Made by a program: the position numbers and the translations under genes
The notes under the pieces: model-generated
Seen by the model: the letters and a program-made list of their open reading frames with translations, nothing else
Database searches by the model: none
What the model was told of the DNA's origin: nothing
In this document: positions 1-64,000 of the stretch, in pieces
Layout of the letters: each line of letters starts with the position of its first letter
Position numbering within the stretch: the first letter of the stretch is position 1
Assembly (NCBI GenBank): GCA_029884455.1
Contig: JAOUHU010000011.1
Coordinates: forward strand, 1-64,000
DNA length: 64,000 nucleotides
Reading direction: 5' to 3'
Origin: Gammaproteobacteria bacterium
Lineage (GTDB): Bacteria; Pseudomonadota; Gammaproteobacteria; Steroidobacterales; Woeseiaceae

Positions 1-1
1 A

Positions 2-1375
2 CAGGCTATCGATGACATCAGGTTTCAAACCAGCATGCGTATCGATCCGATCGTGGTCGAACAGGACAAGCTGGAGCAAAGGATTGTCAAAGCCATCGAA
101 GCTGTCGACACCAGGATGGATGGCCTTGCTGACGATGATTTTGACCTCGAGAATCTCGATGTCACGAGCGAGGAAGACCATCACGACGATATTGCTCGCG
201 ACGATATTGAAGACGCCCCCGTGGTGCGTTTCGTCAACAAGATCTTGCTGGACGCCATCAAGCGCGGTGCGTCTGACGTGCACTTTGAGCCGTACGAGAA
301 GTTTTTCCGCGTCCGCACCCGGCTTGACGGCGTGTTATCGGAAGTCGCACAACCGCCCGTTGCGCTGGCGAACAAGGTCTGCGCCCGGCTCAAGGTCATG
401 TCACGCATGGATATTGCCGAGCGGCGCGTGCCGCAGGACGGGCGCATCAAGATGCGCCTGTCGAAGAGCCGCGCGATCGATTTCCGAGTCAATACCTGCC
501 CAACCCTGTTCGGCGAGAAAATCGTGCTGCGAATTCTCGACCCGTCCAGCGCACAGCTCGGCATTGACGCACTTGGCTACGAGCCGCGCCAGAAAGAGCT
601 GTACCTGAAGCACCTGAACAAACCTTACGGCATGATCCTGGTAACCGGGCCTACGGGTTCCGGCAAAACCGTCTCCCTGTACACCGGCCTGAACTACCTG
701 AATACGATTGACCGCAACATATCGACTGCGGAAGATCCGGCTGAAATCAACCTGCCCGGTGTCAACCAGGTTAACGTCAACCCTAAAGTCGGCCTGACTT
801 TTGCGTCCTCGCTGAAGGCATTCCTGCGCCAGGACCCGGATATCATCATGGTCGGCGAGGTGCGTGACCTTGAAACCGCCGAGATCGCAATCAAGGCCGC
901 CCAGACTGGTCACCTGGTGTTATCGACCCTGCACACCAACGACGCGCCGAAAACTTTGACGCGCCTCGTGGACATGGGCGTCAAGCCTTATGCCATTGCA
1001 ACCTCGGTCAGCCTGATTATCGCCCAGCGGCTCGCGCGGAAACTGTGTGACCACTGCAAGGAAATAAAGGAAGTACCACGCGAGGCCCTGCTGAAAGAGG
1101 GCTTCAGCGCGAAAGACCTGGAAAAAGGCGTAACAATTTTCGTCCCGAAAGGCTGCAAGAGCTGTAACTCCGGCTACAAAGGCCGGGTCGGTATCTTCCA
1201 GGTAATGGAAGTGTCCGAAACGATGGGCAAAATAATAATGGAAGGTGGCAATGCGATGCAGATTGCCGATCAGGCAGTCAAAGAGGGGGTTATCGATTTA
1301 CGCAGGGCCGGTTTGAACAAAGTCAAGGAAGGGGTTACCAGCCTTGAAGAGATCAACCGGGTTACTATTGAGTAG
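2..1375 (+). CDS. pilB: Type IV pilus assembly ATPase PilB (5' truncated at window edge)
   Basis: Frame is open from the window start; Walker [21 protein letters not shown] Walker B, tetracysteine CDHCK...CKSCNSGY; followed by pilC and pilD. Confidence 0.95.
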
Positions 1376-1403
1376 ATAATCGTTTCGAAAACGGATTAGT
1401 GAC

Positions 1404-2624
1404 ATGGCCGAATCAGCAACTATGAGCAGCATCCCTTTTGTCTGGGAAGGCACCGACAGAAAGGGACAAAAAGTCAAGGGCAAGGCGATGGCGATCAACG
1501 AGGCCGCCGTTCGTGCCGATCTGCGCCGACAGGGCGTGGTGCCAACGCGTATCAAGAAGCAGGGCAAGAAATGGTTCGGCGGCGGTGGCACGATTACGCC
1601 GGGCGACATTTCAATTTTCATGCGCCAGCTTGCGACTATGCTGGCTGCTGGCATTCCGTTAGTGCAGTCTTTCGAGATCGTCGGCACAGGCCACGAAAAC
1701 CCGGCCATGCAAAAGCTTATTTTGGCGGTCAAGGCGGACGTCGAGGGCGGCACCGCGCTCGCCGAGGCACTGGCGAAGCATCCGCTGTACTTTGATGACC
1801 TGGTAATCAACCTTGTGGAAGCTGGCGAACAGGCGGGTGCGCTCGAAACCCTGCTGGACAAGATCGCCACGTACAAGGAAAAGACCGAGGCCCTGAAAAA
1901 GAAGATCAAGAAAGCGCTGACCTACCCGGCCGCGGTACTGGTGGTTGCATTCGTGGTCACAACAATCCTGCTAATTTTCGTTATTCCTGCATTCGAAGAC
2001 CTGTTCCAGGGCTTTGGTGCCGACTTGCCGACGTTCACCCGCATGGTCATTGACCTGTCGGTGTTCGTGCGCGAAGCGGGCTGGATGATTGCCATAGTAA
2101 TCGCCGGCGGAATTTCCGCTTTCTTCTATTTCTACAAACGCTCGCGCAAGATGCGGCACAATCTTGACCGCATGATGCTGAAGATTCCGATCATCGGCCC
2201 GATATTGCAGAAGGCAGCGATTGCTCGCTATGCACGTACCCTGTCGACCATGTTTGCCGCCGGCGTGCCGTTGGTCGAGGCATTGCAGTCTGTTGCTGGC
2301 GCGACCGGCAACATCGTTTACGAAATCGGCGTATTGAAAATGCGCGATGAGGTCTCGACCGGTCAGCGTTTGCAACAGGCGATGCAGAATACGGACCTGT
2401 TCCCGAACATGGTCATCCAGATGATCGCCGTTGGCGAGGAGTCAGGCTCCCTGGATGAAATGTCGGCAAAGGTTGCCGATTTCTACGAAGAGGATGTCGA
2501 CAATGCTGTGGACAACCTCTCGAGCTTGCTGGAGCCAATGATCATGGCCATTCTCGGCGTGCTCGTTGGTGGCCTTGTTGTGGCGATGTATCTGCCAATC
2601 TTCAAGATGGGATCGGTTATCTAG
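1404..2624 (+). CDS. pilC: Type IV pilus inner-membrane platform protein PilC (GspF family)
   Basis: 406 aa; GspF repeats (MRQLATMLAAGIPLVQSFEIV / ARTLSTMFAAGVPLVEAL...AVGEESGSLDEM); adjacent to pilB. Confidence 0.95.
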   Translation: MAESATMSSIPFVWEGTDRKGQKVKGKAMAINEAAVRADLRRQGVVPTRIKKQGKKWFGGGGTITPGDISIFMRQLATMLAAGIPLVQSFEIVGTGHENPAMQKLILAVKADVEGGTALAEALAKHPLYFDDLVINLVEAGEQAGALETLLDKIATYKEKTEALKKKIKKALTYPAAVLVVAFVVTTILLIFVIPAFEDLFQGFGADLPTFTRMVIDLSVFVREAGWMIAIVIAGGISAFFYFYKRSRKMRHNLDRMMLKIPIIGPILQKAAIARYARTLSTMFAAGVPLVEALQSVAGATGNIVYEIGVLKMRDEVSTGQRLQQAMQNTDLFPNMVIQMIAVGEESGSLDEMSAKVADFYEEDVDNAVDNLSSLLEPMIMAILGVLVGGLVVAMYLPIFKMGSVI

Positions 2625-2651
2625 ACCAGATCCGACGCATAATTGCATTGC

Positions 2652-2692
2652 AACGGCGTTCGAAGGACACTCCGAACGCCGTTTTTGTTTTT
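2652..2692 (+). terminator. Intrinsic terminator after pilC
   Basis: aacggcgttcg-N10-cgaacgccgtt, 11-bp perfect stem followed by tttttgttttt. Confidence 0.88.
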
Positions 2693-2721
2693 GCAGGGTA
2701 CGGAATTTTCGGAGCTTCAGG

Positions 2722-3606
2722 ATGGTTGAACTTTTCTCCCAGTCACCCGGTTTTTTCATTGCCACCGCATTTCTATTTGCGTTGCTGCTTGGCAGCTTTC
2801 TGAATGTCGTCATTTATCGACTGCCGCTCATGATGCAGCGTGAGTGGCGCGAGCAATGCGCGGAATTGCAGAGCACACCGGCGCCTGACATACCTGACGC
2901 GCCGTTCAATCTTGTGTTGCCACGGTCCGCTTGCACCGCATGTGGGGCGCCGATTCTTGCCTGGCAGAATGTGCCGGTGGTCAGTTACCTGCTGTTGCAT
3001 GGACGTTGTGCTGGCTGCAAACAGAGAATTTCAACGCGCTACCCGCTGATCGAGCTGTTGACCGCACTCCTCGCTGCAGCCTGCGCCTGGCGATTCGGCT
3101 TCGGCTGGGAGGCACTCATGGCCATCGGGCTGAGCTGTGTGCTGGTTGCTATCAGTATGATTGACTACGACCATCAGCTGATTCCCGACTCCATTGTCGT
3201 GCCCTTGCTCTGGGTTGGCCTGGCGATGAGCCTGCTACACCCGATGCCCGCCGACGCCCTGTTCATTCCTCCAACTGACAGCATTCTTGGCGCGCTTGCC
3301 GGCTATCTCAGCCTGTGGAGCGTCTACCAGCTGTTCAAGCTGGCCACCGGCAAGGAAGGCATGGGGTACGGCGATTTCAAACTGCTGGCCGCCCTGGGAG
3401 CGTGGCTCGGACTCGAATCGGTGCCGATCATCATTCTCATGTCTGCCGTGGTCGGCGCGATCGTCGGCATCGGCCTGATCGTGCTGCGCGGACGCGACCG
3501 GCAGCTGCCGATCCCGTTCGGACCGTACCTTGCCGCAGCCGGGTGGATCACGATGCTGCTTGGCGTCGACACCATCAAAAACACCTACCTCGACATACTG
3601 CTATGA
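2722..3606 (+). CDS. pilD: Prepilin leader peptidase / N-methyltransferase PilD
   Basis: CTAC...CAGC zinc motif, multiple TM helices, GYGDFKLLAALGAWLG aspartyl protease motif; start chosen at ATG 2722 with GGAG-like RBS. Confidence 0.93.
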   Translation: MVELFSQSPGFFIATAFLFALLLGSFLNVVIYRLPLMMQREWREQCAELQSTPAPDIPDAPFNLVLPRSACTACGAPILAWQNVPVVSYLLLHGRCAGCKQRISTRYPLIELLTALLAAACAWRFGFGWEALMAIGLSCVLVAISMIDYDHQLIPDSIVVPLLWVGLAMSLLHPMPADALFIPPTDSILGALAGYLSLWSVYQLFKLATGKEGMGYGDFKLLAALGAWLGLESVPIIILMSAVVGAIVGIGLIVLRGRDRQLPIPFGPYLAAAGWITMLLGVDTIKNTYLDILL

Positions 3607-3616
3607 GATCCGGGCC

Positions 3617-4231
3617 GTGGCACGACCGCTAAGCATCGGTCTGACCGGCGGCATTGCCAGCGGCAAATCGACGGTTTCGCGTCTTTTCGAAGCACTGGGT
3701 GTTACGGTCATCGACACTGATATTATCGCCCGCGAGCTCGTACAGCCCGGCCAGCCGGCGCTGCAGCAGATACGTGCTGCATTCGGCGACACGGTCTTCT
3801 CCGCCGATGGCACTTTGGACCGCAGTGCACTGCGACGCTGCGTATTTTCAGACCAGGCCGCGCGGCATCGGCTCGAGGCAATCCTGCATCCGAAAATCGA
3901 GCTGGAAACGCAACGCCAGATGGATGCCGCCGGCGGCGATTATCTGGTGGTGGTCATACCCTTATTGAATGAATCGCCACTCCGGGAGCAGCTGGATCGA
4001 ATCCTGGTGGTGGACTGTGATGAAGATACCCAGATAAAACGTTTGTTGGCCCGCGATGCCGAGTCCGATGAACAGGCACGACGTATACTGGCCTCTCAGC
4101 CAAGCCGTGAGCAGCGCCTGGCGATAGCCGATGACATTATTCACAATGACCTGGACGTCGAATCATTATCGACCCAGGTGTCGGCATTGCACGACAGCTA
4201 CACAGCGCTGGCTCATTTGCCTGCGGGCTAG
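3617..4231 (+). CDS. coaE: Dephospho-CoA kinase
   Basis: IGLTGGIASGKST P-loop, DTDIIARELVQPGQPAL; GTG start at 3617 (upstream extension overlaps pilD). Confidence 0.93.
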   Translation: MARPLSIGLTGGIASGKSTVSRLFEALGVTVIDTDIIARELVQPGQPALQQIRAAFGDTVFSADGTLDRSALRRCVFSDQAARHRLEAILHPKIELETQRQMDAAGGDYLVVVIPLLNESPLREQLDRILVVDCDEDTQIKRLLARDAESDEQARRILASQPSREQRLAIADDIIHNDLDVESLSTQVSALHDSYTALAHLPAG

Positions 4232-4233
4232 GC

Positions 4234-5055
4234 GTGGCGCAGAATATCCTGATGCCCAGAGCTGCGAATGACATGACCGCAAGAGCTGCATCGAAACAGC
4301 CGGCCTACTACGAGCAACCCGTATCTGAGCGCATGCGTATGTTTATGCGCCTCGAATTCCTTTATCAGCAGATGCTGTATAACGTCGAGCAGGAAAGTGA
4401 CTGGGCAACTCGTGCGACGATTTCGAGTCTACTGGAAATAGTCGCTATCCTTGCGCGCGGCGATGTGCGTAGTGAAGTGCACAAGGAACTCGATCAGCAA
4501 CTGACCATTCTGCAGCGTTACCAGAGCCAGCCCGGCGTAGACATGCGCCGCCTCGATTCGCTGGTACGCAATCTGGTGCAAAGTCGAGCCGAACTCGGCA
4601 GCATCGGCGTAGCGTTCCTGCAACCATTAAAGGATTCTGATTTCCTGAACGCGATCAAGAATCGCAGTGCAATTCCAGGCGGCACCTGCGAATTCGACTT
4701 GCCTGAATACAGTCACTGGCTGCGCCAGCCTTTTGCCAGGCGATGCGAAGATACCCAGGCGTGGATCGGTGCAATACGGCCGCTCTGCGATGCAGTTAGC
4801 GAGGTACTTTGGCTGATACGCGAAAGCGCGCAGTCTTCGAACAAGCTCGCCATCAATGGCATGTACCAGCACAGCATGCAAAAGGATGCCAATTGCCGCC
4901 TGTTGCGCGTCAGCCTGTTGCAGGCCAGTACGCTGTATCCTGAGATCAGCGGTAGCCAACATCGCTTTACCGTGCGCTTTCTTGAATGGTCAACGGTCGA
5001 CCGCCGCGCGATCCAGACCGGTCATGACGTGCCGTTCCAACTCAGTATCGGCTAG
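4234..5055 (+). CDS. zapD: Cell division protein ZapD
   Basis: RMFMRLEFLYQQM...WIGAIRPLCDAVSEVLWLIRES; position after pilD-coaE is typical. Confidence 0.88.
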   Translation: MAQNILMPRAANDMTARAASKQPAYYEQPVSERMRMFMRLEFLYQQMLYNVEQESDWATRATISSLLEIVAILARGDVRSEVHKELDQQLTILQRYQSQPGVDMRRLDSLVRNLVQSRAELGSIGVAFLQPLKDSDFLNAIKNRSAIPGGTCEFDLPEYSHWLRQPFARRCEDTQAWIGAIRPLCDAVSEVLWLIRESAQSSNKLAINGMYQHSMQKDANCRLLRVSLLQASTLYPEISGSQHRFTVRFLEWSTVDRRAIQTGHDVPFQLSIG

Positions 5056-5444
5056 AAAGATCCTTGCAATGCGGCTACCAATGGCGCATCTGCCGGCAGC
5101 AATTCGTCAACATTCAGGTCGCTAACTGCGACCCACCGGATGCGCTGGCCTTCGCGCCCGGCCGGGGCGCCATGCCACTTGGATACGAGGAAAAACTCGA
5201 GCGTAACGGTGCGATCCGGGTAGCTATGCGACAGGTTCATGAGAGGCTCGAGCAATACGGCATCAATGCCAAGTTCCTCGTGCAACTCCCGGCACAGCGC
5301 CGCCAGCGGCGACTCGCCGTCGCGGATCTTGCCACCAGGGAACTCCCAGAGCCCGTTATACGGCCCTTCGCAGAGACGCTCCGCTATCAATACACGGCCT
5401 GCCACATCGCGCAGCACGCCTGCTGCTACATGGAAGTGATTCAT
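5052..5444 (-). CDS. mutT: NUDIX hydrolase, MutT-like 8-oxo-dGTP diphosphatase
   Basis: Nudix box GGKIRDGESPLAALCRELHEELGI; downstream of secA. Confidence 0.88.
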   Translation of the reverse strand: MNHFHVAAGVLRDVAGRVLIAERLCEGPYNGLWEFPGGKIRDGESPLAALCRELHEELGIDAVLLEPLMNLSHSYPDRTVTLEFFLVSKWHGAPAGREGQRIRWVAVSDLNVDELLPADAPLVAALQGSF

Positions 5445-5455
5445 GCGGCTGGCAG

Positions 5456-8359
5456 CTAGGCCAGTTTGCCGTGACACTGTTTGAACTTTTTACCCGAGCC
5501 ACATGGGCAGGCAGCGTTACGGCCAACCTTGGGGGCTTCGCGCTTGAAGGTTTCGGCTACCTCCGGCCGCTGCCGAACCGGCGCCTGTGCCGCGCCTGTG
5601 CCGAGCGTGGTCGCCTCCGCATGCTGGAATTTCAGCGCCGCAGCCGCGCGCCGTCGTTCGGCTGAATCATCGAGGTCCTGCTCGCCCTGGATCCGCACCC
5701 GGGACAAAATACTGATGGTGTCATGCTTGACCTGCTCCAACATCGCGCCAAACATGTTGAACGCCTCGCGCTTATATTCCTGTTTCGGGTTCTTTTGTGC
5801 GTATGAGCGCAAACCTATGCCCTGTCGCAAGTGATCCATGGCTGCAAGGTGTTCTTTCCAGTGGTGATCGAGCTGACGCAACATGACCTGTTTTTCGACA
5901 GCACGCATCAGCTCGCGACCAACCGCACTGGCCCGTGCCTGGTATGCTTTATCAGCTTCGTCGATACACCGCTGCCGAATGCCGTCATCGTTGAGCGACT
6001 TGTCCTCACGAATCCAACGCGCCACATCCAGCTGCAGGCCGAAGTCGGCCGCCAGTACCTTACTCAGACCTTCGGGATCCCACTGTTCTTCAAGGCTGTC
6101 AGGCGGGATGTACTGCTGCACCATGCCGCCGATGACCTCGTCCCGGATGGCCGCAACGGAATCCTCAATCTCGTCCGCCGCCATCAACTCAGTACGCTGG
6201 TGATAAACCACTCTGCGCTGGTCGTTTGCAACGTCATCGTATTCCAGCAGGTTTTTGCGAATGTCGAAGTTGTGGGCCTCGACCTTGCGCTGCGCGCGTT
6301 CTATCTGCCGCGAAAGCAGCCTGCTTTCTATGGCCTCACCGGGCCGCATTCCGGCGCGCGCAAGCAGCGACTTGGTACGCTCGGGGTCACCGAATATGCG
6401 CATCAGGCTGTCCTCGAGCGACAGATAAAACCTCGACGAGCCCGCATCTCCCTGGCGGCCGGATCGCCCGCGCAGCTGATTATCAATTCGTCGTGACTCA
6501 TGTCTCTCGGTACCGACGATATGCAGACCTCCGGCGGCGAGCACCGCATCGTGGCGCCGCTGCCACTCGGCACGTATCGCCGCTACGTCGGCGCCCTCGC
6601 CTGCTGCCGTAATCTCCGCGTCCAGGTTACCGCCGAGCACGATATCGGTACCTCGACCTGCCATGTTAGTTGCGATCGTGATTACGCCGGGTCGGCCGGC
6701 CTGTTGCACAACAATAGCCTCGCGTTCATGTTGTTTGGCGTTCAGAACTGCGTGCGCAATTTTGCGTTCGTCGAGCAGTTTTGAAAGCAACTCGGAAGTC
6801 TCGATCGAAGTGGTACCAACCAGTACGGGCTGGCCGCGCTCACGGCAGTCGACTATGTCTTCAATAATCGCTTCAAATTTGTCGGCCTGCGTCAGGTACA
6901 GCAAGTCTGGCGAATCGATACGAACCATGTCCCGATTAGTGGGAATAACGACAACTTCGAGTCCATAAATCTGTTGAAACTCGAACGCCTCGGTGTCTGC
7001 GGTACCGGTCATGCCGGAAAGATTGTTGTACAGCCGAAAGTAGTTTTGAAACGTGATCGAAGCGACCGTCTGGTTTTCCTGCCGAATGGCAACGCCCTCT
7101 TTCGCCTCGATCGCCTGGTGCAATCCGTCCGACCAGCGCCGCCCCGGCATGGTTCGACCTGTAAACTCGTCAACGATAACCACCTCGCCGTCCTTGACGA
7201 TGTATTCGACGTCGCGCTGGTAGATCGCATGTGCCCTAAGGGCCGCATTCAGGTGGTGCAGCAGGCGGATATTGCCGGCATCGTAAAGGCTCTCACCCTC
7301 TTGCAGCAGGCCCGCCCTCGCCATCAGCATTTCGATCTTCTGGTGGCCCTCTTCGGTCATGTGTGCCTGCTTGGCTTTTTCGTCCGTCACGTAGTCGCCA
7401 CGACGCACCATTTTGCAGGCTACGGCGCCGTCCGCATCGCCGATGGCTACGACATCTGCAGCGTGCTGCTCCGCAATTTCAACGGCTTGCTCGAGGCTCA
7501 TGATTTCGGTCTGTTCGCCGTTCTCGGCAGTTACGCGGACCGCCATGCCTTTTTCGTCACGCAGCGAAACGCGTTTCGCAACGATGTCGAAATTTCGCTC
7601 CGCCTCTGAATCTTCCTGTTTGATCAGCTTCGGAATCAGTTTGTTGATATGTCCGTACAGATCAGTGCTGGATTCAGCCGGACCGGAAATAATCAGCGGT
7701 GTTCGCGCCTCGTCAATGAGGATCGAGTCGACTTCGTCAACAATTGCAAAATTCAGTTTTCGCTGTACTTTGTCCTGCAGCGAAAACGCAAGGTTGTCGC
7801 GCAAGTAGTCGAAGCCGAGCTCGTTGTTGGTCGCATACGTGATGTCACAACTATATGCGGCACGCTTTTGTTCCTGTGTCTGGCCGCTCCGGGACACGCC
7901 AACCGTAAGGCCCAGGAATTCGTAAACCGGTCGCATCCAGTCCGCATCGCGCTGTGCGAGATATTCGTTGACCGTGACCACGTGTACACCATTGCTGCTG
8001 ATCGCATTCAAATAGGCCGGCAACGTTGCGACCAGGGTTTTGCCTTCGCCGGTACGCATCTCGGCAATATTTCCATCATGCAGGACCATGCCACCAATCA
8101 GCTGAACGTCAAACGGGCGCATGCCCAGGGTTCGTCGGGCCGCTTCTCGCGCAACTGCAAACGCCTCGACCAGCAACATCTGTAACGACTCGCCCGCCGC
8201 ATACCGGGAGCGGAATTCCTCCGTCTTGGCGCGCATAGCGGCGTCGTCGAGCTCTTGAATACCCGCTTCCAGAGCGTTGATGCGATTGACGGATTTCGAG
8301 TACTGGCGCAGCAGGCGCTGGTTACGACTGCCGAATATTCGGGTCAAGAAGTTGGCCAC
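5456..8359 (-). CDS. secA: Preprotein translocase ATPase SecA
   Basis: [19 protein letters not shown], helicase motifs, C-terminal zinc motif [14 protein letters not shown]; likely GTG start [13 protein letters not shown]. Confidence 0.97.
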
Positions 8360-8470
8360 GGGGGCTCCTGAACAAAATGGGCGCAGAAAGCCCGTTATTC
8401 TATCCAAACTAACGAACTGGGGGTAAATTCCGGGATATCAACTTGCCTGGCTGCGGCCAGGACTTGCGGC

Positions 8471-9403
8471 TCAGTTGGCGGATTCGCGAATGAAATTCAC
8501 CGGATTGACCCGGGTTCCGCCCTTGAGCACTTCGAAGTGAAGATTTGGACCGGTAGCACGACCGGAATCGCCCATCCGCGCAACAGTCTGGCCTTTCCTG
8601 ACTTCGTCGCCGACTGCAACAAGATTCTCGGAATTGTGCGCATAGCGCGTCGCGTAACCGCTGCCGTGATTGATTTCAACCATCATTCCATAGCCATAAC
8701 GATCACCGGACCAGGTGACCACGCCATCGGCAACCGCAACCACTTCGGCGCCAAACTTGCCAGCGAAGTCGATTCCTGTGTGATTTGCCGGCTTGCCCGT
8801 GAACGGGTCGGTGCGCTTGCCAAAATAGGATGAAATCCAGCCGGAGCCAACCGGGCGGCCTTGTGGGTGCACGCGTCCCTTGAGGTTCCGGTTCATCAAC
8901 ATGCTTTCGAGCACACGCAACTGGGCTTCCCGGTCATTGAGCTGGTAATCAAGCGCCTGCATGTGGTCGACGAGGTCAGGGACAGCGATATTCGATCCGT
9001 AGGCGACCGGCTCCTCAGGACCACCCATTGCCGGCGTCGAATCGAAGTCGAATTCGCCATCGTCCAGGTCTGCCATGCCTGTTAACCTGCGGCCCAGCGC
9101 ATCCAGCCGAATGACATGTGCATTCATCTGCGCGATGCGAATCGCCAGCGCGTCCAAAGTATCTTCATTGGCCTGCCGAATTGTCGCAATTTTCTCGCGT
9201 TGCTGCTCGAGTTCGCTGGCGACACCAAGAACCTCATACTGGCTTATACCCGAGCCAGTAACCGACGACATCCAGTAGCCACCGGCAAATCCCGCTGCAG
9301 ACACAAGCGCGGTCAAGGCAATTGCCACCGCCCAGACTGAAATGCCGGACAGGTTGAGCTGCCGGGGCTTACCAAAGCCCTTGCCGAATATGACTACATT
9401 CAT
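8471..9403 (-). CDS. Membrane-anchored M23 (LytM) family metallopeptidase
   Basis: N-terminal TM segment; HTGIDFAG, YAHNSE and NLHFEV zinc/catalytic motifs intact. Confidence 0.9.
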   Translation of the reverse strand: MNVVIFGKGFGKPRQLNLSGISVWAVAIALTALVSAAGFAGGYWMSSVTGSGISQYEVLGVASELEQQREKIATIRQANEDTLDALAIRIAQMNAHVIRLDALGRRLTGMADLDDGEFDFDSTPAMGGPEEPVAYGSNIAVPDLVDHMQALDYQLNDREAQLRVLESMLMNRNLKGRVHPQGRPVGSGWISSYFGKRTDPFTGKPANHTGIDFAGKFGAEVVAVADGVVTWSGDRYGYGMMVEINHGSGYATRYAHNSENLVAVGDEVRKGQTVARMGDSGRATGPNLHFEVLKGGTRVNPVNFIRESAN

Positions 9404-9500
9404 CGAGATAACCTCGAGTGTGCCTGCGTTTCCATGCGTGACAGGTCAGCAACAGCCGCAATGCGGCCCTCTGTTGTTCTTGTAAAGCTGCTGTCAATCT

Positions 9501-9596
9501 TCACTTCGGTAGCCCCGCTGTCGTAGGATCACATCCCTTAGACCGGTGGTTTTGCGCCCCCACCTTTCGATGGGTTTGCCCTTATCGTGGGCACAA
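9501..9596 (-). ncRNA. Cyclic-di-GMP-I (GEMM-I) riboswitch aptamer in the leader of the M23 peptidase gene
   Basis: Minus-strand CACGATAAGGGCAAACCCATCGAAAGGTGGGGGCGCAAAACCACCGGTCTAAGGGATGTGATCCTACGACAGCGGGGCTACCGAAG aligns without gaps to the Vibrio Vc2 GEMM aptamer as I recall it; 6-bp P2 capped by GAAA, GCGCAAA joining segment, UCUAAG/CCUACGA receptor-like internal loop. Confidence 0.93.
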
Positions 9597-9693
9597 TATG
9601 CATAATGTCGGAATTCAATACAAGAAAACGTCTCCCGAATCGGGATTTTCGTCGCTCTCGAGCCCGTAGAATCGCCAACTGCGTCACATTTTG

Positions 9694-9993
9694 ATGTCCG
9701 AAAAGCGCCTCGAAAAACTACTAAATTCCAGTAATAGCGGGGGCTTAGGGGACATCGTCCAGCATGCCCGCGAGATGGGCAATCTGGTCAGGACCCTGCA
9801 GCAAGCGCTGCCGGACGACCAGGCGACAGCTATTAGTGCCGCCAATATTCGCGCCGATGGTACGCTGGTGGTCCTGGCAAGCTCCTCCGCTTGGGCAGCA
9901 CGCCTGCGCTTCGAAACTGAACGTCTGATTGCGGCCGCGCGCAGCACCGGGAAAACCGTGCTTGCCTGTTCAGTGCGTGTCGGTCGAAACTAG
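9694..9993 (+). CDS. DUF721 / DciA-like protein
   Basis: 100 aa, ADGTLVVLASSSAWAARLRFETERLI typical DUF721; located between secA/M23 and lpxC as in other gammaproteobacteria. Confidence 0.75.
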   Translation: MSEKRLEKLLNSSNSGGLGDIVQHAREMGNLVRTLQQALPDDQATAISAANIRADGTLVVLASSSAWAARLRFETERLIAAARSTGKTVLACSVRVGRN

Positions 9994-10021
9994 CTAGCGG
10001 GGGGCGCCATGCGCGCGACAG

Positions 10022-10930
10022 CTAGGCGTAAGATGGTGCCGCGTAGGAAACCGGTGCCTTCTTTGGATCCTTGAACGTCACTTCTTCCCAGGCCGATTCC
10101 TCTGCAAGCAGCGCACGTAATAACTTGTTATTCAGATCATGCCCGGATTTGAATGCGCGGAACTCGCCAATCACGCAATGCCCGAGCAAATAGATGTCAC
10201 CGATCGCGTCCAGAATCTTGTGGATCACGAATTCATTTCCATAGCGCAGGCCGTCTTCATTGAGGATGCGGTAATCATCAAGCACGATTGCATTGTCCAT
10301 GCTGCCGCCCAGCGTCAGGTTGCGCTCGCGCAAGGCCTCGACATCCCGCAGGAAACAAAAGGTTCGCGCCCGGCTCACCTCTTTAAGAAAAGAGGTGGAC
10401 GAGAAATCGATGCTCGCGCGCTGCACCAGCTTGTTGAACACGGGGTGATTGAAGTACACCTCGAAATTCACCTTGAAGCCATTGAACGGCACCAGCTCCG
10501 CCCACTTGTCGCCGTCTTCAACCCGTACCTTTTTGTTAATACGAATAAACCGCTTTGCAGCGCTTTGCTCCTCAATGCCGGCAGATTGCAGTAGAAACAC
10601 GAATGGACCGGCGCTGCCATCCATGATCGGTACTTCCGGAGCCGACAGGTCGACGTAGACGTTGTCAATACCAAGGCCGGCGAGCGCCGACATCAGATGT
10701 TCAACGGTTGCAACCTTGACCCCATCCTTGATCAGCGTTGTACCAAGCATTGTTTCACCAACGAGGCGCGGGTCCGCCTGGATATCAACCGGATGATCGA
10801 GATCGACGCGACGGAAAACGATGCCGGAATTTTCTGCGGCGGGCCGTAAAGTCATATAGACCTTTTCACCCGTATGCAGGCCAACACCAGTTGCCCGAAT
10901 GGTGGTCTTCAGTGTTCGTTGTCGCAGCAT
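10022..10930 (-). CDS. lpxC: UDP-3-O-acyl-N-acetylglucosamine deacetylase
   Basis: [45 protein letters not shown]; 302 aa. Confidence 0.97.
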
Positions 10931-11056
10931 TGAAATTCTGTGTCGGCGAGGTTTCGGAAGGTTAGCACAATCCAGAAAAACTCTTCAAGAATTCAATCCC
11001 TTAGAGACAATCTATCGGTTTTTGATGAAGAGTTGCTGGATACCGGCGGGAAGGTT

Positions 11057-11081
11057 GCCGGCCCGGTTGAACCGGGCCGGC
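11057..11081. repeat. Perfect inverted repeat GCCGGCCCGGTTGAACCGGGCCGGC between ftsZ and lpxC
   Basis: 12-bp arms with 1-nt centre; no adjacent T-run in either direction. Confidence 0.7.
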
Positions 11082-11116
11082 GAAGCGAAGGTCATGCAGT
11101 ACTGACGTAGCGGGCG

Positions 11117-12259
11117 TCAGTCCGCCTGGCGCCTGAGGAATGCTGGTATGTCGAGCAGCTCTTCCTGCAGTCCGCTGTGATCGAAGCCATCGCCTACGGC
11201 CCGTTGCCGTTGCACGGTAGGCTTGTCGAGTCCTTGGTAGTTTGGTTCTGCGACGGCGGTTGCCCGGCGCACAATGCGCATCGGCGACTCAGCGCTGGCG
11301 GCACTGTTGCCCAGGCCGGTCGCAACCACTGTTACGCGGATACGATCGATCATGTCCGGATCAATGACAGTGCCTATCACAACTGTCGCATCCGGCGCCG
11401 CAAACTCCTTGATCGTCCTGCCCACTTCCTGGAATTCGCCAATCGAAAGATCTGTACCGGCGGTCACGTTCGCCAGAATGCCTTTCGCGCCGGCGAGATT
11501 GATATCTTCCAGCAGCGGACTTGATATCGCCGCTTCGGCTGCCTCGCGCGCCCGACCTTCACCGCTCGATTCTCCGGCGCCCATCATGGCCATTCCCATT
11601 TCGGACATCACTGTGCGAACGTCAGCAAAGTCAACGTTGATAAGCCCTGGCCGCGTGATCAATTCGGCAATCCCCTGTACGGCACCTTGCAGCACCTGGT
11701 TCGCCGCGCGGAATGCGTCGAGCAAAGTCGTGTCACCGCCAAGGACAGTCAGCAACTTCTCGTTGGGAATGGTAATCAGCGAGTCAACGTACTTGCCAAG
11801 CTCGGCGATACCGTGCTCCGCAAGGGCCTGCCGTTTCGTACCTTCCATATCAAACGGCTTGGTAACGACGGCGACAGTCAGGATGCCCAGTTCCTTGGCA
11901 ACCTGCGCCACAATCGGCGCTGCCCCGGTGCCGGTACCACCACCCATGCCAGCGGTAATGAACAACATATCGGCGCCCTGGATGACTTCGTGTATCCGGT
12001 CGCGATCCTCCATGGCGGCCTGACGGCCGATGTCGGGATCGGCACCAGCTCCCAGACCCTTGGTAATGCTGCAACCGATTTGTAGTGCCGTTCGCACGCG
12101 GGCAGATTTCAGTGCCTGCGCGTCGGTATTAGCGCAAATGAAATCAACACCCTCAATTCCGGCATTCACCATGTGCGCGACGGCATTGCCACCGCCGCCG
12201 CCGACGCCGATGACCTTTATCACCGCACTCTGGCTGTGCGCATCCATTAATTCAAACAT
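11117..12259 (-). CDS. ftsZ: Cell division protein FtsZ
   Basis: GGGGGNAVAHMV, tubulin signature GGGTGTGAAP; C-terminal DIPAFLRRQAD. Confidence 0.98.
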   Translation of the reverse strand: MFELMDAHSQSAVIKVIGVGGGGGNAVAHMVNAGIEGVDFICANTDAQALKSARVRTALQIGCSITKGLGAGADPDIGRQAAMEDRDRIHEVIQGADMLFITAGMGGGTGTGAAPIVAQVAKELGILTVAVVTKPFDMEGTKRQALAEHGIAELGKYVDSLITIPNEKLLTVLGGDTTLLDAFRAANQVLQGAVQGIAELITRPGLINVDFADVRTVMSEMGMAMMGAGESSGEGRAREAAEAAISSPLLEDINLAGAKGILANVTAGTDLSIGEFQEVGRTIKEFAAPDATVVIGTVIDPDMIDRIRVTVVATGLGNSAASAESPMRIVRRATAVAEPNYQGLDKPTVQRQRAVGDGFDHSGLQEELLDIPAFLRRQAD

Positions 12260-12334
12260 TTATACTACCTCCGCTAAAGACCTTCTGGTGGGGAATTCCC
12301 CGTTATCACTCGCCGGCGATCCGCTGCCGGTATT

Positions 12335-13573
12335 CTAAAACTGTCCGCCAAACCACGATTTCATGCGGTCCCAGACATCGCTCAAGTTGCTGCGAATCGG
12401 AGTTCCTCGCGACGTACGTCGCGAATTGCTTTCGAATCCGTACAGCAACAGACCAACCCCCGTGGCGTAAATCGGATTTCGAATTACTTCCATGAGTCCT
12501 CCAACATACTGCGGCGCACCGAGGCGCACCGGCATGTGAAATACTTCCTCGGCGAGCTCGACCGCGCCTTCCATTTTCGCGCTACCGCCGGTGATGACGA
12601 TGCCTGCAGCAATCAGTTCCTCGAAGCCGCTTCGACGCAGCTCATCGCGAATCAGGCCGAACAATTCTTCGTATCTGGGCTCGACGATTTCAGCGAGAGT
12701 CTGACGTGCCAGGCGGCGTGGCGGTCGCTCGCCAACACTCGGCACTTCGATGGTTTCGTCGGGGTTGGCGAGTTGCGATAACGCACAGGCGTACTTGATC
12801 TTGATTTCCTCCGCATACTGCGTCGGTGTACGCATGGATACTGCGATATCGTTGGTAACCTGGTCGCCGGCAATCGGAATTACGGCGGTGTGCTGGATTG
12901 CGCCGCCCAGGAAGACCGCCAGATCCGTGGTACCGCCACCAATATCGACAATGCAGGATCCCAGTTCCTTTTCGTCCTCGGTTAACACTGCATAACTTGA
13001 TGCAAGCTGCTCGAGTACGATGTCGTCAACCTCTAACCCACAGCGCTGCACGCATTTGACGATATTCTGCGCGGCACTTTCGGCGCCGGTAACCATGTGT
13101 ACCTTCGCCTCCAGGCGAACGCCCGACATGCCAATGGGTTCACGGATACCTTCCTGATTATCGATAATGAATTCCTGCGGCAGGATGTGCAGTATTTTCT
13201 GGTCAGCAGGAATTGCAACTGCGCGCGCTGCGTCGATGACGCGATCGACATCCCCGGCGCTTACTTCCTTGTCACGTACGCCCACGATGCCATGCGAATT
13301 CAGGCTACGTACGTGGCTGCCCGCGATACCGGTATACACAGAATGTATATCGCAGCCAGCCATCAGTTCCGCTTCCTCAATGGCACGCTGGATCGAATGC
13401 ACGGTCGATTCGATATTGACCACCACGCCTTTTTTCAGACCACGCGACGGGTGCGAACCAATTCCTACAACTTCGATGCCACCGTCCTCGCTTATCTCGC
13501 CGACAATCGCAACGACTTTGGACGTGCCAATGTCGAGACCGACGATCAGGTTCTTATCTCCACGTTTGGACAT
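12335..13573 (-). CDS. ftsA: Cell division protein FtsA
   Basis: LIVGLDIGTSKVVAIVGE, actin-fold motifs, C-terminal amphipathic WDRMKSWFGGQF. Confidence 0.97.
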   Translation of the reverse strand: MSKRGDKNLIVGLDIGTSKVVAIVGEISEDGGIEVVGIGSHPSRGLKKGVVVNIESTVHSIQRAIEEAELMAGCDIHSVYTGIAGSHVRSLNSHGIVGVRDKEVSAGDVDRVIDAARAVAIPADQKILHILPQEFIIDNQEGIREPIGMSGVRLEAKVHMVTGAESAAQNIVKCVQRCGLEVDDIVLEQLASSYAVLTEDEKELGSCIVDIGGGTTDLAVFLGGAIQHTAVIPIAGDQVTNDIAVSMRTPTQYAEEIKIKYACALSQLANPDETIEVPSVGERPPRRLARQTLAEIVEPRYEELFGLIRDELRRSGFEELIAAGIVITGGSAKMEGAVELAEEVFHMPVRLGAPQYVGGLMEVIRNPIYATGVGLLLYGFESNSRRTSRGTPIRSNLSDVWDRMKSWFGGQF

Positions 13574-14383
13574 TCAACGATTCCCTGTTAGTGCCAGCAA
13601 GTTATCTGTGCCTTGATCCGGGTCGGTCACCGGCGTGTTCGACCCATTGTTCCAGCCAATCGTGAATCCATTGCTGTAACGCATGTCCACATACTGTATT
13701 TCGGCAGCCCGACTCGTGATGATGTCGGCGACTATGTCGAGGAACAGTTCAGTTCGTTCCGCAATTTCGCGACGGCCGAGGCGAATCTCCACGCCATTCT
13801 GCAAGGTCATTTCCCATGCGCCACGCGCATCCAGATGTACGCGGCGCAGGTCGAGCCCCAGTGGAATCAGGCGTTCGCGTACCTGCAGATAGCGGCGCGC
13901 CACCTCGGCAGCGCGGCCTTCAGGGCCACTCAGCCTTGGCAGCTCCGCCGGCAAATGCCGGACACTGTCGACAAATAACTCACCGCGCACGTTCAGCAAC
14001 CCGCTTTCGCCCCAGATCGCTGCTGGCACCTGCTCGGTAACAGTGATGCGTAAACGACTTGGCCAGCGGCGCGCAACAGTCGCCGCGTCGATCCACGGCA
14101 AGGCCGTAATTCGCTGCTGGATGGCGCCAAGATCGGCGCTCACGAATCCATCCTGCAACTCTTCGCTGATCGCTTCTTCGAGTTGCAGTGCAGTCACGCG
14201 CTGAAATGGTCCGTTGATCTCAATCGAACGAATTGGCTTATCCAGCACGTTCGAGCTCAGATAGTAAGTACTGACCACGGCGCCGGTTACCATGAGTGGT
14301 GCCAAAATCAGGCTGAGCCGTAATTTGGGCATGCGCATTCGCGATTCCTTTTTCGCCTTGCGACGTCGCGCTTGCTTATGCAT
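13574..14383 (-). CDS. ftsQ: Cell division protein FtsQ
   Basis: Basic N-terminus, single TM, POTRA-like domain; between ddl and ftsA; exact start uncertain. Confidence 0.88.
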   Translation of the reverse strand: MHKQARRRKAKKESRMRMPKLRLSLILAPLMVTGAVVSTYYLSSNVLDKPIRSIEINGPFQRVTALQLEEAISEELQDGFVSADLGAIQQRITALPWIDAATVARRWPSRLRITVTEQVPAAIWGESGLLNVRGELFVDSVRHLPAELPRLSGPEGRAAEVARRYLQVRERLIPLGLDLRRVHLDARGAWEMTLQNGVEIRLGRREIAERTELFLDIVADIITSRAAEIQYVDMRYSNGFTIGWNNGSNTPVTDPDQGTDNLLALTGNR

Positions 14384-15377
14384 CATTCGCCACGACCTCA
14401 ACGTGCGTTGCACTGGTATCGGTGCCCACGCTGGTTTCCAGGATCCGCCAGCACAATTCCGCGAAGTCAATGCCTGCCTGCTTCGCGGCCATCGGCACCA
14501 GGCTGTGACTGGTCATGCCGGGCACCGTATTGACCTCGAGGACTTTGGGCTCATTGTCCGCGCCGGTCATGAAGTCGACCCGGCCCCAACCGCTGCAACC
14601 AAGTTCATTGAATGCCGCCAACGCAAGTTCGGCATAGCGTTTCTCCAACGCGACGTCGTCGGTGCCGGGACAGAAATATTTGGTGCGGTCGGATTCGTAC
14701 TTCGCGCGGTAGTCGTAAAACACGCGTGGCGTTTCAATACGGATACTGGGTAACGCCACGCCCTGCAGCACAGCAACAGTTGTCTCGATACCGACAATGC
14801 AGCGCTCGGCCAGCGCGATACCGCCGTACCCGAGCGCCAATTTGACGGCATCATCGAGATCATCAGCGTCGAAAACCTTGCTCATACCAACACTCGAACC
14901 TTCGCCGGCCGGTTTGAGGATCAGGGGGTAGCCGATTTCCTCGGCCGCCAGGACGGCGTCGGCCCGGTGCCGGATCACCGCGTATTCGGGCGTCGGAATC
15001 CCGCTGGCATCGAAAAGGTGCTTGCTGCGCACCTTGTCCATCGCAATCGCTGACGCCATGACGCCGCTGCCGGTATACGGGGTGTCCAGCCATTCGAGCG
15101 CGCCCTGCAAGGCGCCATCCTCACCACCAGGCCCGTGCAAGGCGATCCAGACCCGGTCAAAACCGGACTCGGAAAACTCGCCCAGGCTGCGCGCGGCAGG
15201 GTCCCAGGGATGCGCGTCAACGCCACGCTCTTGCAGAGCTTTGAGCACAGCAGCGCCGGTCTTCAGCGATACCTCGCGCTCGCTCGAATAGCCACCCAGC
15301 ATGACCGCAACGCGACCGAAGTCGCGCGCCGACTCGACGTGGTGACGTCGTTCGCGCAGTGAAATCAGGCGGGTCAT
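14376..15377 (-). CDS. ddl: D-alanine--D-alanine ligase
   Basis: VAVMLGGYSSEREVSLKTGAAV, LHGPGGEDGALQG, EVNTVPGMTSHSLVP. Confidence 0.96.
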   Translation of the reverse strand: MTRLISLRERRHHVESARDFGRVAVMLGGYSSEREVSLKTGAAVLKALQERGVDAHPWDPAARSLGEFSESGFDRVWIALHGPGGEDGALQGALEWLDTPYTGSGVMASAIAMDKVRSKHLFDASGIPTPEYAVIRHRADAVLAAEEIGYPLILKPAGEGSSVGMSKVFDADDLDDAVKLALGYGGIALAERCIVGIETTVAVLQGVALPSIRIETPRVFYDYRAKYESDRTKYFCPGTDDVALEKRYAELALAAFNELGCSGWGRVDFMTGADNEPKVLEVNTVPGMTSHSLVPMAAKQAGIDFAELCWRILETSVGTDTSATHVEVVANDA

Positions 15378-16273
15378 CGCGGCAGCTCCCCAACAATGTG
15401 CACTTCGTGCTGCAGTTCGATGCCATGCTTTTCGATTACCGTATGCCGCACGTGCTCGATCAGTTCTTCAACATCTGTAGCGCTCGCGCGATCGCGGTTG
15501 ATAATGAAGTTTGCATGTTTAACGGACACTTCAGCGCCACCGATGCGGTAACCCTTGAGGCCGGCCGTCTCAATCAAGCGGGCAGCATGATCACCAGGCG
15601 GGTTGCGGAACACAGAGCCGCAACTCGGCAGCCCGAGTGGCTGTGTGGCCTTGCGGCGTTCCAGTAAGGTATTCAGTACCTCTTTGCTGGCTGTGACATC
15701 TGGATCGAATCGAAAATTGGCTTCGATGAACCATTCGTTGCGCGGGCCTGTGACGCTGCGGTACGCGATCGAATATTCAGCCGGCGATCGCTGGTGAATT
15801 TCGCCAGACCGATCAATTGTGCGAACCGACTCGACCCGTTCCCAGGTCTCTCCACCGTGCGCTCCCGCGTTCATCGCCAGTGCGCCGCCAACAGTACCCG
15901 GAATACCGGCAAAAAATTCCGACGGGCCGAGGCCCCAGCGCAGGCACTCGCGTGCGAGCTGAGTGCATGGCGCACCGCTGCCGGCTTTGACGAGAAACGG
16001 TTCGACGCGCTCGATCGAGCGCAATATTTTGCTGGCTGAAATCACGACGCCGCGGATACCACCGTCGCGCACCAGCAGGTTGCTGCCGGCGCCATGCCAG
16101 AATACGTTTGTCGCGCGATCGAGCTCGCCGAGGAATTTCGCCAGCTCGGCAAGGCTAGAGGGTACGAAAAACAGGTCCGCCGGACCGCCGACGCGCCAGG
16201 ATGTGTGCCGGCTCATTGGCTCGTTCGCTCGCAATTCGCCACGGTCCGCGTTCTGCTTTGCGGCGGCCATCAT
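15374..16273 (-). CDS. murB: UDP-N-acetylenolpyruvoylglucosamine reductase
   Basis: [45 protein letters not shown]. Confidence 0.96.
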
Positions 16274-17694
16274 GAGTGCACCGTCAGGCTTGGCTTGCGC
16301 CGCAACATCTCGGGCAGTCCGGCCGCGTAAGCGCCGATGTCGCCGGCACCCATGGTTAGAACCAGGTCACCGTCCGCAATCAGGCCTTCAAGTACCGGCA
16401 ACAGCTCATCCAGGGATTCAACGAAAACCGGTTCGACCGCGCCTCGCGATCGGATGGCGCGCGCAATCGCGCGCCCGTCGGCACCAGCAATCGGCGCCTC
16501 GCCCGCCGCGTAGACATCCAGCACGATGCTTACATCCGCCTCGGACAGGACCGCCGCAAAGTCGTCCATCAGGTCGCGCGTACGCGTATAGCGATGCGGC
16601 TGAAATACCAGCACGATGCGCTTGTCCGGCCAGCCCGAGCGCGCCGCAGCCAGCGTTGCCGCAATCTCGGTCGGGTGATGACCATAGTCATCAATGAGCA
16701 GGACTTTACCGGCAGCGGTGGTGAGCTCGCCAAGATTCTGAAAGCGTCGATCGATGCCTTCGAATTTTTCGAGCGCACCAACAACCGCGCTGTCGGCGAT
16801 CTGCAACTCGTCAGCCACTGCAATAGCGGCAAGCGCGTTGCGTACATTATGCAGTCCCGGCAATCGCAACGAGATCCGCAGCGGCTCGCGTTCCGCGCCG
16901 CGCAGCACATCGAATTGGGCCCGGCCTTTCGAGAACTCGATATTAATCGCGCGCAGATCGGCGTCCTCGTTAATGCCGTACGTCACAATCGAGCGGCCAA
17001 TATTGCTAAGAATTGCGTTAACACCGGGATCGTCGGTGCATACGACCGCCAGGCCGTAAAAAGGCAGGTTGTGCAGGAAATCGACGAAGCTGGCGCGCAA
17101 CTTCTCAATATCGCCGTCATATGTCGACATGTGATCGGCATCGATATTGGTCACAATTGCCAGCATCGGCTTCAGGTGCACAAACGACGCGTCACTTTCG
17201 TCCGCCTCGGCCACCAGGTAGTCGCCCTGGCCGAGGCGAGCATTGGCATCGGCACTCTTGAGGCGACCACCAATGACGAAAGTCGGATCGAGCCCGCCTT
17301 CCGCGAGCACGCTGGCGACCAGGCTGGTCGTGGTGGTCTTGCCATGGGTTCCGGCGACTGCGACCGAATACCGGAAGCGCATGAGTTCGCCCAGCATCTC
17401 TGCGCGGCGTACCACCGGCATCAGTTGCTCATGCGCCGCCGCCACCTCCGGATTGCTCTCGTCGACAGCGCTCGAAACCACTACCGCGTCGGCTGATTCA
17501 ATATTGGTGGCAGCGTGACCAATGAAAATTGTTGCGCCCTGACCTGCGAGACGCCGGGTCTGCTTATTGGGCTTCAAATCCGAGCCCTGCACCTTGTATC
17601 CAAGGCTCAGCATGACTTCCGCAATACCGGACATTCCGGAACCACCGATGCCGACGAAATGCACACAGTGAATACGGCGCATCTTCTTGATCAT
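16270..17694 (-). CDS. murC: UDP-N-acetylmuramate--L-alanine ligase
   Basis: [33 protein letters not shown]. Confidence 0.97.
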
Positions 17695-18791
17695 GCCGCC
17701 ACTCCCGCCTGCTCAAGGCAAAGTTCCGTGATGCGCATCAGGGCATTTGGTTTTGCCAGCCCGCGCGCCTTTTCTGCCTTGGCCAGAAGCTCGGCGCGGG
17801 TCGTTAACCAGTCGCGCAGGGTCATGGCCAGCACTTCGGCGCTTAGCATGCTCTCATCGATGATCACTGCCGCACCGGCGTCTGCAAGCGGCCGGGCATT
17901 GGCGGTCTGGTGGTCGTCCACTGCACCGGGGTAAGGCACAAACAACGCCGGCAGGCCAACTGCACAGATTTCCGCCACGGTCAGCGCGCCGGACCGGCAA
18001 ACGACAAGATCCGCCCAGGCATAGGCCGCAGCCATGTCGTCGATGAACGGTGTCAGCTCGACCTCGAGATGCTGCTCCGCGTAGGCGTTCAACGCGGCGC
18101 CATAAGTGAGTTCGCCACTTTGATGGCGAATAATCGGGCGCATTGTGACGGGTAGTTTCGCCAGTGCCGCAGGGACCGTTTTGTTGAGTGCCAATGAGCC
18201 CTGGCTGCCGCCGAGGACCAGCACGCGCAAAGGCCCTTGCCGTTGGCCATAGCGCAGCGCAGGTTGCGGTACGGCGGCAATGTCCTCGCGTACCGGGTTG
18301 CCCACGGTTTCAGCGCGCACCCTGGAATTAAAACTGCCCGGGAAGGCTTGCAGCACAACCCGGGCAAGACGCGCCAGAAGACGGTTAGTGAGGCCGGCAG
18401 CTGCATTCTGCTCGTGAATGACGAGCGGCCGACCGGTAAGCCAGGCAGCAAGGCCGCCTGGCCCGGAAACGAAACCGCCCATGCCGAGTACCGCGGCCGG
18501 ACGGCGACGCAAAATGACACCAATGGACTGCAGCAGCGCCCAGGCCAGTTGCAGCGGCGCGAGCAACAAGGCCACCACACCTTTGCGCCGCAGACCGCGC
18601 ACACTGATCCATTCGACCTCGATGCCGGCCGCCGGAATTACCCGGCTTTCGATGCCGCGCCGCGTGCCGAGCCAGACGATGTCCTGTGCCCGCTCCTGCA
18701 GCGCACGTGCGACGGCCAGCGCAGGATAAACATGCCCGCCGGTACCGCCGGCCATGACAAGAATCGGACGCTGCGCTTGGGCTGCGTTCAT
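17691..18791 (-). CDS. murG: UDP-GlcNAc:lipid I GlcNAc transferase
   Basis: [53 protein letters not shown]. Confidence 0.96.
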
Positions 18792-19969
18792 GTTGTACCC
18801 CGGCGCGTGCGATTGACCGGCTTCGCATCAACTTCGAGTTCGTGGTGAATGCGCATCAGCATGCCGATCGCGGCCATGGTCACAATCAGGCTACTGCGGC
18901 CATAACTGATCAAGGGCAGGGTCAGACCCTTTGTCGGCAACAGCCCCATATTGACGCCGACATTAATAAACGCCTGCAATCCGAGCCAGGTGCCAATGCC
19001 GATCGCGAGGTAGGCCTCGAAATAACATTCCGCAGCAACCGCACGCTGTGCGAGTCTGAAAATTCGCCAGAGCAGGCCGAGGAACAGGGAGACCAGCAAC
19101 AACGAGCCGAACAGGCCAAATTCCTCCGCGAACACAGCGAAAACGAAGTCGGTATGGGCCTCCGGCAGGTAGAACAACTTTTGCACGCTGCCGCCAAGAC
19201 CGACGCCGAACCATTCACCGCGGCCGATCGCGATCAGGGACTGTGTCAGCTGAAAACCAGAGTCGAACGGATCCGCCCACGGATCAAGAAAGGCGGTCAG
19301 TCGTTTCATGCGATATGGCGACGTCAGTGCCAGCACCGTCATCGCCGCCAGCGCCGCGACAAAGCACACCAGGAAATCGCGCATGCGGGCCCCGGCCACG
19401 AACAGGACAATCAAGGCGGTGGCGAGCAACACAATTGCCGCACCAAAATCGGGCTGTGCGAGCAGCAATCCTGAGATTGCCACCAGCACCAGCATTGGCC
19501 GCAAGAATCCTACAAATCGCTCACGCAGGTTTTTTTGCTGCCGCACGGCATAGCCGGCGAGATAAATGAGCAAACACAATCGCGCAGGTTCCGAGGCCTG
19601 CAAATTCATGAAGCCGACCCGCACCCAGCGGGTGGCACCGTTGACCTCGACACCAATGCCCGGCACCAGCACCAGGCACAGCAGTGCGACAGCGACCAGC
19701 AGCATCACCGGGCTCAAGGTCTGCCAAACACGCATCGGCAGTAACAGGCAGGCGAACCCGGCCACGCCACCCAGCAGTGCCGCAAGCAGCTGCCGCTCAA
19801 CGTAGTAGAACGGCCGTCCGGCGACATTGTCCGAGATTGTGATCGATGCCGAGGCAAGGATTACAAACCCGCCCAGCAGCAAGGTCGCAACAATCAGCAA
19901 TAGCACGGTATCGACCTTGAACGAAGTGCGAAGTTGCGCCGGGAACGGCATGATGGCATTGATCGTCAT
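18788..19969 (-). CDS. ftsW: SEDS peptidoglycan glycosyltransferase FtsW
   Basis: Multi-TM; GATRWVRVGFMNLQASEPARL, INVGVNMGLLPTKGLTLPLISYG. Confidence 0.96.
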   Translation of the reverse strand: MTINAIMPFPAQLRTSFKVDTVLLLIVATLLLGGFVILASASITISDNVAGRPFYYVERQLLAALLGGVAGFACLLLPMRVWQTLSPVMLLVAVALLCLVLVPGIGVEVNGATRWVRVGFMNLQASEPARLCLLIYLAGYAVRQQKNLRERFVGFLRPMLVLVAISGLLLAQPDFGAAIVLLATALIVLFVAGARMRDFLVCFVAALAAMTVLALTSPYRMKRLTAFLDPWADPFDSGFQLTQSLIAIGRGEWFGVGLGGSVQKLFYLPEAHTDFVFAVFAEEFGLFGSLLLVSLFLGLLWRIFRLAQRAVAAECYFEAYLAIGIGTWLGLQAFINVGVNMGLLPTKGLTLPLISYGRSSLIVTMAAIGMLMRIHHELEVDAKPVNRTRRGTT

Positions 19970-21309
19970 CGCGGCAACGCCTCCACCGCCACACGGAACG
20001 CATCACCACGGGCGCCGTAGTTGGCAAACTGGTCGAAACTCGCACACGCCGGCGCCAGTAACACGGTATCGTCGGTCTCCGCAAAAGCGGCTGCCTGTTG
20101 CACCGCATCGGCCATGTCGATCGCGAAGTACACCGGCATGACCGTATCGAGCGCAGCGGCAATCTTGTCCGCATCGGTGCCAAACAGGACCGCAGCACGC
20201 AACTTGTTATCCAGTGCTGCGGCGAGTTCGCTGAAATCGCCACCCTTGCCGAGCCCGCCGGCCAAAAGCACAATCATGCCGTCCACCGACTCAACTGAAG
20301 CGACTGCAGCGGCAACATTGGTCGCCTTGGAGTCATTGATGTAATTCACCGAGCCCTTGCGTGCGACGAACTGCATGCGATGCGGCAGGCCCGGAAACTC
20401 GCCAAGCACCTGCAGCATCGCCGTCGCCTCGAAGCCGAGCAACTCGCCCGCGGCCAGCGCTGCGAGAGCATTCGCATGGTTGTGGCGCCCGTACATTGCG
20501 ATGTCGGTGGTTGCGATCAACAGGGTATCGCCGCGGGCGAGGTAAGTGATGCCGGCATCCTGGCGCAGTCCGTACTGGCCATCGGCCGGCGCATCCAGTC
20601 CAAAACTGATCAGGCGTTCGAAGCGCCGCGTCTCCTTGATCGCCCGTTTGTCAGCGCGGTTGACCACTGCAGCTTTGGCGTCGCGATACACGCGATACTT
20701 GGCATTACGATATTCGCGCTCGCTGGCATGCCAGTCCAGGTGGTCCGGCGATACGTTCAGCAACACCGCGACCGCCGCTGGCAGAGACTGCGTGCGCTGC
20801 AATTGGAAGCTCGACAATTCCAGCACATACAGATCCGGCTGCGGCTGATCCAGCAAATCGAGGGCGGGTTCGCCGAGGTTGCCCCCGGCGAGGGTCGCTT
20901 TACCGGCGGCGCGCCCCATATGATAGAGCAGTGTCGTGACCGTGCTCTTACCGTTCGAACCGGTTACTGCCGCAAAGGGCGCCTTCGCCTCGCGCGCAAA
21001 CAGCTCGATATCGGACACGATTTCAATTCTCGCCTTGCGCGCTTTCTTTAATATCTTTTCATTGTCGGCGACGCCCGGCGAAACGATGATTCGATCGACA
21101 TTATCGGGCAGACGCAACGCACCCAGGCAGACCTCTGCGTCCGGCCAGCAGGCCCTCAATTCATCAATGCCCGGCGGATTGTCACGACTGTCGACGAACA
21201 CCGCATCGATCCCCACGCGACGCAGGTAACGAGCGATCGACAAACCGGTTGCGCCAAGACCCACAACGAGATCTTTGTGTGTCGTATTATTTTTCTCGAT
21301 CGCGCTCAT
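19966..21309 (-). CDS. murD: UDP-N-acetylmuramoylalanine--D-glutamate ligase
   Basis: [29 protein letters not shown]; start assigned to ATG 21309 (4-nt overlap with mraY). Confidence 0.95.
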
Positions 21310-22400
21310 CGTATTTTCAGACTCGCGAGGCCAACCAGCACCAGGATTACCGTAATGATCCAAAAGCGAACTATGACCTTCGGTTCCGCCCATCCCTTTA
21401 GTTCGAAGTGATGGTGCAGTGGCGCCATGCGGAATACGCGCTTGCCGGTCAATTTGAAGGACCCAACCTGGATGATCACGGACAGGGTTTCCATGACGAA
21501 GACGCCGCCCATGATGGCGAGCACAATCTCCTGCCGCACAACGACGGCCACGGCCCCAAGCGCAGCGCCAAGCGACAGGGCACCGATATCACCCATGAAA
21601 ACCTGTGCGGGGTACGTGTTGAACCAGAGAAAGCCGAGACCGGCACCCGCCAGGGCTGCGCAAAACACCATGACTTCGCCAGTACCGGCCACGTACGGGA
21701 TGCCAAGATAGGTCGAAAAATTTACGTTGCCGGTCACGTACGCGAACAAGCCAAGCGCACCACCCACCAGCACCGTCGGCATGATCGCCAGGCCGTCCAG
21801 GCCGTCCGTCAGGTTGACCGCATTACTGAAGCCCACGATATACAGGTAGGTCACCAGCATCTGCAACATGCCCAGCTGCACGGTCCAGTCCTTGAAGTAA
21901 GGAATCAGTAACGCGGTCGCCGTCGCCAGCGTGCCGTTCATCTCGGCACAGTAGTACAAGGCAACCGATGCGATTATTGCGGCCAGCGATTGCCAGAAGA
22001 TTTTCTGTTTTGCCGAAATGCCGGCCGGGTTTCGCAGTATGAGTTTCTTGTAATCGTCGACAAAGCCGATGACACCAAATGCCAGGGTAACGAACAGCAC
22101 GATCCAGACAAAAAAATTCTCAAGATCTGACCACAGCAAAGTACTTACTGAGATAGACGTCAGGATTAACGCACCACCCATGGTTGGCGTACCGGCCTTG
22201 ATCAAATGCGTATTCGGGCCATCGTCGCGTATCGGTTGACCGAGCTGGTTGATGCTTAGCTTTCTGATCATGCGCGGGCCGATTACGAACGACAGCACCA
22301 GGGCGGTAAGTGCGCCGAGAATGGCGCGCATGGTCAGGTAATTGAATACGTTGAAGCCGGACTCGAACTGTGCCAGGTATCTTGTCAGGTAGAGCAGCAT
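21306..22400 (-). CDS. mraY: Phospho-N-acetylmuramoyl-pentapeptide transferase
   Basis: MLLYLTRYL...[38 protein letters not shown]. Confidence 0.97.
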
Positions 22401-22401
22401 G

Positions 22402-23763
22402 TCACGCTTCCTGCCGTATCGGCTGTGGCGCACGGATGGCATTGACAACCCGTTCCATGCGTGCGCTGCGCGATCCCTTGACCAGCACACTGACACCGGC
22501 GCCAAGCTGTTGACTGACACTTGCAACGAGTTGATCAAGCGACGCAAACCAGTCGCCGGCATCGCCGAACGCAGCCACCGTCTCGCGACTCAACGGACCT
22601 ACCGCGAACAGACGATCGATGCCGGCCTTATTCAGCGCCTCGCCAACGCTGCGGTGCAAAGCTACCGCCTCTGCGCCGAGCTCGCCCATGTCGCCAAGCA
22701 CCATCCATTTTTCGCCCGGCAAGGCCGCGAGGAACTCAGCCGCGGCACGCACCGAAACCGGGTTTGCGTTGTAGCTGTCGTCATACAGCGTGGCGCCATG
22801 CAAGCCCGCAATCGGCTGCAATCGCCCGGCCACCGGCGACAGTGATTGCAACGCCGCCTTGATCTGCATAGCCGAAACCTCAAGCGCGATAGCAACGGCC
22901 GCCGCGGCGCAGGCATTACGTACATTGTGTGTGCCGAGCAGCGGCAGTCGGATATCGATCTCCTCGGCCGGCAGATGCAAACGGAAGCTTGTCGCGTCCA
23001 TGCCGGGATCGATAGCGCTGGCAAAAACATCGGCGCCGTCGCCCAATCCAAAGCTGATCACGTCTATATCCTTGGCCAGCGAGCACCAGTATTCATAGAA
23101 CTCATCGTCGGCATTCAGAATTGCGCAACGCGGGCGCGGCTTGCCGCGTAATATTTCGCCCTTGCCCTCGGCCACGCCGGTAACCGAGCCGAAACCTTCG
23201 AGATGCGCGGTGCCGGCATTACTGATAACGACGACGTGCGGCTGTGCGAGTGATGTCAGGTACGCGATCTCACCGGCGTGATTGGCACCCATTTCCAATA
23301 CCGCGAAACGATGCGCAGCATTGATGCGCAGCAACATCAATGGCAATCCGATATCGTTATTGAGATTGCCCGCAGTCGCCAACGTCGGCGCCGTCTGCGC
23401 AAGGCATGCCGCAATCATTTCCTTGAGGGTCGTTTTGCCGTTGCTGCCGGTCACGCCGACGACGGTCGCCGCGTGCTGTTGTCTCCAGGCTGCGCCGAGC
23501 TTGCCGAGTGCGAGGCGTGTATCGGCGACCTCGATTTGCGCCAGTTTCACGTTTGATCGCTCGGTTACAACAGCACCCGATGCGCCTTTGTCCGCCGCCG
23601 CCGCGACAAATTTGCCGCCATCGAAATTCGGCCCCTGCAGGGCAAAGAACAACTGTCCGCGCGTAATTGACCGCGTGTCCGTGCTGACGCCGTCAAACAT
23701 ACGATCTGCGCCATGCAATACACCGTGCATTGCCGCAGCAGCAGATGACAGCATCGAGTTCAT
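22402..23763 (-). CDS. murF: UDP-MurNAc-tripeptide:D-alanyl-D-alanine ligase
   Basis: [29 protein letters not shown]. Confidence 0.96.
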
Positions 23764-25247
23764 TGCGTCGCCACCGGGCGCAGTGCCAGGTTTGCACTGG
23801 CCAGCGCCAGGTCGGACTGGTTGTTCTCATGACCTTTGCCAGCAATGAGTACAACATCGTCTGCTGAGGCCTGGGCGATCGTCCAGGCAATCGCGGTGGC
23901 ACGATCTTCTATCACTACCGCTGCCGCCGGCCGCTGCAATCCGGCAACAATCGCAGCAATTATTTTCGCCGGATTTTCGCTGCGCGGATTGTCGCTGCTA
24001 ATGACCACGCGATCGGCGCGATGTTCAACGATGCGCCCCATCAATGGACGTTTGCCGGTATCACGGTCACCACCACAACCAAATACACACCACAACTTGC
24101 CGCGACAGTGTGTGCGCAAAGCGCGCAGCACGACGTCCAGCGCATCCGGCGTGTGCGCAAAATCAACATACACGGTCGGCGCAGAAGCGGCCGCGGGCAC
24201 GCGCTGCATACGTCCAGGCGGCGCAGTGACGTCGCCAAGCACTGCACAGGCTTGCTGCATTGGAACGCCCTGAGTTAACAACAGGGCAAGCACCATGACC
24301 GCATTGGCGACGTTGAAGTCACCCACCAAAGGCAACGCCATGGTTGCCTCACCCCACGAGCTAACCACTTTGACCTGTGAGCCGAGCGCGTTCGCAACCA
24401 CCGCGCGAACGAAAACGTACGGCCGCCCATTGGCGACCCGATCGAATTTTGTGGACACGGTCACAACGTCCTGCCCGCAGCGATCAGCGAGTCGTGTGCC
24501 GAATTCAGAATCCAGATTAATGATGCGTTGTTTGGCACTGTATTCGGAAAACAGCCGCGCCTTGGCATCGCCATAACTTTGCATATCGCCGTGATAGTCC
24601 AGGTGATCGCGGCCTAAATTGGTAAACATCACAGTATCAAACGCAACTCCATCGACACGGTTCTGTGCCAGCGCGTGTGACGACACCTCGAGGGCCGCAA
24701 ACGTTGCGCCTGCGTCACGAAAACCGGCCAGCTGCGAATTCAGTTCGATCGTCGCCGGAGTGGTCATGCTAGCGTTTAAATCGACCGTGCCGATACCGGC
24801 GCCGAGCGTGCCAATATAAGCGCAGGATTCACCCAGCCGCTGCATGCATTGTGCGATTAGCCAGGCAACTGTGGTCTTGCCGTTGGTACCAGTGATGCCG
24901 ATAACGCGCATACTTGCCGATGGTGAGGCAAAAAATCGATTCGCGATCGTGCCAAGGTGCTTGCCAAGATTGTCGACCGCGATGATCGGAATGCCCGGCA
25001 CAAACTCCGGCGCCGCGGCGGTACTCGCGTCGTAGACGATAGCAGCTGCGCCCGCAGCTATGGCCGTGTCAACGTAGTCGATGCCGTGACTGCTGATTCC
25101 CTGGCAAGCGAGAAATACATCACCCGCCTGCAGCTTGCGGCTGTCGCTATGGATGTCGTACACCGGGATCTCCGGCGCATCGGCGATACCCCGCAACAGT
25201 TCTGCCAGGGTCATTGCCGGGTGCACGCGTTCAGCAGGCATGCTCAT
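23760..25247 (-). CDS. murE: UDP-MurNAc-L-Ala-D-Glu:meso-DAP ligase
   Basis: GITGTNGKTTVAWLIAQ, DNPRSENPAKI (DNPR meso-DAP motif). Confidence 0.96.
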   Translation of the reverse strand: MSMPAERVHPAMTLAELLRGIADAPEIPVYDIHSDSRKLQAGDVFLACQGISSHGIDYVDTAIAAGAAAIVYDASTAAAPEFVPGIPIIAVDNLGKHLGTIANRFFASPSASMRVIGITGTNGKTTVAWLIAQCMQRLGESCAYIGTLGAGIGTVDLNASMTTPATIELNSQLAGFRDAGATFAALEVSSHALAQNRVDGVAFDTVMFTNLGRDHLDYHGDMQSYGDAKARLFSEYSAKQRIINLDSEFGTRLADRCGQDVVTVSTKFDRVANGRPYVFVRAVVANALGSQVKVVSSWGEATMALPLVGDFNVANAVMVLALLLTQGVPMQQACAVLGDVTAPPGRMQRVPAAASAPTVYVDFAHTPDALDVVLRALRTHCRGKLWCVFGCGGDRDTGKRPLMGRIVEHRADRVVISSDNPRSENPAKIIAAIVAGLQRPAAAVVIEDRATAIAWTIAQASADDVVLIAGKGHENNQSDLALASANLALRPVATQ

Positions 25248-26971
25248 CGACTCATCGCCTGCATCGCACTGTTCGAGTCGCGTGCCGGCAACGCATCGGG
25301 GGGTACCGCCAGCAACCGCAGCGAATCGGCCATGATGTTGGCAAATACGGGCGCAGCCACGTCACCGCCGTAGTAGAGCTCTCCGCTCGGCTCGTCGATT
25401 ACGATTACAGCAGCAAGGCGCGGGTCACTGGCCGGCGCAAGACCAGCGAATATCGAAATGTACTTGTCCTTCGAGTAACCGCCAGCGGCAAATTTCCATG
25501 ATGTACCCGTCTTGCCTGCGATTCGGTAACCCGCTACCGCGGCACCCATTCCTGTACCACCTGGACGCACGACTTCCTCGAGCATACGGCGCACAGCGAG
25601 TGCAGATTCCTTCGACACCAGCTGCTCGCCCGCGCCGGCCTGATCCAAAGCAAGCAACGATATGGGATGCATTACGCCACCACTGCCGAGCATGGCATAG
25701 GCCTGGGCAAGCTGAATTGGGGTAACTGACAGTCCATAGCCGTAGGCCAGCGTCGCCTGGCTGATCGGCTGCCAGTGATTGAAATGGGTCAGCGTACCCG
25801 CGGACTCGCCAGGAAAACCGCTTGCAGTTAACGAGCCCAGGCCGAATTCAGTCATTGTTCGCCACAACTGGTCCGGTGGCAGTGACATCGCGACCTTGGT
25901 TGCGCCAACGTTGCTGGACCGCGCCAGGATCGTTGTCAGGCTGATGCGGCCGAGATTGTTTGTGTCCTCAATGGTCTTTGCGCCGACTTTGACAAATCCG
26001 GGCGCCGTATCGATGACACTGCTCGGGCGATAGCGGCCACTTTCCAGCGCGGCCGCTATCACTAACGGCTTGATACTGGAACCGGGTTCGAAAATATCGG
26101 TGATTGCGCGGTTGCGATAGCGTTCTGGCAACATTTGCGAGCGATCGTTCGGGTTGTAGGCCGGCTGGTTGGCAATGGCCAGCACCTCACCGGTGTGAGT
26201 GTCCAGCACCACGATCGATCCCGACTCAGCATTGTTTGACTGGATTGCCGATTTCAGCGCCCGGTAAGCCACATACTGAATGCGCAGATCGATGCTGGTG
26301 CGCAAATCCTTGCCATGGTGCGGCGGGCGAATGCTTTCGACATTCTCCACGGAACGTCCAAGCCGGTCCTTTAGCACGCGCTTGGCGCCGGATTCGCCGG
26401 CGAGCCAGTGATTGAACTCCAGCTCCAGCCCTTCCAGACCTTTATCGTCGATATCCGTAAAACCCACCAAGTGCCCGACGACCTCACCCGCTGGGTAGTA
26501 GCGCCGATACTCCCGTTGAATATTGACTCCGGGCAGTTTCAGTGCCATCACTGCCTGCGCCCTGTCCGGGCTCAAGTGGCGCCGCAAGTAAACGAAATCC
26601 TTGTTCATGCTGAACGTGATCTGCCGGATCAGCGATTGCTCATCAAGTTCGAGTACACGCGCAAGTTGTGGAATCTTTTCCTCAGCAAGAGCCAGCTCTT
26701 TCGGGTTTGCCCAAACACTATCGACCGGCGTACTTATTGCAAGCGGCTCGCCATTGCGATCCATTATCGTGCCACGATGCGCGGTGATACTTTCGGTGCG
26801 TAAATGCCGCGTGTCCGCCTGGTGGGACAGGAAGTCTGTATTAAGGACCTGCAGATGGATTGCACGCGCAACCAGCGAAACTGCAAGCAACAAGAAGAAC
26901 ACACTTACCAGCGCAGCTCTGACTACGAAGCGTTTTGCAGTCTGACTTTTTGTTTCGGCGCCGCGTGTCAT
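25244..26971 (-). CDS. ftsI: Peptidoglycan D,D-transpeptidase FtsI (PBP3)
   Basis: FEPGSSIKPLVI (SxxK), SSN, KTGTS motifs. Confidence 0.97.
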   Translation of the reverse strand: MTRGAETKSQTAKRFVVRAALVSVFFLLLAVSLVARAIHLQVLNTDFLSHQADTRHLRTESITAHRGTIMDRNGEPLAISTPVDSVWANPKELALAEEKIPQLARVLELDEQSLIRQITFSMNKDFVYLRRHLSPDRAQAVMALKLPGVNIQREYRRYYPAGEVVGHLVGFTDIDDKGLEGLELEFNHWLAGESGAKRVLKDRLGRSVENVESIRPPHHGKDLRTSIDLRIQYVAYRALKSAIQSNNAESGSIVVLDTHTGEVLAIANQPAYNPNDRSQMLPERYRNRAITDIFEPGSSIKPLVIAAALESGRYRPSSVIDTAPGFVKVGAKTIEDTNNLGRISLTTILARSSNVGATKVAMSLPPDQLWRTMTEFGLGSLTASGFPGESAGTLTHFNHWQPISQATLAYGYGLSVTPIQLAQAYAMLGSGGVMHPISLLALDQAGAGEQLVSKESALAVRRMLEEVVRPGGTGMGAAVAGYRIAGKTGTSWKFAAGGYSKDKYISIFAGLAPASDPRLAAVIVIDEPSGELYYGGDVAAPVFANIMADSLRLLAVPPDALPARDSNSAMQAMSR

Positions 26972-27258
26972 TGTCTTTCAATTACAAAAATTTCTGAACT
27001 TGTCGGTCGCACCAGGGACAATTCTTCGCTGGCAACCTGCTCGATTCGCGCATGCGTAGCCCAAGTGCTCTGCTCAATTTGCAATTGGCCCCATTCGATA
27101 TTCAGTTCGTCGCGCGCATGCGTAAGATTTTCAAGCTCGACGAACAGTTTGCGAGATTCGTGTTTTGTGTACACCAGCGCCACCGCGCTGAGGACGCACG
27201 CGACTGCGAACACGATTACCAGCAACAACGACTGTCTCCCGGCAGGGGCTGACATCAA
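26968..27258 (-). CDS. ftsL: Cell division protein FtsL
   Basis: 96 aa bitopic, TM plus coiled coil; between rsmH and ftsI. Confidence 0.88.
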   Translation of the reverse strand: MMSAPAGRQSLLLVIVFAVACVLSAVALVYTKHESRKLFVELENLTHARDELNIEWGQLQIEQSTWATHARIEQVASEELSLVRPTSSEIFVIERQ

Positions 27259-28193
27259 ATTCGCTCCGCGACACGCAAGCGCGCACTACGCGCACGTGGG
27301 TTGAGCGCGATCTCGGCGCTGCTCGCAACGATGTCCTTGCCGACCAGGCGCAGACGCGGCTGGAACTCGGCCGGCACAATCGGCATGCCGCGATACTGCT
27401 CGGACTCGCGCGATGCGGCGCGCATGAATCGCTTCACGATGCGATCTTCGAGCGAGTGAAAACTGATAACGCACAAACGGCCACCGTGGCGCAGCACCGT
27501 TATTGACTGCTGCAACACAGCCTCAAGCTGCTGCAACTCATCGTTGATAAAAATGCGAATTGCCTGAAAGGTCTTGGTGGCGGGATGTTTTTTGCGCGCA
27601 TGTGCAGGAACCACCGATTCAACAATACCGGCGAGGCGGCCAGTGCTCTCAATTGCCGCGATAGCGCGTGCGGAAACGATCGCTCGCGCGATGCGCGGCG
27701 CTGCCTGCTCCTCGCCATACTCGTATAGCACCCTTTTCAAGGTCTTTTCGTCCACGCTGGCAAGCCAGCCTGCGGCGTCGAGCCGCTGCTGCGTATCCAT
27801 GCGCATGTCGAGCGGTCCGTCGCGAAGAAAGCTGAAGCCCCGATCGGCTTGATCAAGTTGTGGAGATGAGACGCCCAGGTCAAGGAGCAAGCCGTCGACT
27901 TGTCCCGTAAGCCCCCTTTCCCCCATGCATGCCGCCAAGTTTGCAAAATCGTTCCTTATCAACTGCACCCGCGAATCATTTGCCAGTGATGCCGATGCTG
28001 ACGCTATCGCTTGTGCATCGCGATCAATCGCGATCAATCTTCCGTTCGTACCCAGTCGCTCGAGAATTGCTGTTGCATGTCCTCCGCGTCCGAATGTCGC
28101 ATCGACGTAACAACCGTCGCGTTTAATATCCAACCCATCCAGTACCGGCCCGAGCAGCACCGGCACATGCGGATTGCCATTCACTGGATGCAC
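27255..28193 (-). CDS. rsmH: 16S rRNA (cytosine1402-N4)-methyltransferase
   Basis: HVPVLLGPVLDGL, DATFGRGGHATAIL, ISFHSLEDRIVKRFM. Confidence 0.97.
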   Translation of the reverse strand: MHPVNGNPHVPVLLGPVLDGLDIKRDGCYVDATFGRGGHATAILERLGTNGRLIAIDRDAQAIASASASLANDSRVQLIRNDFANLAACMGERGLTGQVDGLLLDLGVSSPQLDQADRGFSFLRDGPLDMRMDTQQRLDAAGWLASVDEKTLKRVLYEYGEEQAAPRIARAIVSARAIAAIESTGRLAGIVESVVPAHARKKHPATKTFQAIRIFINDELQQLEAVLQQSITVLRHGGRLCVISFHSLEDRIVKRFMRAASRESEQYRGMPIVPAEFQPRLRLVGKDIVASSAEIALNPRARSARLRVAERI

Positions 28194-28199
28194 TCCGCG

Positions 28200-28649
28200 T
28201 TAGAACGAAATTGATTCAAGATCGGCCGGCAGTTCACCATCATCGTTACCGGCCAGCCATGCATCCCGTTTTTCCGTCCAGGCGTCTTCATCCCACAATT
28301 CGAATTTGTTGCCCTGCCCGATCAACATCGCTGCTTTATCCAGACCGGCGAAATCGCGAAGTTCACGCGAGACCAATATGCGCCCGTTGCCATCCATCTC
28401 GACCTCGGTGGCATAACCGACCATAATCCGCACAATGTTTCGCGCGACCTTGTTCATGCTCGGCAGACGCACCAGTTTTCGTTCAAGTTCTTCCCAGTCC
28501 TGTAAGGGATAAATCAGGAGGCAGTGATCCTTGTCGACCGTCACGACGATTTGCCCGGCACAACGGGAGGCCAGCCGATCCCGATACCGGGTCGGTATTG
28601 CAAGACGCCCTTTGGCGTCCAAATTGACTTTGGTGGCCCCTCGAAACAC
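28200..28649 (-). CDS. mraZ: Transcriptional regulator MraZ
   Basis: VFRGATKVNLDAKGRLAIPTRYRDRL and second DAKGR-like repeat (MDGNGRILVSRELRDFAGL); start assigned to GTG 28649. Confidence 0.94.
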   Translation of the reverse strand: MFRGATKVNLDAKGRLAIPTRYRDRLASRCAGQIVVTVDKDHCLLIYPLQDWEELERKLVRLPSMNKVARNIVRIMVGYATEVEMDGNGRILVSRELRDFAGLDKAAMLIGQGNKFELWDEDAWTEKRDAWLAGNDDGELPADLESISF

Positions 28650-28703
28650 GATGCTGCGGACGGCCCCGGCTCCGCTCTTCTGGCGCGAATCCCGGGCGAC
28701 TTG

Positions 28704-28727
28704 CCCATTTCCTCCCACTTTTTTCCA
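28704..28727 (-). promoter_or_regulatory. MraZ operator: three TGG(G/A) boxes at 10-bp spacing
   Basis: Minus-strand AAGTGGAAAAAAGTGGGAGGAAATGGGCAAG; + strand TCCA/CCCA/CCCA at 28724, 28714, 28704. Confidence 0.8.
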
Positions 28728-28736
28728 CTTTTCAAC

Positions 28737-28766
28737 ACTATAAAGTCGAGTCCTCTGAAGCGTCAA
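28737..28766 (-). promoter_or_regulatory. Sigma70-type promoter for mraZ/dcw cluster
   Basis: Minus-strand TTGACG (28766-28761), 18-bp spacer, TATAGT (28742-28737), just upstream of the MraZ boxes. Confidence 0.78.
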
Positions 28767-29104
28767 CACGCACCGGCAATTATTTCTTTTTGTACAGGGA
28801 CTTAGGGGCTGATTTGTGGGTCAAATCGGGCAAATTATGGCAGGCCGTGCGCCTATGAAATCATGTGCTTACGGTCGTTTCTTCAATAGAGCATGAAATC
28901 CGGGTCGGCAGACGGCGACAGCACTGGTTTTGGGCTGAGCACAGGGTCGATTTGGTGGGCTCGCGCAAAACATCAGCCCTGGTCGGCAAAGGTTCGAGTA
29001 ACTTATTGATCTATTTGCAAAAAATGCATGCGCGCGTTTTCTTGACTGGATACGGGTCAATGCCCTGGAAATGGGCCGCTCACCCCCGTCGGCGAAAGGA
29101 TCAA

Positions 29105-29484
29105 GAAAGTCGGAGCCGGCAGTAAGCCGGGTTCTGTCGAGAGCAATCATTCATCTGGGACAACCGTCACCGGCTGCCTCTAGCGACCTACCCGGGAGCC
29201 CGTTCGGAACCGACGGTGCAGACGTGCTGCCACTCCCCTATTTGGTCTTGCTCCAGGCGGGGTTTGCCGTGCCGCGAGCTGTTACCAGCCGCGCGGTGCG
29301 CTCTTACCGCACCTTTTCACCCTTACCGGGCCTCGTCCGAAGACCAGTCCGGCGGTATATTTTCTGTGGCACTTTCCATGGGCTCGCGCCCTCCAGGCGT
29401 TACCTGGCGCCCTGTCCGAAGGAGCCCGGACTTTCCTCTGCAACGTCCAGCGTTACAGCGATTGCCTTGCCGACTCCGACTTTC
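29105..29484 (-). ncRNA. rnpB: RNase P RNA (bacterial type A)
   Basis: Minus strand has conserved AGAGGAAAGTCCGGGCT(CC) near 5' end, GGTAAGGGTGAAAAGGTGCGGTAAGAGCGCACCG, and 3' ACAGAACCCGGCTTAC; ends pair in P1. Confidence 0.95.
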
Positions 29485-29570
29485 TTGGACAGCGGATTCT
29501 ACAGCAATCGGCAACAATCGGCGCACCAGGGTTGAGTCATGCCGGGGCCGACCTGGCCGTCTCGAACTTT

Positions 29571-30413
29571 CTAGTCTTCGCGAGCCTTGTTGAGTTCAAG
29601 CAAGTGCGCGTAAAGCTCGTTCGGCTTGCCGCCGGTAACCCTGGCAGCAATTTTCGCGGCGACTTTCGGCGGCAAGTGCGCGGCCAACTCCACGAGCAAC
29701 GGCTCCGCATTGATCGACGTGGTCACTGCACTGCTGGTGCCGCTCGCGATGATGACAAATTCGCCTTTCGCGACAATTTCTCCAATGTCGACCATGTGCA
29801 ATAAGCCAGCCAGCGGCGCCTGCACACACTGCTCGTGCATTTTTGTCAGTTCGCGCCCGATAAATGCATTGCGATCTGCGCCGAAAGCCGTAACCAGGTC
29901 CGCAAGACAGTCTCGGATACGATGCACCGATTCATAAAAGACCAGGCTGCGAGGCTCGCTCGCCAATTCCGCCAGACGTGCCCGTCGCGACACCTGTTTC
30001 GGCGGCAGGAAACCCTCAAAACAATAGCGGTGAGTCGGCAAACCGGCCACGGACAATGCCGCCGTTGCCGCACTCGGCCCGGCAACCGGCACCACGCGCA
30101 CCTTGTGTGCGTGCGCAGCGGCAAGCAATCGGTATCCGGGATCACTGATCAATGGTGTGCCGGCATCGGAGACCAGCGCAACGTTGCTGCCGGCGTTCAG
30201 TTTCGCCAGCAATGCGTCAACAGCTTGCTCTTCGTTATGGTCATGTAAAGCGAAAAGCGGTGTTTTCAGGCCGAAATGCGATAGTAATCGGCCAGTGTGG
30301 CGGGTATCCTCGGCGGCAATCAGGTCCACAGTATCGAGCGTCTGGCGCGCTCGCGGCGACAGGTCCTCCAGGTTGCCAATCGGCGTTGCCACAACAAATA
30401 ATGTGCCGCTCAT
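29571..30413 (-). CDS. rsmI: 16S rRNA (cytidine1402-2'-O)-methyltransferase
   Basis: LFVVATPIGNLEDLSPRARQTL, AEDTRHTGRLL, SDAGTPLISDPG. Confidence 0.96.
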   Translation of the reverse strand: MSGTLFVVATPIGNLEDLSPRARQTLDTVDLIAAEDTRHTGRLLSHFGLKTPLFALHDHNEEQAVDALLAKLNAGSNVALVSDAGTPLISDPGYRLLAAAHAHKVRVVPVAGPSAATAALSVAGLPTHRYCFEGFLPPKQVSRRARLAELASEPRSLVFYESVHRIRDCLADLVTAFGADRNAFIGRELTKMHEQCVQAPLAGLLHMVDIGEIVAKGEFVIIASGTSSAVTTSINAEPLLVELAAHLPPKVAAKIAARVTGGKPNELYAHLLELNKARED

Positions 30414-30490
30414 GTTGCAACCTGTGCCCTGACTATGAATGTTTATATAGGAAAAAAATCATTACACCGAGATTAGCAAGAATTGCCGCT

Positions 30491-32401
30491 GTGATGCTGG
30501 CGTCGCTCGCAATTGGCGCCTGCGCGACTACCGGCGGTGGTATCAGCAGCGGCCCGGGCGAGGGCCGCGCCGAGCGGCTCGCCCAGAATGGCCAGCATCG
30601 CGACGCAGCTGCCGCATATGCTGAGCTGGCATCAGCCACCTCGGGCCCGGCTCGCGAACGTTTGACGCTGCTGGCCGTCGAACAATGGCTGGATGCCGGC
30701 GACGCAAGCCGCGCGCGCGCGGCGTTTGTCGGCGTGACTGCTCCCGGCGACACGCAATTGCGGCAACTCTGGAATACGAACTCGGCAACGCTGTTGTTGT
30801 ATCGTGGCGACGCGGATGGCGCATTGCAGGTACTTGAGGCCATGAGCCGGGAGCCATTGCCGCGTAATCGGCGCCTGCGCGTGGATGCCTTGCGCGCGGA
30901 CGCATGGATACAGAAACAGGATCCGGCACGCGCCATCGAAATCATGACGCGACGCGAGTCACTTTTGTCGAGTCGCCAGGATATCGAGGAAAATCGCTGG
31001 CATCTGTGGCAGGCATTACTACTTAGCGATCCTCGAGACCTGCGCGCGGCGGCCGAACTGACGCTCGACGAGAACACACGCGGCTGGCTCATGCTGGGAT
31101 CACTCGCAACCTCTACCGGACAACAAGGCATTGCCTGGATCAATGGAGCCGTGCGCTGGCGCGAGAGTCATGCCAATCATGCGGCCATGGCAGTCATCGC
31201 ACGCCTCGAACTGCCGGACGCCGTGATTCTGGACTATCCAAAGCAAATTGCGCTGCTTTTGCCCTTGTCCGGGGACGCCGCCCGTGCCGGTCACGCAGTT
31301 CAAAATGGATTTCTGGGCGCATACTTTTCGATGCTCGAAGGGCTTGACGAGTATCAGACAATTCGAGTCTACGACGTCGACACCGAAGGCGGCGCCAGCG
31401 CGGCCTACATGACCGCGGTCGCTGATGGCGCAGAGTTTGTTGTCGGCCCATTGCTCAGGAACAGCGTTATTTCGCTGGCCAATGACACGCTGGTGCCGGT
31501 ACCCGTACTAACGCTGAATTACCTGCCCGATGACATGCTTGCGCCCCCGGGGCTGTATCAATTCGCACTCGCGCCGGAAGACGAGGCGCGAAGTGCGGCA
31601 GAACGCGCAATTGCTGATGGGCACAGCCGCAGCGTCGCGCTGGTGCCGAACAACGATTGGGGCCGGCGTGTGCTGTCGAGTTTCACGACCGAGTTCGAGG
31701 CGCTTGGCGGCACTATGCTCGATTACCGCAGTTACACGCCGGCCAACCAGGACTTCTCGAATACCATCGAAGACCTGATGGGTTTGTCGGGCAGCATACA
31801 GCGCTATCAGCGAATTCGCGCCAATATCGGGTCGCCGCTGCAGTTTGATCCGCGTCGACGCCAGGACGCGGATTTTGTCTTTCTTGGTGCCGACGCCCCT
31901 GCGGGACGCCTGCTTAAGTCGCAACTGAAATTTCACTATTCCGGCGACCTCCCCGTCTATGCCACGTCGTCGATTTACGCCGAGGATGGTCGTAGCAACA
32001 GTGACCTCAACGGCATCATGTTTGCAGACACACCGTGGATTATTTCGCCGCAGGTCTGGATTGAACACCTGCCGCCAGTGTTCGAGCGAAATTTTCCCGA
32101 CGAAAGCCGGCTTGGACGATTGCACGCGATGGGCTACGACGCCTATCAGTTAATTGCTGCGCTTTACACGGCGAGAATTGGTGCTATGCCCGAACTGGAT
32201 GGCGCAACCGGCAAGCTCTACCTCGACCCGGATGGCCGTGTCAGACGGCGCATGGCGTGGGCCAGATTTCAGGGCGGTGAACCTGTGCCTGTACCCGATG
32301 TCGAATATCCCGCTGGCCCTATTCGAGACATTAGCGACGCGGCCGAAATGCAACCGCCGGCCGCGGATGACGAATTGTGGTACGAGCAAAGACCCGAGTA
32401 G
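30491..32401 (+). CDS. lpoA: Outer-membrane lipoprotein, PBP activator LpoA-like (start codon uncertain)
   Basis: Lipobox LAIGAC; TPR-like N-terminus; C-terminal LppC/periplasmic-binding fold (ALLLPLSGDAARAGHAVQNGFLGAYF); between rsmI and yraN. Confidence 0.88.
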   Translation: MMLASLAIGACATTGGGISSGPGEGRAERLAQNGQHRDAAAAYAELASATSGPARERLTLLAVEQWLDAGDASRARAAFVGVTAPGDTQLRQLWNTNSATLLLYRGDADGALQVLEAMSREPLPRNRRLRVDALRADAWIQKQDPARAIEIMTRRESLLSSRQDIEENRWHLWQALLLSDPRDLRAAAELTLDENTRGWLMLGSLATSTGQQGIAWINGAVRWRESHANHAAMAVIARLELPDAVILDYPKQIALLLPLSGDAARAGHAVQNGFLGAYFSMLEGLDEYQTIRVYDVDTEGGASAAYMTAVADGAEFVVGPLLRNSVISLANDTLVPVPVLTLNYLPDDMLAPPGLYQFALAPEDEARSAAERAIADGHSRSVALVPNNDWGRRVLSSFTTEFEALGGTMLDYRSYTPANQDFSNTIEDLMGLSGSIQRYQRIRANIGSPLQFDPRRRQDADFVFLGADAPAGRLLKSQLKFHYSGDLPVYATSSIYAEDGRSNSDLNGIMFADTPWIISPQVWIEHLPPVFERNFPDESRLGRLHAMGYDAYQLIAALYTARIGAMPELDGATGKLYLDPDGRVRRRMAWARFQGGEPVPVPDVEYPAGPIRDISDAAEMQPPAADDELWYEQRPE

Positions 32402-32763
32402 TCGGTACGAATGCCGAATCCATGGCGCTCAAATTCCTGAAAGACAATGGTCTGAGCCCGATACAGCAGAATTTTAGATGTCGACTCGGCGAACTTGACC
32501 TGGTGATGCGTGACAACAACTGCCTGGTCATCGTCGAAGTGCGTTATCGAGGCAACAGGTCTTTGGTCCCAGCCGGCCTCACTGTCGATCCCCGCAAGCA
32601 GCGGAAACTGATTCGAACGGCTGCTCTATACCTGGCATGGAATCCGCGTTACGCCAACCATGCTGTACGATTTGATGTTGTCGGTATCGACACCAATGCC
32701 GAATCGAAAACGAGTATCGAATGGATACGTGACGCATTTCGACCCGCGGACGCTTCTTTGTAG
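32377..32763 (+). CDS. yraN: YraN family (UPF0102) nuclease-like protein
   Basis: RCRLGELDLVMRDNNCLVIVEVRYR; downstream of lpoA. Confidence 0.9.
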   Translation: MVRAKTRVVGTNAESMALKFLKDNGLSPIQQNFRCRLGELDLVMRDNNCLVIVEVRYRGNRSLVPAGLTVDPRKQRKLIRTAALYLAWNPRYANHAVRFDVVGIDTNAESKTSIEWIRDAFRPADASL

Positions 32764-32773
32764 AGCGATCGCT

Positions 32774-33178
32774 TTACTTGACGACGCGCAGATGCGGACG
32801 GCGGCGCTCGGTCACCACGTCGGCAGTAGTTTGCACAGCCTGCTCGGCGGATGTGTCCGAGTCATGCGAAAAAATCATGCCCTGCCCGGTTTCCCGTGCG
32901 TAGATCCCCAAGACTGAGCGCATCGGGACCCAGACGTCGAACGGCACCCCCGAGAATCTGGCACGGAAGCTGATCGCCGCATTGACCAGTTTGAGATTAT
33001 GTGCCGCCGAGTCACTGATATTCAGGATAATTTTTCCATCTTTGACATGCTCGCGCGGCACCGTGACGCCATCTACTGCGGCGTCCACGACGATATGTGG
33101 AGTATGCTCGTTGTCTGCCATCCATTCGTGCATGGCACGAATCAGGTAAGGTCTCTTCGAGCGGCTTGGATTTTTCAA
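32774..33178 (-). CDS. sspB: ClpXP specificity-enhancing factor SspB
   Basis: RPYLIRAMHEWMADNEHTPHIVVDA, NISDSAAHNLKLVNAAISFRARFSG, acidic linker and C-terminal RRPHLRVVK. Confidence 0.95.
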   Translation of the reverse strand: MKNPSRSKRPYLIRAMHEWMADNEHTPHIVVDAAVDGVTVPREHVKDGKIILNISDSAAHNLKLVNAAISFRARFSGVPFDVWVPMRSVLGIYARETGQGMIFSHDSDTSAEQAVQTTADVVTERRRPHLRVVK

Positions 33179-33283
33179 TTTATTCTACGCCCGGCCAAAA
33201 TCTTCCGAGCGCCAAGCTTATCATTGTTTGGCGGCGCATGTTCGTTGATGACATAAGCTGGCGAACACCCTGGCCGCTTTCCC

Positions 33284-33913
33284 CTAGACCCGCATTTCCT
33301 GTTCGAGCTCAGTCATACTCTGCCGGAAAGAGCGTCGCGCGAAAATGCGGTTCATGTACCGCTCTATGGGTTCGGCCGGGCCACCCAGTTCGATTCCGTA
33401 AAGTGGCAGGCGCCACAATATTGGCGCAATGCTGGCATCAACCAGCGAAAACTCATCGCTCAGAAAAAACGGCCGCGCCGCAAACAGTTCGCTGCTTTGC
33501 AAAATACTCTCGCGAAGCAATTTGCGCGATTTGGCGCTGAGTTTTCCGTCACTGGTTGATTCCGCCTCCTCGGCAATCGAATACCAATCAGACTCGATCC
33601 GGAACAAGGCGAGTCTAAACTGCGCACGCATCACCGGATCGACCGGCATCAACGGCGGATGCGGAAAGCGTTCATCCAGATACTCGATAATAACGCGCGA
33701 GTCATACAGTGTGAGGTCACGATCGACCAGGGTCGGTACGGTGTGGTACGGGTTAAGATCCATCAGGTCTTCCGGCAACTCGGGCCCAAGAATGTTGGCG
33801 ATCTCAATGTTGATATTCTTCTCGGCCAGCACCAGCCGCGTTCGGTGACTATGGATGTCAGTTGGCCTTGAAAACAAGGTCATTACGGAACGTCTATTGG
33901 CGATAACTGCCAT
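33284..33913 (-). CDS. sspA: Stringent starvation protein A (GST-like)
   Basis: MAVIANRRSVMTLFSRPTDIHSHRTRLVLAEKNI, NPYHTVPTLVDRDLTLYDSRVIIEYLDERFPHPPLMPVDP. Confidence 0.94.
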   Translation of the reverse strand: MAVIANRRSVMTLFSRPTDIHSHRTRLVLAEKNINIEIANILGPELPEDLMDLNPYHTVPTLVDRDLTLYDSRVIIEYLDERFPHPPLMPVDPVMRAQFRLALFRIESDWYSIAEEAESTSDGKLSAKSRKLLRESILQSSELFAARPFFLSDEFSLVDASIAPILWRLPLYGIELGGPAEPIERYMNRIFARRSFRQSMTELEQEMRV

Positions 33914-33958
33914 CATGATTTTCCTCGATTATCCTACTTATGACGCTGATCAAATTGA

Positions 33959-34729
33959 TCAGTGAACGTCTTTCCAGACTTGTTTCTTGAGCATGTAGGC
34001 AATGATCAGGAATACCAACAGGTACATGATTACCCACGTACCGATCTTGCGTCGGTCGGCACGAATTGGCTCCGCGATATATGCGAGAAAATTGACCGTG
34101 TCACGGACAAACTCTTCGTAGTCATCGGCGAGCGCCGGGCTGACGTGGCCTTCAGTTACCTGTTCGAAACCTTCAAAACTTTTCGTCGTGACGCCAGCCT
34201 CGGTATGTTCTGAAAAGACAGCTCGCTGGTATCCCTGCAGACCCCACAGGACATGCGGCATGCTCGTGCCTGGAAGATAAAGGTTGTCGACGCCGGTGGG
34301 GCTACCTGCCTGCAGGTAAAAACCCATCAGGAAACTATAGATATAGTCGGCGCCTTTGGAGCGTGCCATTAATGACAAGTCAGGCGGTGCCTTGCCATAC
34401 CAGCGCTCGCCATCTGCCGCGGACATCGCGGCGACAATCGGCTCGAACGTCTTTTCGGCATTAAACATCAGGTTGTCGATCAATTGTTCGTCGGACAACT
34501 CAAGGTCCTTGCCGATGGTGTTGAAGCGCACGTATTGGGCCGAGTGGCATCCCGAGCAGTAATTCATGAAATTCCGTGCGCCACGCTGCAGAGAATTGAT
34601 CCTGCCCGGGTTAATGTCGGCCTTAAGCAGCTCAGCGCCGCTGCCCGCCGCAAATGCCGGCGTCGCAATAACAAATACTACGATCCATGAACTCGCTATG
34701 AGGCTAGCCAGCTTTATCAACTTGTCCAT
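33959..34729 (-). CDS. petC: Cytochrome c1 of the bc1 complex
   Basis: Heme motif CSGCH, Met ligand region PGTSMPHVLWGLQGYQ, C-terminal TM. Confidence 0.94.
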   Translation of the reverse strand: MDKLIKLASLIASSWIVVFVIATPAFAAGSGAELLKADINPGRINSLQRGARNFMNYCSGCHSAQYVRFNTIGKDLELSDEQLIDNLMFNAEKTFEPIVAAMSAADGERWYGKAPPDLSLMARSKGADYIYSFLMGFYLQAGSPTGVDNLYLPGTSMPHVLWGLQGYQRAVFSEHTEAGVTTKSFEGFEQVTEGHVSPALADDYEEFVRDTVNFLAYIAEPIRADRRKIGTWVIMYLLVFLIIAYMLKKQVWKDVH

Positions 34730-34730
34730 A

Positions 34731-35972
34731 TCAAACCACCCTGTCCGGCACTGGTTTGGTCTTGTCGACGGTTGTGTAGTACGGCATTAACAGGAAAAAC
34801 GCAAAGTAGATAACGGAAAAGATTCTCGCGGCGAGTACATAGGTACCACTCGCCGGTTGCGTGCCTAACCAGCCCAACACCAGGAAACTCACTACAAAGA
34901 CAATCAGCGCGGTTTTATAGATCCAGCCGCGATAGCGGATCGACTTGACGCGCGCACGATCGAGCCAGGGCAGGAACACCGGCAACAATACCGAGCTTCC
35001 AAACAGGATGAAGCCCCAAAGCTTGTCCGGCACGGCACGCAGGATCGCGTAAAACGGTGTGAAGTACCAGACCGGCGCGATGTGCTCCGGGGTAGCCTTC
35101 AGATTGGCCGGCTCGAAGTTTGCGTGCTCAAGAAAATATCCGCCCATCTCTGGCGCAAAAAACATCACGAACGAGAAAATGATCAGGAAAATGATGATCG
35201 CGACCAGGTCCTTGGTGGTGTGATAGGGGTGGAACGCGACGCCATCGAGCGGAATGCCGTCCGGTCCCTTGTGGTCCTTGATTTCGATACCGTCCGGATT
35301 GTTCGAGCCAACCTCGTGCAAAGCAACGATGTGCACGAAAACCAGCCCTACCAGGGCCAGCGGTAATGCGATCACATGCAGCGCAAAGAATCGGTTCAGC
35401 GTAATGTCAGAAATTGAATAATCGCCACGGATAATTTCAACGAGCGCCTCGCCGATGCCGGGAATTGCGCCGAAAAGAGAAATAATGACCTGGGCGCCCC
35501 AATACGACATCTGGCCCCAGGGCAGCAGGTAGCCGGCAAAGGCCTCGGCCATCAAAACAAAAAATATCAGCATGCCGATGAGCCAGATCAGTTCACGCGG
35601 TTTCTTGTACGAGCCGTACAGCATGGCCCGAAACATATGCAGGTAAACAATGATGAAGAAGAATGACGCGCCGGTAGAATGCATATAGCGGATCAGCCAG
35701 CCCCACTCTACGTCGCGCATGATGTACTCAACTGATGCGAACGCTTCTGCCGCTGATGGCTTGTAATTCATGGTCAGGAAGATGCCGGTGACCAATTGCA
35801 TGACCAGCACGACCATCGCGAGCACGCCGAACACGTACCAGAAATTGAAATTCTTCGACGCGTAGTATTCGGTGACGTGGTACTTCATCGTTGCCGTCCA
35901 CGGGAAACGATCGTCGATCCACTGCATGAATCCGCCCTGCGGCTTGCCGATTTCTGCTTCGACTTTGGCCAT
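34731..35972 (-). CDS. petB: Cytochrome b of the bc1 complex
   Basis: 413 aa, MHSTGASFFFIIVYLHMFR, GYLLPWGQMSYWGAQVI. Confidence 0.97.
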   Translation of the reverse strand: MAKVEAEIGKPQGGFMQWIDDRFPWTATMKYHVTEYYASKNFNFWYVFGVLAMVVLVMQLVTGIFLTMNYKPSAAEAFASVEYIMRDVEWGWLIRYMHSTGASFFFIIVYLHMFRAMLYGSYKKPRELIWLIGMLIFFVLMAEAFAGYLLPWGQMSYWGAQVIISLFGAIPGIGEALVEIIRGDYSISDITLNRFFALHVIALPLALVGLVFVHIVALHEVGSNNPDGIEIKDHKGPDGIPLDGVAFHPYHTTKDLVAIIIFLIIFSFVMFFAPEMGGYFLEHANFEPANLKATPEHIAPVWYFTPFYAILRAVPDKLWGFILFGSSVLLPVFLPWLDRARVKSIRYRGWIYKTALIVFVVSFLVLGWLGTQPASGTYVLAARIFSVIYFAFFLLMPYYTTVDKTKPVPDRVV

Positions 35973-36568
35973 TACGCTGCTCCCGTGTCCTGCCCAATCA
36001 GAATCAGGTCATCCCGAACAAAACGGTATGGCGGTATACGCAGGTTTGTCGGCGCTGGTACTCCCTTATATACGCGACCGGCCAGGTCAAACTTCGATCC
36101 ATGACAGGGACAGAAAAAACCACCGTGCCAATTTTCGGCTGGCCGAAGATCGAAATCTTCCAGCGGCGCGCAGCCAAGGTGTGTACATGAGCCCTCGACC
36201 ACAAGAAACTCCGGCCGCACAGACCGTGTGGCATTGGCAGCATATACCGGCTGTTGCGAAGTTTCGGCCGAATCCGGGTCTCGTAGCTGATCAAGTCCCT
36301 CGCCCAGGCGTTCAAGCATGGTTGCTGAACGCCGCAGCACGAACACCAGCTTGCCGCGCCAGAGTACCCGTACCATCTCACCGGGTTGCAAGGAACCGAC
36401 CGCAACCTCAACCGGCGCACCGAGCGCTTGCGCTCGTGCGCTTGGTTTCAGCGATGCCAGGAAAGGAAATGCAGCAAGCCCCGCACCGACGACGCCGGTT
36501 GTGATCGTTGCTACAGTTAGAAAATGACGCCGGTTGCGATTAATGCGATCCACGTCGTCTTCGTTCAT
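35972..36568 (-). CDS. petA: Ubiquinol-cytochrome c reductase Rieske iron-sulfur subunit
   Basis: CTHLGC...CPCHGSKFD Rieske motifs; RRHFLTVATI TAT-like leader. Confidence 0.97.
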   Translation of the reverse strand: MNEDDVDRINRNRRHFLTVATITTGVVGAGLAAFPFLASLKPSARAQALGAPVEVAVGSLQPGEMVRVLWRGKLVFVLRRSATMLERLGEGLDQLRDPDSAETSQQPVYAANATRSVRPEFLVVEGSCTHLGCAPLEDFDLRPAENWHGGFFCPCHGSKFDLAGRVYKGVPAPTNLRIPPYRFVRDDLILIGQDTGAA

Positions 36569-36719
36569 CAGGCACTCCCATACGCCCCGCTGCCAAGCGC
36601 GCTTCTTCGTGTTTTGTCGTTGCGATTAGATTTGCAGCAATCCCGAATACTCGTCAGGATGAAAAGTAGCCCGGAGAGCTTGCGAAAAATGAGCGCGCAT
36701 TATATACGGGGATAAGCAA

Positions 36720-36743
36720 TTTTGGCTAGTTCAAAGGCCAAAA
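36720..36743. promoter_or_regulatory. Inverted repeat TTTTGGC-N10-GCCAAAA in the petA/degS divergent region (candidate operator)
   Basis: Perfect 7-bp arms; lies 5 nt upstream of the called degS start. Confidence 0.45.
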
Positions 36744-36747
36744 CGGT

Positions 36748-39101
<2,354 letters not shown>

Positions 39102-39353
39102 TCATTCCGACTGCTGGCGCCATTCTTCCGGCGTATAGGCACGGATTGAAAGCGCATGAATTTCCTTGCCCATCAGCGCACCCAATGATTTATAAATCAG
39201 CTGGTGTCGAGCCAGCGCCCGTTTCCCGGCGAATTCCTCCGCGACCACAACAGCCTCAAAATGAGTGTTGTCGTCACTCGATACCCTGACCTCGGCATGC
39301 CTGAAGCCGGCTTCGATGAGCGCGCGTATTGCGGCTGGATTCATCATTAACAC
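39102..39353 (-). CDS. ibaG: BolA/IbaG family protein
   Basis: 83 aa; DNTHFEAVVVAEEFAGKRALARHQLIYKSLGALMGKEIHALSIRAYTPEEW; adjacent to murA. Confidence 0.93.
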   Translation of the reverse strand: MLMMNPAAIRALIEAGFRHAEVRVSSDDNTHFEAVVVAEEFAGKRALARHQLIYKSLGALMGKEIHALSIRAYTPEEWRQQSE

Positions 39354-39466
39354 GTGTGGAAAATCGGGCTGGGCGCGCAGTGTACCGGGAAATCGGCTCG
39401 CTTCCCAACAGTCAGCGGCGTTTGTGTATTATAGCCGCCCCGAATCACAAATGGCGCTTCGAAACC

Positions 39467-40441
39467 ATGCTTGGCTCCGTCTTACTTGTAATTACCGGAC
39501 TCGCGCTATTGATCTGGGGCGCAGACCGGTTCGTGCATGGCGCGGCCGCAACGGCACGAAATCTCGGCGTGGCGCCATTGCTGATTGGCCTCACTGTTGT
39601 CGCGTTTGCGACCTCGGCGCCCGAGATCCTGGTTTCGGTGCTGGCTTCGCTCCGTGGCCAGCCCGGCCTGGCGTTCGGCAACGCAATCGGTTCGAATATC
39701 GTTAACATCGGGCTTGTACTGGGTTGCGTCGCGATCATCCGGCCTATTCAGATGCGTTCGGCGACCGTGCGCCGGGAAATGCCGGCCCTGCTCGCCGTTA
39801 CTTTGTTGACCGTCGCATTGTTTCTGGACGCCTACCTGAGCCGGATCGATGGCCTGGTCCTGTTGACCGGCCTTGGCATCGTGCTGATCTGGCTTGCCCG
39901 CATCGGTATTCGATCGGCACCAACAGACCCGATGCAGGGCGAATTCGATGCGGAGATCCCGAAGGACGTCCGCATGAGCAGGGCCGTCTTCTGGCTGACA
40001 GTGGGTCTTGCTGCGCTTTTGCTGGGTGCGCACTTGCTGGTCAAGGGGTCGATTTCGATTGCCGAATATTTCCATGTCAGTGACGTTGTAATTGGTATCC
40101 TGCTGGTCGCACTCGGCACCAGCCTGCCGGAACTGGCGGTATCCCTGGTCAGTGCTTTGCGCGGTGAATACGGACTCGCCATTGGCAATATCGTAGGTTC
40201 AAATATTTTCAACCTGCTCGGCGTGGTCGGCGTTGCGGCGGTAATAGCGCCAATTGGAGTACAACAAACGGTATTGTCGCTGCATATTTTCGTTATGGTT
40301 GCGTTTACGCTGGTTTTGTTTGCCATGACCTACGATTACGACGGCAAGAGCGAGTTATCGCGACTTGAAGGATTTGCCCTGCTTGCAGCTTTTGTTGCTT
40401 ATGATGTCTACGTCGGGCTGCAAAACGTTAGAATACATTGA
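39467..40441 (+). CDS. yrbG: Calcium/sodium antiporter (YrbG/CaCA family)
   Basis: Two alpha repeats: TVVAFATSAPEILVS...GNAIGSNIVNIGLVLG and LVALGTSLPELAVSLVSALRGEYGLAIGNIVGSNIFNLLGVVG. Confidence 0.93.
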   Translation: MLGSVLLVITGLALLIWGADRFVHGAAATARNLGVAPLLIGLTVVAFATSAPEILVSVLASLRGQPGLAFGNAIGSNIVNIGLVLGCVAIIRPIQMRSATVRREMPALLAVTLLTVALFLDAYLSRIDGLVLLTGLGIVLIWLARIGIRSAPTDPMQGEFDAEIPKDVRMSRAVFWLTVGLAALLLGAHLLVKGSISIAEYFHVSDVVIGILLVALGTSLPELAVSLVSALRGEYGLAIGNIVGSNIFNLLGVVGVAAVIAPIGVQQTVLSLHIFVMVAFTLVLFAMTYDYDGKSELSRLEGFALLAAFVAYDVYVGLQNVRIH

Positions 40442-40466
40442 CGCTTATCGCCCCCGGGGCACGCGC

Positions 40467-41450
40467 TTGGCAGATAAACTGACAAACGAACAACTCATCG
40501 CGCTGGCTGGCGACGTGCTCGACATCGAGGCTCGTGCTGTGGCCGGCTTGCGACAGCGCCTCGATGATTCATTCCTGGCAGCTTGCCAGTTGTGTCTCGA
40601 TACGACTGGGCGAATCGTCGTGACCGGGATGGGCAAGTCTGGCCATATATGTGGCAAGATTGCGGCGACACTCGCCAGTACCGGCACGCCGGCGTTTTTC
40701 ATGCACCCGGGCGAGGCCAGTCACGGCGACCTAGGTATGATTACCGCACAAGATGTGCTGCTGGCCGTATCCTATTCCGGCGAAACTGCCGAAGTAATTA
40801 CGATACTTCCCCTGGTCAAGCGTATGGGTGCCAAACTTATTTCACTCACCGGCAATCCAAATTCGACCCTGGCGAAAGCAGCGGACGTGCATCTCGACAT
40901 CAGCGTCGCTGAAGAAGCGTGCCCGCTGAATCTCGCGCCGACCGCCAGCACCACAGCAACTTTGGCTATGGGTGACGCGCTTGCGGTAGCGTTGTTAAAA
41001 ATTCGTGGTTTCACTGCCGAAGACTTTGCGATGTCGCATCCGAGCGGCAGCCTTGGCAAGCGATTATTGTTGCGAGTGGCCGACGTAATGCGCACTGACG
41101 ACGCCATACCCGCAGTCACGCCAGACGTGTACCTTACCGCGGGGCTGATGCAAATGACGGAAAAAGGCCTCGGCATGACCGCAATTGTCGATGCTGAGGG
41201 ACGTATCGCCGGGATATTTACTGACGGCGACCTGCGCCGCGCGCTCGACGACGGCATCGACGTACGTACGACCCGGATGGCAACGATCATGCACGCCGAC
41301 TGCAAGACCATAGCCGCCGACGTGCTGGCGGTTGAAGCGGTTCGCGTGATGGAGGAGAACAAGATCACGTCGCTGCTGGTGTCGGATGATGAGCGACGGC
41401 TGTTGGGCGCGCTGAATATCCATGACCTGTTTCGCGCAGGAATAATGTGA
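40467..41450 (+). CDS. kdsD: D-arabinose 5-phosphate isomerase (SIS + CBS domains)
   Basis: TGMGKSGHICGKIAATLASTGTPAFFMHPGEASHGDLGMI; two CBS motifs; start probably TTG 40467 (ORF extends upstream into yrbG). Confidence 0.94.
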   Translation: MADKLTNEQLIALAGDVLDIEARAVAGLRQRLDDSFLAACQLCLDTTGRIVVTGMGKSGHICGKIAATLASTGTPAFFMHPGEASHGDLGMITAQDVLLAVSYSGETAEVITILPLVKRMGAKLISLTGNPNSTLAKAADVHLDISVAEEACPLNLAPTASTTATLAMGDALAVALLKIRGFTAEDFAMSHPSGSLGKRLLLRVADVMRTDDAIPAVTPDVYLTAGLMQMTEKGLGMTAIVDAEGRIAGIFTDGDLRRALDDGIDVRTTRMATIMHADCKTIAADVLAVEAVRVMEENKITSLLVSDDERRLLGALNIHDLFRAGIM

Positions 41451-41956
41451 GCCAGCGGCGGCCTGCAAGGCTTCTGGCCTCGGTGCGACTGGTCGCGTTC
41501 GATGTCGATGGCGTCTTCACAGACGGTCGTTTTTACCTCTCCAACACTGGCGTTGAATCGAAGGCGTTCTGTACACAAGATGGCTTCGGCGTTCGACGAC
41601 TACTCTCGGCCGGTGTTGAAGTCGCCGTTATCAGTGGCCGTACGTCCGCGGCAGTCGCCATGCGCATGGATGAACTTGGCGTTCGACATGTTGTGCAGGG
41701 TTGTAATGACAAGATAGCGGCTTTCGAGACTTTGATCGGCGCGCTCGGCATAGACTCGGCCGAATGCGCATACGTCGGCGACGATGTGCCGGACCTGCCC
41801 CTGCTTGCCAGGGTTGGAGTGTCTTTCGCGGTCGCCAATGCCGTGCCGGAGCTGCACCAGGCCTGCGACTTTTCAACCCAGGCGAGCGGCGGCTTCGGTG
41901 CGGTCCGCGAGGTATGCGACATGCTGCTTGACGCACGACGACGAGAAGCAAGTTGA
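41447..41956 (+). CDS. kdsC: KDO-8-phosphate phosphatase
   Basis: AFDVDGVFTDGRFYLSNTGVESKAFCTQDGFGVRRL; AYVGDDVPDLPLL. Confidence 0.95.
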   Translation: MSQRRPARLLASVRLVAFDVDGVFTDGRFYLSNTGVESKAFCTQDGFGVRRLLSAGVEVAVISGRTSAAVAMRMDELGVRHVVQGCNDKIAAFETLIGALGIDSAECAYVGDDVPDLPLLARVGVSFAVANAVPELHQACDFSTQASGGFGAVREVCDMLLDARRREAS

Positions 41957-42510
41957 GCCCACGAAACATTTTTGTCACGGCCATGCTTACGACAGCTGCA
42001 CTCGGAAGCTGGTATCTCGCGCAGCAAGGTACCACCGCTGACACAGAAACCACTGCACTCGAGTCGCCCAATCGCGGCTACTACCTGAAGTCAGCGCGCA
42101 TTCTTGGTACCGGCCCGGACGGTGGGCTGTTGTACGAAATCCAGGCCAAGCACGCAGAGCAACTCGGCGACGAGGAAATAGCCTTTACCGATGTGCTTAT
42201 AAACTACTCGCCGGCCAGCGATGTACCGTGGATTGTAAGCGCGGACTCTGCTTTGATCAGTCAGGGCGAAAAACTGGTGCGACTGAGCGGCCATGTTCGC
42301 GCATTGAGCAACGAGGGCTTTTCTGGAAACGACACCGAAATACGCACCCAGTACCTGGAACTGGATCCGGAACGCTACGTCGCTGAGACTGATCAGCGCG
42401 TGCAAATTCGTATTGGCTTCCGCAGCCTTACGGCGACCGGCATGCTAGCATCGCTAAACGAGAATCGACTGGAATTGAAATCCAACGTTAACGGGAAATT
42501 TGTACCTTGA
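41953..42510 (+). CDS. lptC: LPS export protein LptC
   Basis: N-terminal TM, YLKSARILGTGPDGGLLYEIQAKHAEQL; position between kdsC and lptA. Confidence 0.88.
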   Translation: MSPRNIFVTAMLTTAALGSWYLAQQGTTADTETTALESPNRGYYLKSARILGTGPDGGLLYEIQAKHAEQLGDEEIAFTDVLINYSPASDVPWIVSADSALISQGEKLVRLSGHVRALSNEGFSGNDTEIRTQYLELDPERYVAETDQRVQIRIGFRSLTATGMLASLNENRLELKSNVNGKFVP

Positions 42511-43127
42511 AACAGTTTGGCCTCGCCCTCCTGTTGCTCCTGCCCGAACTGCTTTGCGCGCAGTTGGCGGATCTGCGTTTGCCGATATCCCTGGATGCGG
42601 ACTCAACGGACTGGGATGGCAAAACTTCGATGCTGATGTTCCGTGGTTTACGTCTTTCGCAGGGACAGATCGGTGTTTCGGCTGACCAAGGCCGCGCCAG
42701 CAAACTCGATTTTCAAGACAGCGTGTGGCGCTTCGAGGGCAATGTCGTTATAGATGTGGAAGGTGGCCATATCGAATGTTCATCTGCCGATTTGAAGTTC
42801 ACGGATCACACCTTGCGACTGGCATCAATCAAGGGATCGCCTGCGACATTCGCTTTGCAACGACCCGGGAGTGACGAAATTACTTATGCCGAGGCGGGTC
42901 AGCTCGAATACGATCTGGCGGCCGGCATTGTGGAATTTGCCGACAATGCCACGATTACAGAGGGCGGCAACCAAATTTCATCCAGCTACCTGGTCTACAA
43001 CATCGCCGAACAGCGTATCAACGCGCAATCCACGGGCAACGGCGACGAAAAAGTCAAAATAATTTACACGCCAAACGCGACTCGGACTCCCGACCCGGAA
43101 ATCGACGTTGGGGCCGGCGATCCATGA
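42507..43127 (+). CDS. lptA: LPS transport periplasmic protein LptA
   Basis: Signal peptide plus OstA-like beta-jellyroll: [31 protein letters not shown]; between lptC and lptB. Confidence 0.88.
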
Positions 43128-43849
43128 GCCTGCTAAGCGTTCACGAAATCTCCAAGAGTTACAAACTGCGAAAAGTCGTCAAGGCGCTGTCACTGGAAAT
43201 CGGCAGTGGCGAAGTCGTAGGCTTGCTTGGGCCCAATGGCGCCGGCAAGACCACCGCTTTCTACATGATTGTCGGACTGGTCGCCGCGGACAAAGGCAAG
43301 ATCCTGCTGGACGGCAAGGATCTTACTGCCCAGCCCATGCATCGTCGCGCCAAACTTGGTTTAGGTTACCTGCCGCAAGAAGTTTCTATTTTTCGCAAGC
43401 TTAGCGTCGAACAAAACATTCTCGCTATTCTTGAGCTGCGTGAGGACCTGGACCGCGCCGGCCGCGAACAGGAACTCGAAAACCTGCTCGACGAGTTGCA
43501 TGTAGGGCATGTTCGCACGAGCCTGGGCATAAGCCTTTCAGGCGGTGAACGGCGGCGCGTGGAAATCGCCCGGGCGTTGGCTGCGAATCCGCTTTTCGTG
43601 TTACTCGACGAACCGTTCGCCGGCGTCGACCCCATTTCAGTCCTCGATATTCAGCGCATTATCAAACACTTGTGTGCACGGGATATCGGGGTTCTTATCA
43701 CCGATCACAACGTCCGCGAAACGCTCGGAATCTGCGGCAGAGCCTATATACTGAGCGACGGTGTCTTGATTGCTTCGGGCTCACCGGAAGAAATACTTGA
43801 GAATCACCATGTCCGTGAGGTGTATCTCGGACAGGAGTTCAAACTCTAG
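43124..43849 (+). CDS. lptB: LPS export ABC transporter ATPase LptB
   Basis: [49 protein letters not shown]. Confidence 0.97.
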
Positions 43850-43863
43850 GCATATTGCATGGC

Positions 43864-45255
43864 ATGTTGAAACCTTCATTGCAACTCAAACTCGGCCAGA
43901 CGCTGACGATGACGCCTCAGCTGCAGCAGGCCATTCGATTGTTGCAATTGCCCGTGCTGGATCTCAGTGCACAGATTCAGGACGCACTCGAAGAAAATAT
44001 CATGCTCGAGATGGAGGACCTGCCCGATGTGCCGGAAACCAACGGCGAATCGACAGTAGAGATCGAGACTATTCGCGCCGAAGACAGTTGGCAATCTCGT
44101 TCTGAACAGATAGTGCAGGACGGTGGCTGGAATGGCGAAGGGCGACCGGTTGCGGATTTTGCTGACGAGTCCGGCCAGACACTGCGTGAGCACCTGCTTT
44201 GGCAGCTGGAAATCGAAGACTTCACGGCGCGACAGGCGTTGATCGGCGAAGCCATAATAGATGCTATTAACGATGACGGCTATCTGACCATGTCGTTGGA
44301 TGAAGTTGCGTCCTACCTTGACAAGGAAGCCAACATTTCTGTCGACGAGGTCGAGGAAACGTTGCACAAAGTACAGCGACTGGACCCCGTAGGCATCGCC
44401 GCACGATCTGTCGCCGAGTGCCTGACATTGCAATTGCGACAGCTCGATTTGGATACGCCGGGTCTGGCTCTCGCAATTACCCTGGCACAAGACCATCTCG
44501 ACCTGGTGGCGAGTCGCGACTATGCCGAATTGCGGCGTTACCTGCGAACTTCAGAGGAACAGTTGCAGGACGCACTGGTGCTACTCAAGGGTTGCAGTCC
44601 GAAACCTGGTTTGGCAGTCAGCGCCGCCTCTACTGAGTATGTAATTCCCGATGTGTTTGTGCGCCGGGTCGACAATCGCTGGCAGGTTGAGATCAGTTCC
44701 AGTGGAATTCCGCGTTTGTCCGTCAATCAGCAGTATGCTCGCCTGTTGCGCGGCAGCGGCGACCATGCCGTGTTGCGCACACAATTGCAGGAAGCGCGGT
44801 GGCTGATTCGCAGCCTCGAAATCCGCAATGAAACACTGATGAAAGTCGCAACCTGTATTGTTGCGCGACAGACCGACTTCCTCGACAAAGGCGAGGAAGC
44901 GATGAAACCAATGGTGCTTCGAGACGTAGCTGAAGAAATCGGCATGCATGAGTCGACCATATCCCGTGTTACGACTAACAAGTATATGCACACGCCTCGT
45001 GGGGTCTTTGAATTCAAGTACTTTTTTTCCTCGCATTTATCGACGGCCGGCGGCGAAGACCAGTCATCTACATCGGTTCGCGCAAAAATTCGCAAGTTGG
45101 TCGGTGCCGAGAATCCAGCCAAGCCATTGAGCGACAGCAAAATCGCGAACTTACTTGCAGCGGAAGGAATATCGGTTGCCAGACGGACAGTCGCGAAGTA
45201 CCGTGAAGCAATGAATATTGCCCCGTCGAGCGAACGCAAGCGACGCCCGATGTAG
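43864..45255 (+). CDS. rpoN: RNA polymerase sigma-54 factor
   Basis: MLKPSLQLKLGQTLTMTPQLQQAIRLLQL; RpoN box ARRTVAKYREAMNI. Confidence 0.97.
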   Translation: MLKPSLQLKLGQTLTMTPQLQQAIRLLQLPVLDLSAQIQDALEENIMLEMEDLPDVPETNGESTVEIETIRAEDSWQSRSEQIVQDGGWNGEGRPVADFADESGQTLREHLLWQLEIEDFTARQALIGEAIIDAINDDGYLTMSLDEVASYLDKEANISVDEVEETLHKVQRLDPVGIAARSVAECLTLQLRQLDLDTPGLALAITLAQDHLDLVASRDYAELRRYLRTSEEQLQDALVLLKGCSPKPGLAVSAASTEYVIPDVFVRRVDNRWQVEISSSGIPRLSVNQQYARLLRGSGDHAVLRTQLQEARWLIRSLEIRNETLMKVATCIVARQTDFLDKGEEAMKPMVLRDVAEEIGMHESTISRVTTNKYMHTPRGVFEFKYFFSSHLSTAGGEDQSSTSVRAKIRKLVGAENPAKPLSDSKIANLLAAEGISVARRTVAKYREAMNIAPSSERKRRPM

Positions 45256-45340
45256 GCCAAGAAAGACTTTGAAAATTATCTAAGGAGGTTGTCGACTGAC
45301 TGTTCGGAATTAATCCAAACAATCTTTATTGGAGCCAATT

Positions 45341-45661
45341 ATGCAATTGAATGTTTCAGGCCATCACATTGAAGTAACTGACTCTCTGCGGGGTTATGTC
45401 GAGAGCAAAATCGAAAAAATCGAACGTCATTTTGACCTTGTCTCTGACGTACACTGCATCCTTACAGTCGAGAAACTGCGGCACAAGGCGGAAGCTACTG
45501 TCAATATGAATGGCGATACTATCTACGCTGATGCAGTTGAAGAGGACATGTACGCCGCAATTGATGGTTTGGTAGACAAACTCGATCGGCGCGTGAGAAA
45601 ACACAAAGAACGACTGGCCGACCATCACGCGAGAGACTCGCAGAAGAGGCGATTCGAGTAG
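45341..45661 (+). CDS. hpf: Ribosome hibernation promoting factor (short HPF)
   Basis: MQLNVSGHHIEVTDSLRGYVESKIEKIERHFD; downstream of rpoN. Confidence 0.95.
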   Translation: MQLNVSGHHIEVTDSLRGYVESKIEKIERHFDLVSDVHCILTVEKLRHKAEATVNMNGDTIYADAVEEDMYAAIDGLVDKLDRRVRKHKERLADHHARDSQKRRFE

Positions 45662-45736
45662 CGCCGGTCTCGCCCCGTGCGGCGGTACAAGAACCCGACC
45701 GCACGGGCGCAAATACCACCACTGCCGCCCCGCCCA

Positions 45737-46237
45737 ATGATGTTGCTGGAACTAATCATCAAGCCCGACAGCGTATTGTGCAACGCGCAGGCGACCAGCA
45801 AAAAACATTGCCTGGAAATTCTCAGCGAACTGCTGGTTCGCCATGCACCACAGATTTCAACCGAAGACATCGTCTCTCGCCTGATTGAGCGCGAGCGGCT
45901 TGGGTGCACCGGGCTCGGTCAGGGCGTGGCGTTTCCCCATTGTCGGATACCGGCCCTGCATACAAGTGTCGCCGCACTTATCAAGTTGTCAGAACCTGTC
46001 GATTTTGATTGTTATGACGGTAACCCGGTCGATATCGTGTTTGGCCTCATAGTTCCGCAGGACATTGACGCTACTCATCAGGCTAGCATTGTCAGTATTG
46101 CGGAGCTGCTCGGCGACAGGGTACTTCGCCAAAACATTCGCGCCGCGGAAACCAGCAAGCAGTTGTACGATTCCCTGATGGAAAGCGAAGGATCGCCGGT
46201 TGTATTTGAGCGAATCACCGCAGCAAGCCCGGGCTAA
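45737..46237 (+). CDS. ptsN: PTS IIA-like nitrogen regulatory protein PtsN
   Basis: LIERERLGCTGLGQGVAFPHCRI active-site histidine; start likely near ATG 45737. Confidence 0.93.
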   Translation: MMLLELIIKPDSVLCNAQATSKKHCLEILSELLVRHAPQISTEDIVSRLIERERLGCTGLGQGVAFPHCRIPALHTSVAALIKLSEPVDFDCYDGNPVDIVFGLIVPQDIDATHQASIVSIAELLGDRVLRQNIRAAETSKQLYDSLMESEGSPVVFERITAASPG

Positions 46238-46261
46238 GTACCGATAACGCCGAGACAACCT

Positions 46262-47152
46262 ATGGCCGACGAAATGCGTTTGATTATCATCAGCGGGCTG
46301 TCCGGCTCCGGCAAAACTGTCGCGCTGCATGTTCTCGAAGATCTCGGCTACTACTGCGTAGACAATATGCCAGCGGCACTGCTCAAGTCCGTGGTCGACG
46401 AAATTCGCTCCGGTAACGACAAACCTGTGCAACTGCTTGCCGTCGGCGTCGACGCACGTAACCGCCGTAAGGACCTTGAATCCTTGCCCGAGTTGATTAC
46501 CAAACTGCAGGCCGGCGGCGTGCAAACAGAACTGCTGTTCTTGCAGGCCAGCGACGATGTACTGTTGCAACGCTACGGCGAGTCCCGACGTCGTCATCCA
46601 CTTGCGGAACAGGGTACCGAACTGCGGGCGGCAATCGCCAGCGAAAGGACGATGTTGGCCGAACTGGTAAACGCGGCAGACCTGATAATCGATACTTCGC
46701 GGATGAGTATTTACCAGCTGGCGCAGTCAATTCGCGATCGCGTCGATCGACGCAAGACTAATTCGTTGTCAGTATTGATCGAGTCATTCGGTTTCAAAAA
46801 CGGCATCCCGGCGGATGCCGATTTTGTGTTCGACTTGCGCTGCTTGCCCAATCCTTACTGGACTCTTCAATTGCGAGGCCTCAATGGACGCAACAAAGAA
46901 GTAACTGACTTTCTCGAGGCGCAACCGAGCGTTGTAGCGATGTACGAAGACATTCTGGCTTTCCTGCAGCGCTGGATCCCGGAGTACGACAAGGTTCATC
47001 GGGGCTACCTGACGGTCGCGATAGGCTGCACAGGTGGCCAGCATCGCTCGGTGTTTATGACCGACAAGCTGGCAACTGCCCTGCGCGCCGTTCACGACCC
47101 TGTGTTAGTACGCCACAACGAGCTTGACAGGCAGATAATCGAGAGTCAGTAG
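46262..47152 (+). CDS. rapZ: RNase adapter protein RapZ
   Basis: LIIISGLSGSGKTVALHVLEDLGYYCVDNMP; IGCTGGQHRSV. Confidence 0.96.
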   Translation: MADEMRLIIISGLSGSGKTVALHVLEDLGYYCVDNMPAALLKSVVDEIRSGNDKPVQLLAVGVDARNRRKDLESLPELITKLQAGGVQTELLFLQASDDVLLQRYGESRRRHPLAEQGTELRAAIASERTMLAELVNAADLIIDTSRMSIYQLAQSIRDRVDRRKTNSLSVLIESFGFKNGIPADADFVFDLRCLPNPYWTLQLRGLNGRNKEVTDFLEAQPSVVAMYEDILAFLQRWIPEYDKVHRGYLTVAIGCTGGQHRSVFMTDKLATALRAVHDPVLVRHNELDRQIIESQ

Positions 47153-47198
47153 ATCGCGTGCGATCGGCAGCGCCCCGCTGCTCTGGAACGGCGCGAGC

Positions 47199-48416
47199 TT
47201 ACTGGCGATGCAGCGATCCAAGGTCGCGCTGAATCCAGTCAGGAGCGAACAGGCGGGGAACGGCGGCGCCGCTCACGAACGCCAGTAACTGGTCCTTGAC
47301 CTTCATCGCATCCCGGTAACCGAGATCAATGAGCTCCCGCGTGTATGACTGTTCAAACAGCAAGAAGCTCAACAGGCGATTCTCGCTGGGCCGGCGCCCG
47401 CTGAGGCCGCGCAACAGTGCTCGCAGCGCGACCGGCAGATCCCGGCGATGACGGGTGGCAATGACGCGCAGATCCTGGCTGGGGACCACCAGCATTGTAT
47501 CGATCGCCTGCATGTCAGCTATCGAGGCACCTCGGTGTTCTGCGTCGACCGAATCGATCAACTGATTGATTCGGGCCATACGCTCGATATCCGAGTACAA
47601 GCCATCCATAAACAGTGTGTCGAGCATATAGCCCGCAATTTGCGCAAAGCTCGGCGCTGATGGCGGCGAATCTTTTGGCGGCGGCTTGTCGGCCGTCTCA
47701 TCGCGAATGCCGATAACGAGAATACGGTCTGCACCCAGGTGAATCGCCGGACTAAGCGGAGTCGCCTGGCGCATTGCGCCATCACCAAAATACTCGCCGT
47801 CGATCTGCACCGGCGGAAATATCATCGGTACGGCGATACTGGCCATCAGGTGATCGAGATGCAGCTCGGCACGAACACCCACGCGCCGTGTACGCGCCCA
47901 ACCCTGTTTATCGTCCGCAGCCTGAAAAAATGATACGGAACGAGCGGTCGAATAACCCGCCGCGGTCACTGATACCGCCGCAAGATAGCCCCTGTCGATG
48001 GCGTCCTGGATGCGCGGAAAACGGACATTGCGACTCAATAGCGCGCGCAACGGCGAGTTGTCCAGCAGCGACTTCGGTGCACCGACCAGAAATCCACCCA
48101 GCACAATCGATGCCATCCAGTGCAGGCTGCTTTTGAGCATCGTTGCATGGTCAGTACGGTACACCTGGTGGCAACGGAAATTGCCCCACACGTGCTCAAG
48201 TTCGGCGACCGCATGCCGAATGCGCTGCGCCTTGCTGGCGAGGACCACGGCGTTTATGGCGCCGGCAGAGGTGCCACTCAAGACCGCAAACGGGTTGCGC
48301 GCTGCCTTTGGCAATAGCTCGGCGATCGCCTTCAATACGCCGACCTGGAAGGCGCCGCGCGCGCCACCACCAGGCAATACCAGGGCGACTCGCGGGCTCT
48401 CGTTTGCGCACTTCAT
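47199..48416 (-). CDS. Patatin-like phospholipase family protein
   Basis: PGGGARGAFQVGVLKA oxyanion motif, GTSAG nucleophile elbow, DGAMR catalytic Asp motif. Confidence 0.9.
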   Translation of the reverse strand: MKCANESPRVALVLPGGGARGAFQVGVLKAIAELLPKAARNPFAVLSGTSAGAINAVVLASKAQRIRHAVAELEHVWGNFRCHQVYRTDHATMLKSSLHWMASIVLGGFLVGAPKSLLDNSPLRALLSRNVRFPRIQDAIDRGYLAAVSVTAAGYSTARSVSFFQAADDKQGWARTRRVGVRAELHLDHLMASIAVPMIFPPVQIDGEYFGDGAMRQATPLSPAIHLGADRILVIGIRDETADKPPPKDSPPSAPSFAQIAGYMLDTLFMDGLYSDIERMARINQLIDSVDAEHRGASIADMQAIDTMLVVPSQDLRVIATRHRRDLPVALRALLRGLSGRRPSENRLLSFLLFEQSYTRELIDLGYRDAMKVKDQLLAFVSGAAVPRLFAPDWIQRDLGSLHRQ

Positions 48417-48475
48417 ACTGGTGACATACGATAAGTCGTTCGCTAGTTATGATTTGTCATTATAGTGTTCAAGTT

Positions 48476-49021
48476 ATGAAATACACGATCCCGCTCCAAA
48501 TTGTCCTCATTGCAGCCCTGTTTTCCGCGTCCTGCGTCGCGACTGCCGAACAACCTGCGATTGGCACGCCGGCACCGGAATTCGAATTGCCTGATCAGGC
48601 GGGGCAGCTGCACTCGCTGGAAGACTATCGTGACAGGTGGGTCGTATTGTATTTCTATCCAAAAGACGAAACGCCAGGATGCACAACGGAGGCGTGTGCG
48701 TTTCGCGACAATATTTTTGCCTATCGCGAGATGAATGCGCAGATTCTCGGCGTCAGCTTCGATGACGTCGAATCACACAAACAATTTGCCGAACATCATG
48801 GCCTGCCGTTTCCGCTGCTGGCCGATTCCGATGGCAAGGCGGCTGACGCGTATGGCGTAAGAACCAGGATGTTTGGCATGACCGTTGCCAAGCGCGAGAC
48901 ATTCCTCATTGATCCCGCTGGAAATATTGCCAAGCATTACGGCTCGGTCAAGCCCGATGCGCATTCGGCAGAAGTGCTGGCCGACCTCAAAGCACTCAGC
49001 GCCAAGGCGCCCGTGGATTAG
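48476..49021 (+). CDS. bcp: Peroxiredoxin of the Bcp/PrxQ family with N-terminal signal sequence
   Basis: FYPKDETPGCTTEACAFRDN (peroxidatic Cys and Cys+5); hydrophobic leader MKYTIPLQIVLIAALFSASCVATA. Confidence 0.9.
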   Translation: MKYTIPLQIVLIAALFSASCVATAEQPAIGTPAPEFELPDQAGQLHSLEDYRDRWVVLYFYPKDETPGCTTEACAFRDNIFAYREMNAQILGVSFDDVESHKQFAEHHGLPFPLLADSDGKAADAYGVRTRMFGMTVAKRETFLIDPAGNIAKHYGSVKPDAHSAEVLADLKALSAKAPVD

Positions 49022-50193
49022 CGCAGTTTCTTCATACCCTCGTCCAGACCAGCAATCGTCAATGGATACATTCGATTACTTATGAGTTCACGAATGATCT
49101 TCGTCGACGGAGTGTAGTTCCATCGCTGACGCGGCTCAGGATTTAACCAGATCGCTTTCGGGAACGCGTGCAACAGGCGTTGCATCCAGACTGCGCCCGG
49201 CTCGTCATTCCAGTGCTCCACGCTGCCGCCTGCATATACAACCTCGTAAGGACTCATGGTCGCATCGCCGACAAAAACCAGTTTGTAATCGGATGCATAC
49301 TTGTGCGTGATATCGAGCGTCGCAAACCGCTCTGAATGACGCCGTCGATTATCCTTCCAGAAGTATTCATAAATAAAATTATGAAAGTAGAAATATTCGA
49401 GGTGCTTGAACTCACTGCGTGCAGCCGAGAACAATTCCTCGCAGACCCGCACGTGATCGTCCATTGAGCCGCCGACATCCAGACACAACAGCAGTTTCAC
49501 GGCGTTATGCCGCTCCGCCACCATGCGTATATCGAGCATGCCGGCATTTCGAGCTGTCTTGTCGATCGTGTCCGGTAAATCCAGCTGATCGGCGGCGCCC
49601 TCACGAGCGAATTTGCGCAATCGCCGCAAAGCAATCTTGATATTGCGGGTACCAAGCTCGACAGAGTCGTCAAGATTGCGATACTCACGGCGATCCCAGA
49701 CTTTGACAGCGCTGCGATTGCGCGAACTGGCCTGACCGATGCGAACACCTTCGGGATTGTAACCATAGGCGCCAAACGGGGAGGTTCCCGCGGTTCCGAT
49801 CCAGCGGTTACCGCCTTCGTGGCGCTCGTCCTGTTCTTCGAGTCGCGCCCGCAATGCTTTCATCAACGCCTCGATACCGCCCATCGCCTGAATTTGCGCT
49901 TTTTCCTCCTCGCTCAGGAACAATTCAGCCTGGCGCCGCAGCCACTCTTCAGGGATATCTTGCGTCAGGTCGCGCAAGGATTCGCTCAAACCTCTGAAAT
50001 AGGCAGAAAATATTCGGTCGAAGCGATCCAGCTGTGCCTCATCTTTGACCAGGCAGGCTCGCGACAGGTAATAGAATTCATCAACGCTGTGGCGCGCCAG
50101 CCCCTCGCGCATCGCCTCAAGCAATGTCAGCATCTCGGTTATCGAGGTTTTCATGCCGCCAGCGCGGAGTTGATAGAAAAACGGGATCAGCAT
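49018..50193 (-). CDS. VWA domain-containing CoxE-like protein
   Basis: MIDAS-like LLLCLDVGGSMDDHV; paired with upstream MoxR-type ATPase. Confidence 0.85.
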   Translation of the reverse strand: MLIPFFYQLRAGGMKTSITEMLTLLEAMREGLARHSVDEFYYLSRACLVKDEAQLDRFDRIFSAYFRGLSESLRDLTQDIPEEWLRRQAELFLSEEEKAQIQAMGGIEALMKALRARLEEQDERHEGGNRWIGTAGTSPFGAYGYNPEGVRIGQASSRNRSAVKVWDRREYRNLDDSVELGTRNIKIALRRLRKFAREGAADQLDLPDTIDKTARNAGMLDIRMVAERHNAVKLLLCLDVGGSMDDHVRVCEELFSAARSEFKHLEYFYFHNFIYEYFWKDNRRRHSERFATLDITHKYASDYKLVFVGDATMSPYEVVYAGGSVEHWNDEPGAVWMQRLLHAFPKAIWLNPEPRQRWNYTPSTKIIRELISNRMYPLTIAGLDEGMKKLR

Positions 50194-50211
50194 GGCCGCA
50201 GCATTGCGTCG

Positions 50212-51078
50212 TTACCGACCCGACGTATTGCCGCTGCGACGATCGAGAAACACCAGCTGCTCGAACAAATGCACGTCCTGTTCATTCTTGAGCAATGCGC
50301 CATATAACGGCGGAATTGCCTTGCGCGCATCATCGCTACGCAGCGCCTCAGGCGAAACATCCTCAGCTAACAGCAGTTTAATCCAGTCGAGCAGCTCGGA
50401 AGTCGACGGCTTCTTTTTTAATCCAGGTACGTCGCGCACACGGTAAAAAGTGTTCAAGGCCTCGGCAAGCAGGGTTTTTTTGAGATCGGGGAAATGCAGG
50501 TTGACGATGCTTTGCATCGTCTGCGGGTCCGGAAACTTGATGTAATGAAAAAAACAGCGTCGTAGGAAAGCATCCGGCAACTCTTTTTCATTATTGCTGG
50601 TGATCACGATGATCGGTCGATGCACGGCTTTGATCAATTGCTTCGTTTCGTAGACAAAAAACTCCATGCGATCGAGTTCCCGCAGCAGGTCGTTAGGAAA
50701 TTCGATATCCGCCTTGTCAATTTCATCGATCAGAAGCACAGATTGCTTGTCCGATTCGAATGCATCCCAAATCTTGCCCCGAATGATGTAATTGGAAATA
50801 TTGTGTACGCGATCATCACCCAGCTGGGAGTCTCGCAGCCTGGCAACTGCATCGTATTCGTACAGACCCTGATATGCCTTGGTCGTCGACTTGATGTGCC
50901 ATTCGTGCAGTGGCTTTTTCAGCGAATAGGCAATCTCCTGCGCCAACTGCGTCTTACCCGTTCCGGGTTCGCCCTTGATCAGGATCGGGCGTGACAGCGT
51001 TACGGCGGCATTTACAGCGATCGTCAGGTCGTCAGTCGCAATATAGCTGCTGGTGCTTTGAAATCGGCCGCTGCTCAT
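50212..51078 (-). CDS. MoxR-family AAA+ ATPase
   Basis: Walker A KGEPGTGKTQLAQEIA, Walker B LLIDEIDKADIEFPNDLL, sensor ITSNNEKELPDAFLRRC. Confidence 0.92.
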   Translation of the reverse strand: MSSGRFQSTSSYIATDDLTIAVNAAVTLSRPILIKGEPGTGKTQLAQEIAYSLKKPLHEWHIKSTTKAYQGLYEYDAVARLRDSQLGDDRVHNISNYIIRGKIWDAFESDKQSVLLIDEIDKADIEFPNDLLRELDRMEFFVYETKQLIKAVHRPIIVITSNNEKELPDAFLRRCFFHYIKFPDPQTMQSIVNLHFPDLKKTLLAEALNTFYRVRDVPGLKKKPSTSELLDWIKLLLAEDVSPEALRSDDARKAIPPLYGALLKNEQDVHLFEQLVFLDRRSGNTSGR

Positions 51079-51087
51079 GCCGCTATG

Positions 51088-53445
51088 TTACCGCGTCGCT
51101 GGCCGCAATATGAGCTCGTGTTGGCTGGCGCCGGGCAAAAACGGCGTGGCGCGGCCCTCAACCCAGGCGTCATGGCCCTGGCGATAAAAGAGCGACAGAG
51201 GGTGTCCGCTCTGCCCACCTGGCATGTGCATCAGGCTTTCTGCCTCATTTCCGGGATACACACTAAAGCGCTCCGATGCACCAAACGTCGGGCCCTGGGC
51301 CCTCGGTAAATTTTCGTCGCCGTGCATTGGTGTGGCAGGCATATCCAACCATCGCGACAGGAGCGGAATCGCGCGGCTGAGCGGATGCTGAATGATGGCA
51401 GTATTGAATTCGCCCCAGGTACGGCTGGCGAGCGGCCCGTCGAAATTTTCCTCGAAATAGTTGATATTGGCTCGCACTGCTGCCAACAGAAACTCATTCC
51501 AATCGTCGAACCCGGCCGGCAACATGTGTTTCGGTCGCTCAGTCAGCAGCGCCCAAAGCGGCGCCTCGAATTGGTTGCTGATACGCAGGCGAACATCGTC
51601 GCCATAGGCTTCCCGCACCGGCGTCATCAGTGCGTCGAATACACGTTGCCGGACCTCGAGGCGAAAACTTCGCACCAGGCGATAGCCGACCGACTCGGCG
51701 GCCGCGCGCGGCACCCATGCTTCGACCAGCTGCCGATACTCTGCAAATTCCTCGGCATCCCCCAGCACCTCCAGCAGCAGCGCCTGCCACGGACCAAGAA
51801 ACAGCGCACGATCATCGAACTGAATATCCAGCATGTCCTGCACTGCAAACTGATTTTTGGCTAGCAGCGCATCGCGAATCTGTGCGGCGCGCGCACCGAG
51901 GTCATAACCGCCATTGCCAATAAGTCGCAAAGCTTCACCATCCGCGACGCGAGCATTGGCGGTCCAGATACGACCACTCTCGGGATTGATAATGCGCGGG
52001 TAACTTTCCGCCGGCAACCAGCCTTGCCAGCCCTGCACTTGGCTCCAGTCTGCAGGCAACAGCGGGTCATAGCCGACTCGCACTGGTATTGGGCCTGCGA
52101 TGGTCCAGCCGATATTGCCGCCGCTATCGCCAACTACAAAATTCTGTGGGGGAATCGTGACGTGATTTGCGATACTCAGGGCCTCATCCACTGTCGCCGC
52201 TGTTTCCAGTTCAATCAGGCGCAGGTTCGTCTCCGAAGTGTGATGCGCTATCCAGCTGATGGCGATTTCGCCATCCGGATACGCAAGCCCATCGGCGACC
52301 GGGCCCCAGATTGTCTCCCGCACCTTCAGCGTCACAGGTTCGGCGCCTTTTACAACAATGATCTCTTCAAAGCTCTGGTAGGCCTGATCGCCGTCCGGCG
52401 TCTGATACGTTTGCGGCGATCTTCCCGGTAGCAGCAGGATCGCATCAGACCAGTCACCATAACTGTTGGTAAAGCCCCAGGCGACCCTGCCGCTGCTGCC
52501 GGCAATAACCAGCGGTTGCCCTGGCAAGGTAACACCGCTGATGTCGACTGCCGGCGTACCACTCGATACCAGCCTGGCACGATAATAAATGTTCGGTACG
52601 CGCAGACCGAGGTGCATGTCGTTGCTCACAATCGGCAAGCCGGATTCGGTAAGCGCACCGCTTACCGCCCAGTTATTGCTGCCGGGCAGTGGTGGCGATC
52701 CAGACTCGCTCATCGACGATGCCCTGGGCGAAACCGAGCGCAACGAGTAGACATCAGCAGGCGGTATCGGCAGCGGTGCACGTGCCTCGCCCATCATCGG
52801 CGCATCCCAGGAAGTGCCCGGCGGGTACATCCAGGCGAATACTTCAGCGGGCAGGATTTTCGCGGCAAGGCCTCGCTGCACGTCGCGCCGGGCCAGTTCA
52901 TCATTCAGGTCGAAGAACATGGCATAGGCTACCAGCAGGGAATCGGCGGCTATCCACGGTTCAGGATCGACCCCTAGCAAATAATATTCGAACGGTTTCG
53001 CGTCCAGGCTTGCAAGCCCGGCATTCACGCCCGCCGCATATCGTTCAAGAAGTGCCCGCTCATTTTCTGTCAGTGCCTGGAGTGCCACCGCCGTTCGGCT
53101 TCTAAACCGGTGCAGGCGTTTGCGGCGATCCGCATCAATTGTTGCGGCACCAATAAGTGCCGACAACTCGCCCGCCGCATCGCGGCGCAACAGGTCCATC
53201 TGAAAATACCGGTCCTGGCCGTGCACAAAGCCGGTGGCAAAAGCGAGGTCAAGTCGATTGCTGGCGCGGATCGTCGGAATGCCGGCCGCATCACGCACAA
53301 TGCTGGCCGCTGCGGACAATTCAGCTGCCTCCAATTCTCCGTCAAGCTGCGGCAGGCTGGCCCGCAACGTCAGCCAGGCCAGCATCGCAACCATACTGGC
53401 GGCCGAAAACAATCCAAAAAGCAGACGACCCGCCCAGCGTCGCAT
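51088..53445 (-). CDS. Penicillin acylase family (Ntn-hydrolase) protein, periplasmic
   Basis: N-terminal TM/signal; GIPTIRASNRLDLAFATGFVHGQDRYFQMDLLRR; GSNNWAVSG autoproteolysis/nucleophile site; 785 aa. Confidence 0.92.
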   Translation of the reverse strand: MRRWAGRLLFGLFSAASMVAMLAWLTLRASLPQLDGELEAAELSAAASIVRDAAGIPTIRASNRLDLAFATGFVHGQDRYFQMDLLRRDAAGELSALIGAATIDADRRKRLHRFRSRTAVALQALTENERALLERYAAGVNAGLASLDAKPFEYYLLGVDPEPWIAADSLLVAYAMFFDLNDELARRDVQRGLAAKILPAEVFAWMYPPGTSWDAPMMGEARAPLPIPPADVYSLRSVSPRASSMSESGSPPLPGSNNWAVSGALTESGLPIVSNDMHLGLRVPNIYYRARLVSSGTPAVDISGVTLPGQPLVIAGSSGRVAWGFTNSYGDWSDAILLLPGRSPQTYQTPDGDQAYQSFEEIIVVKGAEPVTLKVRETIWGPVADGLAYPDGEIAISWIAHHTSETNLRLIELETAATVDEALSIANHVTIPPQNFVVGDSGGNIGWTIAGPIPVRVGYDPLLPADWSQVQGWQGWLPAESYPRIINPESGRIWTANARVADGEALRLIGNGGYDLGARAAQIRDALLAKNQFAVQDMLDIQFDDRALFLGPWQALLLEVLGDAEEFAEYRQLVEAWVPRAAAESVGYRLVRSFRLEVRQRVFDALMTPVREAYGDDVRLRISNQFEAPLWALLTERPKHMLPAGFDDWNEFLLAAVRANINYFEENFDGPLASRTWGEFNTAIIQHPLSRAIPLLSRWLDMPATPMHGDENLPRAQGPTFGASERFSVYPGNEAESLMHMPGGQSGHPLSLFYRQGHDAWVEGRATPFLPGASQHELILRPATR

Positions 53446-53451
53446 ACCGTA

Positions 53452-54888
53452 TCAGTCCGCCGCCTTGACCCTGAGAATTTTCATCGCATTGGTGTTCCCG
53501 GAGACGCCCTCAAGATCGCCCTTGGTGAAAATAACCAGGTCATCAACCTCGACCAATTTGCGGCTCAACAGGGTCTTGAAGATATTCTGGTACAACTCCT
53601 GTCGCGCGATTTCCGTAATTGCGAAAGGAACCGGGTAAACACCGCGATACAAGGCAACACGGCGGCTGGTCGCCGCGGAGGGGGTGAAGGCGTAAATCGG
53701 AATGTCGGATCGAATGCGTGACATCCAGCGCGCTGTCGAGCCTGATTCAGTCAACGCTATGATCGCCTTTACGTTCAGGTGATTGGCCGTGTACATCACC
53801 GCCATCGCAATTGCCTCATCGACAAATTCGAAGTAGTCACCCATGCGATGCCGGGTCGCGCCTTCAGGCAACGGGTACTTCTCAGCGCCAGTGCAGACTT
53901 CGCTCATGGCACGCACGGCGTGCACCGGAAACTTGCCGACCGCCGTTTCTCCGGACAACATCACCGCGTCGGTGCCATCCATGACTGCATTGGCCACGTC
54001 GGAGACTTCTGCGCGGGTTGGAATAGGGCTCTGAATCATCGACTCCATCATCTGTGTCGCCGTAATGACGATCTTGCTGCCCTTGCGCGTCTTGCGGATG
54101 AGTTTCTTTTGGATCCCTGTGAGCTCGGCATAACCCATCTCTACACCGAGATCGCCACGTGCCACCATGACGACGTCCGCAGCCTCGATGATTGAATCGA
54201 TATTCTCAACCGCCTCGGCGCGTTCGACCTTGGCTACGATAAGGCCCTTGCCACCTGCCGCCCGGAAAAGGCGACGCGCTTCATCGATGTCGTCGCCGTT
54301 GCGCACGAAGGATACGGCGAGAAAATCCATCTCCAACGCTGCCGCGAGTTTGATGTTGTCACGATCGATGTCGGTCAGCGCAGCAGCCGACAAGCCGCCG
54401 CCTTTCTTGTTGATGCCCTTGTGATCCGAGAGGATGCCTCCGGTTATCACTTTTGTGTGTATGCGGGTCTTTTCAATGCGTTCGACAGCCAGCTCGATCA
54501 GGCCGTCGTTCAGCAGCAGTACATCGCCGGCAACCACATCTTCATGCAGCGTATCGAGTGCCACACCGACACCCTTTGCCGTGCCATCTTCTGCTCCCAA
54601 CTCAGAATCGAGAAAGAAATCATCGCCATCGTTGAGTATTGCGCTATGGTCACGGAAACGCCGGATGCGGATTTTTGGGCCCTGCAGGTCCCCCATAAGA
54701 CCGACATCACGGCCACATTCGAGCGCCGTCTCGCGCAGCAAGCTGGCTCGACGCCGGTGTTCGTTCGCTTCGCCGTGTGAAAAATTGATACGCGCCACGT
54801 CAAGGCCGGCCTTGATCATCTTGCGCAATACTTCCTGGTTGTCTGTCGCTGGCCCCAGCGTCGCAACTATTTTTGTTCGTCTTTGCAT
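53452..54888 (-). CDS. pyk: Pyruvate kinase
   Basis: MQRRTKIVATLGPATDNQEVLRKMIKAGLDVARINFSHG; VMVARGDLGVEMG. Confidence 0.97.
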   Translation of the reverse strand: MQRRTKIVATLGPATDNQEVLRKMIKAGLDVARINFSHGEANEHRRRASLLRETALECGRDVGLMGDLQGPKIRIRRFRDHSAILNDGDDFFLDSELGAEDGTAKGVGVALDTLHEDVVAGDVLLLNDGLIELAVERIEKTRIHTKVITGGILSDHKGINKKGGGLSAAALTDIDRDNIKLAAALEMDFLAVSFVRNGDDIDEARRLFRAAGGKGLIVAKVERAEAVENIDSIIEAADVVMVARGDLGVEMGYAELTGIQKKLIRKTRKGSKIVITATQMMESMIQSPIPTRAEVSDVANAVMDGTDAVMLSGETAVGKFPVHAVRAMSEVCTGAEKYPLPEGATRHRMGDYFEFVDEAIAMAVMYTANHLNVKAIIALTESGSTARWMSRIRSDIPIYAFTPSAATSRRVALYRGVYPVPFAITEIARQELYQNIFKTLLSRKLVEVDDLVIFTKGDLEGVSGNTNAMKILRVKAAD

Positions 54889-55012
54889 GGCGGCGATTAT
54901 TGCACAAGCCGGCACAGAGCACCGCTGCAAAAAAGACCTTGCCCTGACTTTGGCTTGTCACAAAAAAGCAGTATTCTCACCCACCACCTCCCCGAGCCTG
55001 GAGCACGGAACT

Positions 55013-56371
55013 TTGCAACGCCGTCGATTCTTGCAAAGCCTCGCGGTCGCCGCGGTTGCACCGTCGGTTCCGGCCGCGATTCGCGCCGCGGAATCTCGCT
55101 TTGCTGCGCTGCGCCCGGACCCGGACCGCATCATAGACCTGCCGGCGGGGTTCAGTTACCGGATTCTTTCGCGAGCCGGCGAACGGATGGATGATGGACT
55201 GCAAGTCCCGAATGCGCATGACGGTATGGCCGCTTTCGCGGCGGACAATGGCCGGATAATCCTGGTCTGCAATCACGAGCTGGCAATTGACGAACTTCAG
55301 CTCAGTGCTTATGGCCCCGACGTTGGCGCCATACCCGACTTCGTCTGGTCGAAAATGTACGACGCCGGCCAGCGCAAGACGCCCTCGGCCGGCGGTACAA
55401 CCACCACGATCTATGACCCGGCGAGTGGCAGGGTCGAGCGCCGGTTTTTAAGCCTGGCAGGCACCGAAATCAACTGCGCGGGCGGGCCGACGCCCTGGGG
55501 CAGCTGGCTCAGCTGCGAAGAAAGTTTCTCAAACCCTGGCAGTTTCCTTGGCCGGCACCGCGAGCAGCCGCATGGCTATGTGTTTGAAGTGCCTGCACAG
55601 GCAGCCGGGCTGGTCGAGCCGCAGCCGATCAAGGCGATGGGAAAATTCATGCATGAGGCGGCAGCGGTGCATGCGGCGAGTGGCATCGTTTACCTGACCG
55701 AAGACCGGCATAACAGCCTGTTCTACCGATATATACCGAACCAGCGCGGACAGCTGCTTGCCGGTGGCCGCCTGCAGGCGCTGGCGATTGTTGGCAATCC
55801 TTCCTTTACGACTGACAACTGGTCGCAATTACCCGACCTGCGAGTCGGCGAGTCACTGCCAACACGTTGGCTGGACCTTGATCAGGTCGACCGTGATACG
55901 GATGACCTGCGTGAAGACGGCGCGGACCTGGGAGCGGCGAGATTCGCGCGCGGCGAGGGCCTTTGGGCGACCGGCGACTGCCTCGCCTTTACCTGCACCA
56001 TCGGCGGGCGAGCGCGCCTCGGCCAGGTTTTTAGCTATATGCCCAGCGCACACGAGGGCACCCCACAGGAAAACGACAGCCCGGGTCAACTCACACTCAT
56101 CGCCGAAGCCAACGAGAACTCGCTGCTGCAAAATGCCGATAACATAACGCTCGCACCGTGGGGCGACCTGCTGGTCTGTGAAGATACCGGCGCGCACTGT
56201 GGTATCGTCGGCATCGGTCCGGACGGCACACAATACACGATAGCTGACAATGCGTATTCGAACTCGGAACTGGCGGGCGCGTGCTTTTCGCCGGCAGGCG
56301 ACATCCTGTTCGTAAACATACAGTATCCCGGGATGACGCTGGCGATTACCGGCCCGTGGCCCTCCGCGTAA
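55013..56371 (+). CDS. PhoX/DUF839 family phosphatase-like protein, TAT exported
   Basis: [16 protein letters not shown] twin-arginine leader; [44 protein letters not shown]; start likely TTG 55013 after GGAG. Confidence 0.88.
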
Positions 56372-57524
56372 GAATTTCGACCGCAGGCAAGGTCTTGCCT
56401 TCGACAAACTCGAGAAACGCCCCGCCGCCGGTGGAAATGTAGGAGATACCGGCCGCAACACCGTACTTGTCGATGGCCGCGAGCGTGTCGCCGCCCCCGG
56501 CGATCGAAAACGCCGGACTTGCGGCAATTGCCTCCGCCAGCACGCGCGTGCCGTGACCGAATGCGTCGAATTCAAACACACCGACCGGGCCGTTCCAGAT
56601 GATCGTGCCGGCGCCGGCCAGGATGTCGGCAAACTTTTGCGCTGTCGCAGGGCCAATATCGAGGATCATTTCGTTATCCTCTACCCTGTCAACTGCTTTA
56701 ACTGTCGCTGCGGCGGTTGCCGAAAACTCTGTCGCAACCACAACATCCGTTGGCAACGGAATTTCAGCACCATCGGTCTCGTTCGCGGCCAGCGTTTGGG
56801 CCGTTTCCAGCATGTCGGCTTCGTGCAGCGATTTGCCGACGTTCCGCCCGGCAGCGGCGATGAACGTGTTCGCGATGCCACCACCAACGATTAGCGTGTC
56901 GACAATTTTTGCCAGTGCATCAAGCACCGACAATTTGGTCGAGACTTTGGAGCCGCCCACAATGGCTACCATCGGCCGCGCCGGATTGCCCAGTGCCTTC
57001 TCGAGCGCGTCAAGTTCCGCGCTGAGCAGCGGACCCGAGCAGGCAACAGGTGCGTACTCGGCTACACCATAGGTGCTGGACTGCGCACGATGCGCGGTAC
57101 CAAAAGCGTCCATGACAAACACGTCACACAGCGCCGCCATCTTTTTTGCCAGCCCTGGATCGTTGGCGTTTTCACCGGCCAGGAAACGGACGTTCTCCAG
57201 CAGCACGACCTCCCCGGGTTGAATATCCACGCCGTCAATCCAACCGGCCCGCAGCGGTACATCGCGTTTGAGCAATCCAGCCAGGCATCGAGCAACCGGC
57301 GCCAGTGAATACTTTTCCTCAGGCTTGCCTTCGGTTGGTCGGCCCAGGTGCGACATCAGCATGACCGCGGCGCCTGCCTCGAGGGCAGCCTGAATCGTTG
57401 GCAATGCCGCACGAATCCTTGCATCACTGCTGACTTCGCCGTTGGCAATAGGCACGTTCAGATCTTCACGGATCAATACGCGCTTGCCGGCCAGATCCAG
57501 GTCCAGCATGTTGATGACAGCCAT
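56346..57524 (-). CDS. pgk: Phosphoglycerate kinase
   Basis: [43 protein letters not shown]. Confidence 0.97.
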
Positions 57525-57541
57525 GGTGCCTATTTCCGGTG

Positions 57542-58552
57542 TCAGGCGTTATAGAACGCGACGGCTGTATCCAGCATGCGGTTGGAGAATCCCCATTCAT
57601 TGTCATACCACGCGCAAACCTTGACCAGGGTACCCTGCATAACTTTGGTCAGCGTGGCGTCGTAGGTTGACGATGCCGGATCATGATTGAAGTCGATCGA
57701 GACCAGTGGCTCGTCGTTGTAAGCAAGGATGCCCTTGAGCGACCCCTCGCTCGCTTTCTTCATCACCGCATTGATTTCCGCGATGCTGGTCTCGCGCGAT
57801 GCGACGAATGTCAGATCGACTGCGGAAACGTTGATCGTCGGAATACGCATCGAAAACCCGTCCAGCCTGCCGTTCAATTCCGGCAACACGAGACCAACAG
57901 CTGCGGCAGCACCGGTCTTGGTCGGGATCTGAGACATCGTTGCTGAGCGTGCACGGCGCAGGTCCTTGTGGAAAACATCGGTCAGCACCTGGTCGTTGGT
58001 ATAAGCATGAATCGTGGTCATGATGCCATGCACGACGCCGATTTCATCGTGCAAGGGTTTCACCAGTGGCGCAAGGCAGTTGGTAGTGCAGGACGCATTC
58101 GAAATAATCGTGTCAGTTGACTTGAGAACCTTGTGGTTGACGCCGTAGACGATGGTCGCATCGACCCCTTCACCGCCTGGGGCCGAAATGATGACTTTTT
58201 TCGCGCCGGCCTCGAGATGCTTGCCCGCTGTGGCGCGCGTGGTAAAGAACCCGGTCGACTCAAACACCATCTCGACGCCCAGCTCTTTCCAGGGCAGCTT
58301 CGCAGGGTCGCGCTCGGCAAGCACGCGAATGCGATCGCCATTGATCACCATGTAATCGCCATCGACCTCTACGGTGCCCGGGAAGCGACCGTGCGCCGTG
58401 TCGCGTCGTGTCAGGTGTGCGTTGGTGTTGGCATCACCGAGGTCATTCACGGCGACAATTTCGATCTCTGAATTCTTGCCACTCTCGTACAATGCGCGCA
58501 GCATGTTTCGGCCAATGCGACCGTAGCCGTTAATTCCAACCTTGATGGTCAT
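57542..58552 (-). CDS. gap: Glyceraldehyde-3-phosphate dehydrogenase, type I
   Basis: [32 protein letters not shown]. Confidence 0.97.
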
Positions 58553-58579
58553 TCCCGTCTCCTGAATCAGATAATTTTT

Positions 58580-60601
58580 TTAGATAATTGCACGCGCGAC
58601 GTTGACAACATTGTCGGTCGTAAAGCCGAAGTGCCGGAACAGCTCGCCGGCCGGACCGCACTCGCCAAAACAATCCATACCAATGATGCGACCGGCAGGG
58701 CCCGAATAACGCCACCAGCCTGCTGTCACGCCGGCCTCAATCACCACGCGCGCGGTAACCGCCGCCGGCAGTACCTGCTCACGATAGGCGTCATCCTGCG
58801 CATCAAACAGGTCGGTGCATGGCAATGAAACCACCCGCACTGCAACGCCGTCGCTCGCCAGTATCGACGCCGCGTCAATGGCCAGCTCAACCTCCGACCC
58901 GGTCGCAATCAAAATCAGATCGGGTTGGCCCGCCGAATCCTTAAGAATGTAACCGCCGCGAGCAATTGCGCTTACCTGAGCAGCATCGCGAAACTGGTGC
59001 GGCAAACTCTGCCGTGTCAGTACCAGGCTGGTTGGGCCGTTACGACGCTCGATTGCGTCACGCCACGCGACCGCGGTCTCCACCGCGTCGCAAGGACGCC
59101 AGACACGCATATTCGGGATCAGACGCAATGACGCCGTATGTTCTACTGGCTGATGGGTCGGCCCGTCTTCACCCAGCCCGATCGAGTCGTGCGTGTAAAC
59201 AAAAATGTTTTGCAATTTCATGAGTGCCGCCATGCGCAGGGCATTTCGGGCATAGTCGGAAAAGGTCAGAAAAGTGCCACAGTACGGAATGACGGCGCCA
59301 TGCAGCGCCATGCCATTGCAAATGGCCGACATGGCAAATTCGCGCACGCCGAAATACACATAGTTACCACCCGCGTCATCAGCAGTGATCACTTTCGAGC
59401 CGGCGTGTTTGGTCAGGTTTGACCCGGTCAGGTCGGCGGAACCGCCTGCAAGTTCAGGCAATTTCGGCGCGAACGCGTTCAGTGCCAACAATGATGCCTG
59501 GCGCGTCGCGAGGGTCTTGCCGGCCGCATCGATGTCCGAAATCGCCCGGGCAGCGAAGGCATCCCAATCCGCGGGCAACTTCCGGTTCTGGCGACGCGAC
59601 AACTCGGCTGCCAGCTCCGGGTGCGCCGCCGTATACGCGGCAAACAGTTTTTGCCAGGCCTGTTCCTGCTGAGCGCCCCTTTGCCGGCCATTCCAGGCAC
59701 TCGCAATCTCAACGGGAACTTCAAACGGGGCGGCGGTCCAGCCGAGTTCGACGCGTGCCGCAGCGATCTCGTCGGCGCCCAGGGGTGAGCCATGCGCCGC
59801 TGCAGTGCCTTTCTTGGTGGGCGCACCAAAACCGATCGTGGTCTTGCAGCAAATCAATGTCGGCCGATCGTCGGCCGCAATTGCTTTGTCGAAGGCCGCT
59901 GCGATCGCCTTGCTATCGTGACCGTCCACGGCGGCGATGACACGCCAGCCATAGGCTTCGAAGCGCATTACGGTGTCATCCGTGAACCAGCCACCGACCT
60001 TGCCGTCGATAGAAATGCTGTTGTCGTCGTAAATCGCGATCAGCTTGCCAAGCTTCAGCGTCCCAGCCAACGAACAGGCCTCATGCGAGATGCCTTCCAT
60101 CAGACAGCCGTCGCCGAGAAAAACCCAGGTTCGGTGGTCAACCACGGCGAAGCCGGGTCGATTGAACTCCGCAGCCAGCATTTTTTCAGCCAGCGCCATA
60201 CCAACCGCATTCGCGAGCCCCTGGCCGAGCGGTCCGGTAGTAGTTTCGATGGACAGGTCGGGGTCGCGCTCTGGATGACCTGCGGTTCGCTGCCCGAGCT
60301 GGCGGAAATTGCGAATTTCATCCATCGACAAATCGTAGCCGGCCAGGTGCAACAGGGAGTACAGCAGCATTGAGCCGTGGCCGTTGGATAACACGAATCG
60401 ATCGCGATTCTGCCAGCGCGCATTGCCTGGATTGTGCTTCAGGTAATCATTCCAGAGCACTTCGGCAATGTCAGCCATGCCCATCGGTGCGCCCGGATGG
60501 CCCGAATTCGCGGCTTGCACCGCGTCCATGGATAGCGCACGAATAGCATTTGCGAGCTCACGCCGTGCGGGCCGCACGACATGCTTTTTTTGTTTTGACA
60601 T
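58580..60601 (-). CDS. tkt: Transketolase
   Basis: [46 protein letters not shown]. Confidence 0.97.
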
Positions 60602-60784
60602 CAGGGTCTTTTGTTAGTCTGGCACGGGGGCCTTATGGTGAATCGAAGGCTTGTCGCTTTCGCGATGCCGCGCATTTTCGCTGTTTAGGCGCGAAGTCGC
60701 AAGCTGCAGTCGCGCTACATGATGGTTTCGTCCGCAACGCATGGGCTACAATGCGATCCCCAATCGAATTGTTGAAGCGAAAAC

Positions 60785-61945
60785 ATGAGAGATACATTTC
60801 TGTTTACCTCGGAGTCCGTGTCCGAAGGACACCCTGACAAGATCTGCGACCAGGTCTCCGACGCCGTACTCGACGCGATCCTCGAGCAGGACGCGAGCGC
60901 AAGAGTTGCTTGTGAAACATTAGTCAAGACCGGCATGGTGGTGTTGGCCGGCGAAATCACCAGCAAAGCAAACGTCGACTTCGAAAAAATCGTGCGCGAG
61001 ACAGTCCTGGAGATTGGATATAACAGCTCGGAACTGGGTTTCGACGGCGCCAGCTGCGCCGTGCTCAACGTCATTGGCAAGCAGAGCCCCGACATCGCCC
61101 AGGGTGTCGACCGTGATACCGCCGAAAATCAGGGTGCGGGCGACCAGGGCCTGATGTTTGGCTACGCCACAAATGAAACCGACGTGCTGATGCCGGCGCC
61201 GATAACATTTTCTCATCGCCTGGTCCGCCGCCAGGCCGAGATGCGCAAGAACGGCACGTTGCCGTGGTTGCGGCCGGACGCCAAGAGTCAAGTGACCTTC
61301 AAATACAAAGACGGCAGACCGGCCGCGATCGACGCTGTCGTGTTGTCTTCGCAGCACAGCCCTGACGTCTCGATGGCCGATTTGCGCGAAGGTGTCATGG
61401 AGGAAATTATCAAGCCGGTGCTGCCGAAGGAATGGATCAGCGAGGCGACCAGGTTCCACATCAACCCGACCGGGCGATTCGAGATTGGCGGCCCGATGGG
61501 CGACTGCGGTCTTACCGGCCGAAAAATCATTGTCGACACCTATGGCGGCGCGGCGCGACATGGCGGCGGCGCTTTTTCCGGCAAAGACCCGTCGAAAGTC
61601 GACCGATCAGCTGCATATGCGGCTCGCTACGTGGCCAAGAACATTGTCGCGGCCGGACTCGCTGACCGCTGCGAAATCCAGGTCTCATACGCAATCGGGG
61701 TCGCCGAGCCTACCTCGATCAGTGTCGAAACTTTTGGTACCGGCACGGTGTCAGATGGCAGGCTGACAGCGCTGATTCGCGAGAATTTTGATCTCCGCCC
61801 TTACGGAATTCTGCGCATGCTCGACTTGCTACGACCGATTTACAGGCCGACAGCTGCCTACGGCCATTTTGGCCGGGACGATCTTGACCTGAGTTGGGAA
61901 CGAACCGACAAGGCCGATGCACTGGCCGGTGCAGCTGCAGCTTGA
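60785..61945 (+). CDS. metK: S-adenosylmethionine synthetase
   Basis: [52 protein letters not shown]. Confidence 0.98.
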
Positions 61946-61970
61946 ACAAACATTACCCCAGGAGAAATCG

Positions 61971-63284
61971 ATGAGCAGCAAAGCTGTCGCCATCAAGAAA
62001 GTCGATTACAAAGTTGCGGACATTTCACTCGCCGAGTGGGGCCGCAAGGAAATCCAGATAGCCGAGACCGAGATGCCCGGCCTGATGGCATTGCGCAAGG
62101 AATTCGCCAAAAGCCAGCCGTTGGCTGGAGTGCGGCTAACCGGTTGCCTGCATATGACTATCCAGACCGCGGTGCTGATTGAAACCTTGCGTGCGCTGGG
62201 CGCCGATATCCGCTGGTCATCGTGCAATATTTTTTCAACCCAGGATCACGCGGCCGCTGCGATCGCAGCGAGTGGCGTACCGGTGTTTGCCTGGAAAGGC
62301 GAAACCGAGGACGAATACTGGTGGTGCGTGGAGCAGACCATCAAAGGGCCGGATGGCTGGACGCCGAACATGATCCTCGACGACGGTGGTGACCTCACCA
62401 TGGTCATGCACGACAAGTACCCGGAGCTGATGAAGCAGGTAAAAGGCCTGTCGGAGGAAACGACGACCGGTGTCAAGCGCCTGTACGACATGATGAAGGG
62501 CGGCACACTCGCCTGCCCGGCGTTCAACGTCAATGATTCCGTCACCAAGTCCAAGTTCGACAACCTGTACGGCTGCCGCGAGTCATTGGTTGACGGTATA
62601 AAGCGTGCAACCGACGTCATGATAGCCGGCAAAATTGCGATCGTCTGCGGCTATGGCGACGTCGGTAAGGGTTGCGCGCAATCGCTGCGCGGACTTGGCG
62701 CAACGGTTTGGGTCACGGAAATTGACCCGATCAATGCACTGCAGGCGGCAATGGAAGGTTATCGCGTAGTACGCCTCGATGATGTTTGCGAGGAGGCCGA
62801 CATCATAGTCACAGCAACTGGCAACTATCATGTGGTCACGGGCTCGCAGCTCGAACGCCTGAAGGACCAGGCGATCGTGTGCAATATCGGCCATTTCGAC
62901 AACGAAATTGATGTCGCGCACCTGCGGAAATTCACCTGGGAAAATATCAAACCGCAGGTCGATCATATTATTTTCCCCAGCGGCAAGCGCATCATACTGC
63001 TCGCCGAAGGCCGCCTTGTGAATCTTGGTTGCGCGACCGGTCATCCGAGTTTCGTCATGTCGAATTCGTTCACCAACCAGGTGCTGGCACAAATGGAGCT
63101 TTGGCAAAACAATGCCAATTACGAGAATCGTGTCTATGTGCTGCCAAAGCATCTCGATGAAAAAGTGGCACGACTGCACCTTGGCCGAATCGGCGCGAAG
63201 CTGACTGAACTGAGCGATGAGCAAGCCGATTACATCGGCGTGGATAAGAGCGGCCCATACAAGCCAGATCATTACAGGTACTGA
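61971..63284 (+). CDS. ahcY: Adenosylhomocysteinase
   Basis: [52 protein letters not shown]-terminal KPDHYRY; ATG 61971 preceded by AGGAG. Confidence 0.98.
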
Positions 63285-63286
63285 TA

Positions 63287-64000
63287 TTGCTTCGGGTCCT
63301 GCATCTGACAGACCCGCACCTGTTCGCAGATCCGAATGGCAGCCTGCGCGGCACGCAGACTTTTGCCTCGTTGTCGGCGGCGCTGGAGCATTATCGCGCC
63401 GCTGACTGGCGTGCGGACCTGGTCATGGTCACGGGCGACCTGATCCAGGACGACAGCAAACAGGCCTACGAGCATTTTCGCACCCTGCTCAGCAGCCTCG
63501 ATCTGCCGGTCTATTGTGTGCCCGGCAATCACGATGTGCGCACGATGATGCGCGCCGCGTTGCAAGATCCACCATTTCATTATTGTGCAACCGTAGAATG
63601 CCGCGACTGGCTGATTATCGGCATCGACAGCTGTGTCGCTGACAAGGCGGGCGGATCGGTCAACGAAACGGAACTGGCGCGGCTCGACAGCGCCATCGCC
63701 GGTTCGTCGGCGCGGCATGTCATGGTAGCTCTGCACCATCCGCCGCTCGCCGTTGGCAGCAAATGGCTGGACACGGTTGGGCTGGACAACGGCGATGAGT
63801 TGCTGGCAAGGCTGGCGCGTTCCGGCAAGGTGCGACTCGCAATCTTTGGGCATGTACACCAGAATTTCGAGGCTCAGCACGGCGACATCCGGATCCTCGG
63901 CACGCCATCGACCTGCAGCCAGTTTGCGGCGCAGAGCGACATCTTTGCGATAGACGATCACCCACCTGCCTACCGTCGCATCCAGCTATACGCAGATGGC
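63287..64000 (+). CDS. cpdA: 3',5'-cyclic-AMP phosphodiesterase CpdA-like metallophosphoesterase (3' truncated at window edge)
   Basis: Read from TTG 63287: LRVLHLTDPHLF, VTGDLIQDDS, VPGNHDVR, HHPP, FGHVHQ metallophosphoesterase motifs; missing from the ORF track because it is unterminated. Confidence 0.85.
   Translation, partial: MLRVLHLTDPHLFADPNGSLRGTQTFASLSAALEHYRAADWRADLVMVTGDLIQDDSKQAYEHFRTLLSSLDLPVYCVPGNHDVRTMMRAALQDPPFHYCATVECRDWLIIGIDSCVADKAGGSVNETELARLDSAIAGSSARHVMVALHHPPLAVGSKWLDTVGLDNGDELLARLARSGKVRLAIFGHVHQNFEAQHGDIRILGTPSTCSQFAAQSDIFAIDDHPPAYRRIQLYADG

Follow-up and report, generated by a model that had tools for sequence, protein, structure and literature searches.

The window analysed here, a stretch of 64,000 nucleotides from a marine MAG that named relatives assign to the Woeseiaceae, carries on its minus strand ftsZ, lpxC, a gene for a membrane-anchored M23 peptidase, secA and mutT, in this order. 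A c-di-GMP-I (GEMM-I) riboswitch aptamer lies ahead of the M23 gene, and dciA, encoded on the plus strand, separates it from lpxC (Table 1). The initial annotation, made from the sequence without database searches, had placed the M23 gene immediately upstream of secA and then mutT, and Pfam matches to M23, SecA and NUDIX/mutT bear this out. It had also called the peptidase catalytically intact. This holds for the zinc ligands H208, D212 and H289, which are invariant in our alignment, but not for the first histidine of the HxH motif, the residue that is catalytic in LytM, which is Asn287 here (GPNLHFE). Asparagine stands at this position in 10 of 14 aligned relatives. Because the motif reads NLH, the catalytic activity of the protein is uncertain. 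The start of secA is probably GTG 8362, behind AGGAG, rather than the TTG at 8407 that opens the reading frame. We could not find a canonical terminator in the roughly 110 nt between M23 and this GTG, and read-through control of secA (and mutT) from the M23 leader is possible. In one relative (locus L089 of genome G024, 1440-2305) M23 is split over two frames, by a frameshift or an assembly error.

Table 1. Features of the M23 leader and its surroundings in the window, from upstream to downstream with respect to M23.
Feature	Position	Strand	Basis or remark
DciA (DnaB helicase loader) gene	9691-9993	+	divergent from the M23 leader
Putative promoter: -35 TTGTAT (9623-9618), 17-nt spacer, -10 CATATT (9600-9595)	9595-9623	-	conserved in relatives
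c-di-GMP-I (GEMM-I) aptamer	9505-9590	-	RF01051; same placement at 92 of the order's 108 examined M23 loci
GCGGGG, 3' strand of aptamer P3, candidate Shine-Dalgarno site of the uORF	9513-9518	-	pairs inside the aptamer (Rfam alignment)
Relay uORF, GTG start, 34 codons (VKIDSSFTRTTEGRIAAVADLSRMETQAHSRLSR, then stop), TGA overlapping the M23 start	9400-9504	-	ORF reading
Local hairpin CUCGAGguuauCUCGAUG, pairing the M23 Shine-Dalgarno GAGG	9401-9418	-	centroid structure predicted for the window's leader RNA
ATGA, overlap of uORF stop and M23 start	9400-9403	-	TGA 9402-9400, ATG 9403-9401
Membrane-anchored M23 peptidase, 310 aa, proposed regulated gene	8471-9403	-	PF01551, E 4.1e-32
secA, likely start GTG 8362	5456-8362	-	SecA Pfam domains, conserved M23-secA order

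Searching the window with the full set of Rfam families gave just two matches, RNase P and the c-di-GMP-I aptamer. The near-textbook GEMM-I element that the initial annotation had described on the minus strand, and for which it had proposed a cmscan search, was borne out over the whole window: RF01051 matches at 84.9 bits (E 2.6e-15; gathering score 35 bits) and over its full length, model positions 1-87. The GAAA tetraloop and the receptor-like strands are present as described, and the span first given for the element (9501-9596) contains the Rfam match and adds 4-6 flanking nucleotides. The M23 ATG indeed lies 97 nt past the end of that span, and 101 nt past the Rfam aptamer. The base equivalent to G20 of Vc2, the G preceding the GC of 'GGGCAAACC', was correctly said to be kept, and an A is also present at the position of A47. 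Since G20 is kept, c-di-GMP is the ligand expected for the window aptamer. The genome holds four c-di-GMP-I aptamers in all, the window copy included, and 19 GGDEF matches.

The arrangement is widely shared among relatives. An M23 protein match was found in 58 of 60 of them, and the order lpxC-M23-secA is preserved in almost all best matches. We searched the M23 leaders of relatives with a covariance model trained on 32 aptamers, and found the element in all 37 of the genomes first sampled in the genus, as well as in several other families. The initial annotation had proposed to check whether the same leader precedes the syntenic M23 gene in relatives; in a wider sample the aptamer stands ahead of M23 at 92 of 108 loci, in 10 of the 15 families of one order. 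Outside this group, the aptamer was not found at more than 40 named gamma- and betaproteobacterial M23 loci. Among named loci that do have it, two are labelled Woeseia or Woeseiaceae and three only Gammaproteobacteria (L097, L119 and L125, the last a weak match of 33.6 bits); a locus labelled Rhodospirillales (L096) has it too, with a leader that matches that of genome G038 in the order sample. The arrangement is therefore ancient and peculiar to this M23 gene.

In most leaders, across families, 4-6 nt separate the end of the -10 element from the aptamer, with M23 downstream on the same strand. A generic consensus scan did not flag the promoter pair in the window; TTGTAA-N17-CATATT/CATAGT is retained in most leaders of the genus, and a looser version is seen in other families. 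The predicted transcription start, at about 9588, coincides with the 5' edge of the aptamer. Because the -10 ends just before it, the M23 transcript should begin at the aptamer, which would thus open the message. Farther upstream, a CRP/Vfr-like site, GTGA-N6-TCAC, occurs in exact form in 26 of 44 genus leaders and with one mismatch in another 9 of the 44 (shuffle expectation 0% and 2.6%, respectively). Its centre lies 58-60 nt upstream of the aptamer, which puts it near -60, a class I CRP position. The site has decayed to GCGA-N6-TCCC in the window (9642-9655, minus strand); a Crp-family protein is present.

Directly next to the aptamer, which ends at 9505, stands the GTG of a short upstream open reading frame (uORF) at 9504. 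This uORF, missing from the initial annotation, is probably the expression platform of the M23 leader. After removal of near-duplicate and truncated records, 84 of 91 GEMM-bearing leaders have such a coupled uORF, against 5.5 of 91 expected from spacer shuffles, and against 25 of 84 expected when the shuffles are conditioned on the start codon; as the leaders are related by descent and are not independent samples, the shuffle figure is not to be read as a probability. By the same criteria the coupled uORF is absent from the other 7 leaders. Its start codon (GTG, ATG or TTG) lies between -4 and +7 nt from the aptamer end, and the uORF is 15-90 aa long. Its stop and the M23 start stand in a +4 overlap in 63 of the 84 and in a +1 overlap (TGATG/TAATG type) in 14. 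None of the 22 GEMM-I loci of the same genomes that do not precede M23 has a coupled uORF. Among 28 GEMM-I loci from elsewhere in the class, three have one; M23 follows at none of these, and at L296, which is one of the three, the gene begins right at the aptamer.

The peptide is far less conserved than its frame. The uORF pattern recurs in families that share no uORF sequence and whose uORF lengths differ up to six-fold, and the peptides are hydrophilic, with no evident signal peptide and no motif common to the families. Over the same 14 close pairs pN/pS is 0.73 for the uORF and 0.14 for M23; the peptide is thus almost unconstrained, and the frame is not. The corresponding pS values are 0.24 and 0.56, and the lower value in the uORF therefore indicates that its nucleotides are constrained as well.

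The sole plausible Shine-Dalgarno site of the uORF lies within the aptamer. It is GCGGGG, whose predicted pairing with the 16S anti-Shine-Dalgarno reaches -5.6 kcal/mol in the window; across the 84 leaders the uORF site averages -5.8 kcal/mol, on a par with the M23 site at -5.7, whereas random spacer windows give -2.3. GEMM-I aptamers conserve GCGGGG for reasons of structure, so that we infer its role as the Shine-Dalgarno of the relay uORF from its position. Judging from the known GEMM-I fold, GCGGGG is paired once ligand is bound, and the nucleotides that follow (CUACCGAA) are part of the binding site and of P1; the folded aptamer and a ribosome would be unable to share the GCGGGG strand.

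From the aptamer to M23, the sense strand yielded no flagged intrinsic terminator, and we rejected such a terminator as the expression platform. The whole window leader folds no better than its shuffles (z -0.39), and a genus-wide RNAalifold of the spacer gave no good single consensus structure. Leaders with a 122-nt spacer have a weak consensus hairpin in the same place as the window hairpin over the M23 Shine-Dalgarno. Only those with a 119-nt spacer fold well jointly (alifold -10.3 vs a column-shuffled mean of -0.75); there, a covarying hairpin lies within the relay uORF (for example, L055 1382-1500).

We propose that the leader works as a translational OFF switch for c-di-GMP and reaches M23 through the relay ORF, and put the probability of this reading at about 0.6. 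Transcription would begin where the aptamer does, at its 5' edge. In the ligand-free state, ribosomes would bind GCGGGG on the 3' strand of P3, initiate at the GTG, ATG or TTG right past the aptamer, read the 15-90 codons of the relay ORF and terminate on the M23 start codon, where termination-reinitiation would drive M23 synthesis. With c-di-GMP bound, P3 and the flanking P1 would be locked and the uORF start site covered; the relay ORF would then be off and, by translational coupling, M23 as well. What would matter is that the frame stays open and that its stop overlaps the M23 start, and not the peptide product. We infer the ligand binding, the masking, the coupling and the OFF direction from the way these sequence elements are arranged. 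The coupling may be partial, because M23 has a fair Shine-Dalgarno of its own.

A leader without an intrinsic terminator would also suit a transcriptional output, in which the uORF goes untranslated once ligand is bound and the polymerase is halted by Rho in the bare leader, giving less M23 and possibly less secA mRNA; Rho-dependent mRNA loss has been proposed for the metE switch (PMC11260477). Such control would make the precise stop/start overlap superfluous, however, and the 15-codon relays of one family (f2) give scant space for a Rho site, and we consider it rather unlikely. In M. tuberculosis the metE uORF suppresses MetE (PMC11260477), and translation of the uORF might likewise repress M23, so that ligand would shut the uORF and M23 would rise. 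The M23 Shine-Dalgarno fits this ON switch, but a stop codon atop the next start normally favours reinitiation, and in some leaders that Shine-Dalgarno lies under a local hairpin that translating ribosomes would open; the reversed direction seems to us improbable.

The place of the uORF between lpxC and secA is that of SecM, the leader ORF before secA in E. coli, and one subgroup of uORFs shares some motifs such as SRDSKFITTRISGR, as might be expected of a functional leader or arrest peptide. Here, however, no conserved arrest motif and no signal peptide were seen, the next gene is M23 and not secA, and neither the pN/pS of the peptide nor its wide range of lengths and hydrophilic character fits such a product. 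We rejected a SecM-like arrest peptide on these grounds and regard any function of the peptide itself as very unlikely. Loss of the aptamer in some family lines, and a degenerate copy of 18.6 bits in genome G039 of family f4, would be in line with an aptamer that has become vestigial and lost its control over M23. This is hardly credible for an aptamer that scores as the window copy does with its contact bases intact, and that no genome of the first genus sample lacks.

The base that specifies the ligand varies among leaders. G20 is found in 91 of 98 leader records. An A stands at this position in all four sampled leaders of family f9 (L070, L071, L201 and L202), in L216 of family f10 and in the degenerate L072. 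An A at position 20 goes with the cGAMP type of GEMM-I RNA. The cGAMP subclass of GEMM-I is the subject of PMC8835794. Another GEMM-I locus of the genus, L011, has this A as well. The substitution in f9, L216 and L011 suggests that ligand preference has switched to cGAMP in leaders that are otherwise conserved; two f9 genomes have 14 GGDEF matches each. Taken more broadly, there may be about an even chance that the leader represents an order-wide platform that needs neither terminator nor anti-Shine-Dalgarno, because the aptamer strand that binds the ligand doubles as the Shine-Dalgarno for a relay ORF free of sequence requirements. Frame and overlap would have been kept over deep time while the peptide drifts, and some lineages would have moved from G20 (c-di-GMP type) to A20 (cGAMP type).

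The closest known parallel is the ppe2 B12 riboswitch of M. tuberculosis with its relay uPPE2. There the aptamer acts on uPPE2, and PPE2 translation depends mainly on termination-reinitiation where the two frames overlap (AUGA), as was demonstrated experimentally (PMC11260477). The window leader likewise has its uORF directly 3' of the aptamer, with a stop that overlaps the next start as AUGA. In both cases the switch would gate the start of a short uORF, with reinitiation (in our case as read from the overlap) serving the downstream gene, and the proposed direction is OFF. The aptamer class, ligand, gene and phylum all differ, however. The Shine-Dalgarno of the ppe2 relay is part of a hairpin that follows the aptamer, whereas here it would lie within the aptamer, and, unlike ppe2, the present relay spans ten families of one order.

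Among GEMM-I riboswitches, Vc2 of Vibrio cholerae is described in PMC9262584 as a translational OFF switch. For Vc1, PMC4744006 notes that no terminator or anti-Shine-Dalgarno was seen before gbpA, and calls the mechanisms of Vc1 and Vc2 unknown. The M23 aptamer shares with both the GEMM-I family and the G20/A47/C92-type contacts (PMC4744006, PMC9262584). It differs in its target, those of the Vibrio switches being tfoY/VC1722 and gbpA, and in its relay ORF, none having turned up in the passages on them that were consulted. The gbpA gene of V. cholerae is also controlled by cAMP-CRP, with a GEMM-I element upstream (PMC4545359). In most genus relatives of the window a CRP site similarly precedes the promoter that feeds the GEMM-I leader; the gene is another one, however, and in the window genome the CRP-like site has decayed. 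A literature search, with subscription journals mostly outside it, returned no report of this locus under GEMM combined with leader peptide, with peptidase or peptidoglycan hydrolase, or with Woeseia.

For GEMM-I switches that have no visible terminator or anti-Shine-Dalgarno, the locus offers a concrete mechanism that can be tested with reporters and that comes with about 90 natural variants. In Woeseiaceae and sister families, it would link c-di-GMP to a cell-wall peptidase encoded beside ftsZ, lpxC and secA. A start codon at the aptamer edge combined with a stop/start overlap is, in addition, a signature by which other riboswitches can be searched.

The other three GEMM-I elements of the window genome (L002, L003 and L004) precede, as judged by eye, three differing genes, namely those for a secreted 478-aa protein, an FAD-linked-oxidase-like ORF of 463 aa and a lipoprotein-like protein of 186 aa. 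Among relatives the number of GEMM-I copies ranges from 0 to 17 per genome (G027, G060, G012, G030 and G044), with tandem copies in G046 (contig C28) and neighbouring copies in G027 (contig C17).
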